A DNA stretch of 64,000 nt from assembly GCA_021404785.1 (NCBI GenBank), contig QWHH01000009.1:37542-101541 (forward strand), given 5' to 3'. Below the pieces are notes generated by a model. That model was not told the origin of the DNA. It was given only the letters and a program-made list of their open reading frames with translations, and ran no database searches. Positions 1 through 64,000 of the stretch are shown in pieces. Source of the stretch: Lysobacterales bacterium PRO7. GTDB lineage: Bacteria > Pseudomonadota > Gammaproteobacteria > Xanthomonadales > Rhodanobacteraceae. The translations under genes and the position numbers were made by a program. Positions within the stretch are counted from its first letter, which is position 1. Each line of letters opens with the position of its first letter.

Positions 1-40
1 GTGCTCGCCTGAGGCCGATTATCGCAGCGCCTTGCCTTGG

Positions 41-913
41 CTACGTCGGCGAGCCGCCATTGCTGGCCGCGAGAAAGTCGTCGATCGCGGTCCGCGCGGC
101 GGGTTCATCCAGGGTCGGCGCGTGGCCGCGTGCGGGAATCGTCGTCGCGCGCAGGCCTGGCAGCCGCGCACACATCTTCGCCACGGTTGCTTCTGACAGC
201 AGATCGGATATTTCGCCGCGCAGGACCAGCACGGGCTTGCCGGCGAGCAGGTCGAACACGGGCCACAGGTCGGGCGTAGCCGAGCCGTTGGCCAGGCCGA
301 CCGCGATGCCCGGGTCGTAGTCGAAGCGGATGATTCCATCGATGTCGCGATAGCAGCTCGTTCGCGCGTAGTTGCCCCAGTCCGCGGCGGTGAAATCCGG
401 ATATGCCGCGCCGTAATTCTCGGCCATACGCTGCGCGGCTTCAGCCCAGTTTGTCATCGGCGCGGACGGCTTGCCGACATAGCTGGCGATGCGCGCAAGG
501 CCGCGCGGATCGAGTTCCGGGCCGGCGTCGTTGAGCACGACGCGGGTCACGCGCTGCGGCGCCAGAGCGTTCATTCCCATCGCCATCAGCGCGCCGAGCG
601 AGGTGCCGATCACGCCGAACGTGTCGATGCGCAACGCTTCGAGCAGGCCGAAGATGTCGCCGCCATAGACATCCGGTCGATAGTTTTCCGGTTTCGGATC
701 GCGCGCCGAGCGGCCGCGCCCGCGCAGGTCGGGACAGAGCACGCGGTAGCGCACGGACAAGTGCGCAGCGAGGCCGTCGAAATCCTTCGAGTTGCGGGTC
801 AAGCCGGGCAAGCACAGCAGCACGGGCGCGCCGGCGTGCGGACCTGCGTAGTCGCGCGCGTACAAGCGCAGTCCGTCGGCGCTGGCATAGTAGGTGTCCG
901 CGTGGTGCTGCAT
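41..913 (-). CDS. alpha/beta-fold hydrolase
   Basis: A 290-residue alpha/beta hydrolase, probably cytoplasmic because no signal peptide is visible. The nucleophile elbow GTSLG puts the catalytic Ser near residue 105. The PGLTRNS segment near residue 40 fits the oxyanion region, and RGHAPTLDEP near the C-terminus carries the catalytic His. I chose the ATG at 913 because GAGGAAA lies 5 nt upstream; a GTG four codons earlier is the alternative. It is divergent from the TetR gene and close to a PHA depolymerase-like esterase, so it may cleave esters or oligomers brought in by that locus. The substrate cannot be read from sequence, and haloperoxidase-like or lactonase activities are equally possible. 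Confidence 0.85.
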   Translation of the reverse strand: MQHHADTYYASADGLRLYARDYAGPHAGAPVLLCLPGLTRNSKDFDGLAAHLSVRYRVLCPDLRGRGRSARDPKPENYRPDVYGGDIFGLLEALRIDTFGVIGTSLGALMAMGMNALAPQRVTRVVLNDAGPELDPRGLARIASYVGKPSAPMTNWAEAAQRMAENYGAAYPDFTAADWGNYARTSCYRDIDGIIRFDYDPGIAVGLANGSATPDLWPVFDLLAGKPVLVLRGEISDLLSEATVAKMCARLPGLRATTIPARGHAPTLDEPAARTAIDDFLAASNGGSPT

Positions 914-1037
914 GGTTTTCCTCACTGGCGCGTTGGCGTCATCGGGGTTGCGCTTGCCGTTCGCGGCAATCGGGGTTATTGATCAAATCGTGAAATTGGC
1001 GAGAATAGCGCCCCGTCCGCGATAAACGGTTCACATC

Positions 1038-1775
1038 ATGCCGAAGCCGAGTGCTGCGCAGAAGCCTTCCGTGAAACGGCCGCAGAAACCGCCGCGTCGC
1101 GGCGTTGCAGACGCCGCGCACGTAGCGTCCGGCAAGGCGGCGCGCAGCCGCAGGACGCAGGCACGCATCCTGGATGCAGCCGAGGAGTTGTTCTCGCATC
1201 ACGGCATCTATGGCGTGAGCATTCGCGACATCGCCGACGCGGCGGGCGTGGACACCGCACTGCTGCACTACCATTTCGCGAACAAGGACGGCATCTACGA
1301 AGCCGTGCTGCTGCGTCGCGCCGGCGAGATCAACACGGCGCGCACGCGTTCGCTGGACGATTACGCGCTGGCCTGCGCTGGCAGGCCGAGCATCGAAGGC
1401 GTCGTGCGCGCGTACCTGCAACCGGTGTTCGAGCGCTTGCGCAACGGCGGGCGCGGATTCAACAACTTCGCGGCGCTGATTGCGCTTGCGAACAATACGG
1501 AACTGTGGGGCGGCGGCACGGTGAAGGAATACTTCGACCCTTCCGTGCAGCGACTGATCGAGTTGCTGCGGCTGGCGATGCCGAAGGCGCGCGAAGAGGA
1601 CTTGTACTGGGGCTACCAGTTCCTGTCTGGGGCGCTGACCCTGAGCTATTCGCGCAACGACCGCATCAAGTGGCTCTCGCACGGACTGTGCCGCGCCAAC
1701 GATTACGCGGCGATCGAACCGCGCCTGGTCGAATGGTGCACGTCGGCTTTCCGGGGGCTTGGCGCACGGCGCTGA
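1038..1775 (+). CDS. TetR/AcrR family transcriptional regulator
   Basis: A 245-residue TetR-type repressor. The first 35 residues are a basic, Pro/Lys-rich extension. The helix-turn-helix spans about residues 41-88 (TQARILDAAEELF, then SIRDIADAAGV, then the typical LHYHFANKDGIYEAVL). The C-terminal half is the variable ligand-binding and dimerisation part. It lies directly upstream of the TonB receptor gene and divergent from a hydrolase, so it probably controls both. An inverted repeat in the receptor promoter at 1844-1859 is a candidate target. The effector is unknown. Confidence 0.92.
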   Translation: MPKPSAAQKPSVKRPQKPPRRGVADAAHVASGKAARSRRTQARILDAAEELFSHHGIYGVSIRDIADAAGVDTALLHYHFANKDGIYEAVLLRRAGEINTARTRSLDDYALACAGRPSIEGVVRAYLQPVFERLRNGGRGFNNFAALIALANNTELWGGGTVKEYFDPSVQRLIELLRLAMPKAREEDLYWGYQFLSGALTLSYSRNDRIKWLSHGLCRANDYAAIEPRLVEWCTSAFRGLGARR

Positions 1776-1836
1776 CTCGACGTCGATTTTGCTTCGAAGG
1801 CAATGCTGCATTGCGGCTTGCGTGTTCGGAAACGGA

Positions 1837-1865
1837 TTGATAGTTTATTCACCAATAAATAAAAA
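1837..1865 (+). promoter_or_regulatory. Candidate promoter with operator for the TonB receptor gene
   Basis: A -35-like TTGATA (1837-1842) and a -10-like TAAAAA (1860-1865) are 17 nt apart. The spacer is filled by a perfect inverted repeat, TTTATT-CACC-AATAAA (1844-1859). A dyad between the -35 and -10 boxes, downstream of a tetR-type gene, is the usual place for repressor binding. Promoter assignment is by eye. Confidence 0.5.
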
Positions 1866-1922
1866 GCAAACCGCAGTGCACAACGTCGCAGCCCTGCTGC
1901 ATTACTTCCCAGGAAACCCGAA

Positions 1923-4133
1923 ATGACCAGCAAGCCCTTGAAAATCGCGATCGCAGCCGCGTTGCTCACCGGCATGGCCGCGCATGCCCAGACCGCAGAC
2001 GACACCGCCGCGAAAAAGCCCGATGCGGCGTCAGTGAAAAAAGCCGAATCGACCGCTTCGTTGGAAACCGTTACCGTGACCGCGCGCCGGCGTTCGGAGT
2101 TGTTGCAGGACGTGCCGATCGCGGTGACCGCGATCTCCGCGCAGAAGCTCGACAGCCTGAATGTGCAGAACCTCGGCGACTTGCAGGGCGAGGTGCCGAA
2201 TCTCACCGTGCATGACGCGCGCGCCAGCAACACCACAATCACCGCCTATATCCGCGGCATCGGCCAGTCCGATCCGACCTGGGGCTCGGATCCTGGCGTC
2301 GGCATCTATCTCGACGACGTCTACATCGCGCGTCCGCAAGGCGCGCTGCTGGACGTGTTCGACATCCAGCGCATCGAAGTGTTGCGCGGCCCGCAGGGTA
2401 CGCTGTACGGCAAGAACACGATCGGCGGCGCGATCAAATACGTTTCCAAGCCGCTGCCGACCCAGAGCGAAGGCTATGCGCAGATCGATGCCGGCAATGA
2501 AGGCATGGCCAAGCTCAAGGCCGGCCTCGGCGGCGCGACAGACGATGGCGTGTGGCGCGCCCGTGTCGCCTACGCATCGCTGCATCACGACGGCTACGGC
2601 ACCAACCTCAACACCGGCGATTCGGTCAGCAACCAGAACACGAATGCGGGTCGCATCTCGGTAGGGTTTTTCCCGAAAGATGTGCCGTTCGACTTGCAAA
2701 TCAGCGCCGATACTTCGCACGACAATTCCAACCCGCGCGGCGCGCGCATGCTCGCGCCGAACAAGTACACGCCGCCGTATCCGCCGCTGGACAGCGATTA
2801 CGACGTGCGCAGCGGCATGCCGAGCGTCAATCCCACGCATATGGTCGGCGAAGCAATGACCATGAGCTACTACGCGAACAGCCAGTGGACGTTGAAGTCG
2901 ATCACTTCGCATCGGCAGTCGAACACGCTGACCAACATCGACTTCGACACCACGCCCTTGCCGATAGCCGACGTGACGGCCTATTACCACGATCATCAGA
3001 CCTCGCAGGAATTCCAGGCCACGTATAGCGGCGATAACGGCAACAGCGGCGTGATCGGTTTTTACTATTTCGACGGCGGCGCAGGCGGTGCCATCCACAA
3101 CAACTTCTTCAACCTGCTGTTCGGCGTCACCGGCGGTAATGTCGACACGCGCAGCTACGCCGGTTACACCGATTGGACCTTCAAGCTCGCGGACAAATGG
3201 AACCTGTCGGTCGGCGCGCGCTATACCGACGAGCGCAAGCACGCGACAGTCGACAACTATTCGACCACGGACGCCACGTTCACCACGCCGACCACGACCA
3301 GCGCCAATTTCGACAAGTCGCTGGATTCGACCAACCTGTCGCCGCGCGTCTCGCTGATGTACGCGCTATCGGATAACACCAACCTGTATGGCTCGCTCTC
3401 GCGCGGCTTCAAGTCGGGCGGCTACAACATCCGCGCCAATACCGCGGCGGTACCGCAATCGGATCACCCGATCGCCGACGAAGTGCTCGACACGGCCGAG
3501 TTCGGCAGCAAGTCGAGTTTCGACGATGGCCGTTTCGCGCTGAATGCGGACGTGTTCTACACCCGCTACCGCAACATCCAGCTTTCGGTGTTCACGTCGT
3601 ACACGCTGCCGGACGGCACTTCCGGATTCTTCGGCGACGTCGCCAACGCGGGCAAGGCGCACGCCTACGGCATCGAGGCCGAATTCGCCTGGCGTCCGAG
3701 CGAACACTGGTCAGTCACCGGCAATATCGCCGGCTTGCACACGCAGTACGACAACTATGAGAGCTATGGCCAGAACATCGCCGACACAAAGCGCTTCAGC
3801 GAATCGCCGAACGGCCAGGCCGGCCTGAACCTCGAGTACTCAACGCCGGTGGATTTCGGCGGCAACATCCACGCGCGCGTCGGCTACACCTATCAGACCA
3901 AGGTGTATCCGACGACGGACCTGACCGAAGCACTGGCGCAGGGTCCGTATGGCCTGCTCGGCGCGAGCCTGATCTGGAACAAGGACGCGCACTGGACGTT
4001 CGGCCTGCACGGCAGCAACCTGACGGACAAGTCGTATCGCACCGACGGCTATGCGATCCCCGTGCTCGGCGTGCTGACCGGATTCTACGGCGCTCCGCGC
4101 CTGATCTACGCCAGCGCGCGTTACTCGTTCTGA
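1923..4133 (+). CDS. TonB-dependent outer membrane receptor
   Basis: A 736-residue TonB-dependent receptor that imports a substrate across the outer membrane using TonB energy. It has a signal peptide (residues 1-22, ending AHA), a TonB box at about 48-54 (ETVTVTA), and a plug domain to about 165 with the typical VLRGPQGTLYGKNTIGGAI segment. A long beta-barrel follows, with a terminal Phe (YASARYSF). An SD-like AGGAA precedes the ATG. The subfamily, with ARRRSELLQDVPIAVTA after the TonB box, is the one often linked to organic substrates rather than iron, although the substrate cannot be assigned. It is followed after 54 nt by an MFS transporter and then a secreted esterase, suggesting one uptake route. 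Confidence 0.93.
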   Translation: MTSKPLKIAIAAALLTGMAAHAQTADDTAAKKPDAASVKKAESTASLETVTVTARRRSELLQDVPIAVTAISAQKLDSLNVQNLGDLQGEVPNLTVHDARASNTTITAYIRGIGQSDPTWGSDPGVGIYLDDVYIARPQGALLDVFDIQRIEVLRGPQGTLYGKNTIGGAIKYVSKPLPTQSEGYAQIDAGNEGMAKLKAGLGGATDDGVWRARVAYASLHHDGYGTNLNTGDSVSNQNTNAGRISVGFFPKDVPFDLQISADTSHDNSNPRGARMLAPNKYTPPYPPLDSDYDVRSGMPSVNPTHMVGEAMTMSYYANSQWTLKSITSHRQSNTLTNIDFDTTPLPIADVTAYYHDHQTSQEFQATYSGDNGNSGVIGFYYFDGGAGGAIHNNFFNLLFGVTGGNVDTRSYAGYTDWTFKLADKWNLSVGARYTDERKHATVDNYSTTDATFTTPTTTSANFDKSLDSTNLSPRVSLMYALSDNTNLYGSLSRGFKSGGYNIRANTAAVPQSDHPIADEVLDTAEFGSKSSFDDGRFALNADVFYTRYRNIQLSVFTSYTLPDGTSGFFGDVANAGKAHAYGIEAEFAWRPSEHWSVTGNIAGLHTQYDNYESYGQNIADTKRFSESPNGQAGLNLEYSTPVDFGGNIHARVGYTYQTKVYPTTDLTEALAQGPYGLLGASLIWNKDAHWTFGLHGSNLTDKSYRTDGYAIPVLGVLTGFYGAPRLIYASARYSF

Positions 4134-4187
4134 GCGCGCTTCCCGGCGGCCGTGTCAGGGCGGTCGCCGGAAAATCGGGCCACGCGC

Positions 4188-5456
4188 ATGCAGGACAGCG
4201 CAACGCTGCAAACCTCGAGTGGGACGGACGTGCGGACGCGGCGCATCGCGCTGGCAGTGCTGATCGTTGTCTACACGCTGAACTTCGTAGACCGGCAGAT
4301 CCTCGCGATTCTCAAGGAACCGATCGCCGCCGACCTGCACCTGTCGGACACCGATCTTGGATTGCTCGGCGGCTTCGCGTTCGCGCTGTTCTACTCCGTG
4401 CTCGCGATTCCGTTCGCGTGGTTGGCGGATCGATTCTCGCGCGTGTGGATCATTTCCGCGGGACTTTTCCTTTGGTCCGGATTCACCGCGTTGTGCGGAA
4501 TGGCAGGCAGCTTCGCGGTGCTGTTTCTCGCGCGCATGGGCGTCGGCGTCGGCGAAGCCGGCGGTGTCGCGCCCGCGTACAGCCTGATCGCGGACTGGTT
4601 CCCGCCGCGTTCGCGTGCGCGGGCTCTGGCCGCCTATTCGTTCGGCATCCCGATCGGCAGCGCGCTGGGCGTGTTGTTCGGCGGACTTGTTGCGAAGGCG
4701 GTCGATTGGCGCTTCGCGTTCATCGCAATCGGCGTGTTCGGCGTACTGCTCACACCGCTGTTCCTGTGGCTGGTGCGCGATCCGCCGCGCATCGCGACAG
4801 CCGCGCCGCAGCTTGGGCTGGCCGCGGTCGGCAAGCTTGCGTTGCACAAACCCACATTCTGGCTGCTCGCGTTCGGTTCGGGCAGCTCATCGCTGGTCGG
4901 TTACGGATTGATGTACTGGCTGCCGACATTCCTTGCACGCACGTTGCACATGGATATTGTCGCGCGTTCGGAACTGCTCGCGGCGGTGCTGTTCATCGGC
5001 GGCATCGCCGGCATGGCCGCGGGCGGCTGGCTGGCCGATCGACTCGGCACGCGCAGCAAGCGCGCCTATGCGCTGATTCCCGCTATCGCATTCCTCGCCG
5101 CGGCGCCGCTGTATGCATTCGCGATCGAGTCCACGACGCCGTTGCAGACGTTCGCGTTGCTGCTGTTGCCGTATGCGCTCGCGCTGGTCTGGCTAGGCCC
5201 GGTGCTGACTGCCGTGCAGCATCTGGCGCCGGCTTCCTCGCGCAGTACGATGTCGGCATTGTTCCTGCTCATCAACAACCTGGTCGGACTCGGCATCGGG
5301 CCGTATTTTTTTGGCGCCGTATCCGACTATCTCAAGCCCGTATACGGTGCCGACTCGATCAAGTATGCGTTCTTCTATGGCCTGGGTTTTTACGTGATCG
5401 CGGCCGCTCTGCTGTATCTTGCGTCGCGTCGCATCACGCGCGACTGGATCGACTGA
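4188..5456 (+). CDS. MFS transporter, spinster-like
   Basis: A 422-residue major facilitator with about 12 hydrophobic segments. The N-terminal NFVDRQILAILKEPI segment and GVGEAGGVAPAYSLIADWFPP, including the intracellular loop motif WLADRFSRVW, match the spinster-like branch. It is an inner membrane transporter, likely for an organic acid or small oligomer, and sits between a TonB receptor and a secreted esterase. The ATG at 4188 gives the family-typical short N-terminus before the first membrane segment; a GTG at 4152 would add 12 residues. No strong Shine-Dalgarno is visible, so translational coupling or weak initiation is possible. Confidence 0.88.
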   Translation: MQDSATLQTSSGTDVRTRRIALAVLIVVYTLNFVDRQILAILKEPIAADLHLSDTDLGLLGGFAFALFYSVLAIPFAWLADRFSRVWIISAGLFLWSGFTALCGMAGSFAVLFLARMGVGVGEAGGVAPAYSLIADWFPPRSRARALAAYSFGIPIGSALGVLFGGLVAKAVDWRFAFIAIGVFGVLLTPLFLWLVRDPPRIATAAPQLGLAAVGKLALHKPTFWLLAFGSGSSSLVGYGLMYWLPTFLARTLHMDIVARSELLAAVLFIGGIAGMAAGGWLADRLGTRSKRAYALIPAIAFLAAAPLYAFAIESTTPLQTFALLLLPYALALVWLGPVLTAVQHLAPASSRSTMSALFLLINNLVGLGIGPYFFGAVSDYLKPVYGADSIKYAFFYGLGFYVIAAALLYLASRRITRDWID

Positions 5457-5469
5457 AAATGTGTCTGCC

Positions 5470-6486
5470 ATGAAGAAATCCGTTTCGCTCGCCGCCGTCG
5501 TGTTCACCCTGAGCGCGCACGCTGCCGCCCCCGCCGCCGCGTTGCCGAAGTTGCATGTCGATCCGGCTCGGGTCGCGGTGGCCGGCATTTCAGCCGGCGC
5601 CTACATGGCCACGCAGGCGCAAGTGGCTTACCCGGAAGTGTTTCGTGGCGCGGCGCTGATCGCCGGCGGGCCATACGACTGCGCGCAGGACAGCATCGCG
5701 ATCGCGGTGACCACGTGCATGAAGGGCGATCCGGCGCCCGATCCCGCCGCACTCGTCAAGATCGCGCAAGAGCGCGCCGCGAAGGGCGAGATCGGTCCGC
5801 TGGAAAAACTCGCTGGCGCAAAAGTATACATTTTGCACGGCAAGCAGGATCCGGTGATCGCCGAGTCAGTAGCGCACGCGGCCGTCGATTTCTACACCGC
5901 GCTCAAGGCAGCGATTCCGGCATTGTCGACACTGTCCGTGACCTGGGACGGCAGTCACGATTTCACCCATACATTCCCGACTGAATCAGCCGGAACGGCC
6001 TGCGACAAAGTCGGCACGCCGTACATCGGCAAGTGCGGATTCGACGGAGCTGGCGCGGTGTTTCAGGCGCTGTATGGCAAACCGGTGCACAAATCCGGCG
6101 CGGCGAAAGGCGAACTGCGCCGTTTCGACCAGGACGCGCTGCGACCCGGCGGCGCAGATGCGTTTCTCGCCGACGCCGGCGATGTGTACGTGCCGCTTGC
6201 CTGCCTGAAAGGCCGCCGCTGCGGTGTGCTGGTCGCCCTGCATGGCTGTCAGCAGAACCTCGACAGCGTTGGCGATGCCTTCGTGAAGGACGCCGGCTTC
6301 AACCGCTGGGCCGACGCCTACGACGTTACCGTGCTGTACCCGCAGATCCGCTCGGGCGTGGCCGCGAATCCGAAAGGGTGTTGGGACTGGTTCGGATATT
6401 CCGGCGCGGATTACGCCACCCGCAACGGCGTGCAGGTGCGCTGGCTGGTTGGCGCGCTGAAGGCGCTTGGCCGTCCGACCCATTGA
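5470..6486 (+). CDS. Secreted PHA depolymerase-like esterase
   Basis: A 338-residue exported alpha/beta hydrolase. A signal peptide covers about residues 1-22. The nucleophile motif GISAG places Ser41 unusually near the N-terminus, as in extracellular short-chain PHA depolymerases with a type 2 catalytic domain. The segments HGKQDPVI, GSHDFTHTFPT and ALHGCQQN fit the Asp, His and oxyanion regions of that family. There is no obvious substrate-binding or linker domain, so it may act on soluble oligomers rather than granules. It starts 13 nt after the MFS stop, consistent with one transcript, and is convergent with cfa. Hydrolysis of poly-3-hydroxybutyrate is family-based inference; feruloyl or other esters are possible. 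Confidence 0.8.
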   Translation: MKKSVSLAAVVFTLSAHAAAPAAALPKLHVDPARVAVAGISAGAYMATQAQVAYPEVFRGAALIAGGPYDCAQDSIAIAVTTCMKGDPAPDPAALVKIAQERAAKGEIGPLEKLAGAKVYILHGKQDPVIAESVAHAAVDFYTALKAAIPALSTLSVTWDGSHDFTHTFPTESAGTACDKVGTPYIGKCGFDGAGAVFQALYGKPVHKSGAAKGELRRFDQDALRPGGADAFLADAGDVYVPLACLKGRRCGVLVALHGCQQNLDSVGDAFVKDAGFNRWADAYDVTVLYPQIRSGVAANPKGCWDWFGYSGADYATRNGVQVRWLVGALKALGRPTH

Positions 6487-6495
6487 AAAAGCTCT

Positions 6496-7611
6496 TCAAC
6501 GTGGTGCGCGATACCCGCCCGGTACGCCATGCGGCGACAGTACCAGTTGCCAGAGCTGGTCGCGGCGCGAACGGAACACGGCGGCCGAGGCGGAAAGATA
6601 GAAACGCCACATGCGACGGAACCGTTCGTCGTATTTTTCCTTGAGCTGCGGCCAGGCGGCGTCGAAGTTCGCGCGCCAGGCCATCAGGGTTTTGTCGTAA
6701 TCGGCGCCGAAGTTGTGCCAGTCCTCGATCACGAAGACGCCTTCGCGCGCGGCGGCTATTTGCCCGGCCGATGGCAACATCGAGTTTGGGAAAATATACT
6801 TCGCAATCCACGGATCGGTGTGATTGCTGGATACACTTGAACCGATGCAATGCAGCAGCGCCAGGCCGTCGTCGGCGAGGCAACGGCGCTTGACCTCGAA
6901 ATAGGTGCGGTAGTTTTTTACCCCGACATGTTCGAACATGCCGATGGAAAAATTGCGGTCGAATTTCTCGTTGAGCGCCCGGTAATCCTGCACGCGGATT
7001 TCAATCGGCAGGCCTCGGCACAGGTTCTGCGCGAAGTCTGCCTGTTCGCGTGACACGGTGATGCCGACGCCACTGACGCCGTAACGTTCGGCGGCAAATT
7101 TCAACGCTTCGCCCCAGCCGCAACCAATGTCGAGCACGCGCATGCCGGGTTTGAGTTGCAGTTTGCGGCAGACCAGGTCGAGCTTGGCTTCCTGCGCGGC
7201 GTCGAGGTCGTTTGCATCCTTCCAGTAACCGCAGGAATACACGAGGCGCTTGCCGAGCATGGCCTGGAACAGATCGTTGCCGGTGTCGTAATGACGTTCG
7301 CCGATCACATACGCGCGGCGACCACGCTGCATATTGACGAGTTTCGACTTCAGCCACAGCCATGCGTCGTCAATGCCGTGGACTTTTTCGTCCAGATGCG
7401 CGACGAGCAGGCGAAACAGGAAACCGTCGAGGTCATCCGCGTCCCACCAGCCGTCCATATACGACTCGCCTAGGCCGAGAGAACCGTGCGCAATCACGCG
7501 GTGGTAGAAGTGCACATCGTGGATTTGCGGATCGCAGGCTCGCGATCCATCGATGGACAGCCCCGCTTGTTCAAGCAGGCATTCGATGCGAATTCGTGCG
7601 GAATTGCCCAT
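6496..7611 (-). CDS. cfa: Cyclopropane-fatty-acyl-phospholipid synthase
   Basis: A 371-residue S-adenosylmethionine-dependent enzyme that adds a methylene bridge to cis double bonds of membrane phospholipid acyl chains. The SAM site VLDIGCGWG is at about residues 159-167. Other family segments are GESYMDGWWD (about 48-57), ERHYDTGNDLF and SIGMFEHVGVKNY. The length is normal for the family. Its start lies 11 nt downstream of the DUF190 stop, so it appears to be the last gene of the riboswitch-controlled crcB operon. That is unusual company, because cfa is normally tied to stationary-phase and acid stress. It is convergent with the esterase gene, 9 nt apart. Confidence 0.95.
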   Translation of the reverse strand: MGNSARIRIECLLEQAGLSIDGSRACDPQIHDVHFYHRVIAHGSLGLGESYMDGWWDADDLDGFLFRLLVAHLDEKVHGIDDAWLWLKSKLVNMQRGRRAYVIGERHYDTGNDLFQAMLGKRLVYSCGYWKDANDLDAAQEAKLDLVCRKLQLKPGMRVLDIGCGWGEALKFAAERYGVSGVGITVSREQADFAQNLCRGLPIEIRVQDYRALNEKFDRNFSIGMFEHVGVKNYRTYFEVKRRCLADDGLALLHCIGSSVSSNHTDPWIAKYIFPNSMLPSAGQIAAAREGVFVIEDWHNFGADYDKTLMAWRANFDAAWPQLKEKYDERFRRMWRFYLSASAAVFRSRRDQLWQLVLSPHGVPGGYRAPR

Positions 7612-7622
7612 AAATGGTCCGG

Positions 7623-7970
7623 TTAGCGCGCTGGGGAGACGAGATCGGGCTCGGGCCGGTTGATCTCGCCGTAATCGGCCGGAAGGCAGGCGTAAAACAG
7701 GTTCACGTTCTCCGCTCGCAGTGCGGCGATCAGGGCTTCGGCTTGGGCCTCGTCGGCCATGAACTCGACCAGCACCGGTACATCGCCGGCGAGTTCGAAG
7801 AAATGCTGCTCGTGCATGCGGCCGTGACGACCGAAACCGGCGATGGCACGGAACGCTGAGCCGCCGTGGATGCCGCGGGCCTGTGCGAATTCGAGCAGCC
7901 ATTCGTACATCAGCACGCTGCCATGCTTGCGATTCTCGTAGGTGTAAAAACGCAGATGGATGCCTTTCAT
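7623..7970 (-). CDS. DUF190 family protein
   Basis: A 115-residue soluble protein of the DUF190 family, which often accompanies crcB fluoride channels. It resembles a small ferredoxin-like or PII-like fold. Visible family traits are the N-terminal LRFYTYENRKHGSVLMYEWLLE, then GSAFRAIAGFGRHG and LPVLVEF-like strands. It lies 9 nt downstream of crcB and 11 nt upstream of cfa. Its role is unknown; modulation of the channel is only a suggestion based on the conserved neighbourhood. Confidence 0.85.
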   Translation of the reverse strand: MKGIHLRFYTYENRKHGSVLMYEWLLEFAQARGIHGGSAFRAIAGFGRHGRMHEQHFFELAGDVPVLVEFMADEAQAEALIAALRAENVNLFYACLPADYGEINRPEPDLVSPAR

Positions 7971-7979
7971 GGGAGAGCC

Positions 7980-8366
7980 TCAGGCGCGGAAGAGAATTCG
8001 CATCAGGAGCAGGCCCGCCAGCGTCATTGCCAGCGATCCGAGCAGGTGCACGGAAACGGTCGCGACCGCCCATGCGTATTGCTGGCGCAGGAACAAGGTC
8101 ACGGTTTCGGCGGAGAAGGTGGAAAACGTGGTCAGGCCGCCGCAGAACCCGGTGGTGATGAACAGGCGCAGTTCCGGCGACAGGCTCTGGAACTGGGTGA
8201 ACACGCCCAGTGCGCAGCCGATGATGAAACCGCCGAGCAGATTCGCAGCGAGTGTGCCAAGCGGCAGGGTCGGCAGCAGCGGATTGAACCAGATGCCGAA
8301 CAACCAGCGCAGCACCGCACCGGCGAAGGCGCCTATGCCGACGGAAAACACGGATGCGAAATTCAT
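7980..8366 (-). CDS. crcB: Fluoride ion channel CrcB/FluC
   Basis: A 128-residue membrane protein with four hydrophobic helices that forms a dual-topology dimer exporting fluoride. The signature GFCGGLTTFSTFS in helix 3 and the conserved Asn in the GTLAANLLGGF segment are present. The length is typical. GGGAGAGG precedes the ATG by a few nt. The 5' leader contains a fluoride riboswitch at 8471-8530, so expression should rise with cytoplasmic fluoride. The next genes downstream are DUF190 and cfa. Confidence 0.95.
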   Translation of the reverse strand: MNFASVFSVGIGAFAGAVLRWLFGIWFNPLLPTLPLGTLAANLLGGFIIGCALGVFTQFQSLSPELRLFITTGFCGGLTTFSTFSAETVTLFLRQQYAWAVATVSVHLLGSLAMTLAGLLLMRILFRA

Positions 8367-8439
8367 ACCTCTCCCGGACAGCGGTTCAATCCGGAAGTGC
8401 AGATACGCGCAGCGGGTGCCGCGAGAGATGCTCGTGGCA

Positions 8440-8480
8440 ATGCCTGCGGGTATCCGGATCCCGGATACTCAAGCAGGCAT
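8440..8480 (-). promoter_or_regulatory. Riboswitch expression-platform hairpin
   Basis: ATGCCTGC (8480-8473) is complementary to GCAGGCAT (8447-8440), and within it GTATCCGG pairs with CCGGATAC around a GAT loop. The outer arm reuses the ATGCC that closes the aptamer, so aptamer and hairpin exclude each other. No T-run follows, so control is more likely translational or Rho-linked than by intrinsic termination. Confidence 0.75.
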
Positions 8481-8530
8481 CATCAGCCTTGCGGCGGTTC
8501 ACCCCGAGGGGCGGGAGGAATGCCATCTCC
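8471..8530 (-). promoter_or_regulatory. Fluoride riboswitch (crcB motif) aptamer
   Basis: Read on the minus strand, the RNA starts GGAGATGGCATTCCTCC and ends GGCTGATGATGCC. These are the hallmark conserved blocks of the crcB/fluoride riboswitch and are nearly identical at both ends to the well-studied Pseudomonas eriC example. GGCAT (8524-8520) pairs with ATGCC (8480-8476) as the closing helix. GGAG/CTCC makes a second helix, and GCC-GCAA-GGC a third with a GNRA loop. It lies just upstream of the fluoride channel gene, which is the expected target. Confidence 0.95.
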
Positions 8531-8544
8531 CTTGCTACGCCGCG

Positions 8545-8575
8545 ATGATAACGCAGTCACCGATGCAGCCGTCAA
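8545..8575 (-). promoter_or_regulatory. Candidate sigma70 promoter of the crcB operon
   Basis: TTGACG (8575-8570) and TTATCA/TATCAT (8551-8545) are separated by 18-19 nt. Transcription would begin about 10 nt before the aptamer. The promoter sits at the end of the preceding small gene. Confidence 0.55.
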
Positions 8576-8582
8576 GCATCGA

Positions 8583-8819
8583 CTAACCAGGTTGCGCGCC
8601 GCCGAGAAGCGCCTTGAGCAGCGCGAGGACTTCTTCCTTGGTGCCCATCACCGAGATGTGGTGCTCGCGCGGGATATCGGTACCCAGATTGACGGCGTAG
8701 CCCTGGCCGGCATCGTTGCCATCGTCGTCCAGGCGCGGGTAGGTTTCCACCTTGCCTACGTAGACGATGCTGTTGGCGTCGAGGTAGCGTCCGTCGGGAA
8801 GTTTCAGCCAGCGTTGCAT
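8583..8819 (-). CDS. Small conserved hypothetical protein, 78 aa
   Basis: I do not recognise a named family. The 78-residue protein starts MQRWLKLPDGRYLDANSIV, is acidic in the middle (LDDDGNDAG) and ends with a helix-forming KEEVLALLKALLGG. It looks like a small soluble beta-sheet plus helix domain with no membrane segment or signal. A good Shine-Dalgarno (GGAGGA) lies 6 nt before the ATG. It precedes the crcB promoter but probably belongs to the upstream minus-strand genes. Confidence 0.7.
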   Translation of the reverse strand: MQRWLKLPDGRYLDANSIVYVGKVETYPRLDDDGNDAGQGYAVNLGTDIPREHHISVMGTKEEVLALLKALLGGAQPG

Positions 8820-8845
8820 GGGAAGTCCTCCGTGTGATGCGCAGG

Positions 8846-9319
8846 CTAGCCGCAGGCCTGCGCGGGTGCAAGCGGCAGCAGGCCGCGCTCACTAAGCCAG
8901 GCGCGCGCATCCTCGGCATCGCTCTCGAACCAGGCGCGCGTCGAGCCAAGGCGGAACGTGTAGCCCCAGGCGTCCATGTCGGCCATCAAGCGCGTGCTGC
9001 CAATGCCGGGGAGCTCATCGGCGAGCAGGATCTGCAGGTAGCAGGTTGCGTCTTCTTCGATTTGCGATTCCGACGCATCGGTATGGATGTGCGCACGTTT
9101 TTCCGGGGCTGCGACGATCAGGTGACAGGCTTCGTGCAACAGCGAATGCACGGGCGTATCTGCACGTGCGTAAACGGTTGCGCCGATGATGCCGGCTTCG
9201 GGTTCGCCCCAGTAGCTGCCGGGAATGGTCGCGTCGTCGGCGATGCGGACCAGCATCAATCCGTAGCGCTGCAGCAGATCTTCCGCCGTGCCGGGCGCAA
9301 GGTCGGCCAACAGCAGCAC
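8846..9319 (-). CDS. Hypothetical protein with HExxH motif
   Basis: A 157-residue protein containing HEACH followed about 20 residues later by EEDATCYLQ. This spacing of two His and a downstream Glu is seen in zinc metallopeptidase-like proteins, but no family can be named. I prefer the GTG at 9319, eight nt after the acetyltransferase stop and preceded by GAGG. A longer form from 9424 would overlap the acetyltransferase by 98 nt. There is no signal peptide. It lies between a GNAT gene and a small hypothetical gene, all minus strand with short gaps, so the three may form one operon. Confidence 0.6.
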   Translation of the reverse strand: MLLLADLAPGTAEDLLQRYGLMLVRIADDATIPGSYWGEPEAGIIGATVYARADTPVHSLLHEACHLIVAAPEKRAHIHTDASESQIEEDATCYLQILLADELPGIGSTRLMADMDAWGYTFRLGSTRAWFESDAEDARAWLSERGLLPLAPAQACG

Positions 9320-9326
9320 GCGGGCC

Positions 9327-9944
9327 TCAGTGCGCGGTGCCGGTGCGGGCAGGTGCAGCAGGCGCGGTGCCGTGGGCGCGCTCTCGCAACCATGACTGGT
9401 TCGGCAGCTTTGCCGTGGGGCCATGCAGATAGTTGTCGCGCACGAATGCGTAGCTGCACAGTTCCTTGACCAGCAGGGAAACGCGCTTGCCGATACCGGG
9501 CATCAGCTGCTGGCCGGCTTCCTGGAAGCCCCAGGTGCCGTGGAACAGCACCGAAACGTCGTCGCGCGGTTCGAGGAAGACTTCGCAGGCAAGCAAGGGC
9601 ACGCGCACTTCGGCGAAACTGGTGACGTCGGCGTAGAAGACCCGGCCCAGTCCCAGGCCACGGTAGGGGCGGGCAATGACGATGCGATCGATGTAGAGGA
9701 ATTCCGGATAACGTTCGCGGAACCAGCGGAAATTCGGACTCGCGTAATCGGCATCCTCGCGCAACGCGATCAGGAATCCGGCGGCATGGCCGTCGATTTC
9801 AGCCACGCGGAAGTAGGCAGCGACACGTTCCAGTGCGCGCAGTTGAGCCATGTCCAGCGGCAGGATCGTCGGACCCGCGGCGTTGTTGAGCGCAAGCACG
9901 GAATCCAGATCCTGCGCCTGCACGTCGCGGATGGTCAGCGTCAT
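9327..9944 (-). CDS. GNAT family N-acetyltransferase
   Basis: A 205-residue acetyltransferase of the GNAT superfamily. The acetyl-CoA pyrophosphate loop appears as RPYRGLGLGRVFYADV, preceded by the strand YIDRIVIA. The N-terminus LTIRDVQAQDLDSVLALNN is typical. The C-terminal 35 residues are Arg/Pro/Ala-rich and probably disordered. The ATG at 9944 has GGAGGGA about 6 nt upstream. The acceptor is unknown. It is divergent from a histidine kinase gene and followed by the HExxH protein. Confidence 0.88.
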   Translation of the reverse strand: MTLTIRDVQAQDLDSVLALNNAAGPTILPLDMAQLRALERVAAYFRVAEIDGHAAGFLIALREDADYASPNFRWFRERYPEFLYIDRIVIARPYRGLGLGRVFYADVTSFAEVRVPLLACEVFLEPRDDVSVLFHGTWGFQEAGQQLMPGIGKRVSLLVKELCSYAFVRDNYLHGPTAKLPNQSWLRERAHGTAPAAPARTGTAH

Positions 9945-10103
9945 GTTTTCGTCCCTCCGGAATTTCGCGACGCGAATCGTGGCCCGCGCCTTGGTATGTG
10001 CGTCATTATCGCACGCACGGCGCGGCAAGGTCATGGCCTTTGCGTGGCATTCTCGTTAAATGCGTGTGACTTCCCGCAGGTTGCGCGTGGCACGTGTGCG
10101 CAT

Positions 10104-11273
10104 ATGATGGCGAGCATGCGCCTGGGTTCCCTCAATCATGTGCAGTTGCTGCGTTACGCCGGCCTGTTCACCTGGGCCTGCGTCGGCATTCCCTTGCTGC
10201 GGCGCTACTGGCAAAGCGAAGACGGCTACACCCGCATCGAACTGGCCGGCTGGTGGTTGAGCTATCTCGCGTTCGGCCTGAGTTACTGGGCGATCACCCG
10301 CGACCTGGGCAAACGCTATCGCTGGCAACTGCAATTGCCGATGCTGGCGGTGCTCAACGCAGCGGCAATCGGCATCGGTTATTTCAGCCACAGCGGGCTG
10401 TCCGGAATCCTGCTGTTGGTGATCGCCGGCGTACTGCCGTGGCTGCTGCCGCTGTGGGCGGGCGTGGCCTGGCTGATCCTGCAGAATTTTTCGCTGGTGC
10501 CGGTATTCATCTATCGCGTCGAAGGCTTCGACTGGTTCGACGCGTTGTTGCAAAGCGGGCTGTACATCGGCTTTTCCGGCTTCACCTTCGTTACCTCGCT
10601 GGTCGCGCGCCAGCAGGCGGATTCGCGCGAGGAGCAGCGGCGCCTGAATTCCGAATTGCGCGCCACGCGCACCTTGCTCACGGAATCCAGCCGCATCGGC
10701 GAGCGCATGCGCATCTCGCGCGAGCTGCATGATCTGGTCGGTCATCACCTGACCGCGCTGAGCCTGAACCTGGAAGTCGCCAGCCACCTGGTTTCCGGCA
10801 ATGCGCAGGAACACGTGCGCCAGGCGCAAAGTGTGGCGAAGCTGCTGCTCAGCGATGTGCGTGAAGTCGTCAGTCAGTTGCGCGAGGACGACGCCATCGA
10901 CCTGACCGAGGCGCTGAAGACGCTGGTTGAAGGCGTGCCCGGCCTGGCCATCCATCTGGAACTGCCGCCGCGGTTCGCGGTGGACGACCCGCGCCGCGCG
11001 CAGGTACTGTTGCGCTGTGCGCAGGAAATCATCACCAATGCCGTGCGTCATGCCAATGCGCGCAACCTGTGGCTGCGCTTCGATCGCTCCGGCAGCGAAC
11101 TGGCGATCCATGCGCGCGACGATGGCCGTGGCGTGGATGAATTGCGCCAGGGCAATGGCCTGACTGGCATGCGTGAACGCCTCGCCCAGATCGGCGGGCG
11201 CCTGAACATCACCACCGCTCGCAATTCCGGTTTTGCGCTGGATGCGTGGCTGCCACTGGAGTCCGTGCGATGA
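10104..11273 (+). CDS. Membrane sensor histidine kinase, DesK/NarL type
   Basis: A 389-residue sensor kinase. About five to six hydrophobic segments fill residues 15-170. The HisKA_3 box ISRELHDLVGHH carries the phosphorylated His at about 209, and an HATPase domain follows with NAVRHANA, ARDDGRGV and GLTGMRERL. No periplasmic sensor domain is present, so it may read membrane state like DesK. The stop overlaps the response regulator start (ATGA at 11270). The first ATG (10104) is used; an ATG at 10116 is also possible. Confidence 0.92.
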   Translation: MMASMRLGSLNHVQLLRYAGLFTWACVGIPLLRRYWQSEDGYTRIELAGWWLSYLAFGLSYWAITRDLGKRYRWQLQLPMLAVLNAAAIGIGYFSHSGLSGILLLVIAGVLPWLLPLWAGVAWLILQNFSLVPVFIYRVEGFDWFDALLQSGLYIGFSGFTFVTSLVARQQADSREEQRRLNSELRATRTLLTESSRIGERMRISRELHDLVGHHLTALSLNLEVASHLVSGNAQEHVRQAQSVAKLLLSDVREVVSQLREDDAIDLTEALKTLVEGVPGLAIHLELPPRFAVDDPRRAQVLLRCAQEIITNAVRHANARNLWLRFDRSGSELAIHARDDGRGVDELRQGNGLTGMRERLAQIGGRLNITTARNSGFALDAWLPLESVR

Positions 11274-11914
11274 CCGTATCCGTCTGCCTCGTTGATGACC
11301 AGACCCTGGTGCGACAGGGCATCCGCTCCTTGCTGGAACTTTCCGACGACATCCGTATCGTCGCCGAGGCTGCCGATGGCGCGCAGGCGGTCGAGATGAT
11401 CCCGCGCGCCAAACCCGATGTCGTGCTGCTCGACATGCGCATGCCGGGCATGTCCGGGCTGGATGTGCTCAATGCGCTGGCGGAGAAAAACGCCTTGCCA
11501 CCGACCATTATCCTGACCACGTTCGATGACGATCAACTGGTGTTGGCCGGCATGAAAGCCGGCGCGCGCGGTTATCTTCTGAAGGACGTGTCGCTCGAGC
11601 AACTCGTGGATGCAGTCAAGACGGTCGCGGGTGGCGGTTCGTTGGTCGCGCCGGTGGTCACCCAGCGCCTGTTGACGGGCTTGGAGCGCATGCACAACGA
11701 CTTCACCAGCCTGGACCGGCCCGATCCCCTGACCGAGCGCGAAACCGAGATCCTGCGCCTGATGGCGGGCGGTTACAGCAACAAGGAAATCGCCAATTCG
11801 CTGGGCGTGGCCGAGGGCACGGTCAAGAACCACGTTTCCAACATCCTGTCCAAGCTGGGCGTGCGCGATCGCACCCGGGCCGTGCTCAAGGCTTTTGAAC
11901 TGGGAATCGTATGA
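11270..11914 (+). CDS. NarL/LuxR-type response regulator
   Basis: A 214-residue response regulator. The receiver domain (about 1-120) has the acidic pocket VDDQ and the phospho-acceptor Asp55 in LLDMRMPG, plus the conserved Lys in GYLLKD. A LuxR helix-turn-helix follows at about 145-205 (LTERETEILRLMAGG, then NKEIANSLGVAEGTVKNHV). It overlaps the kinase gene by 4 nt, so the two form a cognate pair. Targets are unknown; the downstream SRPBCC gene is a candidate by position only. Confidence 0.95.
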   Translation: MTVSVCLVDDQTLVRQGIRSLLELSDDIRIVAEAADGAQAVEMIPRAKPDVVLLDMRMPGMSGLDVLNALAEKNALPPTIILTTFDDDQLVLAGMKAGARGYLLKDVSLEQLVDAVKTVAGGGSLVAPVVTQRLLTGLERMHNDFTSLDRPDPLTERETEILRLMAGGYSNKEIANSLGVAEGTVKNHVSNILSKLGVRDRTRAVLKAFELGIV

Positions 11915-11980
11915 ACCGCGATTCCCGCGCACGGGCTTTTCCAGTACCATTTGCCGTCTGTTTTTAGGGAGACGCCCGGA

Positions 11981-13036
11981 ATGACCCGCCTGCTCGAAGT
12001 TCTCGTTGCCCTGGCCATCGTTTTCGTGTTGGCCGTCGTGTTCGCCATCGCCTTGCCGAGTCATGGCCATGTCGAGCGATCGGTCACCGTCAGTTCGCCC
12101 GCGCGGCAGATCTTCGACGTGGTCAACGGTTTCCGCACCTATCCGTCGTGGACCTCGCTGACCGGTTACGACCCGCATGTGCAGATGACCTATGAAGGCC
12201 CGGCCATGGGTGCGGGTGCCAAGGTGTCGTGGACCAGCGCCAATGAAACGATCGGTAGCGGCAACTACACCGTTGCCGCGAATCCCGCGGCCGAGCAGGA
12301 CAAGTCGGTGACATGGGACGTGCAGAACAACTGGCGCGGCAACGACAAGCGCTTCAGCTTCGACATCGAGCCTTCCGAGAACGGCAAGACCTCGAAGGTG
12401 ACGATGGCGTACGACGTCGACTTCGGGTGGAACCTGCTCGCGCGCGTCTCCGGCCTGTACCTGCAGGGCGATCCGGCCACGCAGATGTCGTTCCAGCTCT
12501 CGCGTTTGCAGAACATGCTGGCCACGTTCCCGACCGTCGATTACAAGGATCAGAACATCCAGATCGTGGATGTGGCCCCCGTGCCGGTGTTGTTCGTGTC
12601 GACCACCGCCAAGCGCACGCTCGACGACGTCGCCGATGCGACGAACAAGGCGATGGACCAGATCAACGCCGTGATCAAGAAGGAAAAGCTCACGGCCACC
12701 GGACCGCGCCGCACCATTACCACGAACTGGGGCGACGAGAACTACGACTTCGACGTCGCCGTGCCGGTCGACCGCGCCGATGCGCAGGTCGCCGATCCGG
12801 TCAAGACCGGCACCGGCTATGGCGGCAAGGCGCTGGAGACCTCGTTCACCGGTTCTGCAGCGCAACTGCCGCTGATGCGCCTGGTGCTCAAGGCCTATGC
12901 CTACACGCACGGCTACCTGTTCGACGAGTCCTCCGAAGGCAACGGCCGCTTCTTCGACGAGAAGACCACCACCGATCCGAATGCCGGTGACGACCAGCAG
13001 ACCTACAACGTGTACCTGCCGATCCAGACACAGTAA
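11981..13036 (+). CDS. Membrane-anchored SRPBCC-domain protein
   Basis: A 351-residue protein with one N-terminal membrane anchor or signal (residues 4-24). A START/polyketide cyclase-like SRPBCC domain follows at about 30-175 (HVERSVTVSSPARQIFDVV, later TYEGPAMGAGAKVSWT). A second half resembles effector-binding GyrI-like domains. Such proteins bind hydrophobic ligands in other families; here no ligand can be inferred. It lies 66 nt after the response regulator and may be co-transcribed. A strong terminator follows the stop codon. Confidence 0.75.
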   Translation: MTRLLEVLVALAIVFVLAVVFAIALPSHGHVERSVTVSSPARQIFDVVNGFRTYPSWTSLTGYDPHVQMTYEGPAMGAGAKVSWTSANETIGSGNYTVAANPAAEQDKSVTWDVQNNWRGNDKRFSFDIEPSENGKTSKVTMAYDVDFGWNLLARVSGLYLQGDPATQMSFQLSRLQNMLATFPTVDYKDQNIQIVDVAPVPVLFVSTTAKRTLDDVADATNKAMDQINAVIKKEKLTATGPRRTITTNWGDENYDFDVAVPVDRADAQVADPVKTGTGYGGKALETSFTGSAAQLPLMRLVLKAYAYTHGYLFDESSEGNGRFFDEKTTTDPNAGDDQQTYNVYLPIQTQ

Positions 13037-13052
13037 GCTTCTTTGGGTTTGC

Positions 13053-13090
13053 GCAAACGGGTGGCTTTATGCCACCCGTTTGCGTTTTAT
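13053..13090 (+). terminator. Rho-independent terminator
   Basis: A perfect 13-bp stem, GCAAACGGGTGGC / GCCACCCGTTTGC, with a TTTAT loop is followed by GTTTTAT. It lies 16 nt after the SRPBCC gene. Confidence 0.92.
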
Positions 13091-13122
13091 CAGCAGTCAT
13101 CCCTGATCGCGAAGATCACAAA

Positions 13123-13150
13123 GCGGGCGTCCATGCCCGCACTTTTCAAT
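13123..13150 (+). terminator. Second terminator-like hairpin
   Basis: GCGGGC-GTCCAT-GCCCGC (13123-13140) is followed by ACTTTTCAAT. It may be a backup terminator insulating the ABC export genes from upstream transcription. Further on, CCGGCGC (13189-13195) and GCGCCGG (13212-13218) could form another leader hairpin before the ATPase gene. Confidence 0.5.
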
Positions 13151-13253
13151 TTTGGCGGGAACTTTTTCTTAACGACGTTGTATTTCTGCCGGCGCCTGTG
13201 CTTTCGCATCAGCGCCGGATGGATGAATGCAATCAACGAGCGGTGACATCACG

Positions 13254-14192
13254 ATGATCGAAACCCGGCAATTGACCAAACGCTACGGCGACCTGACTGC
13301 GGTCGACGGCATCAGTTTCAAACTCGAACCGGGCCGCGTGCTCGGCTTCCTCGGCCCGAACGGCGCCGGCAAATCCACGACCATGAAGATGATCGCCGGC
13401 TTTCTCGCGCCGACCTCTGGCAGTGCCAGCGTGTGCGGGCACGATGTCGTGGACGACGCGATCGCCGCCAAGCGCATGCTGGGCTATTTGCCGGAAGGCG
13501 CGCCGAGTTACGGCGAGATGACGCCGTTGCGGTTTCTCGACTTCGTTGCCGACGTGCGCGGGCTGTCCGGAGCGAAACGAGCGCAGCGCATCGACGACGT
13601 GATCGAGCGCCTGCACCTGAACGGCGTGCTGGAACAGCCGATCGAAACCCTGTCCAAAGGCTTCAAACGCCGCGTCGGCCTCGCCCAGGCGATCGTGCAC
13701 GATCCGCAGGTGCTCATTCTCGACGAACCGACCGATGGCCTGGATCCGAACCAGAAGCACGAGGTGCGCGCGCTGATCAATCGCTTGGCGGCCGACAAGA
13801 CCATCATCGTGTCCACCCACATTCTCGAAGAAGTGCATGCGGTGTGCAGCCGCGCGATCATCATTGCCCGCGGCCGCGTGCTTGCCGACGCCACGCCGGC
13901 GGAACTGGAAACGCGTTCACGCTATCACCAGGCGGTGTCGCTGACGGCGGCGAACATGTCTGCGGCAAAAGAAGCGCTGTCGAAAGTGGCGGATGTCGCC
14001 GCCGTGGAAATCGATCCGCAGGATCATCGCATCACCGCGTTCCCGAAACCGGGGCGGCAGATTTTCATTGCGGTCAATCAGGCATTGCAGGCGCAGGGCG
14101 TGGCGGTCAGCGAAATGCAGCTCGAAAGCGGGCGCCTCGACGAGGTGTTCCGCACGATCACGCAGGGCAGCGGGCAGGAGGCACGCGCATGA
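13254..14192 (+). CDS. ABC transporter ATP-binding protein, GldA-like
   Basis: A 312-residue ATPase. Walker A GPNGAGKST is at about 34-42, the signature is LSKGFKRRVGLAQAI instead of the usual LSGGQ, and Walker B is VLILDEPTDGLD with the switch His in STHILEEV. The C-terminal 90 residues are the extension found in NatA/GldA-type exporters. It overlaps the permease gene by 4 nt. The set of ATPase, permease, GldG-like and DUF4340 proteins is a widespread export or envelope module of unknown substrate; gliding itself is not implied. Confidence 0.9.
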   Translation: MIETRQLTKRYGDLTAVDGISFKLEPGRVLGFLGPNGAGKSTTMKMIAGFLAPTSGSASVCGHDVVDDAIAAKRMLGYLPEGAPSYGEMTPLRFLDFVADVRGLSGAKRAQRIDDVIERLHLNGVLEQPIETLSKGFKRRVGLAQAIVHDPQVLILDEPTDGLDPNQKHEVRALINRLAADKTIIVSTHILEEVHAVCSRAIIIARGRVLADATPAELETRSRYHQAVSLTAANMSAAKEALSKVADVAAVEIDPQDHRITAFPKPGRQIFIAVNQALQAQGVAVSEMQLESGRLDEVFRTITQGSGQEARA

Positions 14193-14923
14193 GCAACATC
14201 GTCACGGTCTTCAAACGGGAATTGTCGAGCTACTTCGCTACGCCCGTCGCTTACGTGTTCATCGTGATCTTCCTGCTGCTCGCCGGCACGTTTACGTTCT
14301 ACCTCGGCAATTTCTACGAGCGCGGCCAGGCCGATCTGCTGCCGTTCTTCAATTTCCATCCCTGGTTGTATCTGTTCCTGGTTCCGGCCGTGGGCATGCG
14401 CTTGTGGTCGGAGGAGCGCAAGAGCGGCACGATCGAACTGCTGCTGACGATGCCGATCACGATGTGGCAGGCGGTCGCGGGCAAGTTCCTCGCCGCATGG
14501 GCGTTCATCGGCATCGCGCTGGTGTTCACGTTCCCGATCTGGATTACCGTCAATTACCTCGGCTCGCCCGACAATGGCGTGATCCTGGCCAGCTACATCG
14601 GCAGTTTCCTGATGGCCGGGGCCTTCCTCGCCATTGCTTCGTGCATATCGGCGTGCACGCGCAACCAGGTGATCGCGTTCATCCTCACGGTCGTCGTGTG
14701 CTTCGCGTTCCTGCTCGCCGGATTCCCGCTGGTGCTGGATTTCTTCGCGGCGTGGGCGCCGCAGGGCGTGGTTGACGCGATTTCGGGATTGAGCTTCCTT
14801 GATCATTTCGCATCGATCAGCAAGGGCGTCGTGCAGTTGCGCGACCTGATCTACTTCGGACTCACCATCGCGTTCTGGTTGTATGCCAGTGCAGTGGTGA
14901 TTGACCTGAAAAAAGCCGATTGA
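14189..14923 (+). CDS. ABC-2 type permease, GldF-like
   Basis: A 244-residue inner membrane permease with about six hydrophobic segments. It starts MSNIVTVFKRELSSYFATPVAYVF, which is typical of GldF-like permeases, and has LWSEERKSGTIELLLTMPI between helices 2 and 3. It partners the ATPase just upstream, whose stop its ATG overlaps. The next gene starts after a 76-nt gap that holds a short dispersed repeat. Confidence 0.9.
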   Translation: MSNIVTVFKRELSSYFATPVAYVFIVIFLLLAGTFTFYLGNFYERGQADLLPFFNFHPWLYLFLVPAVGMRLWSEERKSGTIELLLTMPITMWQAVAGKFLAAWAFIGIALVFTFPIWITVNYLGSPDNGVILASYIGSFLMAGAFLAIASCISACTRNQVIAFILTVVVCFAFLLAGFPLVLDFFAAWAPQGVVDAISGLSFLDHFASISKGVVQLRDLIYFGLTIAFWLYASAVVIDLKKAD

Positions 14924-14926
14924 GAA

Positions 14927-14976
14927 GTGCGGCCAGGATGACCGCTTCTTGATTCTCGCGATCATGGACGATCGCA
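14927..14976 (+). repeat. Short dispersed REP-like repeat, copy A
   Basis: This 50-nt intergenic element matches 44 of 50 bases of the element at 57028-57077. It begins GTGCGGCCAGGATG, has GCTTCTTGAT in the middle and ends with the dyad GCGATC-ATGGAC-GATCGC. The first part can also fold (GCGG/CCGC). Both copies are in the same orientation relative to the flanking genes. Confidence 0.75.
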
Positions 14977-14999
14977 TAAACACACTGGTGGTAGAAACA

Positions 15000-16859
15000 A
15001 TGACGTCAAACAAGAAACTCATGACCAGCGGTGCGCTCGCGGTGCTTGCCGTCCTGTTCGTCGCCGTCATCCTGATCAGCAACTCGCTGTTCCGCGGTGC
15101 ACAGGTCGACCTGACCCGGAACCATCTCTACACACTGTCGCAAGGCACGAAAAACATCCTCGCCGACATCGACGAACCGATACACCTGTACCTGTTCTGG
15201 TCGGACAAGGAAACGCACGGCATTCCGCAATTGCGCGTCTATGCGCAGCGCGTGCGCGAAATGCTCGAGGAAATGGCCAGTCGCGCCAAGGGCAAGATCA
15301 AGCTCGAAGTGATCGACCCGCAGCCGTTCTCCGAGGATGAAGACCGCGCCACCGGTTACGGCCTGCAGGCGGTTCCGGCCGGCAACAACGGCGAAAAGAT
15401 TTTCCTGGGGCTGGCCGGCACCAATTCCACTACGGCCAAGTCGGTAATCCCGTTCCTGCAGCCGAACAAGGAAGCGTTCCTCGAATACGACGTGGCCAAG
15501 CTCATCCACGAACTGACCGTTCCGCACAAGCCCGTGGTCGGCCTGATTTCCGGCTTGCAGATCGGCCAGAGTTTCGATCAGGCCACGCGCAGCCTGAAGG
15601 ATCCGTGGGCGATCGACCAGCAGCTCAGCCAGCAGTTCGACGTGCGCCAGTTGAATGCCGCGTCGATCAAGTCGATCGACAAGGATATCGACGTGCTGGT
15701 GCTGATCCAGCCGAAGAAATTGCCGGTAGACGCGCAATACGCGATCGACCAGTTCGTGATGCGTGGCGGACATGTACTCGTGTTCGTCGATCCAGATGCC
15801 GAAACCGACACCTCCGGCGCCGATCCGCATAATCCGCAGGCAGCGATGTTTGCCGACAAGTCATCCGACTTGCCGACACTGTTCAAGGCCTGGGGCGTTG
15901 ACTACGACCCGCACAAGGTGATCCTCGACCGCGCGCAGGGTTTGCAGATCAGCACGCAACCCGGGGCGCCGCCGGTAGCGGACCCGGCCATCATCGGCTT
16001 CGGCAAGCGCAGCCTGAACGCCAGCGACGTGGTCACCGCCAACCTCGACACCATCAATGTGTCCAGCGCCGGTTATTTCTCGCTGGCCAAGGATTCGAAA
16101 TACACGCTGACGCCGCTGATCCAGAGCAGCGACGACGCGATGCCGGTGGACAGCACGCGGGTGAAGTTCCTGCCCGATCCCAGTGTGTTGCTCAATGGTT
16201 ACGCACCGACGCACGAACACTACGTCATCGCCGGCCGCCTCGAAGGCCAGTTCACCAGCGCGTTCCCGGACCGCAAGGACGCCGGCCACATCGCGCAGGC
16301 CAAGGAAAAGGGCGAGATCATCCTCGTCGCCGATACGGACATGCTGGCCGATCGCCTGTGGGTGCAGGTGCAGCCGTTCTTCGGCCAGAAGATCATGAAT
16401 GCGTTCGCCAACAACGGCGACTTCTTCATCAACGCAGTGGACAATCTTGCCGGCTCGTCTGACCTCATCTCCATCCGCGGCCGCGCCACCTCGCAACGGC
16501 CCTTCACCGTGGTCGAGGACATGAAGCGCGCCGCGCAGGAAAACTTCCGCGGCAAGGAACAGGAACTGCAACAGCAGTTGGCCGACACCGAACGCAAGCT
16601 CACCGAGCTGCAAAGCGGCAAGACCAAAGGCAGCGAGATGATCCTGTCGCCGGCGCAGCAGGGCGAGTTGCAGAGTTTCCTGCAGAAGAAGGTCGAGATC
16701 CGCAAGCAGTTGCGCCAGGTGCAGCGCGACCTGGACAAGGACATCGACGCGCTCGGCACGCGCCTGAAATTCATCAACATCGCGCTGATGCCGATCCTGA
16801 TCACCATCGCGGCCTTGCTGTTCGCCGCATGGAAGCGCCGCAAGCGCGTCGCGGCTTGA
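15000..16859 (+). CDS. GldG-like ABC export system substrate/auxiliary protein
   Basis: A 619-residue envelope protein with one membrane helix near residues 10-30, a large periplasmic region and a C-terminal membrane helix followed by a basic tail (AAWKRRKRVAA). The sequence fits the ABC-type uncharacterised domain of GldG proteins (TRNHLYTLSQGTKNIL, later VDLMVLIQPK-like strands). A coiled coil (about 515-585, Glu/Gln/Lys-rich) precedes the last helix. It starts at the ATG at 15000, giving a proper anchor; an earlier ATG at 14949 lies inside the dispersed repeat. It works with the ATPase and permease upstream. Confidence 0.85.
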   Translation: MTSNKKLMTSGALAVLAVLFVAVILISNSLFRGAQVDLTRNHLYTLSQGTKNILADIDEPIHLYLFWSDKETHGIPQLRVYAQRVREMLEEMASRAKGKIKLEVIDPQPFSEDEDRATGYGLQAVPAGNNGEKIFLGLAGTNSTTAKSVIPFLQPNKEAFLEYDVAKLIHELTVPHKPVVGLISGLQIGQSFDQATRSLKDPWAIDQQLSQQFDVRQLNAASIKSIDKDIDVLVLIQPKKLPVDAQYAIDQFVMRGGHVLVFVDPDAETDTSGADPHNPQAAMFADKSSDLPTLFKAWGVDYDPHKVILDRAQGLQISTQPGAPPVADPAIIGFGKRSLNASDVVTANLDTINVSSAGYFSLAKDSKYTLTPLIQSSDDAMPVDSTRVKFLPDPSVLLNGYAPTHEHYVIAGRLEGQFTSAFPDRKDAGHIAQAKEKGEIILVADTDMLADRLWVQVQPFFGQKIMNAFANNGDFFINAVDNLAGSSDLISIRGRATSQRPFTVVEDMKRAAQENFRGKEQELQQQLADTERKLTELQSGKTKGSEMILSPAQQGELQSFLQKKVEIRKQLRQVQRDLDKDIDALGTRLKFINIALMPILITIAALLFAAWKRRKRVAA

Positions 16860-16869
16860 GGAGATTGCA

Positions 16870-18129
16870 ATGAGCTCGAAGAAACTAGCCATTCTGGTTG
16901 CCTTCGCCATCGTCGCCCTGATCGCGGCCTGGTACATCAATTCGTCGAACGCACCGCAGACCGGTGTGGCAGCGCAAGCGCAGCCGCTGCTGCCCGAACT
17001 GCATGATCACGTGAACGACGTCAACGCGATTACCCTGACCGGCGCCGGCGGCAAGGTGCTGACCGAACTCAAGCGCGGCACCGACGGCTGGAGCATCGTC
17101 GAAAAATCCGGCTATCCGGCGGATCTGGCCAAGGTGCGCGAATTCCTGATCAAGCTCGACCAGGCCACGTTGACCGAAGCCAAGACGTCCAATCCGAAAC
17201 TGTATGCGGAGCTGGGCGTGGATGACGTCAATGATGCCAAGGCGACCGGCGTGCTGGTCACGCTCGGCGGCTTGTCCAAGCCCTTGGCCATCATCATCGG
17301 TAATTTCAACGGCGCGGGCGGTGGCGGCACCTTCGTTCGCCGCGCAGGTGATGCGCAATCCTGGCTCGCTGGCGGGAACCTTACCGTCGCCAAGAGCACG
17401 GCGGATTGGGAGCAGCGAACCGTTGCCGACATTGCTTCCACGCGCCTGCGCTCGGTGACGCTGACGAATCCCGATGGCAAGACCCTGAAGATCTACAAGG
17501 ACGCGCAAGGCGATGCCAACTTCAAGGTTGCCGACGTGCCGAAGGGGCGCGAGGTCGCTTCCGAATTCGTCGCCAACGAATTGGGGTCGGTGCTGGCCGG
17601 CCTGAATGCAGACGACGTATTTGCGGCCAAGGACATGGCCGCGCCGGACAAGGCGTGGAAGAACGAATACGCTGCATTCGACGGACTGGTCATCGACGCC
17701 ACCGGCTGGGAGCAGGGCGGCAAGGACTACGCGCAATTCGCCGCGCATCTGGACGAAACCGCCGCGAATGCCTGGGTTGACGCCGAACAGGCGAAGGCGA
17801 AAGCCGAGTACGACGCGGCCGTCGAAGCCGCGAACAAGAAGGTGGAAAGCGAGAAATCCACGACCGGCGCGCAGGCCAAGGCAAATGCGAAGGCAGCATC
17901 CGATGTGGCCAAACCTCTGGCGGTGAGCGATGCGGCCAGGGACCGCAGCGACCGTATCGCTGCGTTGAACAAGGAAATTGCCAGCCTGAACAAGACGCTT
18001 TCCGGCTGGACGTTTGCGTTGCCGGCCTACAAGTTCTCGGACATGACCAAGACCCTGGACGACATGCTCAAGCCCTTGCCAGAGAAGAAGGCCGAGGCGA
18101 GCAAGTCAGCGCAAAAACCGCACAAGTAG
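16870..18129 (+). CDS. DUF4340 domain-containing protein
   Basis: A 419-residue protein anchored by one N-terminal helix (about 5-22). DUF4340-like beta-rich repeats cover most of the rest (WSIVEKSGYPADLAKVREFL, VTLTNPDGKTLKIYKD). Residues around 300-385 form a charged, Ala/Lys/Glu-rich coiled-coil stretch. It follows the GldG-like gene by 10 nt and is the usual last member of this export module. Function is unknown; periplasmic location is inferred from the anchor. Confidence 0.85.
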   Translation: MSSKKLAILVAFAIVALIAAWYINSSNAPQTGVAAQAQPLLPELHDHVNDVNAITLTGAGGKVLTELKRGTDGWSIVEKSGYPADLAKVREFLIKLDQATLTEAKTSNPKLYAELGVDDVNDAKATGVLVTLGGLSKPLAIIIGNFNGAGGGGTFVRRAGDAQSWLAGGNLTVAKSTADWEQRTVADIASTRLRSVTLTNPDGKTLKIYKDAQGDANFKVADVPKGREVASEFVANELGSVLAGLNADDVFAAKDMAAPDKAWKNEYAAFDGLVIDATGWEQGGKDYAQFAAHLDETAANAWVDAEQAKAKAEYDAAVEAANKKVESEKSTTGAQAKANAKAASDVAKPLAVSDAARDRSDRIAALNKEIASLNKTLSGWTFALPAYKFSDMTKTLDDMLKPLPEKKAEASKSAQKPHK

Positions 18130-18142
18130 TCCGCATCGACGT

Positions 18143-18169
18143 TTGCGGCGGCTTGTTGCGCCGCCGCAA
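18143..18169 (+). terminator. Strong hairpin after the export operon
   Basis: TTGCGGCGGC and GCCGCCGCAA form a perfect 10-bp stem around TTGTTGC, 13 nt after the DUF4340 stop. No T-run follows, so it may stabilise the mRNA 3' end or act with Rho rather than terminate by itself. Confidence 0.5.
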
Positions 18170-18201
18170 GCGAAGTGTGTGACGGCAAGCGCATAATCCC
18201 C

Positions 18202-18219
18202 TTCGAACGAGCGTTCGAA
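18202..18219 (+). promoter_or_regulatory. Perfect 18-bp inverted repeat upstream of the acylase gene
   Basis: TTCGAACG-AG-CGTTCGAA lies 32 nt before the acylase start, just after a -10-like CATAAT (18192-18197). TTCGAACGA also recurs directly, 12 nt apart. The position and symmetry suggest a repressor site. The regulator is unknown. Confidence 0.4.
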
Positions 18220-18251
18220 CGACGCCCGCGTCGTACCCACAGGAGGGGATC

Positions 18252-21182
18252 ATGGCCACAGTCCGCACCGGCGAGCGCCGGAGTCTTGCCGCTTTTGCCG
18301 CATTGTCCATTTGTGCATTTTGTGCGCCACTGGCGGCGCAGACATCGAGCCAGACGATCACGGCGCCGGGGTTGTCCGCGCCCGGCACGATCTATTACGA
18401 CGCGCTCGGCATGCCGACGATCAAGGCAGCGACCAGCTACGACGTTGCCTTCCTGCAGGGTTATGCGGAAGCAAAAGCGCGTTTCTTCGAGATGGATTTC
18501 AACCGCCGCGCGGCCAGCGGCCGGCTTGCCGAACTGGTCGGCAAGGCCGCACTCGCCAGCGACGTGCAGACGCGCACGCTCGGCCTGGATCGCGCCGCGT
18601 TCGCGACCTGGCAGGCGCTGGATCCGGATACCAAGGGTTGGCTCAAGTCGTTCTCCGACGGCGTGAACTTCTGGCTTGCCACGCAGCCGCTGCCGCCGGA
18701 GTACGGCGCGTTGATGCTTAGTCGCGCGGCGCCGTGGACGCCGCAGGATTCCGTCATCATCGGCAAGGGCCTCGCGTTCCAGTTGTCGTTCGATTTGGAC
18801 ATCCAGAACACCATCGACTTCGGCGCCTATTCGCAGGCCGCGGCGGCGGCCAAGATCGATCCGAACGCGCTGTTCTTCGGCGACACGCACCGCTTTGCGC
18901 CGCCGGACAATCGCGTGACGGTGCCGGGATTCACGCCGTCCGCGACGTCCGGGACCTCGGTCATGACCCAGGCTGCCGCGATGGCGACGGTGCAATCGAA
19001 TGCACAGCAGATCGCTTCGCTCGGCGACATCAACGTCGATCCACGTGCACTGGCGATGGCGCAAGCCTACCGCGACCAGATCGCCGGCAATCCCTTCATC
19101 GCGCCAACCCTGCGCCCGCGCCTTGGCCGCGGCGGCAGCAACGAATTCGCCGTCAGCGGCGCCTATACCGCAACCGGCAAGCCGATCATCGCCAACGATC
19201 CGCACCTGACGCTTGCCTTGCCGCCGATTTTCATGGAGATGCACCTGATCTCGGGCGATGGCCTCAACGCCACCGGCGTCAGCGTTCCAGGTGCACCCGG
19301 CATCATCCAGGGCTGCAACAGCAACATCTGCTGGGGCAGCACGGTCAATCCGATGGATGTGACCGACACGTTTTTGGAAACCTTCGTCGTCAACAGTTAT
19401 GGCCTGCCGACCGCGATCGTGCACAACGGCGTGCAGGAACCGGTGCAGTGGGTGTTCCAGAGTTTTTACGTCAACCAGATGACGCCGGGACAGACCGACA
19501 GCATCGCGCGCGACAATTCCATCGGATACACCAATGGCGCCATCACCGTGATCGTGCCGCGCCGGAACAACGGCCCGGTGGTGCAAATTGGTACACCGGG
19601 CAGCTGTTCGCTGACCGGGCAGACCCTGACTCCCAGTTACGCCTGCGGCCTGTCCATCGCCTACACCGGCTGGGGCGCGACGTTCGAACTGACTGCGTTC
19701 AAGCTGATCGACCGCGCGCAGAACATGAGCGATTTCCAGAACGCGCTGAGCTATTTCGATTTTGGTTCGCAGAACTTTGCCTACGCCGACACCGCCGGCA
19801 ACATCGCGTATTTCACCAGCGCCGAAAATCCCATCCGCGACGACCTGCAGAACTACGGCAAATGGCTCGGCTCGCCGCCGTTCATGATCCGCGATGGCTC
19901 GGGCGCCGCGCACAACGATTGGCTGCCGGTGTCGCATCCGCAGCCCAATCAGGCGGTTCCCTACGAGATCATGCCGGCATCGGAAATGCCGCATGTCATC
20001 AATCCGTCGCAGGGCTATTTCGCCAACGCCAACAACGACCCGATCGGCGTGACCTTGCAGAACAATCCGTTCGGCATGACCCGTCCGGGCGGCGGCGTGT
20101 ATTACCTCAACTACGGCTACGACGCGTATCGCATGGGCCGCATCGATCGCATGCTCTCGGCGCTGGTGGCTTCGGGCAACAAGATCACCACGGCCGACAT
20201 CCAGGCCGTGCAGCTCAACAACCAGCCGGTCGATGCGCAGTTGCTGCTTCCGTACCTGCTCGCCGCTGCCCGCAATGCCACCGCCAGCGGCGCATGGGCG
20301 CCGTTGCAACAACTGGCGAACGACCCGGCCGTGAGCGAGGCGATCTCGCGCCTGTCGGCGTGGGACTTGTCCACGCCCACGGGATTGCAACAGGGTTTCG
20401 ACGCCGGTCGTACGCCGGGATCGCCGCCTACCGCGGCACAGGAAGACAACTCCGTCGCTGCCACCGAGTTCTTCATGTGGCGCAGCAATGCCATCAAGAA
20501 CACCATGGATGCCACGCTGTCCGCCTATGGACTCGGCAACTATCTGCCTGCCGGCGATAGCGCCTACACCGGGCTCAAGTTCCTGCTCGATGCATTCCCG
20601 GTGCTGGGCGGCAAGGGCGCGTCCGGCATCAATTTCTTCAACGTGCCGAATGCGCCGGATGCGGCTTCCGCGCGCGATTTCATCCTGCTGACCAGTCTGA
20701 AGCAGGCGCTGACCCAGCTATCCAGCGATGCGTTCGCCGCCGCGTTCGGCAACTCGACGGATCAATCGACCTACCATTGGGGCGCGCTGCATCGTTTCGT
20801 GCTGGTGCATCCGTTGGGTGGTCCGTTCAACATTCCAGGACCCAATCCCTACGGATTCACCGATCTGTCGCCGAGCCTGCCCGGGTTGGCGCGCGATTCG
20901 TCCTACAGCACGGTCAATCCGGGCGGCGACTCGTTGCGGGTCAGCGGCGTCAACGATTTCATGTTCAGCGGCGACACCGCGCCGGGGCGCCGTTTCGTCG
21001 GTCAGATGAGCACGCCGATCAATGCGGTGGAAGTGATTCCCGGCGGCAATTCGGCCGTGCTCGGCGATCCGAACTACGCCAGCCAGTTGTTGCTCTGGCT
21101 CAGCGGAAGCTATCACCCGCTGGTGGTCGATCCGAATGCGGCAACGACGGGCCCGGCGAGCACGGTGAATTTCGTGCCGTGA
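18252..21182 (+). CDS. Penicillin acylase family protein
   Basis: A 976-residue exported Ntn-hydrolase precursor. Residues 1-29 form a signal peptide ending LAAQ. The self-processing site lies at GG-SNEFAVSG, so Ser296 would become the N-terminal nucleophile of a beta chain of about 680 residues. The alpha part and spacer precede it. Downstream NDPHL, IQGCNSNICWG and VNPMDVTDTF are family segments. Members cleave amide bonds of beta-lactams, acyl-homoserine lactones or other N-acyl compounds; the substrate cannot be assigned. AGGAGGGG is a strong ribosome site. The gene stands alone, with an inverted repeat upstream. Confidence 0.9.
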   Translation: MATVRTGERRSLAAFAALSICAFCAPLAAQTSSQTITAPGLSAPGTIYYDALGMPTIKAATSYDVAFLQGYAEAKARFFEMDFNRRAASGRLAELVGKAALASDVQTRTLGLDRAAFATWQALDPDTKGWLKSFSDGVNFWLATQPLPPEYGALMLSRAAPWTPQDSVIIGKGLAFQLSFDLDIQNTIDFGAYSQAAAAAKIDPNALFFGDTHRFAPPDNRVTVPGFTPSATSGTSVMTQAAAMATVQSNAQQIASLGDINVDPRALAMAQAYRDQIAGNPFIAPTLRPRLGRGGSNEFAVSGAYTATGKPIIANDPHLTLALPPIFMEMHLISGDGLNATGVSVPGAPGIIQGCNSNICWGSTVNPMDVTDTFLETFVVNSYGLPTAIVHNGVQEPVQWVFQSFYVNQMTPGQTDSIARDNSIGYTNGAITVIVPRRNNGPVVQIGTPGSCSLTGQTLTPSYACGLSIAYTGWGATFELTAFKLIDRAQNMSDFQNALSYFDFGSQNFAYADTAGNIAYFTSAENPIRDDLQNYGKWLGSPPFMIRDGSGAAHNDWLPVSHPQPNQAVPYEIMPASEMPHVINPSQGYFANANNDPIGVTLQNNPFGMTRPGGGVYYLNYGYDAYRMGRIDRMLSALVASGNKITTADIQAVQLNNQPVDAQLLLPYLLAAARNATASGAWAPLQQLANDPAVSEAISRLSAWDLSTPTGLQQGFDAGRTPGSPPTAAQEDNSVAATEFFMWRSNAIKNTMDATLSAYGLGNYLPAGDSAYTGLKFLLDAFPVLGGKGASGINFFNVPNAPDAASARDFILLTSLKQALTQLSSDAFAAAFGNSTDQSTYHWGALHRFVLVHPLGGPFNIPGPNPYGFTDLSPSLPGLARDSSYSTVNPGGDSLRVSGVNDFMFSGDTAPGRRFVGQMSTPINAVEVIPGGNSAVLGDPNYASQLLLWLSGSYHPLVVDPNAATTGPASTVNFVP

Positions 21183-21206
21183 TACGGTGGTCGAAATAAA
21201 CCACAT

Positions 21207-21291
21207 GTCATTCCGGCATGGATTGCCGGAATCCAGTCGCCACGGATGGCATCCATGCAGTCTGGATGCCGGCAGTCCCTGCCGGCATGAC
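21207..21291. repeat. Dispersed inverted-terminal repeat element, copy 1
   Basis: An 85-nt element starts GTCATTCCGGCATGGATTGC and ends with CCTGCCGGCATGAC, imperfect inverted terminal arms of about 30 nt. Each arm is itself partly palindromic. A second, 118-nt copy lies at 41324-41441. It fills the gap between the acylase and M15 peptidase genes and could also act as a bidirectional transcription end. Confidence 0.8.
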
Positions 21292-21301
21292 GGCCGTGGC
21301 T

Positions 21302-21832
21302 TCAGCGCGCCTTCCAGCACCAATGCCACGGCTCGTAGGCGATGCCGTGGCGATTGCCACGCGGGTAGCTCAACGCGAAGTTGTATGACTGGGCATTCTT
21401 GCGCAGCCACGAGAACGCCGGCGAATTCTCGAATTCCTCTTCCAGCGCAGCGAATCCGGACGTGGTGATGTCCAGCGCACGCCCGGTGTGGTGCTCGCTG
21501 TAACCTGGCGCCGCGCTCAGGCGCAGAATTTGTTCGATCGACAATCCGCGTTCGAGCTTGCGCCGCAGGATGCCGAGTTGGTACTCGACGCTGCGATATG
21601 CCGAGACAACCTGCAATTCCACGCCATCGCGCACCGCCGCCTCGTGCATGCGCGCCCACGCGCGCGCGGCGCGCGGCGCGAGGAATTGTTCGCGGCCTTG
21701 CGTGTCGAGGCCGATGGATTCCAGGTGCGATGGTTCGCGCATGCGGCGCAGCCCGCGCACACGCCCGTAATCGCGCGGCACACCGAGGGCGAAAGCGCTT
21801 TCGATCAGGCGGGATACCGGCGTTGAAGTCAT
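21302..21832 (-). CDS. M15 family D-Ala-D-Ala carboxypeptidase-like
   Basis: A 176-residue VanY/DdcY-like zinc peptidase. Family marks are the SAYRS segment, [11 protein letters not shown] with the zinc His and Asp, and EPWHW near the C-terminus with the last zinc His. No signal peptide is visible, so it may be cytoplasmic or leaderless. The ATG (21832) overlaps the stop of the ribbon-helix-helix gene by 4 nt, making it the last gene of the SPFH operon. The likely reaction is removal of D-Ala from peptidoglycan peptides or precursors. Confidence 0.88.
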
Positions 21833-22017
21833 TTCGATTTCTTCCCCGATTCCGCTGACGCGGATGCCTTCAACCGCCCGGCCTTGCGCAGCGCCTCGCG
21901 CAGCACGTACTCGATCTGTGCGTTGACGCTGCGCAGTTCGTCGTCGGCCCAACGCTGTACGGCGTCAAGCACGTCGGACGATATGCGCAGCGGGTAGGCT
22001 TTTTTCTCAGCGGCCAT
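21829..22017 (-). CDS. Arc-type ribbon-helix-helix DNA-binding protein
   Basis: A 62-residue protein. [20 protein letters not shown] followed by [18 protein letters not shown] is the beta-strand plus two-helix pattern of Arc/MetJ-like ribbon-helix-helix regulators. The tail is Lys/Ser-rich. It overlaps the M15 peptidase by 4 nt and follows a small membrane protein by 2 nt. It probably controls its own operon; tandem GATATC sites over the promoter at 23189-23217 are candidates. Confidence 0.82.
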
Positions 22018-22019
22018 CG

Positions 22020-22280
22020 CTAGTCTTTGCCGCCCCAGCGCCAGCGTGGCCGTTCACCGGTGAGCCAGCAGATCACCACCAGCAGCAGCGTCAGCAAGAC
22101 GAAACCGGCCAGCAACGTCATGTTGTGCGTGCGTGCGAAGAGCAATGCGCCGAACACGGTCAGCGTGATGTAGACGCCGAGGACGAGCCAACCTTGCCAG
22201 GTCAGCGGTAAACCCCAACCCCAGCCGTAGCGCTTGGCACGAAACCAGGGGCGGTTGCCGTCGATATTGTGCGTGTGCAT
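22020..22280 (-). CDS. Small two-helix membrane protein
   Basis: An 86-residue protein with two hydrophobic segments at about 30-48 and 54-73, flanked by a Trp/Gly-rich N-terminal part ([13 protein letters not shown]) and a basic Trp-rich C-terminus. No named family. It sits between the SPFH gene (11 nt upstream) and the ribbon-helix-helix gene, so it is likely a partner of the SPFH protein in the membrane. Confidence 0.75.
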
Positions 22281-22291
22281 GGTTGATTCCC

Positions 22292-23161
22292 TTAGCCCGA
22301 ATACAACGTGCCGGTGTTGACGATCGGCTGGGTGCCGCGTTCGCCGCACAACACCACCAGCAGGTTCGACACCATCGCGGCCTTGCGTTCTTCGTCGAGT
22401 TGCACCACGCCGCGCGTCTTCAACTGATCCAGCGCCATCTCGACCATCGTCACGGCGCCTTCAACGATCTTGGTGCGCGCAGCAATGATTGCGCTGGCCT
22501 GCTGGCGTTGCAGCATCGCCTGCGCGATTTCCGGGGCGAAGGCGAGGTGTGATATGCGCGCTTCGATCACCTTCACGCCGGCGCTGGCGAGGCGCTCCTG
22601 GATTTCATTTTGCAGGTGATCGGTGATTTCCGTGCCGTGGCTGCGCAGCGAGACGGCGCCGGTATCGTGCGAATCGTAGGGATAGGTCTGTGCCATCTGG
22701 CGCAGTGCGGATTCGCTCTGGATGTGGACGAAGTCTTCATAGTCGTTGACCTGGAACAGCGCCTCGGCGGTATCCACAACCTGCCAGACCACGATTGCGG
22801 CGATCTCGATCGGATTGCCGTCTGCATCGTTTACCTTGAGTTTGCTCGATTCGAAATTGCGCACGCGCAACGAAACACCGCGCTTGGAATAGAACGGATT
22901 CGCCCAGCGCGGACCGGAATCGCGCACCGTGCCGACGTAGCGGCCGAAGAACTGCAATACCTTGCCTTCATTCGGCGCGACGGTGAAAAAGCCGCCGAGG
23001 CAGACCAGCAGCACGATGGCGAAAAGTATGGCGACGATGATCGACCAGATGGTCTGGCTCTGGATCGAATACACGAACCACGCGCCGTCGGCGAGCAGCA
23101 ACACGATCAGTCCTATGAGTGCAGGAATGCCCGATGGGGCGGAAACTAGACGTTCTTTCAT
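22292..23161 (-). CDS. SPFH domain (stomatin/prohibitin-like) membrane protein
   Basis: A 289-residue protein with two N-terminal membrane helices (about 12-32 and 38-58) followed by an SPFH domain ([24 protein letters not shown]) and a C-terminal helical region ([24 protein letters not shown]). Such proteins oligomerise in membranes and scaffold other proteins or proteases. It is the first gene of an operon with a small membrane protein, a ribbon-helix-helix regulator and an M15 peptidase, and has its own AT-rich promoter upstream. Confidence 0.9.
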
Positions 23162-23188
23162 GGCGGGCTCCAGTTGAAATGCGAATTA

Positions 23189-23217
23189 AAGATATCAAAA
23201 AGATATCATAAATGCAA
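23189..23217 (-). promoter_or_regulatory. SPFH operon promoter with tandem GATATC sites
   Basis: On the minus strand TTGCAT (23217-23212) and TATCTT (23194-23189) are 17 nt apart. Two GATATC palindromes, at 23202-23207 and 23191-23196, lie 11 bp apart and overlap the spacer and -10 box. The one-turn spacing suggests cooperative binding of the operon's own ribbon-helix-helix protein. Confidence 0.55.
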
Positions 23218-23237
23218 GCAATGCCGGAAAATCCACT

Positions 23238-24683
23238 TCAGGGCGCGATAGGGGCCACCTTGTCGATGCGCATCCGCCCGATCGTGTCCATGCCCGAGAA
23301 GAACCGCCATGGATCGCCATCGCCGGTGGACAGCGCGATATGGCCGGCGTCGAAGCCGGGCAGGGCGGCGTCAAAACTCTGCCAGTGGCTGTCCACCCAC
23401 GCCTGCGCCCAGGCATGCGGCACGAAGACATGATCCTGGCCGGCATAGTGGTCGACGTAGGCAAGACCATCGACCACGCGCGTCGGGATGCCGCTCGCGC
23501 GGCCGAGCGCGGCCAGCAACACGGCGTGTTCGGTGCAGTCGCCTTCGGGATTCTTCGCCACTTCCAGCGCCGAGGCGTAACCGACGTTCAAATCCTTGGT
23601 GCGGATGAAGCGGCGCACGAACTCCTGCAGGTTGTGCATTTTCTGCGCCGGCGTTTTTGCGTCACCCACGCCTTGGTCCGCGAGCTTGCGCATTTCCGGC
23701 GCGTTGCTCTGCAGCCAGTCGTTGGCTTGTGAGTCGGCTGGCGTCGGCGGTGCTTCGGTGGCATTCGGAGGCGCAACGCCATTGACCGGTGCGATGCGCA
23801 ACTCAGTATCGCCCGCCACGTTGGACACGCGCTGTTCGCCGGTCTGGGCGAATTGCAGTTGCGTGCCACCGCGTGTGGCGCTGACGGTGAAGGTGACGCC
23901 GCTGCGCAACTGCTCGGGCGTGATCGCCTGCGGGGACTGCACCAATGCATGCACGAGGATGTCGGCGCTCTGGTTTGGTGCTTTCGCGCAGGACTTCGAG
24001 CATGCCAGCAGGATCATGTCCATGCCCATCACCGGCAGTGTGGTCTTGCGCGCCAGACCTTCGGCATCGACCCAGCTCTGGCTGCGCGTCGCCATGCCGG
24101 CAAGATGAAAGGTCTGGTCGATGCGGGTGAGCATCGCGCTCGTGCCGTCGGGCAGGTCCACGCGCTCGCGCGGGCCGACCACGGAATCCACGGCAACGCC
24201 ATCCAGGGTCTCCGGCTGGAAGGCGATTTCCGAGAAACGCGTGCCGGGATCGAGACCCGTGCGCAGTTCGGCAAGGCGCAGTCCTTCGGCGAGCAGGGCG
24301 CCTCTGGGCCAGTCGATGATGCGCGTGGATTTCATCCCGCCGACTTCGCTGACGACATCGAAGCGGCCGTCATCGCGGCGCGTGCCCTGCACGGTGCTGG
24401 CGATACCGGAAATCGACGAGCGCGATGTAAACGCGAGCGGCTCCCCCGTCAGCGTTTCCGCATCCGATTCACCCGTGGAAAGATCAACCTTGACGCCGGC
24501 GCGGTCGAGTTGCACATCCATCTTCTGCGTGGTGATCACGCTGTCATCGCGCACTTGCCGCGTGACATGCATGTTGCCGATCTTGCGGCCGTCGAGCAGC
24601 ACGCTCATCCAGACATCGTCCGCGGGCGCGGCGAGAGCGAGCAGTGGCAACAAGGCCAGGAGAAAGACGGCGGCGAAGCGCAT
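23238..24683 (-). CDS. Exported transglutaminase-like protein
   Basis: A 481-residue protein with a clear signal peptide (residues 1-19, ending ALA). The C-terminal third is a transglutaminase-like domain: Cys383 in EGDCTEHA, the His in PHAWAQAW and an Asp in SFDAALPG form the triad. The N-terminal 270 residues are beta-rich, as in periplasmic proteins of this family. These enzymes act as proteases or peptide-modifying enzymes more often than as cross-linkers. The ATG at 24683 is favoured because it begins the signal peptide; one at 24716 is possible. It is divergent from a 92-aa gene. Confidence 0.82.
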   Translation of the reverse strand: MRFAAVFLLALLPLLALAAPADDVWMSVLLDGRKIGNMHVTRQVRDDSVITTQKMDVQLDRAGVKVDLSTGESDAETLTGEPLAFTSRSSISGIASTVQGTRRDDGRFDVVSEVGGMKSTRIIDWPRGALLAEGLRLAELRTGLDPGTRFSEIAFQPETLDGVAVDSVVGPRERVDLPDGTSAMLTRIDQTFHLAGMATRSQSWVDAEGLARKTTLPVMGMDMILLACSKSCAKAPNQSADILVHALVQSPQAITPEQLRSGVTFTVSATRGGTQLQFAQTGEQRVSNVAGDTELRIAPVNGVAPPNATEAPPTPADSQANDWLQSNAPEMRKLADQGVGDAKTPAQKMHNLQEFVRRFIRTKDLNVGYASALEVAKNPEGDCTEHAVLLAALGRASGIPTRVVDGLAYVDHYAGQDHVFVPHAWAQAWVDSHWQSFDAALPGFDAGHIALSTGDGDPWRFFSGMDTIGRMRIDKVAPIAP

Positions 24684-24734
24684 AGCGTTTCCGGAGGATT
24701 TCGAAAGGCCAAGCATAACCCGGCCGGCGTTCGC

Positions 24735-24740
24735 TACAAT
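24735..24740 (+). promoter_or_regulatory. Candidate -10 box
   Basis: TACAAT lies 29 nt before the ATG at 24769. No convincing -35 box is seen, so it could be a weak or activated promoter. Confidence 0.35.
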
Positions 24741-24768
24741 CAGTACACGTTCAAGAGCGATGATCGCG

Positions 24769-25047
24769 ATGCCCGACACCACAAGCTACGCCGTGTTCCT
24801 GTTTCCGCAGGCGCTGGAAGCGCTGGGCGACGCGATCAAGCCCTATCTGAGCGATGCGCCAACGGGCCAGCACATCGTGTGCGCCAGCATCGACGCGTCC
24901 GGCGCCTACTTCGAGATGACCTTGCAGGGCACCGACGCCAAGGGCCAGCCGACCGAGCTGGAACTGCGCATTCCGCACGCCATGGTCAAGCTCATCATGT
25001 CGCTGCACGACGATCATCCGTTCGGCTTTCAGGCGCACAAGAATTGA
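24769..25047 (+). CDS. Conserved hypothetical protein, 92 aa
   Basis: Not a family I can name. The protein of 92 residues is soluble, starts MPDTTSYAVFLFPQALEALG and ends with DDHPFGFQAHKN. Its pattern of alternating hydrophobic strands and a central helix suggests a small alpha/beta fold. An ATG at 24760 would add three residues. Its last 53 nt overlap the 3' end of the leucyltransferase gene, which is transcribed toward it. Confidence 0.7.
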   Translation: MPDTTSYAVFLFPQALEALGDAIKPYLSDAPTGQHIVCASIDASGAYFEMTLQGTDAKGQPTELELRIPHAMVKLIMSLHDDHPFGFQAHKN

Positions 25048-25744
25048 ATCTGCGCCAGACGCCGCCGTCGAGCAATTCGAGCGGGGTGAAGCGTGCCTTG
25101 TAGTCCATCTTCGGATGGCGTGCGATCCAGAAACCGAGATACACGTAGGCAAGTCCGCGTTCGCGCGCGAGTTCGATCTGGTGCAGGATCGCACAGGAGC
25201 CGAGCCCGCGCGCAGATTCGTCCGGATCGAAAAATGTGTACACCGCCGACAAGCCGGTTGCGGTGAAGTCGGTAACGGCCACCGCCAGCAGGCGTTCGCG
25301 CAGGCGCAGCTCCACAAATTTCGTCGGGCTCCACGCGGTGAACAGGAAACGTTCGAAATCCTCGGTCGCCGGATCGTCCATGCCGCCATCGTGGTGGCGC
25401 GCGCCAAGATAGCGCCGGTACAAATCGAAGTATTCATCGCTGAACGCCGGTGCAGCGATGCGCAGTTGCAGATCGCGATTGCGCTTCAGGCAGCGCCGCT
25501 GGCTGCGGTCGGGCCGGAACTCGGCGACCGGGATTCGCGCCGGTATGCAGGCGTGGCAGCCCGGGCACTGCGGTCGGTAGACGTGGCCGCCGGCACGGCG
25601 GAATCCCTTCGCCAATGCCGCATCGTAGATCTGCGGGAGTTGCGGCGCGGCCGGATCGATGACCAGGTTCTGCGCGACGCGCTGCGCGAAATAGCCGCAC
25701 GGGTGCGGCAAGGTCTGGAACAGGCGGACAACATCCGATTTCAC
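24995..25744 (-). CDS. bpt: Aspartate/glutamate leucyltransferase
   Basis: A 249-residue aminoacyl-tRNA-protein transferase of the Bpt/ATE family. It attaches Leu from Leu-tRNA to proteins with N-terminal Asp or Glu, marking them for ClpAP through the N-end rule. Seen in the sequence are CPGCHACIPARIPV with the conserved Cys pair, GLGSCAILHQIELAR and YLGFWIARHPKMDYK. A GTG appears to be the start. It is the last gene of the ampD-like, tesB, DUF2007, bpt series, 17 nt after DUF2007. Confidence 0.93.
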   Translation of the reverse strand: MKSDVVRLFQTLPHPCGYFAQRVAQNLVIDPAAPQLPQIYDAALAKGFRRAGGHVYRPQCPGCHACIPARIPVAEFRPDRSQRRCLKRNRDLQLRIAAPAFSDEYFDLYRRYLGARHHDGGMDDPATEDFERFLFTAWSPTKFVELRLRERLLAVAVTDFTATGLSAVYTFFDPDESARGLGSCAILHQIELARERGLAYVYLGFWIARHPKMDYKARFTPLELLDGGVWRRFNSCAPESRTDDRRAAT

Positions 25745-25761
25745 CCGATGAGTCTAACCCT

Positions 25762-26142
25762 TCAGTAAATGCCCAGGTAGCGCAGCAGGATCAGCAGCAC
25801 GATCACGCTGATCAGGAAGATGCGCAGCTTCGATGCCAGCGCCCAGTGTGTACGCTCCGTTTTCGGCGCGCGCGACTGCGCCAGCTCTTCGGCAAACCGC
25901 GTGTACGGTGCAATGCCGGCGTCGCGCAGGATCGCACGCGCGCGCGGCTGGTCGTCCGCGTTCACGATCCACACCGTAGGCCATGTCGATGAATCCTGTT
26001 TTGCGCTGTAACTCGGGCCCTTGTAGTCATGGCCCGAATACGCCTTGCGATTGGTTACCTTGGATTCGATGCCGGCCTCGTTGAGCAAGGCGACCATGCG
26101 CTCGATGTTTTCGGCGCGTGGTGAGGAAAAAATCGGTCTCAT
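25762..26142 (-). CDS. DUF2007 family protein with C-terminal membrane helix
   Basis: A 126-residue protein. Residues 1-75 are a DUF2007-like (putative signal transducing) domain: AENIERMVALLNEAGIES, then TVWIVNADDQPRARAIL. A hydrophobic C-terminal segment (about 106-123) suggests a tail anchor. Related Xanthomonas proteins have been called pathogenicity-like, without known function. Its ATG overlaps the tesB stop by 4 nt, so the pair is translationally coupled. Confidence 0.8.
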   Translation of the reverse strand: MRPIFSSPRAENIERMVALLNEAGIESKVTNRKAYSGHDYKGPSYSAKQDSSTWPTVWIVNADDQPRARAILRDAGIAPYTRFAEELAQSRAPKTERTHWALASKLRIFLISVIVLLILLRYLGIY

Positions 26143-27017
26143 GGCGAGGGCATCTCCGCTAGCACACGCAGCATGCCTTCCTGCGCAGTGGATGCGATCA
26201 ATTTTCCGTCGCGCGTGTAAATCATGCCGCGGGTCAGGCCGCGCGCGCCCTGCGCGCTGGGGCTGTCGCAGGCATACAACAGCCAGTCGTCGACACGGAA
26301 CGGACGATGGAACCAGATCGCGTGGTCCAGGCTCGCCATCTGCACGTTGTGCTGCAAATACGAAATCCCGTGCGGCAGCGTGGCCGTGCCGATCAGGTGA
26401 AAATCGGATGCATACGCCAGCATCGCGCGATGCAGGGTGTCGTCGTCCGGCGCACGCCCGGCGAGGCGGAACCAGATCTGCTGGAACGGCGGCCGCTTGG
26501 CGGGCTTCAATTCGTTGCGCGGATAGACGGGACGGAATTCGAACGGCCCCTTGCGCGCGAGCCAGCGCTGCGCCTTGACCGGCAGCTTGGCGAGTTCTTC
26601 GGCTGGAATCGGTTCCGGTGGATTCAGGTCTTCGGGCGGCGGCACGTCGGGCATGCTCATCTGATGTTCGACCCCAGGCTCGGTGATCTGGAACGAGGCA
26701 GCGGCGTTCAGGATCGTCTCGCCGTGTTGGATTGCGATGATGCGACGCACGGAAAAACTCTTGCCATCGCGGGCGCGATCCACTTCGAAGACAATCGGCG
26801 CTTCGACATCGCCGGCACGCAGGAAATAGGCGTGCAGCGAATGCACCGCGCGCGACGGATCCACCGTGCGCTGCGCCGCTGACAGCGCCTGTCCGAGTAC
26901 CTGTCCGCCGAATACATACTTGGTGCCGATGTCGCGACTCTGGCCGCGGAACAGGTTTTCCTCCAGCCGTTCGAGCTGCAACAGGTCGATCAGTTCGCCG
27001 ACGATGGGATTCGACAT
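26139..27017 (-). CDS. tesB: Acyl-CoA thioesterase II
   Basis: A 292-residue TesB-type enzyme with two hot-dog domains that hydrolyses medium and long acyl-CoA to free fatty acid and CoA. The N-terminal part has RGQSRDIGTKYVFGGQVLGQ, and the middle has HSLHAYFLRAGD. The C-terminal domain has SLDHAIWFHRPFRVDDWLLY with the catalytic Asp. It lies 8 nt after the AmpD-like gene. The start at 27017 matches the usual N-terminus. Confidence 0.95.
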   Translation of the reverse strand: MSNPIVGELIDLLQLERLEENLFRGQSRDIGTKYVFGGQVLGQALSAAQRTVDPSRAVHSLHAYFLRAGDVEAPIVFEVDRARDGKSFSVRRIIAIQHGETILNAAASFQITEPGVEHQMSMPDVPPPEDLNPPEPIPAEELAKLPVKAQRWLARKGPFEFRPVYPRNELKPAKRPPFQQIWFRLAGRAPDDDTLHRAMLAYASDFHLIGTATLPHGISYLQHNVQMASLDHAIWFHRPFRVDDWLLYACDSPSAQGARGLTRGMIYTRDGKLIASTAQEGMLRVLAEMPSP

Positions 27018-27025
27018 GTGGATTC

Positions 27026-27592
27026 CTAAGGTTTCAATCTTTCGAGCCCGCTCGCGGGCACGATGTCCGACCATGGAAACAATGGTCCCGGGTCTTGGCG
27101 CCGGCGCAGCATGATGTTCGCATCGTCGCTGGCCGGTTCAAGGCGCGTATCCAGGTCTTCGTGACCTGCGATGAATTTCAGATTCGGAAGTTCGTGCTTA
27201 AGTTGGCGTAAAAGCGCAAGCAGTGCGTCGATTTGCGCTTGGGTGTAGGCAACCGTCCAATTCTGATGCCGGCTGTCGCCCCAGTCGGGATAGCGCCCGA
27301 TATTCGACAACTCGATGCCGATCGAGCGCGGGTTGTAGCCGTAGGTGTGGTTGGCGACATGATCGTCCGGCACATAGCGATAGATCGTGCCGTCGGTGTC
27401 GATGTAGTAGTGCCCGCTGTTGCCGGTCTGCGATTTCGCGTAATGGATGCGCTCGCCGAATTCACGCGTCATCGCCATGTCCGGCAATTCGGTGCAGTGG
27501 ATCACCACGAGGTCAACCGCCGCCAGCGGACGCTTTGCCAGCCGCGCGACGTAGGGCAGGGGTTGGTCGTGGATGGGCAGATCAAGGGCCAT
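27026..27592 (-). CDS. N-acetylmuramoyl-L-alanine amidase, AmpD-like
   Basis: A 188-residue amidase_2 family enzyme without a signal peptide, so probably the cytoplasmic amidase that removes peptides from recycled anhydro-muropeptides. Zinc ligands are suggested by His32 (VVIHCT), the His in FIAGHEDLD and the Asp in RRRQDPGP. HYYIDTDGTIYRYVPDD and GIELSNIG are family segments. Its start codon is one end of a 20-bp near-palindrome whose other end is the start of the divergent hydrolase. It heads the operon with tesB, DUF2007 and bpt. Confidence 0.88.
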   Translation of the reverse strand: MALDLPIHDQPLPYVARLAKRPLAAVDLVVIHCTELPDMAMTREFGERIHYAKSQTGNSGHYYIDTDGTIYRYVPDDHVANHTYGYNPRSIGIELSNIGRYPDWGDSRHQNWTVAYTQAQIDALLALLRQLKHELPNLKFIAGHEDLDTRLEPASDDANIMLRRRQDPGPLFPWSDIVPASGLERLKP

Positions 27593-27609
27593 GCGATAAT
27601 TCTCGCATG
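27590..27609. promoter_or_regulatory. Near-palindrome spanning both divergent start codons
   Basis: CATGCGATAATTCTCGCATG is palindromic in 18 of 20 positions. Its left CAT is the complement of the amidase ATG and its right ATG starts the hydrolase. GATAAT (27595-27600) ends 7 nt before the plus-strand ATG, where a -10 box would give a leaderless mRNA. Confidence 0.55.
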
Positions 27610-28119
27610 AAGCCATACCTGATTCTCTCCCACGGCCTGCACAGCAGTCCGGATGCCACCAAGGTAAGCGCGCTTGCCGCGGTCGCCGAGCCACTCGGCT
27701 TCGCCAGCGTGCGTCCGGATTACCGCGACCTCGACGTGACCGGCGACGTGCGCCGCATCGACGAGCGCATCGCGCGACTTCTCGAACACGCGCCCAAGGA
27801 TGCGCCGGTGATACTGGCCGGATCGAGCATGGGCGCCTTCGTTTCGGGATTCGCCTCGTTCGAAGTAAATTGCGCCGGTTTGTTCCTGATGGCCTTGCCC
27901 GTTGCGATTCCGGGTTACGCGCGGCGTTTCGATGCGAAACGGGTGCCGACGACACTCGTGCACGGCTGGGGCGACGAGCTGTGTCCGGTCGATGAAGCCA
28001 TCGCGTTCGCGCGTGCGCGCGAGGATGAAATCATACTCGTCCGCGACGATCATCGGCTGTCGAACCACGTCGATTTCGTCGCCGAAGCCTTCGCCCGATT
28101 CCTGCGGCAGTTCGCGTGA
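27607..28119 (+). CDS. YqiA-like alpha/beta hydrolase
   Basis: A 170-residue short alpha/beta hydrolase of the YqiA/UPF0227-like group. The nucleophile motif is GSSMG (Ser74), with SHGLHSSPDATK near the N-terminus and HGWGDELCPVDEA and DDHRLSNHV for the acid and His. It is an esterase of unknown substrate. Its stop overlaps the rlmL start by 1 nt (TGATG). There is no Shine-Dalgarno; a -10-like GATAAT directly before the ATG suggests leaderless translation. Confidence 0.85.
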   Translation: MKPYLILSHGLHSSPDATKVSALAAVAEPLGFASVRPDYRDLDVTGDVRRIDERIARLLEHAPKDAPVILAGSSMGAFVSGFASFEVNCAGLFLMALPVAIPGYARRFDAKRVPTTLVHGWGDELCPVDEAIAFARAREDEIILVRDDHRLSNHVDFVAEAFARFLRQFA

Positions 28120-30239
28120 TGGAATTCTTCGCTACCTGCCCGAAGGGCCTGGAATACCTGCTCGTCGATGAGTTGAAGGCGCTCGGCGCGGTGGACGTGC
28201 GCGAGGCTTTGGCCGGCGTGCACTTCGCCGGTGAACTCGATGCCGGCTATCGCGCCTGTCTGTGGTCGCGTCTGGCCAGTCGTGTGCTGATGCCAATCGC
28301 CGAATTTCCGGTGGAGGATGGCGATGCACTGTACGCCGGCGCTCGCGCGATCGATTGGCCGGCGTATCTGGACATCACGACGAGTTTCGCGGTGGATGCT
28401 GTTGGATCCACGGAAGGCATCACCCACACGCAATATGCGGCGCTGCGCGTCAAGGACGCCATCGTCGATGCGTTTCGCGAGGCGACCGGCGAGCGTCCGA
28501 ACGTGGATACGGAGAATCCTGGCCTGCGCGTGAATCTCGTCCTGCGCCGCAGCAAGGCGATCGTGAGCATCAATTTGTCCGGTGCGCCCCTGCACCAGCG
28601 CGGCTATCGCAAGGGCGCGGGCCTGGCGCCGCTCAAGGAAAACCTCGCCGCGGCGATGTTGCTGCGCGCGGGATGGCCGGCGATTTACGCGGGCGGCGGC
28701 GGCCTCGTCGACCCGCTGTGCGGCTCAGGCACGTTGCCGATCGAGGCGGCGCTGATGGCGGCGGACGTCGCGCCTGGACTGCGCCGCACGCAATGGGGAT
28801 TCCTCGGCTGGCGCGGCCACGATGCGGCATTGTGGAAAACGCTGCATGGCGAAGCGCAGCTGCGCGCCACGGCGGGATTGCAGTCGCTGCGGCCGGTGTT
28901 CTTCGGTTTCGACGCGAATCCAGCCGTGCTCAACGAAGCGCGGCGCAACGCGCAGGAAGCACTGCTGTCCGGATTCATCCAGATCGGACGGCAGTCGCTG
29001 GAGCATCTGCATCGACCGCACGAATTGGAACAACCCGGACTCGTCATCACCAATCCGCCCTACGCTGAACGCATGGGCGATGACGCGGACGTGATCGCAC
29101 TGTATCGGCTGCTCGGCACGAAACTGAAAGCGGAATTTCCCGGCTGGCGCGCCAGTGTCATCGCGGCAGACGAGGTACATGGCCATGCGCTTGGCCTGCG
29201 TGCAGACAAGCGTTACAAACTCTACAACGGCGCGATCGAATGCACGTTGCTGAATATCGACATTGCTGCCGTCGATGCGCCGAGGCCGGAACCCAAGCCG
29301 CTGTCGCCTGGCGCGCAGATGGTCAAGAACCGCATCGAAAAGAATTTTCGTCATCTGCGCAAACAGGCGCAGCGCGAGGGCGTCGAATGCTGGCGCGTGT
29401 ACGACGCCGACCTGCCCGAATACGCTGCGGCTATCGACATCTATGGCGAGCATCTGCATATTCAGGAATACGCGGCGCCAGCGACCATCGACGAGAATCT
29501 TGCGCGCACGCGCTGGCGCGAACTCGTGCGCGCTGCGGGCGAGGCGCTGGGCGTTCCGCGCGAGCATATCGTGCTCAAGCAACGCCGGCGCGGCAAAGGC
29601 GGCGAGAAGTACGGCAGGCTGGACGAACGCGGCGAATTCTTCGAAGTCGTTGAGGGCGGGTTGAAGTTTCTCGTGAATCTGCACGATTACCTCGACACAG
29701 GGTTGTTCCTCGATCACCGCCCGTTGCGCGCGCGGGTGCGTGAGTTGGCGCGGGGCAAGCGCTTTCTCAATCTGTTTTGCTACACCGGCAGCGTGAGTAT
29801 CTACGCGGCGTCCGGCGGGGCGCTGGAAACCACGAGCGTCGATCTGTCGCAAACCTATCTGGACTGGGCCATGCGCAATCTGGCGATCAACGGCTTCGAC
29901 CTGACTCGGCACAAGCTCGTGCGCGAGGACGCGGTCGATTTCCTGCAATCACGCTCGGCGATGTACGACCTGATCTTCGTCGATCCGCCGACGTTTTCCA
30001 ATTCCAAGCGCGCCGAGGATTTCGACGTGCAACGCGATCATGCGCGCCTGCTGAATCTGTGCGGTGATCGCCTGCTGGCGGGCGGGCTGATCCTGTTTTC
30101 GAACAATTTCCGGCGTTTCAAGCTGGACGAAGCAGCACTCGCGCGCTTTGCGATCCGCGAGATCAGTGCGCAGACGATTCCCTTCGATTTCGCGCGCAGT
30201 CCGCGCATTCACCGAGCCTGGGAATTGCAACTGAAATGA
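28119..30239 (+). CDS. rlmL: 23S rRNA methyltransferase RlmKL
   Basis: A 706-residue fusion enzyme that methylates G2445 (N2) and G2069 (N7) of 23S rRNA. A THUMP domain fills about residues 40-155. The RlmL methyltransferase follows with LVDPLCGSGTLPIEAAL and TNPPYAERMG. The RlmK half lies in the C-terminal 300 residues with FLNLFCYTGSVSIYAA and FVDPPTFSNSKR. The length is normal for the fused form. The GTG at 28116 is in the same frame, but the ATG at 28119 fits better. Confidence 0.95.
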   Translation: MEFFATCPKGLEYLLVDELKALGAVDVREALAGVHFAGELDAGYRACLWSRLASRVLMPIAEFPVEDGDALYAGARAIDWPAYLDITTSFAVDAVGSTEGITHTQYAALRVKDAIVDAFREATGERPNVDTENPGLRVNLVLRRSKAIVSINLSGAPLHQRGYRKGAGLAPLKENLAAAMLLRAGWPAIYAGGGGLVDPLCGSGTLPIEAALMAADVAPGLRRTQWGFLGWRGHDAALWKTLHGEAQLRATAGLQSLRPVFFGFDANPAVLNEARRNAQEALLSGFIQIGRQSLEHLHRPHELEQPGLVITNPPYAERMGDDADVIALYRLLGTKLKAEFPGWRASVIAADEVHGHALGLRADKRYKLYNGAIECTLLNIDIAAVDAPRPEPKPLSPGAQMVKNRIEKNFRHLRKQAQREGVECWRVYDADLPEYAAAIDIYGEHLHIQEYAAPATIDENLARTRWRELVRAAGEALGVPREHIVLKQRRRGKGGEKYGRLDERGEFFEVVEGGLKFLVNLHDYLDTGLFLDHRPLRARVRELARGKRFLNLFCYTGSVSIYAASGGALETTSVDLSQTYLDWAMRNLAINGFDLTRHKLVREDAVDFLQSRSAMYDLIFVDPPTFSNSKRAEDFDVQRDHARLLNLCGDRLLAGGLILFSNNFRRFKLDEAALARFAIREISAQTIPFDFARSPRIHRAWELQLK

Positions 30240-30373
30240 GTGCGTTCAGCTTCGCCGGAGCAAACCTGAACAGGCCACGCCTGCGTCGGCAATTTTCACA
30301 CTTGATTCAGCCGCGCGGATCGACGATGCGCCTGCGACATTGGGTTCGCACGAGGTTGATTTCGGAGATGGCC

Positions 30374-30856
30374 ATGACGATCCGCAAGTGGGGTTTGCGC
30401 ACGCTGGTTCTGGGCTTGATTGCGACTGCCGGGCTGGTCTTGACGCCGTCCGTGTTCGCGCGCGGACATGTAAGCATCGGCATCGACTTGCCGGGCGTGA
30501 GCCTGGGTTACTGGGGTGGCCATCATGGCCACGGCTACATTGGCGTAGGCGGCTACTACGGCGGTGGCTACTACGATGGCGGGTACTACGGTAATTACGC
30601 GCCGGCGTATTACGGTGGTTACTACGGCCCCGGCTATTACAGCAGCTATTACGCCCCGGCGCCGGTCTACTACGGCGGCTATTATCCGGCGCCGGTGTAC
30701 CGTACGTATTACCGTTCGCGCACGTATTACCGCAACGAAGACCCGCGCTACAGCCGCGGCTACAACCGCGGTTATGACAACGATCGCGGCTACTATCGAG
30801 CGGGCTACAATCGCGGTTATTCCTGCGCTTCGGCAGACCCGCGTTACTGCCGCTGA
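30374..30856 (+). CDS. Exported Gly/Tyr-rich protein
   Basis: A 160-residue exported protein with a signal peptide (about 1-27, ending VFA). Residues 45-110 are low-complexity Gly-Tyr repeats (GGYYGGGYYDGGYYG and similar), then Arg/Tyr-rich repeats (YSRGYNRGYDNDRGYYR). It resembles small surface or envelope proteins of unknown role; the composition favours a disordered, sticky chain. The second ATG (30374) has GGAG at the right distance; 30368 is also possible. A terminator follows at 30879. Confidence 0.75.
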   Translation: MTIRKWGLRTLVLGLIATAGLVLTPSVFARGHVSIGIDLPGVSLGYWGGHHGHGYIGVGGYYGGGYYDGGYYGNYAPAYYGGYYGPGYYSSYYAPAPVYYGGYYPAPVYRTYYRSRTYYRNEDPRYSRGYNRGYDNDRGYYRAGYNRGYSCASADPRYCR

Positions 30857-30878
30857 TCAACGGTACATGTGTTTTCAT

Positions 30879-30909
30879 GGCCTGCTGTGCAATGTACGGC
30901 AGGCCTTTT
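30879..30909 (+). terminator. Rho-independent terminator
   Basis: GGCCTGC and GCAGGCC form a 7-bp stem around a 13-nt loop, followed by TTTT. It ends the Gly/Tyr-rich gene. Confidence 0.75.
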
Positions 30910-30975
30910 CATGCGCTTAACCATCGTGGAATCGCCGACCTGCTAGCATAGCTGGGCTATGCAGGGGATATTTCC

Positions 30976-31614
30976 ATGACTTCGCCGACCCGGACCGACG
31001 AGCGCACCAGCGCCCCCGAGGCGTGGACGTTTTTTCGCCAGTGGCTGAAGAATCCGCTGGGCATTGCGGCGTTATCGCCGTCCGGCCGACAGTTGACCCG
31101 GCAGATGATTTCCGAGCTGCCGCACGGAACGCGGCGCGTGATCGAGCTCGGCGGCGGTACCGGTGTCTTTACCCGCGCCATGCTCACCCATGGCATCGCC
31201 CCGTGTGACCTGCTCGTGCTCGAACTCAACGAGGCGCTGTACCAGCACCTGCGCGCGCATTTTCCCGATGTTCGCGTCGAATGCGGCGATGCGCGCGAGT
31301 TGAAGGCGATCGCGCAGCGCAATGGCTATCTCGACGCAGGTCCTGCCGACGCCATCATCAGCGGGCTTGGCCTGCTGTCGATGTCGCGGCAGACCCAGGC
31401 CGAGATCCTCGCCGCGGCGTTTTCCGCGCTCAAACCCGATGGCCGCCTGATCCAGTTCACCTACGGGCCGAAATCGCCGGTACCGCGCGACCTGCTCGAA
31501 GAACTCGATCTTTCCGTACGCCGCGGCGGTTTTGCCTGGTGGAACGTGCCGCCGGCGTCCGTGTACGTTTACACGCGCAACCGCTCGCGTGCGATCCCGG
31601 CGGTGCGAGCGTAA
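30976..31614 (+). CDS. SAM-dependent methyltransferase, phospholipid N-methyltransferase-like
   Basis: A 212-residue class I methyltransferase. The SAM site VIELGGGTGVFTRAML is at about 56-71, and GLGLLSMSRQTQAEIL follows near 133. The N-terminal FFRQWLKNPLGIAALSPSG and overall layout match PmtA-like phosphatidylethanolamine methyltransferases and their relatives. The lipid substrate is an inference. It is a single gene, ending in a bidirectional terminator shared with the tRNA-Ser gene on the other strand. Confidence 0.8.
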   Translation: MTSPTRTDERTSAPEAWTFFRQWLKNPLGIAALSPSGRQLTRQMISELPHGTRRVIELGGGTGVFTRAMLTHGIAPCDLLVLELNEALYQHLRAHFPDVRVECGDARELKAIAQRNGYLDAGPADAIISGLGLLSMSRQTQAEILAAAFSALKPDGRLIQFTYGPKSPVPRDLLEELDLSVRRGGFAWWNVPPASVYVYTRNRSRAIPAVRA

Positions 31615-31639
31615 AAAATGCCCCACGCGGGGGCATTTT
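31615..31639. terminator. Bidirectional terminator
   Basis: AAAATGCCCC and GGGGCATTTT form a perfect stem with A and T runs on both sides. It can end the methyltransferase gene on the plus strand and the tRNA-Ser gene on the minus strand. Confidence 0.88.
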
Positions 31640-31643
31640 CATT

Positions 31644-31736
<93 letters not shown>

Positions 31737-31762
31737 AAGTAGGATTGCGTCGAAGGGCGCGC

Positions 31763-31791
31763 ATGATAAGCCGCCGCGGCGTGTGTGACAA
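31763..31791 (-). promoter_or_regulatory. Promoter of tRNA-Ser(CGA)
   Basis: TTGTCA (31791-31786) and TATCAT (31768-31763) are exactly 17 nt apart, and the tRNA begins 27 nt after the -10 box. Confidence 0.75.
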
Positions 31792-31846
31792 CTGGATTTC
31801 GCCCGCAACCGCGTAGAATAGGCGCACCCGCCAATTTCCCGATGCC

Positions 31847-32251
31847 ATGAGCCTGATCTCAACCCCTGTTTCCTTCGGCGAACTGATCGACAAGATCACG
31901 ATTCTCGAGATCAAGTCCGAGCGCATGAGCGATGCGGCCAAGCTCGTCAACGTACGCGCGGAACTCGACATGCTCAATGCGACCTGGGCGCAGCATCCGG
32001 CCTCGCGCACGGATATTTCCGCCGAGCGCGCCGAGCTCAAGGGCATCAACCAGGAACTGTGGGACATCGAGGACGAAATCCGCGTCAAGGAAAAGGCGCA
32101 GGCGTTCGATGCACGTTTCATCGAGTTGGCGCGTTCGGTGTACTTCACCAACGACAAGCGCGCCGCGGTCAAGCGCGAGATCAACCTCAAGCTGGGCTCG
32201 AAGCTGGTCGAGGAAAAGTCGTACCAAGACTACGGCGCGGCGCCGGCCTGA
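31847..32251 (+). CDS. DUF6165 family protein
   Basis: A 134-residue, highly charged helical protein of the DUF6165 family, seen near lipopolysaccharide genes. It begins SLISTPVSFGELIDKITILEIKSERM and contains YFTNDKRAAVKREINLKLGS. There is no signal peptide or membrane segment. It is convergent with the GT9 gene, and the two 3' ends overlap by 22 nt. Function is unknown. Confidence 0.82.
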   Translation: MSLISTPVSFGELIDKITILEIKSERMSDAAKLVNVRAELDMLNATWAQHPASRTDISAERAELKGINQELWDIEDEIRVKEKAQAFDARFIELARSVYFTNDKRAAVKREINLKLGSKLVEEKSYQDYGAAPA

Positions 32252-33303
32252 TTGTTGCGGAACGTTTCGAAACGTTCGATCACGTCATCGGCCGTGATCA
32301 ATTCCATCACGCCCGGATATTCCAGCTTCGTTCCCCACGGCAATTCCGCGGCTGGCTTGCCGCGGAACTTGCGCGCCGCGGCGTCGTAGCGGTCCACGCA
32401 CCAGCGCCGGTCTGAATACGGCCCGGAACGGTTCGGATTACTCGCCGCGTGCAGGCCCAGCACCTTGGTGCCGACGGCGTTGGCCATGTGCATCGGGCCG
32501 GAGTCCGGCGTCAGCACCAGCGCCGCGCGCTGGCACAGCGCAAGGAATTGCTTGAGCGTGTCCTTTCCAATCAAGTCAATCGGCTTGCGCAGGCATGCGG
32601 AGAGAATCGCATCGCCAAATTCGCGCTCGAACGTAGCGGGGCCGCCGCACAGCACGACTCGCCAGTCGTGCGCGGCGGCATGATCCATCACGGCGGCGTA
32701 GCGATCCGGCAGCCAATTGCGAACGCGATGACTCGAGCAGGGGCTGACGAGCAGTGTCGGCACGTTGCCGGGCAAGAGCGTGGTCGCAAATTCGTGCGCG
32801 GAATTCGGAATCGGGATATTCCATTCGACGCGGGATTGTTTCAGGCCCAGCGGTTCGAGAAAACTCGCCATTGCGTCCAGCACATGTTCGCCGCTGCGCG
32901 GCGCGATGCGCTTGTTAACGAACAAGCCGTGCAAATCCTTCGAACGCGCCTTGTCGTACCCGATGCGCAAATCCGCGTGCACCAGTGCGCTGACCAGGTT
33001 CGCGCGCAAGGCGACCTGCAGGTGCAGAAGCGCGTCGAAGCGGCGTCCGGCCAATTTCCGGCGCAGTGCGGCGAATCCGAGCCAGCCGGCCGACTTGTCG
33101 AAGACGAGAAACTCGACGCCGGGAACGTCGCCGACCAGCTTGTGTTCGAGCTTGCCGACGATCCAGGTCAGACGCGTGTTTGGCCAGGCCGTTTGCAACG
33201 TGCGGATCAGCGGCACGACGTGGGTCACGTCACCCAGCGCCGACGTGCGCAGCAGGCAGATCGACGTAGGCGGATTGGCGGCGGAAAACGCGGTGTGCGG
33301 CAT
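32230..33303 (-). CDS. Glycosyltransferase family 9 (heptosyltransferase-like)
   Basis: A 357-residue GT9 enzyme. The N-terminal SICLLRTSALGDVTHVVPLI is the signature region of heptosyltransferases, and the C-terminal half has LVLTPDSGPMHMANAVGTKVLGLHA for the nucleotide-sugar site. It probably adds a heptose or related sugar to the lipopolysaccharide inner core. The ATG at 33303 is preferred because it starts just before the first strand. It is divergent from kdkA, with 22 nt between the two start codons. Confidence 0.9.
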   Translation of the reverse strand: MPHTAFSAANPPTSICLLRTSALGDVTHVVPLIRTLQTAWPNTRLTWIVGKLEHKLVGDVPGVEFLVFDKSAGWLGFAALRRKLAGRRFDALLHLQVALRANLVSALVHADLRIGYDKARSKDLHGLFVNKRIAPRSGEHVLDAMASFLEPLGLKQSRVEWNIPIPNSAHEFATTLLPGNVPTLLVSPCSSHRVRNWLPDRYAAVMDHAAAHDWRVVLCGGPATFEREFGDAILSACLRKPIDLIGKDTLKQFLALCQRAALVLTPDSGPMHMANAVGTKVLGLHAASNPNRSGPYSDRRWCVDRYDAAARKFRGKPAAELPWGTKLEYPGVMELITADDVIERFETFRNNQAGAAP

Positions 33304-33312
33304 GCAGACTGC

Positions 33313-33318
33313 TAAAAT
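33313..33318 (+). promoter_or_regulatory. -10 box of kdkA, leaderless arrangement
   Basis: TAAAAT ends 7 nt before the ATG at 33326. Transcription would then start at or next to the start codon. No clear -35 box is seen. Confidence 0.4.
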
Positions 33319-33325
33319 GGCGGCG

Positions 33326-34060
33326 ATGACCCAGGCGCAAGTCCAAGCCACGCCCGATGGCGCGATTGTGTTCGACGCGGATGCCGTCGCACAAGCGGCG
33401 TTCGACCCGGAATGGTTCGAACCGGGCTATTGGCGTGCGCGCGCGGCTGCGGAATCGACCGCTGGTGGACGCGGCGGCGCGGTATTCGTCGCCGCCCCGT
33501 TCGGCAACTGCGCGCTGCGCCATTACCGGCGCGGCGGCATGGTCGCGCGCGTTCTCGGCGACCATTATTTGTGGCGCGGAGCCGAAAATACGCGCAGCTT
33601 TGCCGAATTCCGCCTGCTGGCGGCGTTGCGCGACAAGGCCTTGCCCGTACCGCAGCCGGTCGCGGCGCGTTACCGGCGCCGTGGCACGACGTATCGCGCG
33701 GACATCCTGACACGGCGCATCGAGAACGCGTCGACGCTGGCCGAATTGCTCGCGAAAGACAGGTTCGATGCCATTATCGCCGCCCGCGTGGGCACGACGA
33801 TTGCGAATTTCCATGCGCAAGGCGCGTATCACGCTGATCTCAACGCGCATAATGTGATGTTGAGCGACGTCAATGTCTGGCTGATCGATTTCGATCGCGG
33901 CGAGTTGCGCGCGCCCGCGCGCGCGTGGCAGCAGGCGAATCTGGCGCGTCTGCAACGATCGCTGATCAAACTCGGCGCGGCGCGCGATGGCGGAGGCGAC
34001 TTCGAGAGCAGACTATGGAAGCCGCTGATGGCAGCATGGGAAAAAGGGATGGCATCGTGA
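33326..34060 (+). CDS. kdkA: 3-deoxy-D-manno-octulosonic acid kinase
   Basis: A 244-residue Kdo kinase that phosphorylates the 4-OH of lipid A-linked Kdo, at the inner face of the inner membrane. The kinase-like core shows GAYHADLNAHNVML and WLIDFDRG, the catalytic and metal-binding segments. The N-terminal FGNCALRHYRRGG and HYLWRGAENTRSFAEFRLL are typical of KdkA. It occurs in organisms with a single Kdo, such as Xanthomonadales. An ATG at 33317 would add three residues. Its stop overlaps the GTG of the next gene. Confidence 0.93.
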   Translation: MTQAQVQATPDGAIVFDADAVAQAAFDPEWFEPGYWRARAAAESTAGGRGGAVFVAAPFGNCALRHYRRGGMVARVLGDHYLWRGAENTRSFAEFRLLAALRDKALPVPQPVAARYRRRGTTYRADILTRRIENASTLAELLAKDRFDAIIAARVGTTIANFHAQGAYHADLNAHNVMLSDVNVWLIDFDRGELRAPARAWQQANLARLQRSLIKLGAARDGGGDFESRLWKPLMAAWEKGMAS

Positions 34061-34827
34061 GTTTCGCTTTGCATTTTCTCGGCGTTGGCTCCGCACAGGC
34101 GGTGGAACTGGGATCGTCCGGCGCCGTGCTCGAGCGCGATGGCAGGCCGCTACTGCTGATCGACTGCGGGCCGGAAACGCTGACGACCTACATGGAAGCC
34201 TATGGCGACCCGCCGCGCGCGGTGTACATCACGCATACGCACATGGACCACGTTGCCGGGCTGGAGCGCCTGTTCTATCGCGTGTATTTCGACGCCGTGC
34301 TGAAAGGCGCTGTGCGCTTGTTCGCACACGCCGCGCTGATCCCGCATCTGCAAGCGCGCGTGGCTGACTATCCTCAAGTCATCGCCGAGGGCGGCGCGAA
34401 CTTCTGGGATGGCTTTCACCTGATTCCGTGTTCGCGCGGATTCTGGCTCGACGGCCTGTGGTTCGATGTTTTTCCGACCCGGCATCACGCGCCGCACACT
34501 TCTTTCGGTATTGCATTGCGTGGATCGTTCGCCTGGACCGGCGACACGCGGCCGATTCCGGAAATGCTCGGCGAATTCGCGCCGGCGCCATCCGTGATCG
34601 CGCACGATTGCGCCTTGCACGGCAATCCTTCGCACACGGGTGTCGACGATCTGGCGCGTGAATACACGGATGAACAGCGCAGCCGCATGCGGCTGTACCA
34701 CTACGGCGGTGTGGCCGATGGCGGGGCGCTGGTACAGCGCGGCCATCGTGTGGCGCAGCGTGGCGAACGCATCGCGTTGCCGCCGCCGGTGGCGGAATCA
34801 GTACTCGCTTCCGGTGTTTCGGCATGA
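34057..34827 (+). CDS. MBL-fold metallohydrolase
   Basis: A 256-residue metallo-beta-lactamase fold hydrolase. HTHMDH near residue 55 is the zinc motif; later ligands are in FPTRHHAPH and IAHDC. The layout is closest to the RNase Z or cyclic phosphodiesterase-like branch. The GTG at 34057 overlaps the kdkA stop (GTGA) and gives the usual N-terminal SFALHFLGVGSAQ. It overlaps moaA by 4 nt. The substrate is unknown. Confidence 0.85.
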   Translation: MSFALHFLGVGSAQAVELGSSGAVLERDGRPLLLIDCGPETLTTYMEAYGDPPRAVYITHTHMDHVAGLERLFYRVYFDAVLKGAVRLFAHAALIPHLQARVADYPQVIAEGGANFWDGFHLIPCSRGFWLDGLWFDVFPTRHHAPHTSFGIALRGSFAWTGDTRPIPEMLGEFAPAPSVIAHDCALHGNPSHTGVDDLAREYTDEQRSRMRLYHYGGVADGGALVQRGHRVAQRGERIALPPPVAESVLASGVSA

Positions 34828-35867
34828 ACGATCCGGCGATGTCGCATCGTTCGGAACCAGCGCGCGATGCATTGTCGAGGCCGCTGCACGATCTGCGCAT
34901 CTCGGTGATCGACCGCTGCAATTTCCGTTGTACTTACTGCATGCCGGAAGACCAGTATGCGCACGATCACGCCTTCCTGCCCAAGGACGAGCGCCTGCGT
35001 TTCGAGGAAATCGAGCGCATCGCGCGCGCGTTCGCCGCTCTGGGCGTGCGCAAGCTGCGCCTGACCGGTGGCGAGCCGTTGTTGCGCCGCGACCTGTCGG
35101 AACTGGTGCGTCAGCTCGCGCGGATTCCGGGCGTGGACGACATCGCCCTGACCACGAATGGCGTGCTCTTGCCGAAACTCGTCCAAAAGCTGCGCGACGC
35201 CGGGTTGCAACGCCTGACCGTGTCGCTGGACAGCCTTGATGCGGCCACGTTTCGCGATCTGTCCGGCGGACGCGGCGAGGTCGCCGAGGTGCTGGCGGGG
35301 ATCGACGCCGCCGAGCGGGCGGGTTTTGCGTCCATCAAGATCAACTGCGTGGTCCTGCGCGGTGTCAACGATCATCAGGTGACGGATCTGGCCGAACACT
35401 TTCGCGGAACACCGCACGTCGTGCGCTTCATCGAGTACATGGATGTCGGCACGCTCAATCGCTGGAGTGCGCAAAACGTGGTACCCAGCGCGGAATTGCT
35501 GGCTCGCCTGCACGCACGCTGGCCGCTGCGTCCGCTCGATCCGAACTACCGCGGCGAAGTTGCGCAACGTTATGCCTATGCCGACGGCGCCGGCGAGATC
35601 GGCTTCATCAGTTCCGTATCGCAACCGTTCTGCGGTGACTGTTCGCGTGCGCGCCTGTCCGCGGACGGCAGGCTCTACACCTGCCTGTTTGCGCGCGCCG
35701 GCTTCGATTTGCGCGGCCCGTTGCGCGACGGCGCCGGCGACGAAGAATTGATGCGTCTGATCGGTGGGCGCTGGGCGCAGCGTTCGGACCGCTACAGCGA
35801 GCAGCGCGCGCAGTTGCGTGCGGCGGGCAACTCCGAAAAAGTCGAAATGTTTTCCATCGGCGGGTGA
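34824..35867 (+). CDS. moaA: GTP 3',8-cyclase MoaA
   Basis: A 347-residue radical SAM enzyme that converts GTP to 3',8-cH2GTP, the first step of molybdopterin synthesis. The radical SAM cluster motif [11 protein letters not shown] is near residue 33. The second cluster motif is [18 protein letters not shown] in the C-terminal part. The protein ends in Gly-Gly, which is required for activity. Start ATGA overlaps the MBL-fold gene. moaC follows after 1 nt. Confidence 0.96.
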
Positions 35868-35868
35868 C

Positions 35869-36369
35869 ATGGGCAGAAAATCATCCACACTGACGCATAT
35901 CGACCATGCCGGTCGCCCGCGTATGGTCGATGTTGGCGCGAAAACAGCAACGGTGCGAACCGCAACTGCCCAGGCCGTCGTGCGTTTTCCGACAGCGGTG
36001 GCGCGCGCACTCAGGCGCGATGGCATGCGCGCGAAAAAGGGCCCCATCATCGACACTGCCATCATCGCGGGCACGATGGCGGTCAAGCGCACGCACGAAC
36101 TCATCCCGTTCTGCCATCCGCTCGCGATTGAGCGTTGCGATTTCACCGTGAAATTTGTGTCAGCCACCGAATTGGCCATCCACTGCGAAGTCGCAGTCAC
36201 GCACAAGACCGGTGTGGAGATGGAAGCGTTGACCGGCGCCAGCGTCGCGGCCCTGACCGTATACGACATGTGCAAGGCACTGTCGCACGAAATCGTCGTC
36301 ACCGAGGTGCGCTTGCTGGAGAAATCCGGCGGCAAACGCCGCGTGCGCGGCGGAAAGGTCGCACGATGA
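35869..36369 (+). CDS. moaC: Cyclic pyranopterin monophosphate synthase MoaC
   Basis: A 166-residue MoaC that makes cyclic pyranopterin monophosphate from the MoaA product. [32 protein letters not shown] and [21 protein letters not shown] contain the conserved catalytic Lys, His and Asp region. The length is normal. Its stop overlaps the moaD start by 4 nt. Confidence 0.96.
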
Positions 36370-36605
36370 CGTATCGCGTGCTGTATTTCGCCTCGCTGCG
36401 CGACCGCGCCGGCACCGATGCCGAATCGGTGGATTTGCAGGCGATTGATGCACGGGCCCTGTATGCGCAACTGCGCGCGCGTCACGGATTCACGATGGGC
36501 GATGACAGGCTGCGCGTGGCGATCAACGGCGAGTTCGTCGGCTGGGAACACGCATTGCGCGACGGCGACGAAATCGCGTTTATCCCGCCGGTGAGCGGCG
36601 GCTGA
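36366..36605 (+). CDS. moaD: Molybdopterin synthase sulfur carrier subunit MoaD
   Basis: A 79-residue ubiquitin-like carrier ending in SGG; its C-terminal Gly is thiocarboxylated and delivers sulfur to molybdopterin. [10 protein letters not shown] near the start and [11 protein letters not shown] at the end are typical. The partner moaE follows after 2 nt. Confidence 0.94.
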
Positions 36606-36607
36606 TC

Positions 36608-37015
36608 ATGTTTCACATCAGCGAAACCGCCATCGATACCGCCGCGCTCGCGCGCGAACTGGCGCTGGCACGCGCGGGCGCCTGCGTGACGTTCGAAGGC
36701 TGGGTGCGCGACCACAACGAAAGCCGAAGCGTCGTTCGGCTCGAATACCAGTCGTATGCGTCGTTGGCGCAAGTGGAAGGGCAGCGCATCCTTGCCGAAG
36801 CGTGCTCGAAATTCGCGATCCTCGGCGCGCGCTGCGTGCATCGCGTCGGCACATTGGAAGTCGGCGAACTCGCGGTCTGGGTCGGCGTCAGCGCAGCGCA
36901 TCGCGGCGCGGCCTTCGATGCCTGCTGCTACATCATCGACGAAGTGAAGAAGCGCGTGCCGATCTGGAAGAACGAACACTACGCCGATGGCGAATCGGGG
37001 TGGCTGCACCCCTGA
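36608..37015 (+). CDS. moaE: Molybdopterin synthase catalytic subunit MoaE
   Basis: A 135-residue MoaE that inserts dithiolene sulfur into precursor Z together with MoaD. CVTFEGWVRDHNESR, the LEYQSYASLA strand and the conserved WKNEHYADG with the active-site Lys are present. The operon lacks moaB, moeA and mobA here. It converges with a protease pseudogene 5 nt away, with no terminator between them. Confidence 0.95.
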   Translation: MFHISETAIDTAALARELALARAGACVTFEGWVRDHNESRSVVRLEYQSYASLAQVEGQRILAEACSKFAILGARCVHRVGTLEVGELAVWVGVSAAHRGAAFDACCYIIDEVKKRVPIWKNEHYADGESGWLHP

Positions 37016-37020
37016 ATGCG

Positions 37021-39033
37021 CTATGGTCCGAAACCGTCGGCGAAGATGCGATCGGTGACTTCAAATCCGTCGCCGAAAATGTGGTCGTTGGCAAGGGTGA
37101 AATTGCCCGGCGAGACATTGAAGAAGATGTTGTTGCTGCAACGCACTTCAACGCGCGCGGTCGTAGACGGCAGCAGGTTCGGCACGGTCAGCGTGGTGGT
37201 GCCTGAATTCGGGATCGCGCCCGCCAGTACGGTCGGAAATGTGTAGCCGCCGTCGCTGGAATACAGCACATCGACATTCGCGCAACTGACCGGCGCGGCC
37301 GTGGTATTGGCGACGTTCCAGGCCACGTTCTGGCTGGTAAGCGCCGTCCACGTCGTGCCTGCGGTGGGCGCGGTCACGACGAAGGGGCCGGCGGCGCTGG
37401 TGACATGGATAACCGTATCGGCGCTGGAACTCGCGCCGAATTGCGGCGTCCCAGGCACGCCGTGGTTGTCGCGCACGGTCAGGCGAAAATCGAGATCGCG
37501 CGTGGTCCTGGGCCAGGTTTCGCCGGGCACGAAACCCGCGCCGAGCACGGTGTCGATCTTCGGAAAAACGCGCGTGCCGTTCACTGTCGCGTTGAAGCTG
37601 CGGAAGATCGGCCCGTTGCCGATATCGCCCTGCGCCAGCGTGGTGGTGGAACCCAGGTCGTACTGCTCCCAGTTGTAGCTAATCGCATCGCCATCGGCGT
37701 CATTTGCCGACGCCGAGATCGCAAAAGGCGTCTGCATCGGAATGGTCAGGCCATTGGGTATCGACGCAGTGTCGATCACTGGCGCCTGATCGGTGCTGGC
37801 GGTTGCCGCGGCGCAACTGCCGCCGGTGCTGCTGATCCAGGTATTGATTTCGCTCAGGCTTTTGGCGTGGAAATACGGGTCTGAGTGCGGTTACAGGTCG
37901 TCCGCGCCGCAGATGCCGGCGTAGGCCATGATCGTGGAACCGCTGCCCGGTTCATAGGCCGCATTCGCTGCGCGATTGCCGCCGCCGCAGTTGCTGGTGC
38001 TGGAATTGAACGTGTGGTTGCCGCCGAACTGGTGGCCCATTTCGTGCGCGACGTAGTCGATATAGAACGCATCACCGGTCGGGCTGAGCAAGCCTGTGGT
38101 GCCGCCTGCTTTTGACGACGTGCATGTCACACCCAGATAGGCGACGCCACCGCTGCCGGTGGTGAACACATGGCCGATGTCGAAGTTGGCGTTGCCGATG
38201 ACGCTGGCAAGGTTCGTGATGTTCTCGTTCAGGGCGCCCGAGTCATTCGAGTAGGGGTCGCCGCTTGCGCTTGGGTAGATGATCGCGTTGTCGTTCGCGA
38301 TCAGGGTCATGTGCACGCCGAGTTCGGTTTCATACACCTGGTTGACGCGATTCATCGCGGTGACGACATTGGCCAGTCCGCAGGCGACCGTGACATTGCC
38401 GGGGCACACCGCGGCGACATAGAAATGGTTGGCGGCAACGGCGGCGCGATACACGCGTTGCGTCGCGCCGGTGACGGTCATGGGCGCCGGCGCGATCAGG
38501 CTGCGCCCTGACGGGTCGGGCCCGCCGTTGTGAACATCGCACTGGAATCCCTGTGCCGGCGGCGCCAGATCCGCGCGACGAAAGCTCAGGTAACGGGTGC
38601 CGGACGACAAACTCTCCGGACGCACGACCCAGATGCCATCGCCATCGAACACCATCGCCTGCAGGCCCTGCGGGGAGACGTCCACACGCGCCATGCGTCC
38701 GGCGCCATCCTTGCCGGCCAGGCTGACGATATCCGGAAACTTGTCCTGCAATTCATCCGGCATTGTGCGCGAATCGGCCAGCAGGAAGTCGCTGAAGCTG
38801 CCGTCCGGGTGCGGCAGGACAAAGGTGACCACTGCGGCGCCGTGACGCGCCGAAGCGAGCAGGGTGCGAGTGCCGTCGAGATCCAGCGCGAGCGATCGGT
38901 AGGCGGATACCGGCGGCGCGTCGGCAGACAGGGTGCGTGCGAGCGTGTCGTGCCAGAGCGAACGCGAAGCATCTGCAGCGAGTGCCGTATTTGCTGCGGC
39001 GAGCGCCGCAAGCCAGACCAGAAAACGGCGCAT
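37021..39033 (-). pseudogene. Secreted reprolysin-like zinc metalloprotease, in-frame stop
   Basis: A 671-codon frame with a TAA at codon 381 (37893-37891). The first part has a signal peptide (about 1-20), a prodomain-like region and the zinc site HEMGHQFGGNH (His330, Glu331, His334, His340) with GSTIMAYAGICGADDL after it. The TAA follows directly, and the same frame continues PHSDPYFHAKSLSEIN, the expected continuation of this protease family. Bacterial beta-sandwich segments follow, and the end is FGDGFEVTDRIFADGFGP. A single C-to-T change of a Gln codon would explain it. A 380-residue product with all zinc ligands could still be made. The reference base, a sequencing error or readthrough cannot be judged from here. 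Confidence 0.85.
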
Positions 39034-39065
39034 TGACCAAGCCCCGAACTTGATTGAGTGGCGGC

Positions 39066-39169
39066 GGCCCCGCCAGCCACATCCCGGCACCCGAATCGTT
39101 CACTACCGTTGCTGCCTTCCGGCCCTGGCGGGATTTGCAAACTATCGTCGCGGGAGCACCGACGGGGCC
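39066..39169 (-). ncRNA. ffs: Signal recognition particle 4.5S RNA
   Basis: Minus strand. The conserved apical part CAGGGCCGGAAGGCAGCAAC is present, and the ends GGCCCCG and CGGGGCC pair. The helix between them includes GGTGCTCCCGC and GGGTGCCGGGA. About 104 nt long, it is the small bacterial SRP RNA. It starts 9 nt after a tRNA-Ser gene on the same strand. Confidence 0.95.
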
Positions 39170-39178
39170 ACCATAGAC

Positions 39179-39270
39179 TGGCGGAGAGGGCGGGATTCGA
39201 ACCCGCGAAGCGGTTTGACCCGCTTACACACTTTCCAGGCGTGCTCCTTCAACCACTCGGACACCTCTCC
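39179..39270 (-). tRNA. tRNA-Ser (anticodon GGA)
   Basis: Minus strand, 92 nt with encoded CCA. Class II fold with acceptor GGAGAGG/CCTCTCC, anticodon loop CTGGAAA reading UCC/UCU, a long variable arm and a GGTTCGAATCC T arm. It lies 9 nt before the SRP RNA gene, so a joint transcript is likely. Confidence 0.96.
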
Positions 39271-39283
39271 GGGAAGGCCGCGC

Positions 39284-39312
39284 AGGATACCGGACAAGGC
39301 GCGCCCAAACAA
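39284..39312 (-). promoter_or_regulatory. Candidate promoter of tRNA-Ser(GGA)-ffs
   Basis: TTGTTT (39312-39307) and TATCCT (39289-39284) are 17 nt apart. The tRNA begins 13 nt after the -10 box. The -35 match is modest. Confidence 0.5.
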
Positions 39313-39321
39313 GACAATCGC

Positions 39322-39350
39322 TTGGTCTGCGGCGCGTAAGTTGGCACAAT
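39322..39350 (+). promoter_or_regulatory. Candidate promoter of dnaX
   Basis: TTGGTC (39322-39327) and CACAAT (39345-39350) are 17 nt apart, with the dnaX ATG 27 nt downstream of the -10 box. It lies back to back with the tRNA-Ser promoter. Confidence 0.45.
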
Positions 39351-39377
39351 CGGAGTCTGGCAATTCCCGGTGGCGGC

Positions 39378-40988
39378 ATGTCGTACCAAGTCCTCGCGCG
39401 CAAATGGCGGCCGAAAAAGTTCTCCGAACTGGTCGGACAGGAACACGTCGTGCGCGCGCTGACCAATGCGCTGGAATCCCGGCGCGTGCACCACGCCTTC
39501 CTGTTCACCGGCACGCGCGGCATCGGCAAGACGACCATCGCGCGCATCTTCGCCAAGTCGCTGAATTGCGAACGCGGGCAATCGGCCAATCCCTGCGGTG
39601 AATGCGCGGCCTGCCGCGACATCGACGCCGGCCGCTTCATGGACATGATCGAGATCGACGCGGCCAGCAACACCGGCGTCGACGACGTGCGCCAGGTGAT
39701 CGAGAACGCGCAATACGCGCCCTCGCGCGGACGCTTCAAGGTGTACCTCATCGACGAAGTGCACATGCTCAGCAAATCCGCGTTCAACGCGCTGCTGAAA
39801 ACGCTCGAAGAGCCGCCCGAGCATGTGAAGTTCCTGCTCGCCACCACCGATCCGCAGAAATTGCCGGTGACGGTGCTGTCGCGTTGCCTCAAGTTCAATT
39901 TGAAGCGCTTGTTGCCGGACCAGATCGTCGGCCAGATGCAGCATATCCTCGATGCGGAAAAGATCGCCTACGACGCCGATGCGCTGGATGAACTCGCGCG
40001 CGGCGCGGATGGCTCCCTGCGCGACGGACTCTCGCTGCTGGACCAGGCCATCGCTTACGGCGCCGGCAGCGTGCATGCCGCCGAAGTGCGGCAAATGCTC
40101 GGCACGATCGAGCGCAGCGAGGTGTTCGCGCTGATCGAAGCCGTGCACGCCGGCGACGGCGCAAGACTCATGGCCCAGATCGAGCATTTGTCCGAATTCG
40201 CGCCGGATTTTTCCGGTGTGCTCGACGACCTCGCCACGGCACTGCATCGCGTGCAGATCGCGCAGGTGATCGGTACGGCGGATGCGGATCCGCGCACGCA
40301 GGCTTTGGCTGAAACGCTTGGCGCCGAGGAAGTCCAGCTTTACTACCAGATCGCGACCACCGGACGCCGCGATTTGCCGATCGCGCCGACGCCGCGTGCC
40401 GGATTCGAGATGACCCTGCTGCGCATGCTCGCGTTCCGGCCGGCGAATGCGACGGGTGAAACCGCGAGCCGCAAACCCGAACCGGCAAAGCCGGCGCCAC
40501 GTGTCGTGCCGAGCGCGCCGGCAACGTCGTCCAAGCCCGCGCCGCGCAGCGAGGCGCGGGCGGCATCGGATATCCCAAACGATGCAGCGATCCGCGCGGC
40601 GCAATCCGGGGACTGGCCCGCGCTCATCGCCGCTGCCGGCGTGCGCGGTCCTGCCGGGCAACTCGCCCAGCACGCCGCGCTGCTTGGCATCGACGCGGGC
40701 GTCATGCGCCTCGAACTGAAAACCGACCACGAACATCTGCGCGCACCGATGCTGGTGTCGCAATTGCAGGATGCGCTCGGCAAGGCGCTCGGGCGCGACG
40801 TGACGTTGCGTTTCGAGAAGACGACGACGGCTTCGCTGCCCACCCCGGCCGACCTCGCACGCAGTCGCAAGGACGCCAACCACAAAGCGGCCGAAGCAGC
40901 GCTGCATGCCGATCCGGTCGTGCAAGGCATGATCCGCGATTTTGGCGCGCGCGTGATTCCCGAATCAATCAAGGCAACGGAGAAGTGA
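39378..40988 (+). CDS. dnaX: DNA polymerase III subunit gamma/tau
   Basis: A 536-residue clamp-loader ATPase. Walker A GTRGIGKT is at 45-52, zinc Cys at 64, 73, 76 and 79, and Walker B is VYLIDEVHML. The linker at about 355-400 is Pro/Ala/Lys-rich, and the C-terminal domain is short compared with E. coli tau. No A-run slippery site is visible where a gamma frameshift would be expected, so a single product is likely. It is followed after 1 nt by ybaB. Confidence 0.96.
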   Translation: MSYQVLARKWRPKKFSELVGQEHVVRALTNALESRRVHHAFLFTGTRGIGKTTIARIFAKSLNCERGQSANPCGECAACRDIDAGRFMDMIEIDAASNTGVDDVRQVIENAQYAPSRGRFKVYLIDEVHMLSKSAFNALLKTLEEPPEHVKFLLATTDPQKLPVTVLSRCLKFNLKRLLPDQIVGQMQHILDAEKIAYDADALDELARGADGSLRDGLSLLDQAIAYGAGSVHAAEVRQMLGTIERSEVFALIEAVHAGDGARLMAQIEHLSEFAPDFSGVLDDLATALHRVQIAQVIGTADADPRTQALAETLGAEEVQLYYQIATTGRRDLPIAPTPRAGFEMTLLRMLAFRPANATGETASRKPEPAKPAPRVVPSAPATSSKPAPRSEARAASDIPNDAAIRAAQSGDWPALIAAAGVRGPAGQLAQHAALLGIDAGVMRLELKTDHEHLRAPMLVSQLQDALGKALGRDVTLRFEKTTTASLPTPADLARSRKDANHKAAEAALHADPVVQGMIRDFGARVIPESIKATEK

Positions 40989-40989
40989 C

Positions 40990-41313
40990 ATGCGCGGACC
41001 CATGGCGCAAATCATGCAGCAGGCGCAGCGCATGCAGGACGACCTCAAACGCGCGCAGGAAGAACTGGCCAGGCTCGAAGTCACCGGCCAATCCGGTGGC
41101 GGCGTGGTCAGCGTGACCATGAACGGTCGCCACGAAGTGCGTAGCGTGCGCATCGACCGCAAGCTGTTCGCGGACGATCCGGAAATGGCCGAGGATCTCG
41201 TCGCCGCCGCGATCAATGATGCGGTGAACAAGATTTCCGCGGCCAGTCAGGAAAGAATGGGCGCCGTTGCAGGCGGGATGAACCTCCCGCCGGGGTTCAA
41301 GCTGCCGTTCTAG
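40990..41313 (+). CDS. ybaB: Nucleoid-associated protein YbaB/EbfC
   Basis: A 107-residue DNA-binding nucleoid protein. QIMQQAQRMQDDLKRAQEELA is the N-terminal coiled coil, and VTMNGRHEVRSVRIDRKLF the central strands. It belongs to the common dnaX-ybaB-recR cluster. A dispersed repeat separates it from recR. Confidence 0.94.
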   Translation: MRGPMAQIMQQAQRMQDDLKRAQEELARLEVTGQSGGGVVSVTMNGRHEVRSVRIDRKLFADDPEMAEDLVAAAINDAVNKISAASQERMGAVAGGMNLPPGFKLPF

Positions 41314-41323
41314 TTTTTTGCTC

Positions 41324-41441
41324 GTCATTCCGGCATGGAATGCCGGAATCCAGATGCCAGGGATGGCGATTCGCTGTGCATGTGCACTCAGTTCTCCGGC
41401 ATCCGTGCAGTCTGGATCCCGGCAATCCCTGCCGGGATGAC
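41324..41441. repeat. Dispersed inverted-terminal repeat element, copy 2
   Basis: A 118-nt element between ybaB and recR starts GTCATTCCGGCATGGAATGC and ends CCTGCCGGGATGAC. It is related to the copy at 21207-21291 and has an internal expansion of about 33 nt. It splits a usually tight gene cluster without breaking a gene. Confidence 0.8.
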
Positions 41442-41464
41442 AGGAAAGGAAAACTTTTCGGCCG

Positions 41465-42067
41465 ATGTCATCCTCCACACTTTTGAACGAACTCATCGAA
41501 GCCCTGCGCTGCCTGCCCGGCGTGGGCTCGAAGACCGCGCAGCGCATGGCGTTCCACATGCTCGAGCGCGATCGCGCGGGCGCGCGCAGGCTGGCGGAAA
41601 AACTGGGCCAGGCGACCGAACGCATCGGCAATTGCACGCGCTGCCGCACCTTCAGCGAAGAAAAAATTTGCGTGCTGTGCGCGAGCGCGTCACGCGATGC
41701 CACCTTGCTGTGCGTCGTCGAGACGCCGGCCGACCAGCTCGCGATCGAACAGGCAACGGGTTACCGCGGACGCTACTTCGTCCTGCTCGGCCGGCTATCG
41801 CCGCTGGACGGACTTGGTCCGAAAGAAATCGGCCTCGATCTGCTCGCCGCGCGGCTTGCCGAAGGCGAGGTGAGCGAGCTGATCGTGGCGACCAATCCCA
41901 CCGTCGAAGGCGAGGCCACGTCACACATGCTCAGCGGGATCGCGCGCAGCGCGGGCGTGCGCGCCACGCGCCTGGCGCATGGCGTGCCGTTGGGCGGCGA
42001 ACTTGAATACATCGATCGGGGTACGCTTGCCCACGCATTTGGCTCTCGGCTCACCTTGGAAGAATAG
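41465..42067 (+). CDS. recR: Recombination mediator RecR
   Basis: A 200-residue RecR of the RecFOR pathway, which loads RecA on gapped DNA. The N-terminal helix-hairpin-helix [15 protein letters not shown] precedes a zinc finger with Cys57, Cys60, Cys69 and Cys72. A Toprim domain follows ([15 protein letters not shown], then [12 protein letters not shown]). A terminal Walker-like part completes a normal length. Confidence 0.95.
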
Positions 42068-42072
42068 CCATC

Positions 42073-42417
42073 ATGGCCGACACGATTTTCGACAAGATCA
42101 TCCGCCGCGAGATTCCCGCCGACATCGTCTATGAGGACGACGACGTGCTCGCTTTCCGCGACATTGCTCCGGCGGCGCCGGTGCACGTGCTGTTCATTCC
42201 GAAAAAACCCATAGCAACCGTGAACGACGCGACGGACGCCGACGCCGTGCTGATCGGCAAGCTTGTGCTAGCCGCCGCGCGTTGGGCCAAGGCGCAGGGC
42301 TTCGCGGAAAAGGGTTATCGCCTGGTGACGAATTGCAACAAGGATGGCGGCCAGACGGTATTCCACATCCACCTGCATCTGCTTGCGGGAAGGCAGATGA
42401 CGTGGCCACCTGGCTGA
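42073..42417 (+). CDS. HIT family (HinT-like) nucleotide-binding protein
   Basis: A 114-residue histidine triad hydrolase acting on purine nucleoside phosphoramidates. The triad HIHLHLL (His98, His100, His102) and the N-terminal DTIFDKIIRREIPADIVYEDDDVLAF are typical. It starts 5 nt after recR and converges with the PAP2 gene 4 nt away. Confidence 0.93.
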   Translation: MADTIFDKIIRREIPADIVYEDDDVLAFRDIAPAAPVHVLFIPKKPIATVNDATDADAVLIGKLVLAAARWAKAQGFAEKGYRLVTNCNKDGGQTVFHIHLHLLAGRQMTWPPG

Positions 42418-42421
42418 TTCA

Positions 42422-42952
42422 TCAAACCATCGACCCCACCCAAAGCGAACCCGCGCCGAGTGCGCCTCCGATGCCGACCGCGGCCAGTACGTCGCTTGGA
42501 TAGTGCAGCCCCAACACGACGCGCGACGCAGCCACCAGTGCCGTGAACGTCAGCAACAGTGGCGCAAGCGCGGGAAAATGCGCCAGCGCCACGACGCTGA
42601 AGCTCACCGCATGCAAGGTGTGCCCGGACGGGAAGCTGAATTCATCCAGTGGCGGTACCCATGCGATCACGCCGTCGCAGCTGCGAAAAGGGCGCGGGCG
42701 TTGTGTCCAATGCTTCAGGCGGCGATACAGGCACAGCGCGATGAGTCCGGTGAGCAGCATCTGCCCGGCGGCGATCGCGCCGGGTGCGCCACCGAAGATC
42801 GCCAGCGCCAGCATCAGCGCGTACCAGAAAATCCCGTCGCCGAGCCGGCTCACTGCACCGAAGAATTGCGCAACGGTGCGGCGCGCGCCCCAGCGGTTGG
42901 CGCTGATGCACAGGCGCCGGTCAAATCCGGGCGACGGCGACAGGAAGTGCAT
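42422..42952 (-). CDS. PAP2 family phosphatase
   Basis: A 176-residue membrane phosphatase with about five helices. The phosphatase motifs are KHWTQRPRPF, FPSGHTLHAVSF and SRVVLGLHYPSDVLA. Such enzymes dephosphorylate undecaprenyl pyrophosphate or phosphatidic acid. The ATG at 42952 has GAGGAG upstream and overlaps the GT4 gene by 32 nt, so both are probably translated from one mRNA. Confidence 0.88.
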   Translation of the reverse strand: MHFLSPSPGFDRRLCISANRWGARRTVAQFFGAVSRLGDGIFWYALMLALAIFGGAPGAIAAGQMLLTGLIALCLYRRLKHWTQRPRPFRSCDGVIAWVPPLDEFSFPSGHTLHAVSFSVVALAHFPALAPLLLTFTALVAASRVVLGLHYPSDVLAAVGIGGALGAGSLWVGSMV

Positions 42953-44078
42953 GCGGATTCTCCTCGACAAGCTGGCGCAACAGCGATTCGAATTGTCCGA
43001 TCACCGCCTCAGGAGCCAACGGCGCCACGCGCAGGCGTGCGTTCTCGCGCACGCGTTCGCGCAGGACCTCATCCACGCCGAGTGCGACGAAGGCATTGAC
43101 GAAGCCTTGCGCATCGTCCACCGGCACGCGCATGCCGCTGATGCCGTTGGCGACGTGCTCGTGCGCGGCGCCGCGGTCGAAGGCGACGACGCCGAGTCCG
43201 CTCGCCATCGCTTCCAGGGTGACGTTGCCGAAGGTTTCAGTGAGGCTCGGGAAGACGAACACGTCCGCGCTGGCGTAGTGCCGCGCCAGGTCATGGCCAT
43301 TGCGCGCGCCGGCGAAGATGAAGTTGGGGTTTTCCGCGGCCATACGCTTGCGCACCGGTCCGTCGCCGACGCAGACAAAGCGCGCGCGTGGCTCGCGCTC
43401 GCGCAGGGCGCGGTAAGCACGCACCGCGAGATCGAGGTTTTTCTCTGCAGCGATGCGGCCGACGTAGATTGCAACGGGAACGTCGTCGCCGGCGCCCCAG
43501 AAGGCACGCAGCATCGGGTCGCGATGGCGCGGATGGAACAGTTGCGTATCCACCGCGCGGCGCAGCACGCGCACGTTGTCGATGCCGCGCTCGCGCAATT
43601 CGGCGGCCAGGGTGTGGGTCGGCACCAGTGTCGCCGCAGCGCGACGGTGGAAACGCAGCAACCAGCGGTTCACGAGCGGCGCCGTCCAGCCGACACCGTA
43701 GTGTGCCGCATAGTCGCCAAAATGCGTATGGAAGCCGGTGCACGCCGGGATGCCGAGACACCGCGCCGTGGCGAGTGCAGACCAGCCAAGCAAACCTTCG
43801 GTGGCGATGTAGACCGCGTCCGGACGCAATTGTGTCCACGTTTTTCGCAGCGCGGAACTGGCGGGCAGGCCGACCCGCAGACCGGGATAATGCGGCAGGG
43901 CCACGCTCGAGGTGTCCAGGTATTGCAAGCCCGCTTCGATGCGCCGATCCGCGCGGAACGGGCGCACCACCTGCACGCTGTGGCCATGCGCGGCCAGTCC
44001 GTGGGCCAGGTCGCGCACGGTAAGCGCAACGCCGTTGATCTCCGGTGGATACGTTTCGCTGACGAGGCTGATGCGCAC
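42921..44078 (-). CDS. Glycosyltransferase family 4
   Basis: A 385-residue GT4 retaining glycosyltransferase. RISLVSETYPPEINGVALTV at the N-terminus and the donor site near FVFPSLTETFGNVTLEAMASG with the conserved E-x7-E are clear. It resembles mannosyl or sulfoquinovosyl transferases acting on lipids. Pairing with a PAP2 phosphatase suggests glycolipid synthesis, but the acceptor is unknown. The start is probably a GTG with GCGGAG upstream. Confidence 0.9.
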   Translation of the reverse strand: MRISLVSETYPPEINGVALTVRDLAHGLAAHGHSVQVVRPFRADRRIEAGLQYLDTSSVALPHYPGLRVGLPASSALRKTWTQLRPDAVYIATEGLLGWSALATARCLGIPACTGFHTHFGDYAAHYGVGWTAPLVNRWLLRFHRRAAATLVPTHTLAAELRERGIDNVRVLRRAVDTQLFHPRHRDPMLRAFWGAGDDVPVAIYVGRIAAEKNLDLAVRAYRALREREPRARFVCVGDGPVRKRMAAENPNFIFAGARNGHDLARHYASADVFVFPSLTETFGNVTLEAMASGLGVVAFDRGAAHEHVANGISGMRVPVDDAQGFVNAFVALGVDEVLRERVRENARLRVAPLAPEAVIGQFESLLRQLVEENPHALPVAVARI

Positions 44079-44163
44079 GGCTGCACTCCGCTGGAATGCG
44101 GAGATCGTGCCGCTTTCAGGTTGCGTGGCGGTTATCGCCGCGTGACGCGGCGATGACGGCCGA

Positions 44164-44727
44164 TCAATGCTTGGGCGGAGCGGGCCTTATGATCACCACC
44201 GGCGGCGTCCAGTAGCCGCTGCCCCAATACGGGCCCCACGGCCCCCAGAACGGATCGTAGTAGTACGGCCACGCGCCGCGCTGGTCGTCGGGACGACGTT
44301 CGGGCCACAGGTAGATGTTGTCGGCATCCACCAGTGCATAGGTGTATTCGTAGCCGCCAACTGGATGTTTCTGCGTGCCAGCGAGCGTACCGGTCACGGT
44401 GATGTCGCGATCCTTCTTGTACAGTTCCGGATCGTAGAAACCCTGGCCGCAGGCGATGAAGCGGCCGCTGCTCTGCGAACGCGGGCGCGGCCGTGCGTCG
44501 TCGTAGAGTGCGCGGGAAAGAACTTCAAAGCAGGTCTTGTCCGCTTCCGGATTGACCGAGACGATGCTGCCGCCCCAGCGCACGCGCGCGCCATGCACGC
44601 CCTGCTGCGCGGCCAGTTGCGGGGTGATCGGGTTGAAATTCTGTCCGGCCAGTTGCGGCGGTACGCTGGCGCAGCCAGCCAACGCAAGCGCGCCGAGTGC
44701 GGCGGTGGTCACAAGGAAATTACGCAT
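44164..44727 (-). CDS. Slp-family outer membrane lipoprotein
   Basis: A 187-residue lipoprotein. The lipobox LAGC makes Cys19 the lipidated residue. CFEVLSRALYDDARPRPRS and YEYTYALVDADNIYLWPER are Slp/YeaY-like segments. The last 35 residues are Trp/Tyr/Pro-rich (YYDPFWGPWGPYWGSGYW). In E. coli Slp is induced by carbon starvation and stationary phase. AGGAG precedes the ATG. It lies 25 nt after the TgpA gene on the same strand. Confidence 0.85.
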   Translation of the reverse strand: MRNFLVTTAALGALALAGCASVPPQLAGQNFNPITPQLAAQQGVHGARVRWGGSIVSVNPEADKTCFEVLSRALYDDARPRPRSQSSGRFIACGQGFYDPELYKKDRDITVTGTLAGTQKHPVGGYEYTYALVDADNIYLWPERRPDDQRGAWPYYYDPFWGPWGPYWGSGYWTPPVVIIRPAPPKH

Positions 44728-44752
44728 GGCGAACTCCTGAGGTTTTCGCGAT

Positions 44753-46720
44753 TCATGACGATTGTCGCGCCGTTCGCGTCGCGGCAGGAAGACGCAATGC
44801 GGCAACGGCGCGGGTAAAGTTTTGTATCCGTTCAGGTGCAGGTAACGCACTGGCGTAGCGCAGGCCGACATATTGCGCGAACAATTCCTGCAAATTGCGT
44901 TGTGCCGGCCATGTCGTTGCCACCCGCATTGCGAGCGACAGCGGGCCTTCGGCGGGACCACGCGCAGTGCCAGCGCGGGCGAGTTTGCGGCATAGCCGCG
45001 CGTAAGCGGCATCCAGCGCGTCGCCGGCGGGCTTCGGCGCGCGCATCACCCACCAGGCGAACAGGCCCAACAGCAGGCTGCCCAAGATCAGCATCGCGAG
45101 CATCAATTGCGGGTATTCGGCCTTGTCCACGCCAAACGGAGTCAGCAGGCTTTGCTGACGCAGCGCGTTGAATTGGACGATCGCGTCGTTCCAGAATCGG
45201 TTGATCAGGTCCATGCGGTTGCGGATGGACATCAGCCAATCGGCCTGATACCACGGTGCGCTGGCGCCCGCGGCGGCGCGCGCGCCGGCCTGCACGCGTT
45301 GTGGACTGACCGCTGCGGTGGGATCCACGCGCACCCAGCCGCGGCCTTCCAGCCACACTTCCGACCAGGCGTGCGCGTCGGATTGGCGCACGACCCAGTA
45401 GTTGCCGAACTGGTTGAAATAGCCGCCCTGGTAACCGGTAACCACGCGCGCCGGAATGCCGGCGGCGCGCATCAGGAACGTGAACGCGGACGAAAAGTGT
45501 TCGCAGAAACCACGTTGGGTATCGAACAGGAAATCGTCCACCGAATCGCGGCCGAGCAAGGGCGCGTTGAGGGTGTAGGTGAATTGATCGCGGATCATGC
45601 CCAGCGCCGCATTGATGATGCGATTCGGGTCGCCGTGAAACGCATCGCGCCAACGTTGCGCCAGCGCGCGCGAGCGTGGATCGAATCCGGCCGGCAGTTG
45701 CAGCGCAAGTCGGCGGTGCAGCGAATCGAGGACGGGTTCGAGCACATAGTCCGGTGCGGAAACCATGCGGTAACGCGTCGGATCGTCCACGCGCGAGCGG
45801 CTGACCAGGCTCATGTCGGCGCCGCGCACGGCGCCTTGCGGCGCGAGCAAGGGCACATCGAGCGCGAGCAACCAATGGCGCTCGGACGGTTCCAGCGTGA
45901 CTTCGTAACCGACGCGCGCGCCGCGCACGTGCACGTCGTCATCGCCGGACCGGCTGGCGAGCCATTCGGGGCGCGTCCAGGCGCTGCCGTCGAATTGCCA
46001 CAGCACCGGTCCGCGCCAATACAGCTTGTCGCGCGGCGGTGGAGTGCCGTCGAAGACGACGCGAAACGCCGGGCTGTCGTCGATCAGCAGTTCCTGCATC
46101 GTGCCGGGCGCCATGCGATCGCCGAGGCCGGTACGCGCGGTGGTGTCGTTCGGCGCGCCCCACAACGGGGAGGCCAGGCGCGGGAACAACACGAACGCGC
46201 ACAGCGCCAGCGGCAGCGCGCCAACAAGCGCGAACGCGCCCGAGCGCAGATCCGGCAGCCATTGCGTGCGCGCGGATTCGAGCGCGCGCAGGGCGGCGAG
46301 CAGGATGACCAGCGCGGCGCACAACAGCACGGTAATCCACATGCCCTGGTTGAACAGCAGGGCACTCATCAGCACGAAGGCGGAAAAACAGATCGCCGCG
46401 CGCGCGTCGCGACGGTTGTCGGTTTCCAGCAGCTTGAGTACGAGCATGGCGCAGGCCAGCGCGCTGCCCGGCTCACGCCCGAACAGGTTGCCGTAGTGGA
46501 AGATGATCAATACCGGAAACAGCAGCACGAGCGGCAACTTGATCCACGCCGGCAGGCGCTTTGTGCTGCGCCGGCGCTGCACCCAGCGCAATGTGATCAA
46601 GGCCAGAACCGGCGCGGAAATCAGCCACGGCAGGCGCAGCATGTGCGGCAGCACGGCCACGAATACCGCCGCCGCGGTGAGGCGGAATTGCACATCGGTC
46701 AGCGCCGGCGAGGATTTCAC
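44753..46720 (-). CDS. TgpA-like transglutaminase membrane protein
   Basis: A 655-residue protein with six to seven N-terminal helices (DUF3488 region), a periplasmic transglutaminase core and a C-terminal helix (about 547-567) followed by a DUF4129-like tail. The core has Cys in GFCEHFSSAF, His in SDAHAWSEVW and Asp in VRVDPTAAV. In Pseudomonas, TgpA is essential for growth. The GTG at 46720 overlaps the DUF58 stop by 4 nt. It is the last enzyme of the MoxR operon. Confidence 0.92.
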   Translation of the reverse strand: MKSSPALTDVQFRLTAAAVFVAVLPHMLRLPWLISAPVLALITLRWVQRRRSTKRLPAWIKLPLVLLFPVLIIFHYGNLFGREPGSALACAMLVLKLLETDNRRDARAAICFSAFVLMSALLFNQGMWITVLLCAALVILLAALRALESARTQWLPDLRSGAFALVGALPLALCAFVLFPRLASPLWGAPNDTTARTGLGDRMAPGTMQELLIDDSPAFRVVFDGTPPPRDKLYWRGPVLWQFDGSAWTRPEWLASRSGDDDVHVRGARVGYEVTLEPSERHWLLALDVPLLAPQGAVRGADMSLVSRSRVDDPTRYRMVSAPDYVLEPVLDSLHRRLALQLPAGFDPRSRALAQRWRDAFHGDPNRIINAALGMIRDQFTYTLNAPLLGRDSVDDFLFDTQRGFCEHFSSAFTFLMRAAGIPARVVTGYQGGYFNQFGNYWVVRQSDAHAWSEVWLEGRGWVRVDPTAAVSPQRVQAGARAAAGASAPWYQADWLMSIRNRMDLINRFWNDAIVQFNALRQQSLLTPFGVDKAEYPQLMLAMLILGSLLLGLFAWWVMRAPKPAGDALDAAYARLCRKLARAGTARGPAEGPLSLAMRVATTWPAQRNLQELFAQYVGLRYASALPAPERIQNFTRAVAALRLPAATRTARQSS

Positions 46721-47706
46721 GGCGCGGCTCCGGGCGCGAGCGCGAGCGCGCGCAGGCAGGCGTGACGGTGATCGGCGCCGAGTCCGGCATCGATGCGCGT
46801 TTGCGGCAAGGCCAGCGCATAGGGCAGGCGTGCTGCTTCGGCCAGGCACACCCATGCTGCAAGGCGCGAGATTCGATCTTCGTGTGCCAATCCGCGCAAC
46901 GTGGCGTAGTCGAGCACGACCTCATGTCCGCGCGGCGTTTCGAATTCCTTGACAAGCAGTTCGTCGCGGCGCGCGCTGGCCTTCCATGCTATCGCGCGCG
47001 GCGGATCGTTGCTGCGGTATTCGCGCAGCGCGGCCAGTTCGTCGCCACTGCTACGGTCGGCGAGCTGTTGCGCCTGCGCACCGGATCGGGGCAGCGGCGG
47101 GGGATTGGATTCCAGGCGCGGATACACGAGCGCGGCGAAGTCCGGATTGATCCAGCTCCAGACTTCGAACAGGCCGAATGGATATTCGCTGCACAGGCGC
47201 AGTCGTGCCGGGCGCAGCCAACCGCGTTGCGGCGCGTGGATGCGCAACGTGGCGGCACTGTCGCGGTCAAGGTCGAAGGCAATTTCCGCATCCACCGCAC
47301 GCAAGCGCAGGCTGTGCCGAGGTCGTGTCGCAATGTGGAAATGTATAGAAAAATACATCTCGTCGCCGGCATGGCAGGGCTCGGCGCGCAGTGCGGTCAC
47401 GTCGAGCCGGTTCAAGGTGGCGAACGCGGCGAACACGCTCTGGTAGGCGGCGGCGGCGAACAGGCAGGTCAGCAGCAAGGCCGGATTGTTGTTGTAGTTC
47501 AGCGCGCCCAGCAGCATCACCAGCAAGAGCAGCGACAGCATCAGGCCGAAGCGCGTCGGCAGCACGTAGATGCGGTGGCGGTCGAGCCGGATCGGCAGGG
47601 ATTCGACGCGCTTGAGCCGGGTCAGCGCCGGCAGTCGGCGTTCGGCGTACTCGAACAGCCGGTCGCGAAGCGATGTGCGGATGGCGCTGGCAGCGGTGCC
47701 GGTCAA
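46717..47706 (-). CDS. DUF58 domain-containing protein
   Basis: A protein of about 329 residues with two N-terminal helices (PTRFGLMLSLLLLVMLLGAL and the next) and a DUF58 von Willebrand-like domain whose core is DELAALREYRSNDPPRAIAWKASARRDELLVKEFE. DUF58 proteins partner with MoxR ATPases. The TTG at 47706 gives a family-typical start and leaves 17 nt after the aminotransferase stop; an ATG at 47763 would overlap that gene by 40 nt. The start is uncertain. Confidence 0.85.
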   Translation of the reverse strand: MTGTAASAIRTSLRDRLFEYAERRLPALTRLKRVESLPIRLDRHRIYVLPTRFGLMLSLLLLVMLLGALNYNNNPALLLTCLFAAAAYQSVFAAFATLNRLDVTALRAEPCHAGDEMYFSIHFHIATRPRHSLRLRAVDAEIAFDLDRDSAATLRIHAPQRGWLRPARLRLCSEYPFGLFEVWSWINPDFAALVYPRLESNPPPLPRSGAQAQQLADRSSGDELAALREYRSNDPPRAIAWKASARRDELLVKEFETPRGHEVVLDYATLRGLAHEDRISRLAAWVCLAEAARLPYALALPQTRIDAGLGADHRHACLRALALAPGAAP

Positions 47707-47723
47707 CGTCGCGTCCCGGCCGT

Positions 47724-49220
47724 TTACCCGAAGTCTGGCGCGGATGTGCCCAGTTCGAACCATTCACGGACGCGCCCATGCGCCGCATCGGCGTCGCCAT
47801 CGCGCAACGTAAACTCGTTGGTCGCCGGCGAGTACGTGTAATCCTGGCCCCACTGGGCGACGTTTGCCGCGATCTCGCGCACGGCATGCAGTGCATGGTC
47901 GATGTCGGCCTGCGTGGTACTCGGATGGAACGAAAGCCGCACCCATCCGGGCTTTTCCGACAAGTCGCCATGATCGATGCGTGTGGTGATCGAGTGCGAA
48001 CGCGACGGATCCACGTGCAACAGGTAATGGCCGTAGGTGCCGGCGCAGGAACACCCGCCGCGCGCCTGCACACCGAAGCGGTCGTTGAGCAGGCGCACGA
48101 TCAGGTTGTAATGGATTCCGGTCAGGTAAAACGAGAAGATCGCGAGCCGGTCGCGGTGCGTGCGCGCGAGCACCTCGACGCCCGGAATCGCCTGCAGCGC
48201 GTTCATTACGTACGGGACGATTTCGCGCTCGCGTTGGTGCATCCGGGCCACGCCCATCCGGTCCTTGAGTTTCACTGCCAGCGCGGCGCGGATAGTCTGC
48301 AGGAATCCCGGCGTGCCGGCGTCCTCGCGCGCCTCGATGTCGTCCAGAAACGAGTATTCACCCCAGGGGTTGGTCCAGTTCACGGTGCCGCCACCGGAGT
48401 CGTCCGGTACCGTGTTGCGGTAAAGCTTGCGGTTGAAGATCAGCACGCCCGACGAACCCGGCCCACCGAGGAACTTGTGCGGTGACCACAGCACTGCGTC
48501 GAGCTGCTCCTCGGCATCGGCCGGGTGCATGTCGATGTCCACGTACGGCGCCGACGCGGCGAAATCGACAAAGGCCACGCCGCCGGCGCGATGCATCAGC
48601 TTCGCCAGCGCATGGTAGGGCGTGCAAATGCCGGTCACGTTCGAGCAGGCCGTGAACGCGCCGATCTTCAGCGGACGCCCTGCATGCTGGTGCAGCAATG
48701 CCTCCAGCCTGCGCGGATCGACCAGGCCCTGGTCGTTCGGCGGCACCACGACCACGTCGCAAATCGTTTCCAGCCATGACGTCTGGTTGGAGTGATGCTC
48801 CATGTGGGTGATGAAGACGACCGGGCGTTCGGCTTCGGGGATCTCCACGAAGCTGCGCAGGCCTTGTGGCGCCTTCAACCCGAGGATGCGCTGGAATTTG
48901 TTGACCACGCCGGTCATGCCACTGCCGGCGGTGATGATCAGGTCGTCGGGCCCCGCGTTCGCGTGTGCCTTTAGGATGGCGTGCGCCTCGTGGTAGGCGA
49001 GCGTCATCGCGCGGCCGGTTTCGCTGCTTTCCGAATGTGTGTTGCCCACGAACGGGCCGAAGCATTCGAGCATGCGTTGTTCGATCGGCCCGTACAGGCG
49101 GCCGCTCGCCGTCCAGTCGGCGTAGACGATGCGCTGTTCACCGCAGGGCGAGCGGAACGTCTGTTCCTGACCGATGGTATTGGCGCGGAATTCAGCGAAG
49201 TAGTGTTCGAGGCAATTCAT
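47724..49220 (-). CDS. Class V aminotransferase (SufS/NifS-like)
   Basis: A 498-residue PLP enzyme of fold type I. The PLP Lys is Lys249 in WSPHKFLGG, the pyridine-binding Asp is Asp219 in VAFVDFAA, and the His in HMEHHSNQTSW stacks on the cofactor. A Cys pair occurs in GGCSCAG, the region where cysteine desulfurases carry catalytic Cys. It may remove sulfur or act as an aminotransferase or lyase. It is 100 residues longer than SufS. It sits between moxR (13 nt) and the DUF58 gene (17 nt), an unusual insertion in that operon. Confidence 0.85.
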   Translation of the reverse strand: MNCLEHYFAEFRANTIGQEQTFRSPCGEQRIVYADWTASGRLYGPIEQRMLECFGPFVGNTHSESSETGRAMTLAYHEAHAILKAHANAGPDDLIITAGSGMTGVVNKFQRILGLKAPQGLRSFVEIPEAERPVVFITHMEHHSNQTSWLETICDVVVVPPNDQGLVDPRRLEALLHQHAGRPLKIGAFTACSNVTGICTPYHALAKLMHRAGGVAFVDFAASAPYVDIDMHPADAEEQLDAVLWSPHKFLGGPGSSGVLIFNRKLYRNTVPDDSGGGTVNWTNPWGEYSFLDDIEAREDAGTPGFLQTIRAALAVKLKDRMGVARMHQREREIVPYVMNALQAIPGVEVLARTHRDRLAIFSFYLTGIHYNLIVRLLNDRFGVQARGGCSCAGTYGHYLLHVDPSRSHSITTRIDHGDLSEKPGWVRLSFHPSTTQADIDHALHAVREIAANVAQWGQDYTYSPATNEFTLRDGDADAAHGRVREWFELGTSAPDFG

Positions 49221-49233
49221 GGCGAGTGCTTTG

Positions 49234-50196
49234 TCAATTTCGCACCGGCACCTTGGCGAGCAGATCGGCCGCCAGCCGATCGCGGCTGGTGCTGCTCGAT
49301 GCCGATGGAATCAGCCGGTGCGCGGCGACGCCGGGAAATATCGCCTGCACGTCTTCCGGCACGCAATACGCGCGGCCTTCAAGCAATGCGTATGCGCGGG
49401 CCGCGGCGAGCAAGGCCAGGCCTGCGCGTGGACTCAGGCCCACGCGGATTTGCGCATGCGCGCGACTGGCGGCGAGCAGGGCCTGCACGTAGTCGATCAA
49501 TGCGGGACTTGCCAGTACGGTCGTCGCCGCGCTGCGCAGTTGTGCCAGTTGCGTCGTCGACAGGCTGGGCGTGAGTTGCGCGAGCAATTCGCGGCGGTCG
49601 CTGGAGGCGAGCAGGGCGCGTTCGGCGGCGGGATCGGGGTAGTCGAGGCCGATGCGCAGCATGAATCGATCGAGCTGCGAATCCGGCAGCGGATAGGTAC
49701 CGGCGAGTTCCACCGGATTCTGCGTCGCCACGACGAAAAATGGCGTGGGCAGCTTGTGCGTGGCGCCATCCACCGTGATCTGCTGTTCGGCCATCGCTTC
49801 GAGCAGGGCGCTCTGCGTCTTCGGCGTGGCGCGATTGATCTCGTCGGCGAGCACGAGTTGCGCGAACAGCGGGCCGGGATGGAATTTGAACGCGCCGCTC
49901 TCGCGCTCGTACACGCTCACCCCGATAATGTCCGACGGCAACATGTCGGACGTGAACTGGATGCGCTGGAACGACAGGTCCAGCGTCGCGGCCAGCGCAT
50001 GCGCCAGCGTGGTCTTGCCGACGCCGGGCAGGTCTTCGATGAGAAGATGGCCGCCGGCGAGGATGCAGGCAAAGGCCAGGCGCACCGGCGCGGCCTTGCC
50101 GAGCACGACGCGATTCACCTGCGCCTGCGCGCGTTCGAGCGCAGTGGCAAGGACGGGATCGGGTGTGGAAGCTACGGGTGCGAGGCGGGTATTCAT
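49234..50196 (-). CDS. MoxR family AAA ATPase
   Basis: A 320-residue AAA+ ATPase of the MoxR family. Walker A is GVGKTT (about 58-63), Walker B LVLADEINRA, sensor 1 VVATQNPVE, and GTYPLPDSQLDRFM follows with the arginine finger region. MoxR proteins act as chaperones with DUF58 or von Willebrand-domain partners. It heads the operon with the class V aminotransferase, DUF58 and TgpA genes. The start at 50196 overlaps no other gene; the GT39 gene starts 46 nt away on the other strand. Confidence 0.93.
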   Translation of the reverse strand: MNTRLAPVASTPDPVLATALERAQAQVNRVVLGKAAPVRLAFACILAGGHLLIEDLPGVGKTTLAHALAATLDLSFQRIQFTSDMLPSDIIGVSVYERESGAFKFHPGPLFAQLVLADEINRATPKTQSALLEAMAEQQITVDGATHKLPTPFFVVATQNPVELAGTYPLPDSQLDRFMLRIGLDYPDPAAERALLASSDRRELLAQLTPSLSTTQLAQLRSAATTVLASPALIDYVQALLAASRAHAQIRVGLSPRAGLALLAAARAYALLEGRAYCVPEDVQAIFPGVAAHRLIPSASSSTSRDRLAADLLAKVPVRN

Positions 50197-50242
50197 GACG
50201 GCGAGTATAGGCAATCCGGACGCAGCAGGAGTTGCACGGCGC

Positions 50243-51781
50243 ATGCGGCACTGGCGAACGGCATTTTGGATCGTCTGGACGGCGCTGCTCGTCGCGAAGA
50301 TTGTCCTTGCCACGCACCTCGCCCCATTCGGCGACGAAGCCTGGTACTGGCAGGAAAGCCGGCATCTGGCCATCGGCTACAGCGACCTGCCGCCACTGAC
50401 TGCGTGGCTGATCGCGGCCGGCGAAGCGCTGTTCGGACACGGCGGGTTGGCCATGCGCGCGCCGTTCCTCGCACTCGGCGCGCTGCTGCCGCTGGTCGTC
50501 GTGCGCATCGCGCGCGATTTGTTCGATGAAACGGATGCTTGGCGCGCCGGATTGCTCGCGCTCGGACTGCCGCTGCTCGGCACACTGGGCATCTTCGCGT
50601 TGCCCGATGTGCCACTGACATTTGCGAGTGCGCTGGCGCTGCTTGCGATCGAGCGTGCCGCACGCATGCACAGTTTGCGCGACTGGGCGCTACTTGGCGT
50701 CGCATTGGCGTTTGCGTGGCTTGTGCACTATCGCGCCGCGATGTTGCTCGCGTCGGGTTTCGTATTTTTCGCGCTGACGTCGCGCGGGCGTGCGCTATGG
50801 CGCGATCCGGGATTGTGGCTGGCGCTGGCGATCATGGGTCTTGGCATCGCGCCAACGATTGTGTTCAACGCGACGCACCACTGGGCGGCGCTGTATTTCC
50901 AGCTTGTGCAGCGCAATCCCTGGCGCTTCCATGCCGATGCGCTGGTGCAGCCGCTGGAGCAGGCGCTGGTCTGCACGCCGTTGGTCTATGCGTTGTTACT
51001 GTGGGCGTTGTGGAAGATATGGAAGCGGCGCCAGCAAGCTGCGCCTTGGGATCTGTTTCTGTGCTGCGCGGCGGTACCGGTCATCGCGTACTTCGTGCTC
51101 GGATTATTTGCCGACGACACGCGCTTTCGCGCGCATTGGCCCTTGCCGGGATATCTGCCGTTGCTGATCGCGCTGCCGTTGCTATTGCGCGAAGCGAAGA
51201 TCAGCGCAGGGTTTCGGATTGCGGCTTTCGCATTGCTCGCGTCGGGCAGCGCGATCGCATTCACCTACCTCGGCATGGCTGCGCTCCCCGGCGGCGCCGA
51301 TGCGCTCGCGCGCATGAAAGCATTTCCGCAGCAGTTTGTCGGCTGGCGCGAAGCGGCGGCGGAAACCCGGACCTTGCTTGCGCAACCGCGCTTTGCCGGC
51401 TCCGTGCTGGCCGCCGACAACTTCATGCTTGCGGCCGAACTCGATTTCGCGCTGGAAGCGTCGCGTCCGGTTTACACGCTCGATCATCCGATCAACACCA
51501 AGCATGGCCGCGCGCCGCAGTTGGCGATCTGGCAACGTGATGAAGCGGGATTGCACACATTGACTGGCCGTCAGGTCCTGCTAGTGGTCGAACCCGGTGC
51601 GCGGCGCGAACGCGAACGCGCGCAATGGCTCGATACATTGTGTTCGCGACTGGCCGATCTTGAACCGGTCGCACGGCTGGATGCCTATGGCGGGCGCAAA
51701 CGCTATCGCTGGTACGAAGGTGCAGTTTCTGCGACTGCCAGAATCGAATCGAATCCGGATTGCGTTGCCGCCAAGCCGTGA
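50243..51781 (+). CDS. GT39 family (ArnT-like) glycosyltransferase
   Basis: A 512-residue integral membrane transferase with 11-13 helices. The catalytic acidic pair Asp31-Glu32 in APFGDEAWYWQES is in the first periplasmic loop, as in ArnT and O-mannosyltransferases. It uses a lipid-linked sugar to modify an envelope acceptor such as lipid A or a protein. An in-frame ATG at 50195 would add 16 residues. It is convergent with the maf gene 1 nt away. Confidence 0.85.
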   Translation: MRHWRTAFWIVWTALLVAKIVLATHLAPFGDEAWYWQESRHLAIGYSDLPPLTAWLIAAGEALFGHGGLAMRAPFLALGALLPLVVVRIARDLFDETDAWRAGLLALGLPLLGTLGIFALPDVPLTFASALALLAIERAARMHSLRDWALLGVALAFAWLVHYRAAMLLASGFVFFALTSRGRALWRDPGLWLALAIMGLGIAPTIVFNATHHWAALYFQLVQRNPWRFHADALVQPLEQALVCTPLVYALLLWALWKIWKRRQQAAPWDLFLCCAAVPVIAYFVLGLFADDTRFRAHWPLPGYLPLLIALPLLLREAKISAGFRIAAFALLASGSAIAFTYLGMAALPGGADALARMKAFPQQFVGWREAAAETRTLLAQPRFAGSVLAADNFMLAAELDFALEASRPVYTLDHPINTKHGRAPQLAIWQRDEAGLHTLTGRQVLLVVEPGARRERERAQWLDTLCSRLADLEPVARLDAYGGRKRYRWYEGAVSATARIESNPDCVAAKP

Positions 51782-51782
51782 G

Positions 51783-52382
51783 TCAAGGAATCGAGATGCC
51801 GATTTCGCGCAGCTGTTTGCACAGCGTAATCAACGGCAATCCGATCAATGCGGTTGGATCTTTCGATTCGATACGATCGAATAGCGCGATGCCGAGACCT
51901 TCGCACTTGAAGCTGCCAGCGCAGTCGAGCGGCTGTTCACCTTCGACGTAACGCACGATCGTGTCCGCATTGAGTTCACGAAAATACACACGCGTCAGAT
52001 CCTGCGCCGCCAGCACGCGCGGTGGAGAGGCGCGCGTGTCGATCACGCAGATCGCGGTATGGAACGCGACGCTTCGTCCCGAACAGGCGGCCAGTTGCGC
52101 ATGGGCGTTTTCGACAGCGCCAGGTTTTCCGATGATGCATCCGTCGAGATCGGCGGTCTGATCCGAACCGATGACGATGGCGCCGGGATTTTTTGCGGCG
52201 ACGGCCTGCGCCTTGGCTATGGCAAGGCGGCCTGCCAACGCGGCAGGGCTTTCATCCGTCTGCGCAGTCTCGTCGACCTGTGGCCCGATGCAGCGAAAAT
52301 CCGGCGTCAGCCGTGCCAGCAACTCGCGGCGATAGCGCGACGTCGAAGCCAGCACCAGATCGACGTCGCCGAGCGCAATCAT
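51783..52382 (-). CDS. Maf family nucleotide pyrophosphatase (YceF-like)
   Basis: A 199-residue Maf protein that hydrolyses noncanonical nucleoside triphosphates; YceF of E. coli prefers m7GTP. The N-terminal LVLASTSRYRRELL and VIGSDQTADLDG are the family motifs, with EGEQPLDCAGSFKCEGLG as well. The location next to yceD-rpmF matches E. coli yceF. Its ATG overlaps the stop of the coiled-coil protein by 4 nt. Confidence 0.9.
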   Translation of the reverse strand: MIALGDVDLVLASTSRYRRELLARLTPDFRCIGPQVDETAQTDESPAALAGRLAIAKAQAVAAKNPGAIVIGSDQTADLDGCIIGKPGAVENAHAQLAACSGRSVAFHTAICVIDTRASPPRVLAAQDLTRVYFRELNADTIVRYVEGEQPLDCAGSFKCEGLGIALFDRIESKDPTALIGLPLITLCKQLREIGISIP

Positions 52383-52861
52383 GGGCCGGGCGACCGCTTC
52401 ACGCTGCGCGCCTCGGCTTGCGCGCGTTGCAAGTCTGCGGCGATGGTGGCGAGGCGATCGAGTTGGGCCTGCAGGGTGGCCCCGGACTGGTCCAGCGCCC
52501 GTTGCGCCTGCCCAAGTTCGTGCAGCGAGGCGGTCGCGGCGTGTTGCTGGATCCACAGTCTATGGGCGAGCAAATCCTTCAGCGCCGCCTGTACCTTGGT
52601 GTCGGCTTGGAGTGCGCTGTCCGCGCGCGCGCTCATTTCCTCGGGCAGCACGACGAGCATGTCGCGCAGGTGCTGCATGCGTTCACGGCACTCCTGCAGG
52701 CGGGTTTCGAGCGCGTCGGCGCCGTCGAGCAGGGCACGGATCGCGTTCTGACGGCTGTGCTCGCCACGGTCGCGCAGCCACAATCCCAGCACGGCAAAGG
52801 CGAGGCAGACAGCAATGATGACGAGCCAGGTTTCGATGCGATTCCCCCGAATATTTGCCAA
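52379..52861 (-). CDS. Small membrane-anchored coiled-coil protein
   Basis: A 160-residue protein with one N-terminal helix (about 12-29) and a long heptad-rich coiled coil (residues 35-155, Gln/Glu/Arg/Leu-rich). No family is recognised. It is coupled to maf by a 4-nt overlap. It may be a periplasmic scaffold or a division-associated protein. It is divergent from yceD. Confidence 0.6.
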   Translation of the reverse strand: MANIRGNRIETWLVIIAVCLAFAVLGLWLRDRGEHSRQNAIRALLDGADALETRLQECRERMQHLRDMLVVLPEEMSARADSALQADTKVQAALKDLLAHRLWIQQHAATASLHELGQAQRALDQSGATLQAQLDRLATIAADLQRAQAEARSVKRSPGP

Positions 52862-53022
52862 TCTGGTACGTTTTGCAACCGCTGAAGAACCGTCGCGAGC
52901 GAAGGCAGGTCGCGCGTCGCCAGCGCGCAGGAACCGGAGTGTACACGGCAGTACATGAGGATTCCGAGCACTGCCGGCGCGCGAGATGTCGAGCGCAGCA
53001 GGTTATTCAGCGGTTGACTTGG

Positions 53023-53051
53023 TTGACTTTGTGCACCGCAAAAACTACCAT
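53023..53051 (+). promoter_or_regulatory. Promoter of the yceD-rpmF-fab operon
   Basis: TTGACT (53023-53028) and TACCAT (53046-53051) are exactly 17 nt apart. The same TTGACTT occurs once more 10 nt upstream. The -10 box ends 10 nt before the yceD ATG, so the leader would be only a few nt. Confidence 0.6.
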
Positions 53052-53061
53052 CCCGCGCGCC

Positions 53062-53577
53062 ATGAACAACGTGTTGCCGGAATCCGTGGACGCGTGGCGC
53101 ATGGTGCAGGCGCGACGGTCGTTTCAGGGGAGTTTGCCGCTCGCCTCGTTGTCGCGGTTGCGCGGCAGTCTGGCGGCTACCGATGGCGCCGTGGATTTCG
53201 ATCTGGAATTCGGCAAGGACGATCTGGGCGTGGCGCATTTGCGCGTGCGCGCGCAGGCGTCGCTGCCCTTGACCTGTCAGCGCACGCTGGAAGTTTTCCG
53301 GCTGCCGGTGCATGTGGATAACCGGCTCGGATTGATCGCGCACGAGGCTGACGAGGCCGCTTTGCCCGGTGAATACGAGCCGCTGCTGACGGTCGATGGC
53401 AACCTGCATCTGGCCGACGTGATCGAAGACGAATTGATCCTGGCGTTGCCGGTGGTACCGGTAAAGCCGGGGACGGAACACGAAGCGCCGGCGTTTACCG
53501 GCGCCGCGCGGGACGAAACGGAAGTGTCGAAAAATCCGTTTTCCGTGCTGAAGAACCTCAAACACAAGAAAACCTGA
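53062..53577 (+). CDS. yceD: YceD (DUF177) protein
   Basis: A 171-residue DUF177 protein. LPLTCQRTLEVF and an acidic, Leu-rich middle (ADVIEDELILALPVVP) match YceD, which accompanies rpmF in most proteobacteria and is linked to 23S rRNA or ribosome assembly. The end is Lys-rich (SVLKNLKHKK). rpmF follows after 16 nt. Confidence 0.9.
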   Translation: MNNVLPESVDAWRMVQARRSFQGSLPLASLSRLRGSLAATDGAVDFDLEFGKDDLGVAHLRVRAQASLPLTCQRTLEVFRLPVHVDNRLGLIAHEADEAALPGEYEPLLTVDGNLHLADVIEDELILALPVVPVKPGTEHEAPAFTGAARDETEVSKNPFSVLKNLKHKKT

Positions 53578-53593
53578 TCTGGAGTAATGCGTC

Positions 53594-53788
53594 ATGGCCG
53601 TTGCCAAGAGCCGTAAATCCCCGTCCCGCCGTGGCATGCGCCGCGCCCACGACGCGCTGAGCGCCAAGCAGCTCGGCACCGACCCGACTTCGGGCGAGGT
53701 GCACGTGCGCCACAATGTCACCAAGGACGGCTACTACCGTGGCCGCAAGGTGATCGCGGACAAGAAATCGGTGAAAGACGAGGACTGA
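53594..53788 (+). CDS. rpmF: 50S ribosomal protein L32
   Basis: A 64-residue L32. [21 protein letters not shown] is the conserved N-terminus. No Cys pair is present, so it is the zinc-independent form. A good ribosome site (TGGAG) precedes it. It is followed by fabH after 33 nt, without plsX between them. Confidence 0.97.
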
Positions 53789-53821
53789 TTCCTCGCTCCA
53801 CTCGCCGTCAGGGGAACCGCT

Positions 53822-54793
53822 CTGATCTACTCACGCATCGCCGCTACCGGCAGTTTCCTGCCGGAGAAGGTGCTCACCAACGCCGATCTCGAGAAACTCG
53901 TCGACACGTCCGATGAGTGGATCGCGTCGCGCACTGGCATCCGTCAGCGCCACATCGCTGCCGAGGGCCAGACCACCTGCGATCTGGCCGAGGGCGCCGC
54001 GCGCGCGGCATTGAAGGCAGCGGGTGTCGATGCCAGCGAAATCGAGTTGCTGATTGTCGGTACGACCACGCCGGACTTGATTTTCCCTTCGACGGCTTGC
54101 CTGTTGCAGCATCGCATTGGCGCGAACGGTTGTGCGGCCTTCGACGTCAACGCCGCGTGTTCGGGCTTCATCTATGCGCTTTCCGTTGCCGACAAGTTCA
54201 TCCGCTCCGGCACGGTGAAAACCGCGCTGGTGGTCGGCGCGGAAACGCTCTCGCGCATGCTGGATTGGTCCGATCGTTCGACCTGCGTGCTGTTCGGTGA
54301 CGGCGCGGGTGCCGTCGTCCTCAAGGCATCCGACGAACCCGGTATCCTGTCCACGCATATCCACGCCGACGGAGGTTACAAGGAACTGCTGTGGAATCCG
54401 GTTGGTGTCTCCGTCGGCTTCAAGCCCGGTGAGCACAACGCCGGCGTAAAAGTATTGATGGCCGGCAGCGAAGTATTCAAGGTCGCGGTGAAGACGCTCG
54501 ACCGCGTGGTCGATGAAACCCTTGCGGCGAATGGCCTGGACAAGCACGCCATCGACTGGTTGATTCCGCACCAGGCCAACTTGCGCATCATCCAGGCCAC
54601 GGCCAAGCGCCTGGACATGCCGATGGATCGCGTCATTGTCACCGTCGACAAGCACGGCAATACCTCATCCGGCTCCGTGCCGCTCGCGCTCGATTACGCC
54701 GTGCGCACCGGCAAGGTCCAGCGCGGCCAACTTGTGCTGCTGGAAGCCTTTGGCGGTGGCTTCACCTGGGGCTCGGCGTTGCTCCGGTATTGA
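53822..54793 (+). CDS. fabH: Beta-ketoacyl-ACP synthase III, probable CTG start
   Basis: A 323-residue FabH that condenses acetyl-CoA with malonyl-ACP to start fatty acid synthesis. Catalytic Cys113 ([11 protein letters not shown]), His in IPHQANLRI and Asn in GNTSSG are present. The family N-terminus [19 protein letters not shown] is encoded upstream of any ATG, GTG or TTG in this frame; the first available is GTG at 53870, which would remove 16 conserved residues. CTG at 53822 has AGGGGA about 6 nt upstream and gives Cys113, close to Cys112 of E. coli. So CTG is the likely start, although no direct proof is possible here. Confidence 0.85.
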
Positions 54794-54828
54794 TCGACCT
54801 TTCCCTTTCGTAGAAATCGCTGACGCTC

Positions 54829-55782
54829 ATGCAGGCAGCCAATCTCGCTTTTGTCTTTCCCGGCCAGGGTTCGCAGTCGCTCGGCATGCTTGCCGAACTC
54901 GGCAGCGAATACGCCGTGGTCAAATCCACCTTCGACGAGGCTTCCGCGGGCGCAGGCATCGACTTGTGGAAGCTTTCGCAGGAAGGTCCGGAAGAAGCTC
55001 TCAATAGCACGCAAAACACGCAACCGGCCTTGCTCGCCGCAGACGTTGCCGTTTGGCGCGTGTGGGTGGAGCGTAGCGGCGTCATGCCCGTGGTTCTGGC
55101 CGGACACAGCCTCGGCGAGTACGCCGCGCTGGTCTGTGCGGGTGTGCTCGGCCTGCACGACGCCTCGCACCTCGTCGCCGAGCGTGGACGGCTGATGCAG
55201 GCCGCGGTGCCGCCGGGCGTGGGCGCGATGGCGGCGATCCTTGGCGGCGACGATGCGCAGATCGCCCAGGTTTGCGTGGAAGTCGCCGATGGCGAGGTGG
55301 TCGCTCCGGTCAATTACAACGCACCCGGTCAACTCGTCATCGCCGGCAATGCCGCCGCCGTGGACCGCGCAATCGCGCGCCTGGCCGAGCTTGGCGTGCG
55401 CAAGGCGGTGAAGCTTGCAGTCAGCGTGCCCTCGCATTGCGCGCTGATGCGCGAAGCCGCGGACGCACTTGCAAGAAAGTTCGATGCGATCTCATGGTCG
55501 ACGCCAAAAATTCCGGTAATTCAGAATGTTGACGCGAAGTCCTTCGACAGAGTCGAGGATATCCGCAGTGCGCTGGCGCGCCAGCTTTATTCGCCAGTTC
55601 GTTGGACCGAATCCGTGCAGCAGCTCGCCACGCGCGGCGTCGCCCGTGTCGCCGAATGCGGCCCAGGCAAGGTGCTGACCGGATTGCTCAAGCGCATCGA
55701 GCGCACTCTGGATGGCCGCGCCATCGGCACGCCTGGCGACATGACGCAGGCATTGGGAGAATGGTCGGGCGAGCCGCGTTGA
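54829..55782 (+). CDS. fabD: Malonyl-CoA:ACP transacylase
   Basis: A 317-residue FabD that loads malonyl groups on ACP. FVFPGQGSQ at the N-terminus, the nucleophile Ser94 in GHSLGEYAAL, and the His in VPSHCALM are present. The order fabH-fabD-fabG-acpP-fabF is standard. A hairpin follows its stop codon. Confidence 0.96.
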   Translation: MQAANLAFVFPGQGSQSLGMLAELGSEYAVVKSTFDEASAGAGIDLWKLSQEGPEEALNSTQNTQPALLAADVAVWRVWVERSGVMPVVLAGHSLGEYAALVCAGVLGLHDASHLVAERGRLMQAAVPPGVGAMAAILGGDDAQIAQVCVEVADGEVVAPVNYNAPGQLVIAGNAAAVDRAIARLAELGVRKAVKLAVSVPSHCALMREAADALARKFDAISWSTPKIPVIQNVDAKSFDRVEDIRSALARQLYSPVRWTESVQQLATRGVARVAECGPGKVLTGLLKRIERTLDGRAIGTPGDMTQALGEWSGEPR

Positions 55783-55806
55783 CGCGATGCGATGAAACGC
55801 ATCGCG
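55783..55806 (+). other. Hairpin between fabD and fabG
   Basis: CGCGATGCG and CGCATCGCG form a perfect 9-bp stem around ATGAAA, starting just after the fabD stop. There is no T-run, so it is more likely an mRNA stability or pausing element than a terminator. Confidence 0.5.
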
Positions 55807-55888
55807 TGCGGCAAGCCCGGGTGAGGCAGGATGGTGAACGGAGGAACACCAAGGATGGTTTTCTCAAATCATTTCGTGGAAATCCGAC

Positions 55889-56632
55889 ATGACTAAGATA
55901 CTTGAAGGTGAGATCGCCCTCGTCACCGGCGCCAGCCGCGGCATCGGCGCGGCGATTGCCGACACGTTAGCCACGAACGGCGCGAAGGTCATCGGCACGG
56001 CGACCAGCGAAGCCGGCGCACAGGCGATCGGTGAGCGTCTGGCCGCGCATGGCGGCGTCGGTCGCGTGCTCAATGTCACCGACGGCGCGGCGGTCGAAAA
56101 CCTCATCGACGAAATCGCGGCGCAGTTCGGAGCGATCACGATTCTCGTCAACAACGCCGGCATCACCCGTGATCAACTGCTGTTGCGCATGAAGGATGAG
56201 GATTGGAATGTGATCCTCGACACGAACCTGTCATCGGTTTATCGCACCTCGAAAGCGGTAATGCGCGGCATGATGAAGGCGCGCAAGGGACGCATCATCT
56301 CGATTGCATCGGTGGTCGGCGTGACCGGCAATCCGGGACAGGCGAATTACGCCGCGGCCAAGGCCGGCATCATTGCGTTTTCCAAGTCGCTGGCGCGCGA
56401 GATCGGTTTGCGCGGGATCACCGTGAATGTGGTCGCGCCCGGATTCATCGATACCGACATGACGCGCGCACTGACCGACGAGCAACGCGCCGCGTTGCTG
56501 CCCAACATCGCGCTCGGCAGGCTCGGCGCCGCGCAGGACATCGCCGACGCGGTGCTGTTCCTTGCTTCGAAGGCGGCAAACTACATCACCGGCGAGACGT
56601 TGCATGTCAACGGTGGGATGTACATGCCGTAG
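55889..56632 (+). CDS. fabG: 3-oxoacyl-ACP reductase FabG
   Basis: A 247-residue short-chain dehydrogenase that reduces 3-oxoacyl-ACP with NADPH. The cofactor site is TGASRGIG (about 13-20), the structural NNAG is near 88-91, and the catalytic Ser, Tyr154 and Lys158 lie in the SVVGVTGNPGQANYAAAKAG region. The length is normal. Confidence 0.96.
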   Translation: MTKILEGEIALVTGASRGIGAAIADTLATNGAKVIGTATSEAGAQAIGERLAAHGGVGRVLNVTDGAAVENLIDEIAAQFGAITILVNNAGITRDQLLLRMKDEDWNVILDTNLSSVYRTSKAVMRGMMKARKGRIISIASVVGVTGNPGQANYAAAKAGIIAFSKSLAREIGLRGITVNVVAPGFIDTDMTRALTDEQRAALLPNIALGRLGAAQDIADAVLFLASKAANYITGETLHVNGGMYMP

Positions 56633-56728
56633 AAATCGTCAAACGCCCGTTTGCTGGCGCCGGGCCGGGTGATCCACTACAATCCGCGCGCTCCGATTCA
56701 CGGAATCCACCTTGGTGAGGGTTTGCAC

Positions 56729-56968
56729 ATGAGCAGCATCGAAGATCGCGTCAAGAAGATCGTTGTCGAACAACTGGGCGTCAAGGAAGATGAAGTCACG
56801 CCGAACGCTTCGTTCGTCGACGATCTGGGCGCGGACTCGCTCGACACGGTCGAGCTGGTGATGGCGCTGGAAGAAGAATTCGAGTGCGAGATTCCGGACG
56901 AGGAAGCGGAGAAGATCACTACCGTGCAGCAGGCGGTCGATTACATCAAGGCCCACGTCAAGGCCTGA
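56729..56968 (+). CDS. acpP: Acyl carrier protein
   Basis: A 79-residue, very acidic carrier whose Ser37 in GADSLDT takes the 4'-phosphopantetheine arm. [14 protein letters not shown] and [16 protein letters not shown] are typical. GGTGAGG precedes the ATG. A TACAAT (56678-56683) upstream may be the -10 box of an internal promoter. A terminator follows the stop. Confidence 0.97.
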
Positions 56969-56990
56969 TTCTCCGGCAAGGATTTCCCCG

Positions 56991-57020
56991 AACTGCGCCC
57001 GTGTGGCGCAGTTTGCTTTT
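56991..57020 (+). terminator. Terminator after acpP
   Basis: AACTGCGCC and GGCGCAGTT form a perfect 9-bp stem around CGTGT, followed by TGCTTTT. It may lower transcription into fabF relative to acpP. Confidence 0.8.
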
Positions 57021-57027
57021 GTGAAAT

Positions 57028-57077
57028 GTGCGGCCAGGATGGCTGCTTCTTGATGCTCGCGATAAAGGATGATCGCA
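57028..57077 (+). repeat. Short dispersed REP-like repeat, copy B
   Basis: This 50-nt intergenic element matches the copy at 14927-14976 in 44 of 50 positions. It begins GTGCGGCCAGGATG and ends GATGATCGCA. It lies between the acpP terminator and fabF. Confidence 0.75.
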
Positions 57078-57092
57078 AAGGTAAATCATCCC

Positions 57093-58331
57093 ATGTCCAA
57101 ACGTCGCGTTGTCGTCACAGGCCTCGGCATCATCAGCCCCGTCGGCAACGACGTGGCCACGGCGTGGAAAAACATCCTCGCCGGACACAGCGGCATCGGC
57201 CCGGTCACGCATTTCGACGCGTCGACATTCCCGACCCGCATCGCCGGCGAAGTTCGCGATTTCGATCCGGCGCAGTTCGTCGCGCCGAAAGACGTCAAGA
57301 AAATGGATCCGTTCATCCACTACGGCGTCGCCGCTTCGCTCGAGGCGTTGAAGGATGCCGGCATGCATCCGCACGAACACGACGAAGAGCGCATCGGCTG
57401 TGCGGTCGGTGCCGGCATCGGCGGCATCCACACGATCGAGCGCACCAGCATCGCCTACCACGAAGGCGGCCAGCGCAAGATTTCGCCGTTCTTCGTGCCC
57501 GCATCCATCATCAACATGGCGTCGGGCAACCTTTCGATCATGTTGGGATTGAAAGGCCCGAACATCGCCTGCGTCACCGCCTGCACCACAGCCACGCACA
57601 ACCTGGGTCTGGCTGCGCGCATGATCCAGTACGGTGACGCCGACGTGATGGTCGCAGGTGGTGCGGAATATTCGACGACCGGCGTCGCGATGGGCGGATT
57701 CTGCTCGGCGCGCGCCATGTCCACGCGCAATGACGAGCCGACCCGGGCGAGCCGCCCGTGGGACAAGGATCGTGACGGTTTCGTGTTGTCCGACGGCGCC
57801 GGCGTGCTGGTGCTCGAAGAATACGAACACGCCAGGAAGCGTGGCGCGCGCATCTACTGCGAGCTCGCCGGTTTCGGCATGAGCGCGGACGCCTATCACA
57901 TCACCTCGCCGAGCGAGAATGGCGAGGGCGCGGCGCGCTGCATGACGGCGGCGCTGAAGGATGCCGGTCTCAACGCGGACCAGATCCAGTACGTCAATGC
58001 GCATGGTACTTCCACGCCAGCCGGCGATGCGGCCGAGGCGCAGGCGGTGAAAACCTGTTTTGGCGCCGCGGCGAAATCCGTCATGGTGTCCTCGACCAAG
58101 TCGATGACCGGGCACCTGCTCGGCGCAGCCGGCGGCGTCGAGGCGATCTTCTCGGTACTCGCGATTCGCGACAATGTCGCGCCGCCGACCATCAACCTCG
58201 ACAATCCGGGCGAAGGTTGCGATCTGGATTTCGTCCCGCACACTGCACGCCAGACGCGCATCGACACGGCGTTGTCGAACTCGTTCGGCTTCGGCGGCAC
58301 GAACGGTACGCTCGTCTTTCGTCGCATTTGA
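57093..58331 (+). CDS. fabF: Beta-ketoacyl-ACP synthase II
   Basis: A 412-residue elongating condensing enzyme. The catalytic Cys164 lies in [12 protein letters not shown]. The two His are in [11 protein letters not shown] and in the [14 protein letters not shown] segment. [15 protein letters not shown] closes the protein. An ATG at 57069 lies in the repeat and is not used here. Its TGA overlaps the pabB start by 4 nt. Confidence 0.96.
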
Positions 58332-59692
58332 GCGAACTTCGACGCACGCTTCCCGGCGCGCGCGATCTGCTCGCGCTCGCCGCCGCGAATCCGCGGCGCT
58401 ACCCCTGTTTGCTTGAAAGCGTTGCCGACGGCGCAAACGCGCGTTACGACATCCTGTTTGCGTTTCCGAACGATTCGATCGCACTCGATACGGATGGCCG
58501 CGTACGCGATGCAACGGGCAGGGATCGCGGCGCGGACTTTCTCGATGTGCTCGATCGCGAATGGAGCAGTGCGCGTACCTCTGCCGCCAGCGATTTGCCC
58601 TTCTGCGGCGGCTGGGCGCTGTTCCTGGGTTATGAACTCGCCGTGCAGGTCGAACCCGGATTGCACCTGCCGCCCGCGACCGATCCGGAAATTCCGGTCG
58701 CGCTCGCGCTACGCTGTCCGGCCGCAATCATCATTGATCGCGTCGCGCAAACGACGCATCTCGTCGCCGAACAGGATCGCGCCGAATTGCTCGATGAACT
58801 CGCAAGCGATTTGGAATCAACGCCGGAGTTCAGACCGATGCCGATCCGCGGCACGGACGTCGTCGAAGACGATCCGCAACGATTCCTGGATGGCGTCGCG
58901 CGCATCCACGAACATTTGCGTCGTGGCGATACATTCCAGATCAACCTGTCGCGCGAGTGGCGCACGCATTTCGCGCACACGCCGCGTCCGGCCGATGTGT
59001 ATGCCAGCCTGCGCCGCGCCAATCCCGCGCCGTTTGCCGGATTGCTGCAATGGACCGATTCAGGAAATGACGACTGGGCGATTGCCAGTTCCTCGCCCGA
59101 ACGCCTGATCGAAGTGCGCAACGGCATCGCACAGACGCGCCCGATCGCGGGCACGCGGCCGCGCCTGCCCGGCGATGACGACGCGGCACGCGTACGCGAA
59201 CTGATCGCGCATCCCAAGGAACGCGCCGAGCACGTCATGCTGATTGACCTGGAACGCAACGATCTGGGTCGCGTTTGCGTGACTGGCAGCGTCGAGGTGG
59301 ACGAATTGATGACGGTGGAAAGCTACGCGCATGTGCACCACATCGTCTCCAACGTGCGCGGACGTCTGCGTGCGGATGCGACGCCGGGCGACGCGATCCG
59401 CGCCGTGTTTCCCGGCGGCACGATTACGGGTTGCCCGAAGGTACGCGCCATGCACATCATTGCTGAACTCGAAGGCGTCGGGCGTGGCGCCTACACGGGC
59501 GCACTCGGATTCCTGGATCGCAACGGCAACATGGACCTGAATATTTTGATCCGCACGCTGACCCTTCGCGATGGACTCGTCCGCTTGCGCGCCGGCGCCG
59601 GCATTGTGGCCGATTCACACGCGCAGCGCGAACTTGCCGAAACCCGCGCCAAGGCGCGCGGATTGCTGCGCGCCCTTGGAGCGGACGCATAA
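58328..59692 (+). CDS. pabB: Aminodeoxychorismate synthase component I
   Basis: A 454-residue chorismate-using enzyme that makes 4-amino-4-deoxychorismate for folate with a PabA glutaminase. C-terminal family segments are [39 protein letters not shown] and [18 protein letters not shown] at 58328 overlaps the fabF stop and is the only start that gives a full N-terminal domain. No pabA is seen in the window. It lies between fabF and pabC, as in related bacteria. Confidence 0.93.
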
Positions 59693-60513
59693 TGACGCGG
59701 ACGCTTGTCGATGGCGTCGCGCAAACGCAGGTGCGCGCGGACGATCGCGGCCTGCTGTACGGCGACGGCCTGTTCGAGACGATTTTGTTCGTGCGCGGCG
59801 AGGCGCCGCTGTGGCCGCGGCACATGACGCGACTGCTCGAAGGTTGCACGCGACTGCGTTTGCCAATGCCGGATGCGAATGCGCTTGCGCACGAAGCTTC
59901 GGTGGTTTGTGCCGGCATGGATCGCGCCGTCGTGCGCCTGACGATCACGCGCGGCAGCGGTCCGCGCGGTTATGCGCCGCCAACACCAACGCAGCCGTTG
60001 CGCGTGGTGAGTGCGTCTCCCGCTCCGGAAATTCCGCCGGGCTGGTACGATCGCGGCGTGCGTGTGCGCTGTTGCGACCTGCGCTTGTCTGCGCAGCCGC
60101 CGCTGGCCGGGATCAAGCATCTGAACCGGCTGGAGAACGTGCTCGCGCGGGCGGAATGGAGCGATGCGTCCATCGCGGAAGGCATGTTGCGCGACGCGGA
60201 CGGGTGCGTGATTTCGGCGACGGCGGCCAATGTGTTTGTCGTGCTTGGCGGACGTCTGGTCACGCCGAAGCTGGATCGCTGCGGCGTTGCCGGCGTCGTG
60301 CGGGCGCAAGTGCTGGCGTGGTGCGATGATATCGACGTGCGTGATTTGGCAATGGATGAATTGATGCGCGCTGATGAAATATTCCTGACCAATGCCGTGC
60401 GCGGCATCGTGCCGGTGACGGCGCTGGATGACCGGTGCTGGCAAGTGGGTCCGGTCGCGCGTGATTTGCAGAAGCGTTGGCTTGCGCTGTTTGCTGCAAG
60501 GCGTGATGCATGA
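59692..60513 (+). CDS. pabC: Aminodeoxychorismate lyase
   Basis: A 273-residue PLP lyase of fold type IV that releases p-aminobenzoate and pyruvate. GLLYGDGLFET is near 20-30, and the PLP Lys is Lys142 in AGIKHLNRLENV. It overlaps pabB by 1 nt and mltG by 4 nt, so the three are coupled. Confidence 0.94.
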   Translation: MTRTLVDGVAQTQVRADDRGLLYGDGLFETILFVRGEAPLWPRHMTRLLEGCTRLRLPMPDANALAHEASVVCAGMDRAVVRLTITRGSGPRGYAPPTPTQPLRVVSASPAPEIPPGWYDRGVRVRCCDLRLSAQPPLAGIKHLNRLENVLARAEWSDASIAEGMLRDADGCVISATAANVFVVLGGRLVTPKLDRCGVAGVVRAQVLAWCDDIDVRDLAMDELMRADEIFLTNAVRGIVPVTALDDRCWQVGPVARDLQKRWLALFAARRDA

Positions 60514-61523
60514 GAATTGCGCGCACCGTCATCGTGTTGCTGGCGCTGATCGGGGTCGTGGCCGCCGGCTATTTCTACACAGACTACACGCGCTTTGCCG
60601 ACGCGCCGCTCGCGCCGTTGCGCAAAGCAGCGACATTCGATGTTGCCCGCGGCACGCCGTTGCCCGGCATCGTGCGCGACTTGCAGGAGCTTGGCATCCG
60701 CACCGGCAAGCCGCTGTATTGGCGCGTGCTGGCGCGGCAGATGGACGTCGGCGGCAAGTTGCATGCTGGCGAATATGCGCTTGATCCCGGCATCACGCCG
60801 CGTGGCCTGCTCGCGAAGATGGCTGCGGGCGATGTCATCCAGCATAAATTTACCATCGTGGAAGGCTGGACGTTTGCGCAGTTGCGCGAAGCCCTCGGGC
60901 AGGATGGAATGATCGAGCGCAGTCTTGTCGGACGCGCGGATTCCGACATCATGAAAGACCTTGGTTCCGGTGGCGCGCCCGCGGAAGGCTGGTTCCTGCC
61001 GCAGACCTATCAGTTCGTGAAGGGCATGTCCGATCTGGACATCCTGCGCCGTGCACACAAGGCCATGAAAGAAACGCTGGACAAACTCTGGACTTCGCGT
61101 GCGCAGGACTTGCCGTTGAAGACGCCGTATGAGGCGCTGATCCTTGCTTCCATCGTCGAGAAAGAAACCGGTCAGGCGATCGAGCGTCCGATCATCGCCG
61201 GCGTGTTCGAACATCGCCTGAAGCTTGGCATGCGTCTGCAGACCGATCCCAGCGTGATTTACGGCCTGGGTTCGCGCTACGACGGCAAGATCCACACCCG
61301 TGACCTGGAAACCGATACGCCATACAACACCTACACGCGCGCCGGTCTGCCGCCCACGCCGATCGCGCTGCCGGGCGCGGCGTCGATCGAGGCGGTGATG
61401 CATCCGGCGCAAACCGATGCGCTGTACTTCGTCGCGCGCGGCGACGGCACGCACGAGTTTTCGGCGACGCTCGATGCGCATAATCGCGCCGTGGCGAAAT
61501 ACCAATTGCACCGCAATAGATGA
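60510..61523 (+). CDS. mltG: Endolytic murein transglycosylase MltG
   Basis: A 337-residue inner membrane lytic transglycosylase that cuts nascent glycan strands and sets their length. One N-terminal helix (5-22) is followed by a LysM-like subdomain and the YceG domain. The catalytic Glu is Glu217 in SIVEKETG. NTYTRAGLPPTPIALPG is a family segment. It is the last gene of the fab block here; tmk and holB, which usually follow, are not seen. Confidence 0.95.
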   Translation: MRIARTVIVLLALIGVVAAGYFYTDYTRFADAPLAPLRKAATFDVARGTPLPGIVRDLQELGIRTGKPLYWRVLARQMDVGGKLHAGEYALDPGITPRGLLAKMAAGDVIQHKFTIVEGWTFAQLREALGQDGMIERSLVGRADSDIMKDLGSGGAPAEGWFLPQTYQFVKGMSDLDILRRAHKAMKETLDKLWTSRAQDLPLKTPYEALILASIVEKETGQAIERPIIAGVFEHRLKLGMRLQTDPSVIYGLGSRYDGKIHTRDLETDTPYNTYTRAGLPPTPIALPGAASIEAVMHPAQTDALYFVARGDGTHEFSATLDAHNRAVAKYQLHRNR

Positions 61524-61680
61524 CAAACACGGACTGCTTTTCCAGCAAGCTCCATGATTGTCGATGCCGTGCAATGGTCGTTGGAAAACAAAGTGGGCTA
61601 GTGTTATGGTCTGAATGGTAGGGGATGGCGTTTGCGGCACAGCAGAGGCGGTTTTTTCGCGTGCCGCGAAGGATTGAGAT

Positions 61681-63708
61681 ATGACCGAGCAAGTTCCCCA
61701 CACACCAGTAGCCATGCATTACACCCGCTCGGGCCACGCGCACAAGCAAGGCGGTGGGCAGGCCTATTTTCTGGCTATGACCTTTCTGGTATTTGCCCTG
61801 TTCTCGTCTGCCGTCAACGCCGCGACGATCAGTTCCGGCTACAGCGGCATGTGGTATGACCCGGCGCGCAGCGGGGAAGGGCTGCAACTGGAAATCCTCA
61901 GTTCCGACGTCGCCCTGGTCGAGTGGTACACCTACGACAGCCTGGGCAAGCAGCGCTGGATTCAGGGCGTGGGCAACATCGCTGGCGATTCGATCCAGTT
62001 TCCGCAGGTGTATACGACGCAAGGCGGCAAGTTTGGACCGGCTTTCAATCCGGATGATGTCAAAATCAATGTCGTCGGTAGCCTGTCGTTGACGTTTGGC
62101 GACTGCAACACCGGCACGTTCAAATACACGGCGTTCGGCCAGTCGCAGACCTTGCCGATCCAGCGCCTGACGCTGACGATGGGCGCGGGCTGCGCGCCGA
62201 TCAACGGCGTGCCGGGCGAGCCGGTGCAGTCGTACGCGGGCCAGAGCGGCAGTTGGTACAACGCCACGCGCAGCGGCGAAGGCTTCGATCTGCAATGGCT
62301 GGCCAACGGTGCGGCCGTGGTCACGTGGTACACCTACGATGCCAGCGGCAACCAGGTGTGGCTGCTCGGCGTCGGCAGTCAGCAGGGCAACGCCATCGTG
62401 TTCGATCAGATGGCGATCACGAACGGCCCGAAGTTCGGCGCGGCGTACAACAAAGCCGATCTTCAGCAAGAGGATTGGGGTTCGCTGACGTTGACGCTGG
62501 ATTGCAACGGCGGCACGGCGCACTACGCATCCAAACAGGCGGCCTTCGGCTCGGGCGATCTGACGTTGACGCGGCTGACGCATTTGCAGCAGCCAGCGTG
62601 TCCTTACGTGCAGCCAAAGCTCAGCGACCTTTACGACATCGCGTGGAACGAAATTCCGATTGCGCAGGGAACACCGGCAAATCCCAATATCATTTCAGCC
62701 GAGTCGATTGCCAACGATGGCACGATTGCGGGGCGGCGGGGTGGGCATCTGGTGCTTTGGCATCCTGATACTCGGACGTGGGAAGACGTGCCGCGGCAAC
62801 TCGCCGCACAACCAGTTGGAATTTCCCCAGATGGCATGTCAGTTATCGCTACCGATGCTCTCAATATTGGCCAGCCGGCGCCGGACGTTCATACACTGCT
62901 ATGGCAGCGGTCGACGGGCTGGCAGGCACTTCTCGGATTGAATTTATCCATTCACTACGCTATTTCTCATGATTTCAAGTACGTCGTTGGTACGGGTCGT
63001 GACACATGGGAAGGTGGCGACGGCACATGGGTTCAGGCGGTCGATGGCACACAGCAATTGTTGTCGACAAGCGATGCTGTTCGGGGTGGAATCCCATATG
63101 CAGTTTCCGATGATGGGACAACAGTTGTCGGCATAACCATCCGGCAGCAGAACGGGTTTCCGACGTCTGTTGCCGTTCGCTGGGTCATCGGAGGCGCGCC
63201 ATCCGTCCTTCATGATCCTGCCGGTAATGAACTTGCTGTCGCAGGCGCCTGTGATGCCGACTGCAACATCATCTTTGGCGGTGGGATGTATAACAGCCTT
63301 AATTCCGATGGCGGAGCTTGGTATTTGAAGAGCGATGGTACGTTCGCTTATCTTGAGAGACCCTCCGACGCGTCCAGTTTAGGGGGGGCGGGTATTGCTG
63401 ACGCAACGCCGGATGGATCGCTCGCTGTCGGTTTGTACACTACGTATCCGTACGTAGACTATCCCGATATCGGGGCGCTGACGAACAGGCCGTTTATTTG
63501 GACTCAGGCAACTGGCGTTGTTTCGTTGCGCTCTCTGGCGGATGAACTCAAGATCGGCGACGACGATTGGGGCCTGCTCAATGCGCTACGCGTTTCTGCG
63601 GACGGGCGCAAGATTCTCGTGAGTGGAACTCACACTAAAGATCTATACCAAGAATTGCATTCGCGGGCCGTTGTGCTGCAGCTAACTCCTAAGGTCGATT
63701 CGAATTGA
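61681..63708 (+). CDS. Large exported protein with a duplicated N-terminal domain
   Basis: A 675-residue protein of unknown function. A signal or anchor segment lies at about 31-47 (FLAMTFLVFALFSSAV). Residues about 53-185 and 186-310 form two copies of one domain: SGMWYDPARSGEGLQLEIL / VEWYTYDSLGKQRW and SGSWYNATRSGEGFDLQWL / VTWYTYDASGNQVW. From about 335 on, short beta-propeller-like units repeat (SIANDGTIAG, GISPDGMSVIA, AVSDDGTTVVG, RVSADGRKILVSG), as in extracellular HAF-type repeats. The 5' half has 37 of 60 G+C in one row (62281-62340); the 3' half drops to 28 of 60 (63301-63360). The start could also be the ATG at 61714 or 61777. Confidence 0.75.
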   Translation: MTEQVPHTPVAMHYTRSGHAHKQGGGQAYFLAMTFLVFALFSSAVNAATISSGYSGMWYDPARSGEGLQLEILSSDVALVEWYTYDSLGKQRWIQGVGNIAGDSIQFPQVYTTQGGKFGPAFNPDDVKINVVGSLSLTFGDCNTGTFKYTAFGQSQTLPIQRLTLTMGAGCAPINGVPGEPVQSYAGQSGSWYNATRSGEGFDLQWLANGAAVVTWYTYDASGNQVWLLGVGSQQGNAIVFDQMAITNGPKFGAAYNKADLQQEDWGSLTLTLDCNGGTAHYASKQAAFGSGDLTLTRLTHLQQPACPYVQPKLSDLYDIAWNEIPIAQGTPANPNIISAESIANDGTIAGRRGGHLVLWHPDTRTWEDVPRQLAAQPVGISPDGMSVIATDALNIGQPAPDVHTLLWQRSTGWQALLGLNLSIHYAISHDFKYVVGTGRDTWEGGDGTWVQAVDGTQQLLSTSDAVRGGIPYAVSDDGTTVVGITIRQQNGFPTSVAVRWVIGGAPSVLHDPAGNELAVAGACDADCNIIFGGGMYNSLNSDGGAWYLKSDGTFAYLERPSDASSLGGAGIADATPDGSLAVGLYTTYPYVDYPDIGALTNRPFIWTQATGVVSLRSLADELKIGDDDWGLLNALRVSADGRKILVSGTHTKDLYQELHSRAVVLQLTPKVDSN

Positions 63709-63769
63709 GATTGATTTGTGTTATTGGAGTGGTTTCTGGTTGGAATGGTGGATAACTGGGAGAGATGTA

Positions 63770-64000
63770 ATGAACAAAGCAGTATTGGTGTTGTTGTCGC
63801 TTTGTGGAATAACAGTAGGTTCGTATTCGATCACGGCGATAAGCTCTGAAATACAACCGCAGTACGACCAGAAGACTTTGGCGCAAGTCGAGGCGTTTTA
63901 TGGAATCGACGAGAGTGCTGCGATCACACGTCTTTCGAAAGAATACGATGCGGCAGTTCAGGCGCGGCGCATTGAGGAGCGTCATCTACCAGGTTACGCG
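63770..64000 (+). CDS. Small exported protein, truncated at window end
   Basis: The first 77 residues of a protein cut by the window edge. It starts MNKAVLVLLSLCGITVGSYS, a likely signal peptide, followed by a charged helical region (SSEIQPQYDQKTLAQVEAFY). GGGAGAG precedes the ATG by 8 nt. It lies 61 nt after the large exported protein gene in the same A+T-richer stretch (26 of 60 G+C at 63781-63840). No family is recognised. Confidence 0.6.
   Translation, partial: MNKAVLVLLSLCGITVGSYSITAISSEIQPQYDQKTLAQVEAFYGIDESAAITRLSKEYDAAVQARRIEERHLPGYA

Follow-up and report, generated by a model that had tools for sequence, protein, structure and literature searches.

Cyclopropane fatty acid synthase as a probable member of the fluoride regulon of Rhodanobacteraceae

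The gene for cyclopropane fatty acid synthase, cfa, most likely belongs to the fluoride regulon of the Rhodanobacteraceae. In the window, a stretch of 64,000 nucleotides from contig QWHH01000009.1 of Lysobacterales bacterium PRO7, a fluoride riboswitch aptamer stands ahead of crcB, a DUF190 gene and cfa on the minus strand, and from this arrangement and its recurrence in relatives we consider it fairly probable that cfa is part of a unit that fluoride raises, likely for the benefit of the membrane barrier or of pH homeostasis when HF enters. The fluoride response, the switching mechanism, the coupling of cfa and the purpose of the arrangement are what we infer from the anatomy of the unit and from its conservation.

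The order of these elements on one strand had been proposed in a first-pass annotation of the same DNA, and the matches to RF01734 and to curated protein models bear it out, together with the gaps of 9 nt between crcB and DUF190 (7971-7979) and of 11 nt between DUF190 and cfa (7612-7622). The upper limit that had been set for the unit, 8530, truncates the aptamer, and the unit extends to about 8575 if a promoter-like sequence is included (Table 1). At the other end, the convergent esterase gene stops so close to the cfa stop codon that the unit ends with cfa. In phmmer searches the crcB product matches solved CrcB structures, for example 7kkr, and the DUF190 protein matches 1o51 and 2dcl. The PRO7 genome (2.8 Mb, 99.5% complete) contains a single RF01734 match and a single crcB.

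Table 1. Features of the cfa unit and its boundaries, in window coordinates
Feature	Position	Strand	Basis and details
Promoter-like sequence	8545..8575	-	-35 TTGACG 8575-8570, 19 nt spacer, -10 TATCAT 8550-8545
Fluoride riboswitch aptamer (crcB motif, RF01734)	8467..8539	-	50.8 bits, gathering score 34, model positions 1-64
Predicted alternative hairpin (anti-aptamer), uses the aptamer 3' strand	8439..8481	-	fold; without a U-run after it
Predicted hairpin over the crcB Shine-Dalgarno sequence and start codon	8364..8407	-	fold
crcB, Fluc fluoride exporter, 128 aa	7980..8366	-	PF02537 99.3 vs 32.9; NF010792 162.2 vs 125
DUF190 (COG1993) protein, 115 aa	7623..7970	-	PF02641 72.6 vs cut-off 23.4
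cfa, E. coli-type cyclopropane fatty acyl phospholipid synthase, 371 aa	6496..7611	-	NF008686 591.5 bits, cut-off 400
Convergent PHA depolymerase-like esterase gene (boundary)	5470..6486	+	NF050059; end 9 nt from the cfa stop
Upstream small ORF, 78 aa, no family (boundary)	8583..8819	-	end 43 nt before the aptamer

By its curated score the cfa product is an E. coli-type Cfa, and it is predicted to synthesize cyclopropane lipids. It shares its enzyme family (NF008686) with the product of E. coli cfa and aligns along its length with 6bqc (phmmer E 2.2e-130), a chain which we take to be the E. coli Cfa enzyme. The motifs YSCxYW, GMFEHVG, LLHxIGS and GADYD are common to the two aligned proteins and the active-site residues are present; in E. 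coli Cfa these are presumably C139, E239, H266, I268 and Y317, by number and by role. The cfa reading frame stays open upstream of 7611, and 7611 is the probable start, since the matches to relatives set in at residues 1-12. At E<=1e-60 the PRO7 genome holds one match to the window Cfa. Four further, weaker CMAS-family matches exceed the Pfam cut-off, and the idea that this is the sole cfa of the genome was dropped on their account; the best two lie on a single contig and both score under the NF008686 cut-off, and the best of all is 37% identical to the window Cfa across 255 aligned positions.

The promoter-like sequence, TTGACG-N19-TATCAT (8575-8545), is the sole site on the minus strand between 7612 and 8640 with at least 9 of 12 matches and a spacer of 16-19 nt, and a scan restricted to spacers of 16-18 nt did not pick it up. 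A spacer of 19 nt in nearly the same place is also found for the best promoter-like site at 12 of 20 loci of the family, the remaining eight having other spacers and mostly lower scores. With this predicted promoter, which comes from a consensus scan, the RNA would be expected to begin where the aptamer begins. On the minus strand, consensus scans gave no terminator-like site from the aptamer to cfa and neither a promoter nor a terminator ahead of cfa (7612-8366), although other promoter types would escape scans of this kind.

The fold of the leader has a z score of -2.52, with 2 of 200 shuffles equally good. Over nine sequences of the genus, one of which is the sequence that the structure was derived from, 86.7% of cells are paired, against at most 46.8% when the structure is slid, and nine pairs have changed on both sides, a number reached by 6 of 500 shuffles. 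The alternative hairpin is paired in 91.3% of cells in the same nine sequences and has four pairs changed on both sides, all in its upper stem; its nine outer pairs, those in competition with the aptamer, are in this set either unvaried or changed on one side only. In the hairpin over the crcB ribosome site, 90.5% of cells are paired in the inner helix and 63.8% in the outer helix, the outer half being weak. The ribosome sites themselves grade from strong at crcB (-7.7) through intermediate at DUF190 (-5.6) to weak and near random at cfa (-3.2, with a random median of -2.5).

From these features we would expect control to act on translation at crcB, with coupling to DUF190 and cfa. A leader of this apparently translational kind can bring cfa under fluoride control only if the genes are coupled along the mRNA; as the scan gave no terminator-like site in it, control could end with crcB. 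The order crcB-DUF190-cfa would in that case simply be inherited, with the riboswitch acting on crcB translation only and cfa running without fluoride control. We think this distinctly unlikely. A leader in which neither scan nor fold gives a terminator-like site speaks for it, whereas the two short intergenic gaps and the weak cfa ribosome site suit coupling.

In the mechanism that we prefer, in which the whole unit responds, transcription would start at the aptamer edge. At low fluoride the alternative hairpin would take the 3' strand of the aptamer and the second hairpin would hide the crcB ribosome site, leaving crcB poorly translated and, through the close stop-start coupling, DUF190 and cfa as well. 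Binding of Mg-fluoride would stabilize the aptamer, and crcB would be freed and the whole unit raised. CrcB would then export fluoride while Cfa would cyclopropanate unsaturated lipids of the same membrane, and the most likely gain would be a better barrier or better pH homeostasis as HF carries protons and fluoride in. HF is given as the permeant form in parts of a 2024 review, which also describe cytoplasmic acidification as accompanying fluoride exposure (PMC11139923), and for E. coli in stationary phase, cyclopropane content is named as one of the main determinants of acid resistance in parts of a paper in which it is undetectable in exponential cells (PMC7083825). A tighter membrane as protection from HF or acid, the physiology suggested in the first-pass annotation, would be a plausible benefit.

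A unit with this composition could also answer to acid in nature, with fluoride serving as a proxy for low pH since HF enters from an acidic medium. The sensor, however, is a fluoride aptamer that scores above the family cut-off. Riboswitches of this class are specific for fluoride, and acid alone, without fluoride, should not trigger them. In the part of an E. coli study that would favour a response to acid, cfa is named as up-regulated by acid and crcB, by the layout of the table, stands in the acid up-regulated columns (PMC1626474). We hold a response to acid as such to be quite improbable and fluoride itself to be the likely signal.

The Rhodanobacteraceae are a family of soil bacteria, and we searched relatives with RF01734 and with the window Cfa. 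Among 100 genomes, the window's included, the aptamer is present in 45 (37 of them over the gathering score), Cfa in 64 and both in 42, and cfa lies within 3 kb downstream of the aptamer on the same strand in 32. In the family set of 234 genomes, 161 have the aptamer and 211 have Cfa. Among the matches listed, both could be placed in 126 family genomes, with many of the aptamer matches below the gathering score, and 112 of these genomes have a same-strand aptamer 0.16-3.4 kb upstream of cfa; the first matched cfa base follows the aptamer at a median distance of 865.5 nt. Because of common descent, the 112 linked genomes stand for far fewer independent events. The 14 unlinked genomes include G008, from the window's own genus, as well as G013, with short contigs, and G526, and in the latter two a weaker or truncated aptamer could have escaped notice.

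A second view comes from the best 80 of 501 named Cfa loci in a species-representative collection, a set that overlaps the family genomes: 51 have a same-strand upstream aptamer, and crcB is present at 63. None of the 51 lacks a crcB match, although at one of them (L140) it is only a 56-residue remnant. Dyella, Rhodanobacter, Frateuria, Oleiagrimonas, Dokdonella, Rudaea and Luteibacter are among the loci with crcB, and 10 of the 17 without it bear Xanthomonadaceae names (Luteimonas, Pseudoxanthomonas, Vulcaniibacterium, Xanthomonas, Stenotrophomonas). At 12 of the 80 loci crcB and cfa occur together without a detected aptamer, as might be expected if cfa had merely kept its inherited place behind crcB. 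The Luteibacter loci L155 and L170 are of this kind; Dyella jiangningensis SBZ 3-12 (L141) has both aptamer and crcB, and Rhodanobacter sp. C05 (L157) also carries the unit. In the regions around cfa that were compared (61 chosen, G009 left out), crcB lies upstream of cfa in 42 of 60.

The gene content of the unit also varies within the family. In another genus, g24, DUF190 and cfa are separated by an inserted MFS gene, and the unit of G056 is still led by an aptamer; in G473 a remnant crcB match lies between the aptamer and cfa. In two close relatives without an upstream crcB, cfa directly adjoins the gene of a Na+/H+ exchanger (G016) or an MFS gene of the kind also seen in g24 (G010), in either case close behind it, on contigs that end before an aptamer could show. 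That crcB is gone from these two genomes and yet cfa still closely follows other transporter genes argues against simple inheritance of the crcB order. The fluoride islands of G024 and G526 contain a homologue of the G010-type MFS gene, with an aptamer about 650 nt ahead of it. Enolase genes, too, are found in fluoride islands of the Rhodanobacteraceae.

Further evidence comes from loci at which the aptamer directly precedes cfa. In G040, G565, G570 and G604, and at the second cfa copy of G024, cfa has its own aptamer, scoring no less than the gathering score, and the 163-191 nt from it to the first matched cfa base leave no room for crcB. Direct wiring of an aptamer to cfa without crcB speaks against a cfa that fluoride leaves untouched. 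G604 is near identical to G040 along this stretch and may be a misbinned contig rather than an independent case. Divergent from cfa in G024, G040, G565 and G604 runs a neighbouring operon, itself led by an aptamer, whose membrane subunits are similar to those of hydrogenase-4 and NADH dehydrogenase, a loose name given that the hydrogenase-4-like subunits score under the curated NCBIfam cut-offs. G570 has an enolase match behind another aptamer on the same contig. Two more candidates for direct wiring, G057 and G562, were rejected since their aptamer faces the hyf side, and they are counted as unlinked.

In a tree of 63 Cfa rows, all of the direct copies fall into one group with G057 and G562 (support 89/90, not starred), the direct copy of G024 on a long branch, and the aptamer-crcB-cfa label requires nine changes. 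The direct copies are best read as the product of one rewiring event that would later have spread, and there are probably two wirings in all. The regulatory link between fluoride and cfa that the first-pass annotation had postulated stands on the linked family genomes and on the direct aptamer-cfa loci, and is held back by a leader that looks translational at crcB and makes coupling necessary. The broader proposition, that the family uses lipid cyclopropanation as an arm of fluoride defence in which fluoride sensed by RNA would induce both an exporter and a lipid enzyme through the two wirings and the membrane would be remodelled against the entry of HF and protons, strikes us as evenly balanced.

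Outside the family we found the aptamer in 21 of 369 genomes of a class sample, with a CMAS gene in 18 of 19 when the window's genome and G080 are excluded, and in 61 of 398 genomes of a phylum sample, with a CMAS gene in 48 of 56 when G000, G021, G080, G088 and G095 are left out. In none of the 66 sampled outside genomes that hold both do aptamer and CMAS gene come within 5 kb of each other, the nearest pair being 64 kb apart, in a count that omits a second CMAS fragment of G126 on contig C212, the aptamer of that genome being on another contig. Fisher values for these counts assume independent genomes, which these are not, and are given no weight here. In the sister family f2, G080, G088 and G095 are unlinked, and G1008, one of the 66, is also a member. 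A survey of riboswitch operons for cfa, as the first-pass annotation had suggested, finds the combination to be common in Rhodanobacteraceae and to be missing from the genomes sampled elsewhere. In the samples taken, the aptamer-cfa link is a trait of one family, a restriction that would also be expected of a gene order passed on by descent with cfa as a mere follower.

Cfa genes on plasmids were considered as mobile fluoride genes and rejected: in six neighbourhoods from 72 Cfa-matching plasmid records, no crcB is listed within 9 kb in a gene table that is incomplete, and the family aptamer model gave a single match there, at L035, with 12.0 bits and E 0.6.

The main rival to a role of cfa in the membrane barrier is enzyme replacement, in which Cfa would itself be sensitive to fluoride and more of it would be made to keep lipid cyclopropanation normal, by analogy with enolase and pyrophosphatase. 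The active site of Cfa holds a bicarbonate ion, and fluoride or its metal complexes might disturb it. Precedent is provided by enolase as a known cargo of fluoride riboswitches in parts of PMC11139923, by ppaC and eno in the same capacity in parts of PMC5533749, and by the enolase genes of the Rhodanobacteraceae islands noted above. Fluoride inhibition of Cfa, however, was not met in the literature, in searches that touched the question only in passing. We regard replacement as unlikely, and favour a change of the membrane itself.

Defence against fluoride is usually described as export, ion or pH homeostasis and replacement of inhibited enzymes. Like other crcB-led fluoride riboswitch operons (RF01734; Weinberg 2010, Baker 2012), the PRO7 unit has the aptamer in its leader and transport or stress genes behind it, but its last gene encodes a membrane-lipid enzyme. 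The genes associated with the riboswitch in 2010 include, in the relevant part of the paper, mutS and genes for K+ or Cl- transport and formate hydrogen lyase (PMC2864571), and the word 'cyclopropane' is absent from the main text of that paper and from that of the 2024 review (PMC11139923). Changes in membrane structure and integrity under fluoride are mentioned in a portion of this review, and 'lipid' is absent from its main text.

The FRM operon of Enterobacter cloacae (ppaC uspA eno gpmA crcB orf5249) is likewise a riboswitch-led, multigene, fluoride-resistance operon, and its induction by fluoride was seen by RT-PCR according to the sections of PMC5533749 that deal with it. It differs in its content, which is a pyrophosphatase, a stress protein, two glycolysis genes, crcB and orf5249, with neither cfa nor DUF190 named in those sections. 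In E. coli, the cfa mRNA is a target of small RNAs such as RydC, as stated in parts of PMC6755755 and PMC11340327, and RF01734 has no match in the E. coli control genome, one of 14 controls.

The first-pass annotation had also held control of cfa by a fluoride riboswitch to be undescribed, and we met no such report in the open-licence literature: among the matches listed, none puts a cyclopropane fatty acid synthase under a fluoride riboswitch or together with crcB, and one deals with a fluorinated cyclopropane substrate instead. The supplement of Baker 2012 is said to list genes associated with fluoride riboswitches, and cfa may already be in that table.

HF enters through the lipid bilayer, and a conserved link between aptamer and cfa would amount to a regulated change of that very bilayer. 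The long-standing question of how cyclopropane lipids serve a cell could be put to a direct test in the aptamer-cfa unit, and the link may point to a way of helping defluorinating bacteria to withstand the fluoride that they release.

Among the crcB-cfa loci found within the 80 nearest named cfa loci (L105-L184), DUF190 accompanies the fluoride riboswitch aptamer, being present at 49 of the 51 loci with an aptamer versus 3 of the 12 without one, counts that ignore the kinship of the loci. At four loci (L098, L099, L190 and L192), DUF190 is moreover the first match downstream of an aptamer. Because DUF190 both co-occurs with the aptamer and directly follows aptamers, the sequence comparison hints at a role in fluoride biology for this uncharacterised family.

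Several single genomes carry many aptamers in fluoride islands, as observed at L087, L097-L099, L192 and L193 (genomes G024, G023, G595 and G526), and G505 and G583 also belong to this group. The number of aptamers per genome is 14 in G505, 10 in G526, 9 in G023, and 8 in both G024 and G595. Genes found near aptamers in the opened islands include enolase, hydrogenase-4-like operons, DUF190 and an MFS gene, and in the G024 island cfa is also among them.

The cfa stretch of G604 (contig C272, L187) is nearly identical to that of G040, a genome assigned to a different genus, a likeness that possibly reflects a misbinned contig or a recent transfer. Alternative neighbours of cfa, an MFS family member and a CPA2-type Na+/H+ exchanger, are found at L038 (G016), L041 (G010), and L065 and L069 (G056 and G039). 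Enterobacter hormaechei strain FRM, whose source is described as a high concentration of fluoride, has a plasmid bearing cfa (L031, NZ_CP019890.1); no crcB is present among the genes listed within 9 kb of this cfa, and an aptamer search at E ≤ 1 returned no match there.

The genome of the window itself (G000) holds further CMAS-like genes on another contig.

Additional CMAS-like genes in G000
Locus	Location	Feature	PF02353 score (bits)
L194	G000:C1:276000-287000	Two CMAS-like genes, close together	266 and 132

The Cfa of L127, a record named Pseudomonas sp. TTU2014-080ASC, is 73% identical to the window Cfa; it is more similar to the adjacent Xanthomonadales entries in the list of window-Cfa relatives, and the Pseudomonas sp. 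name may be wrong.
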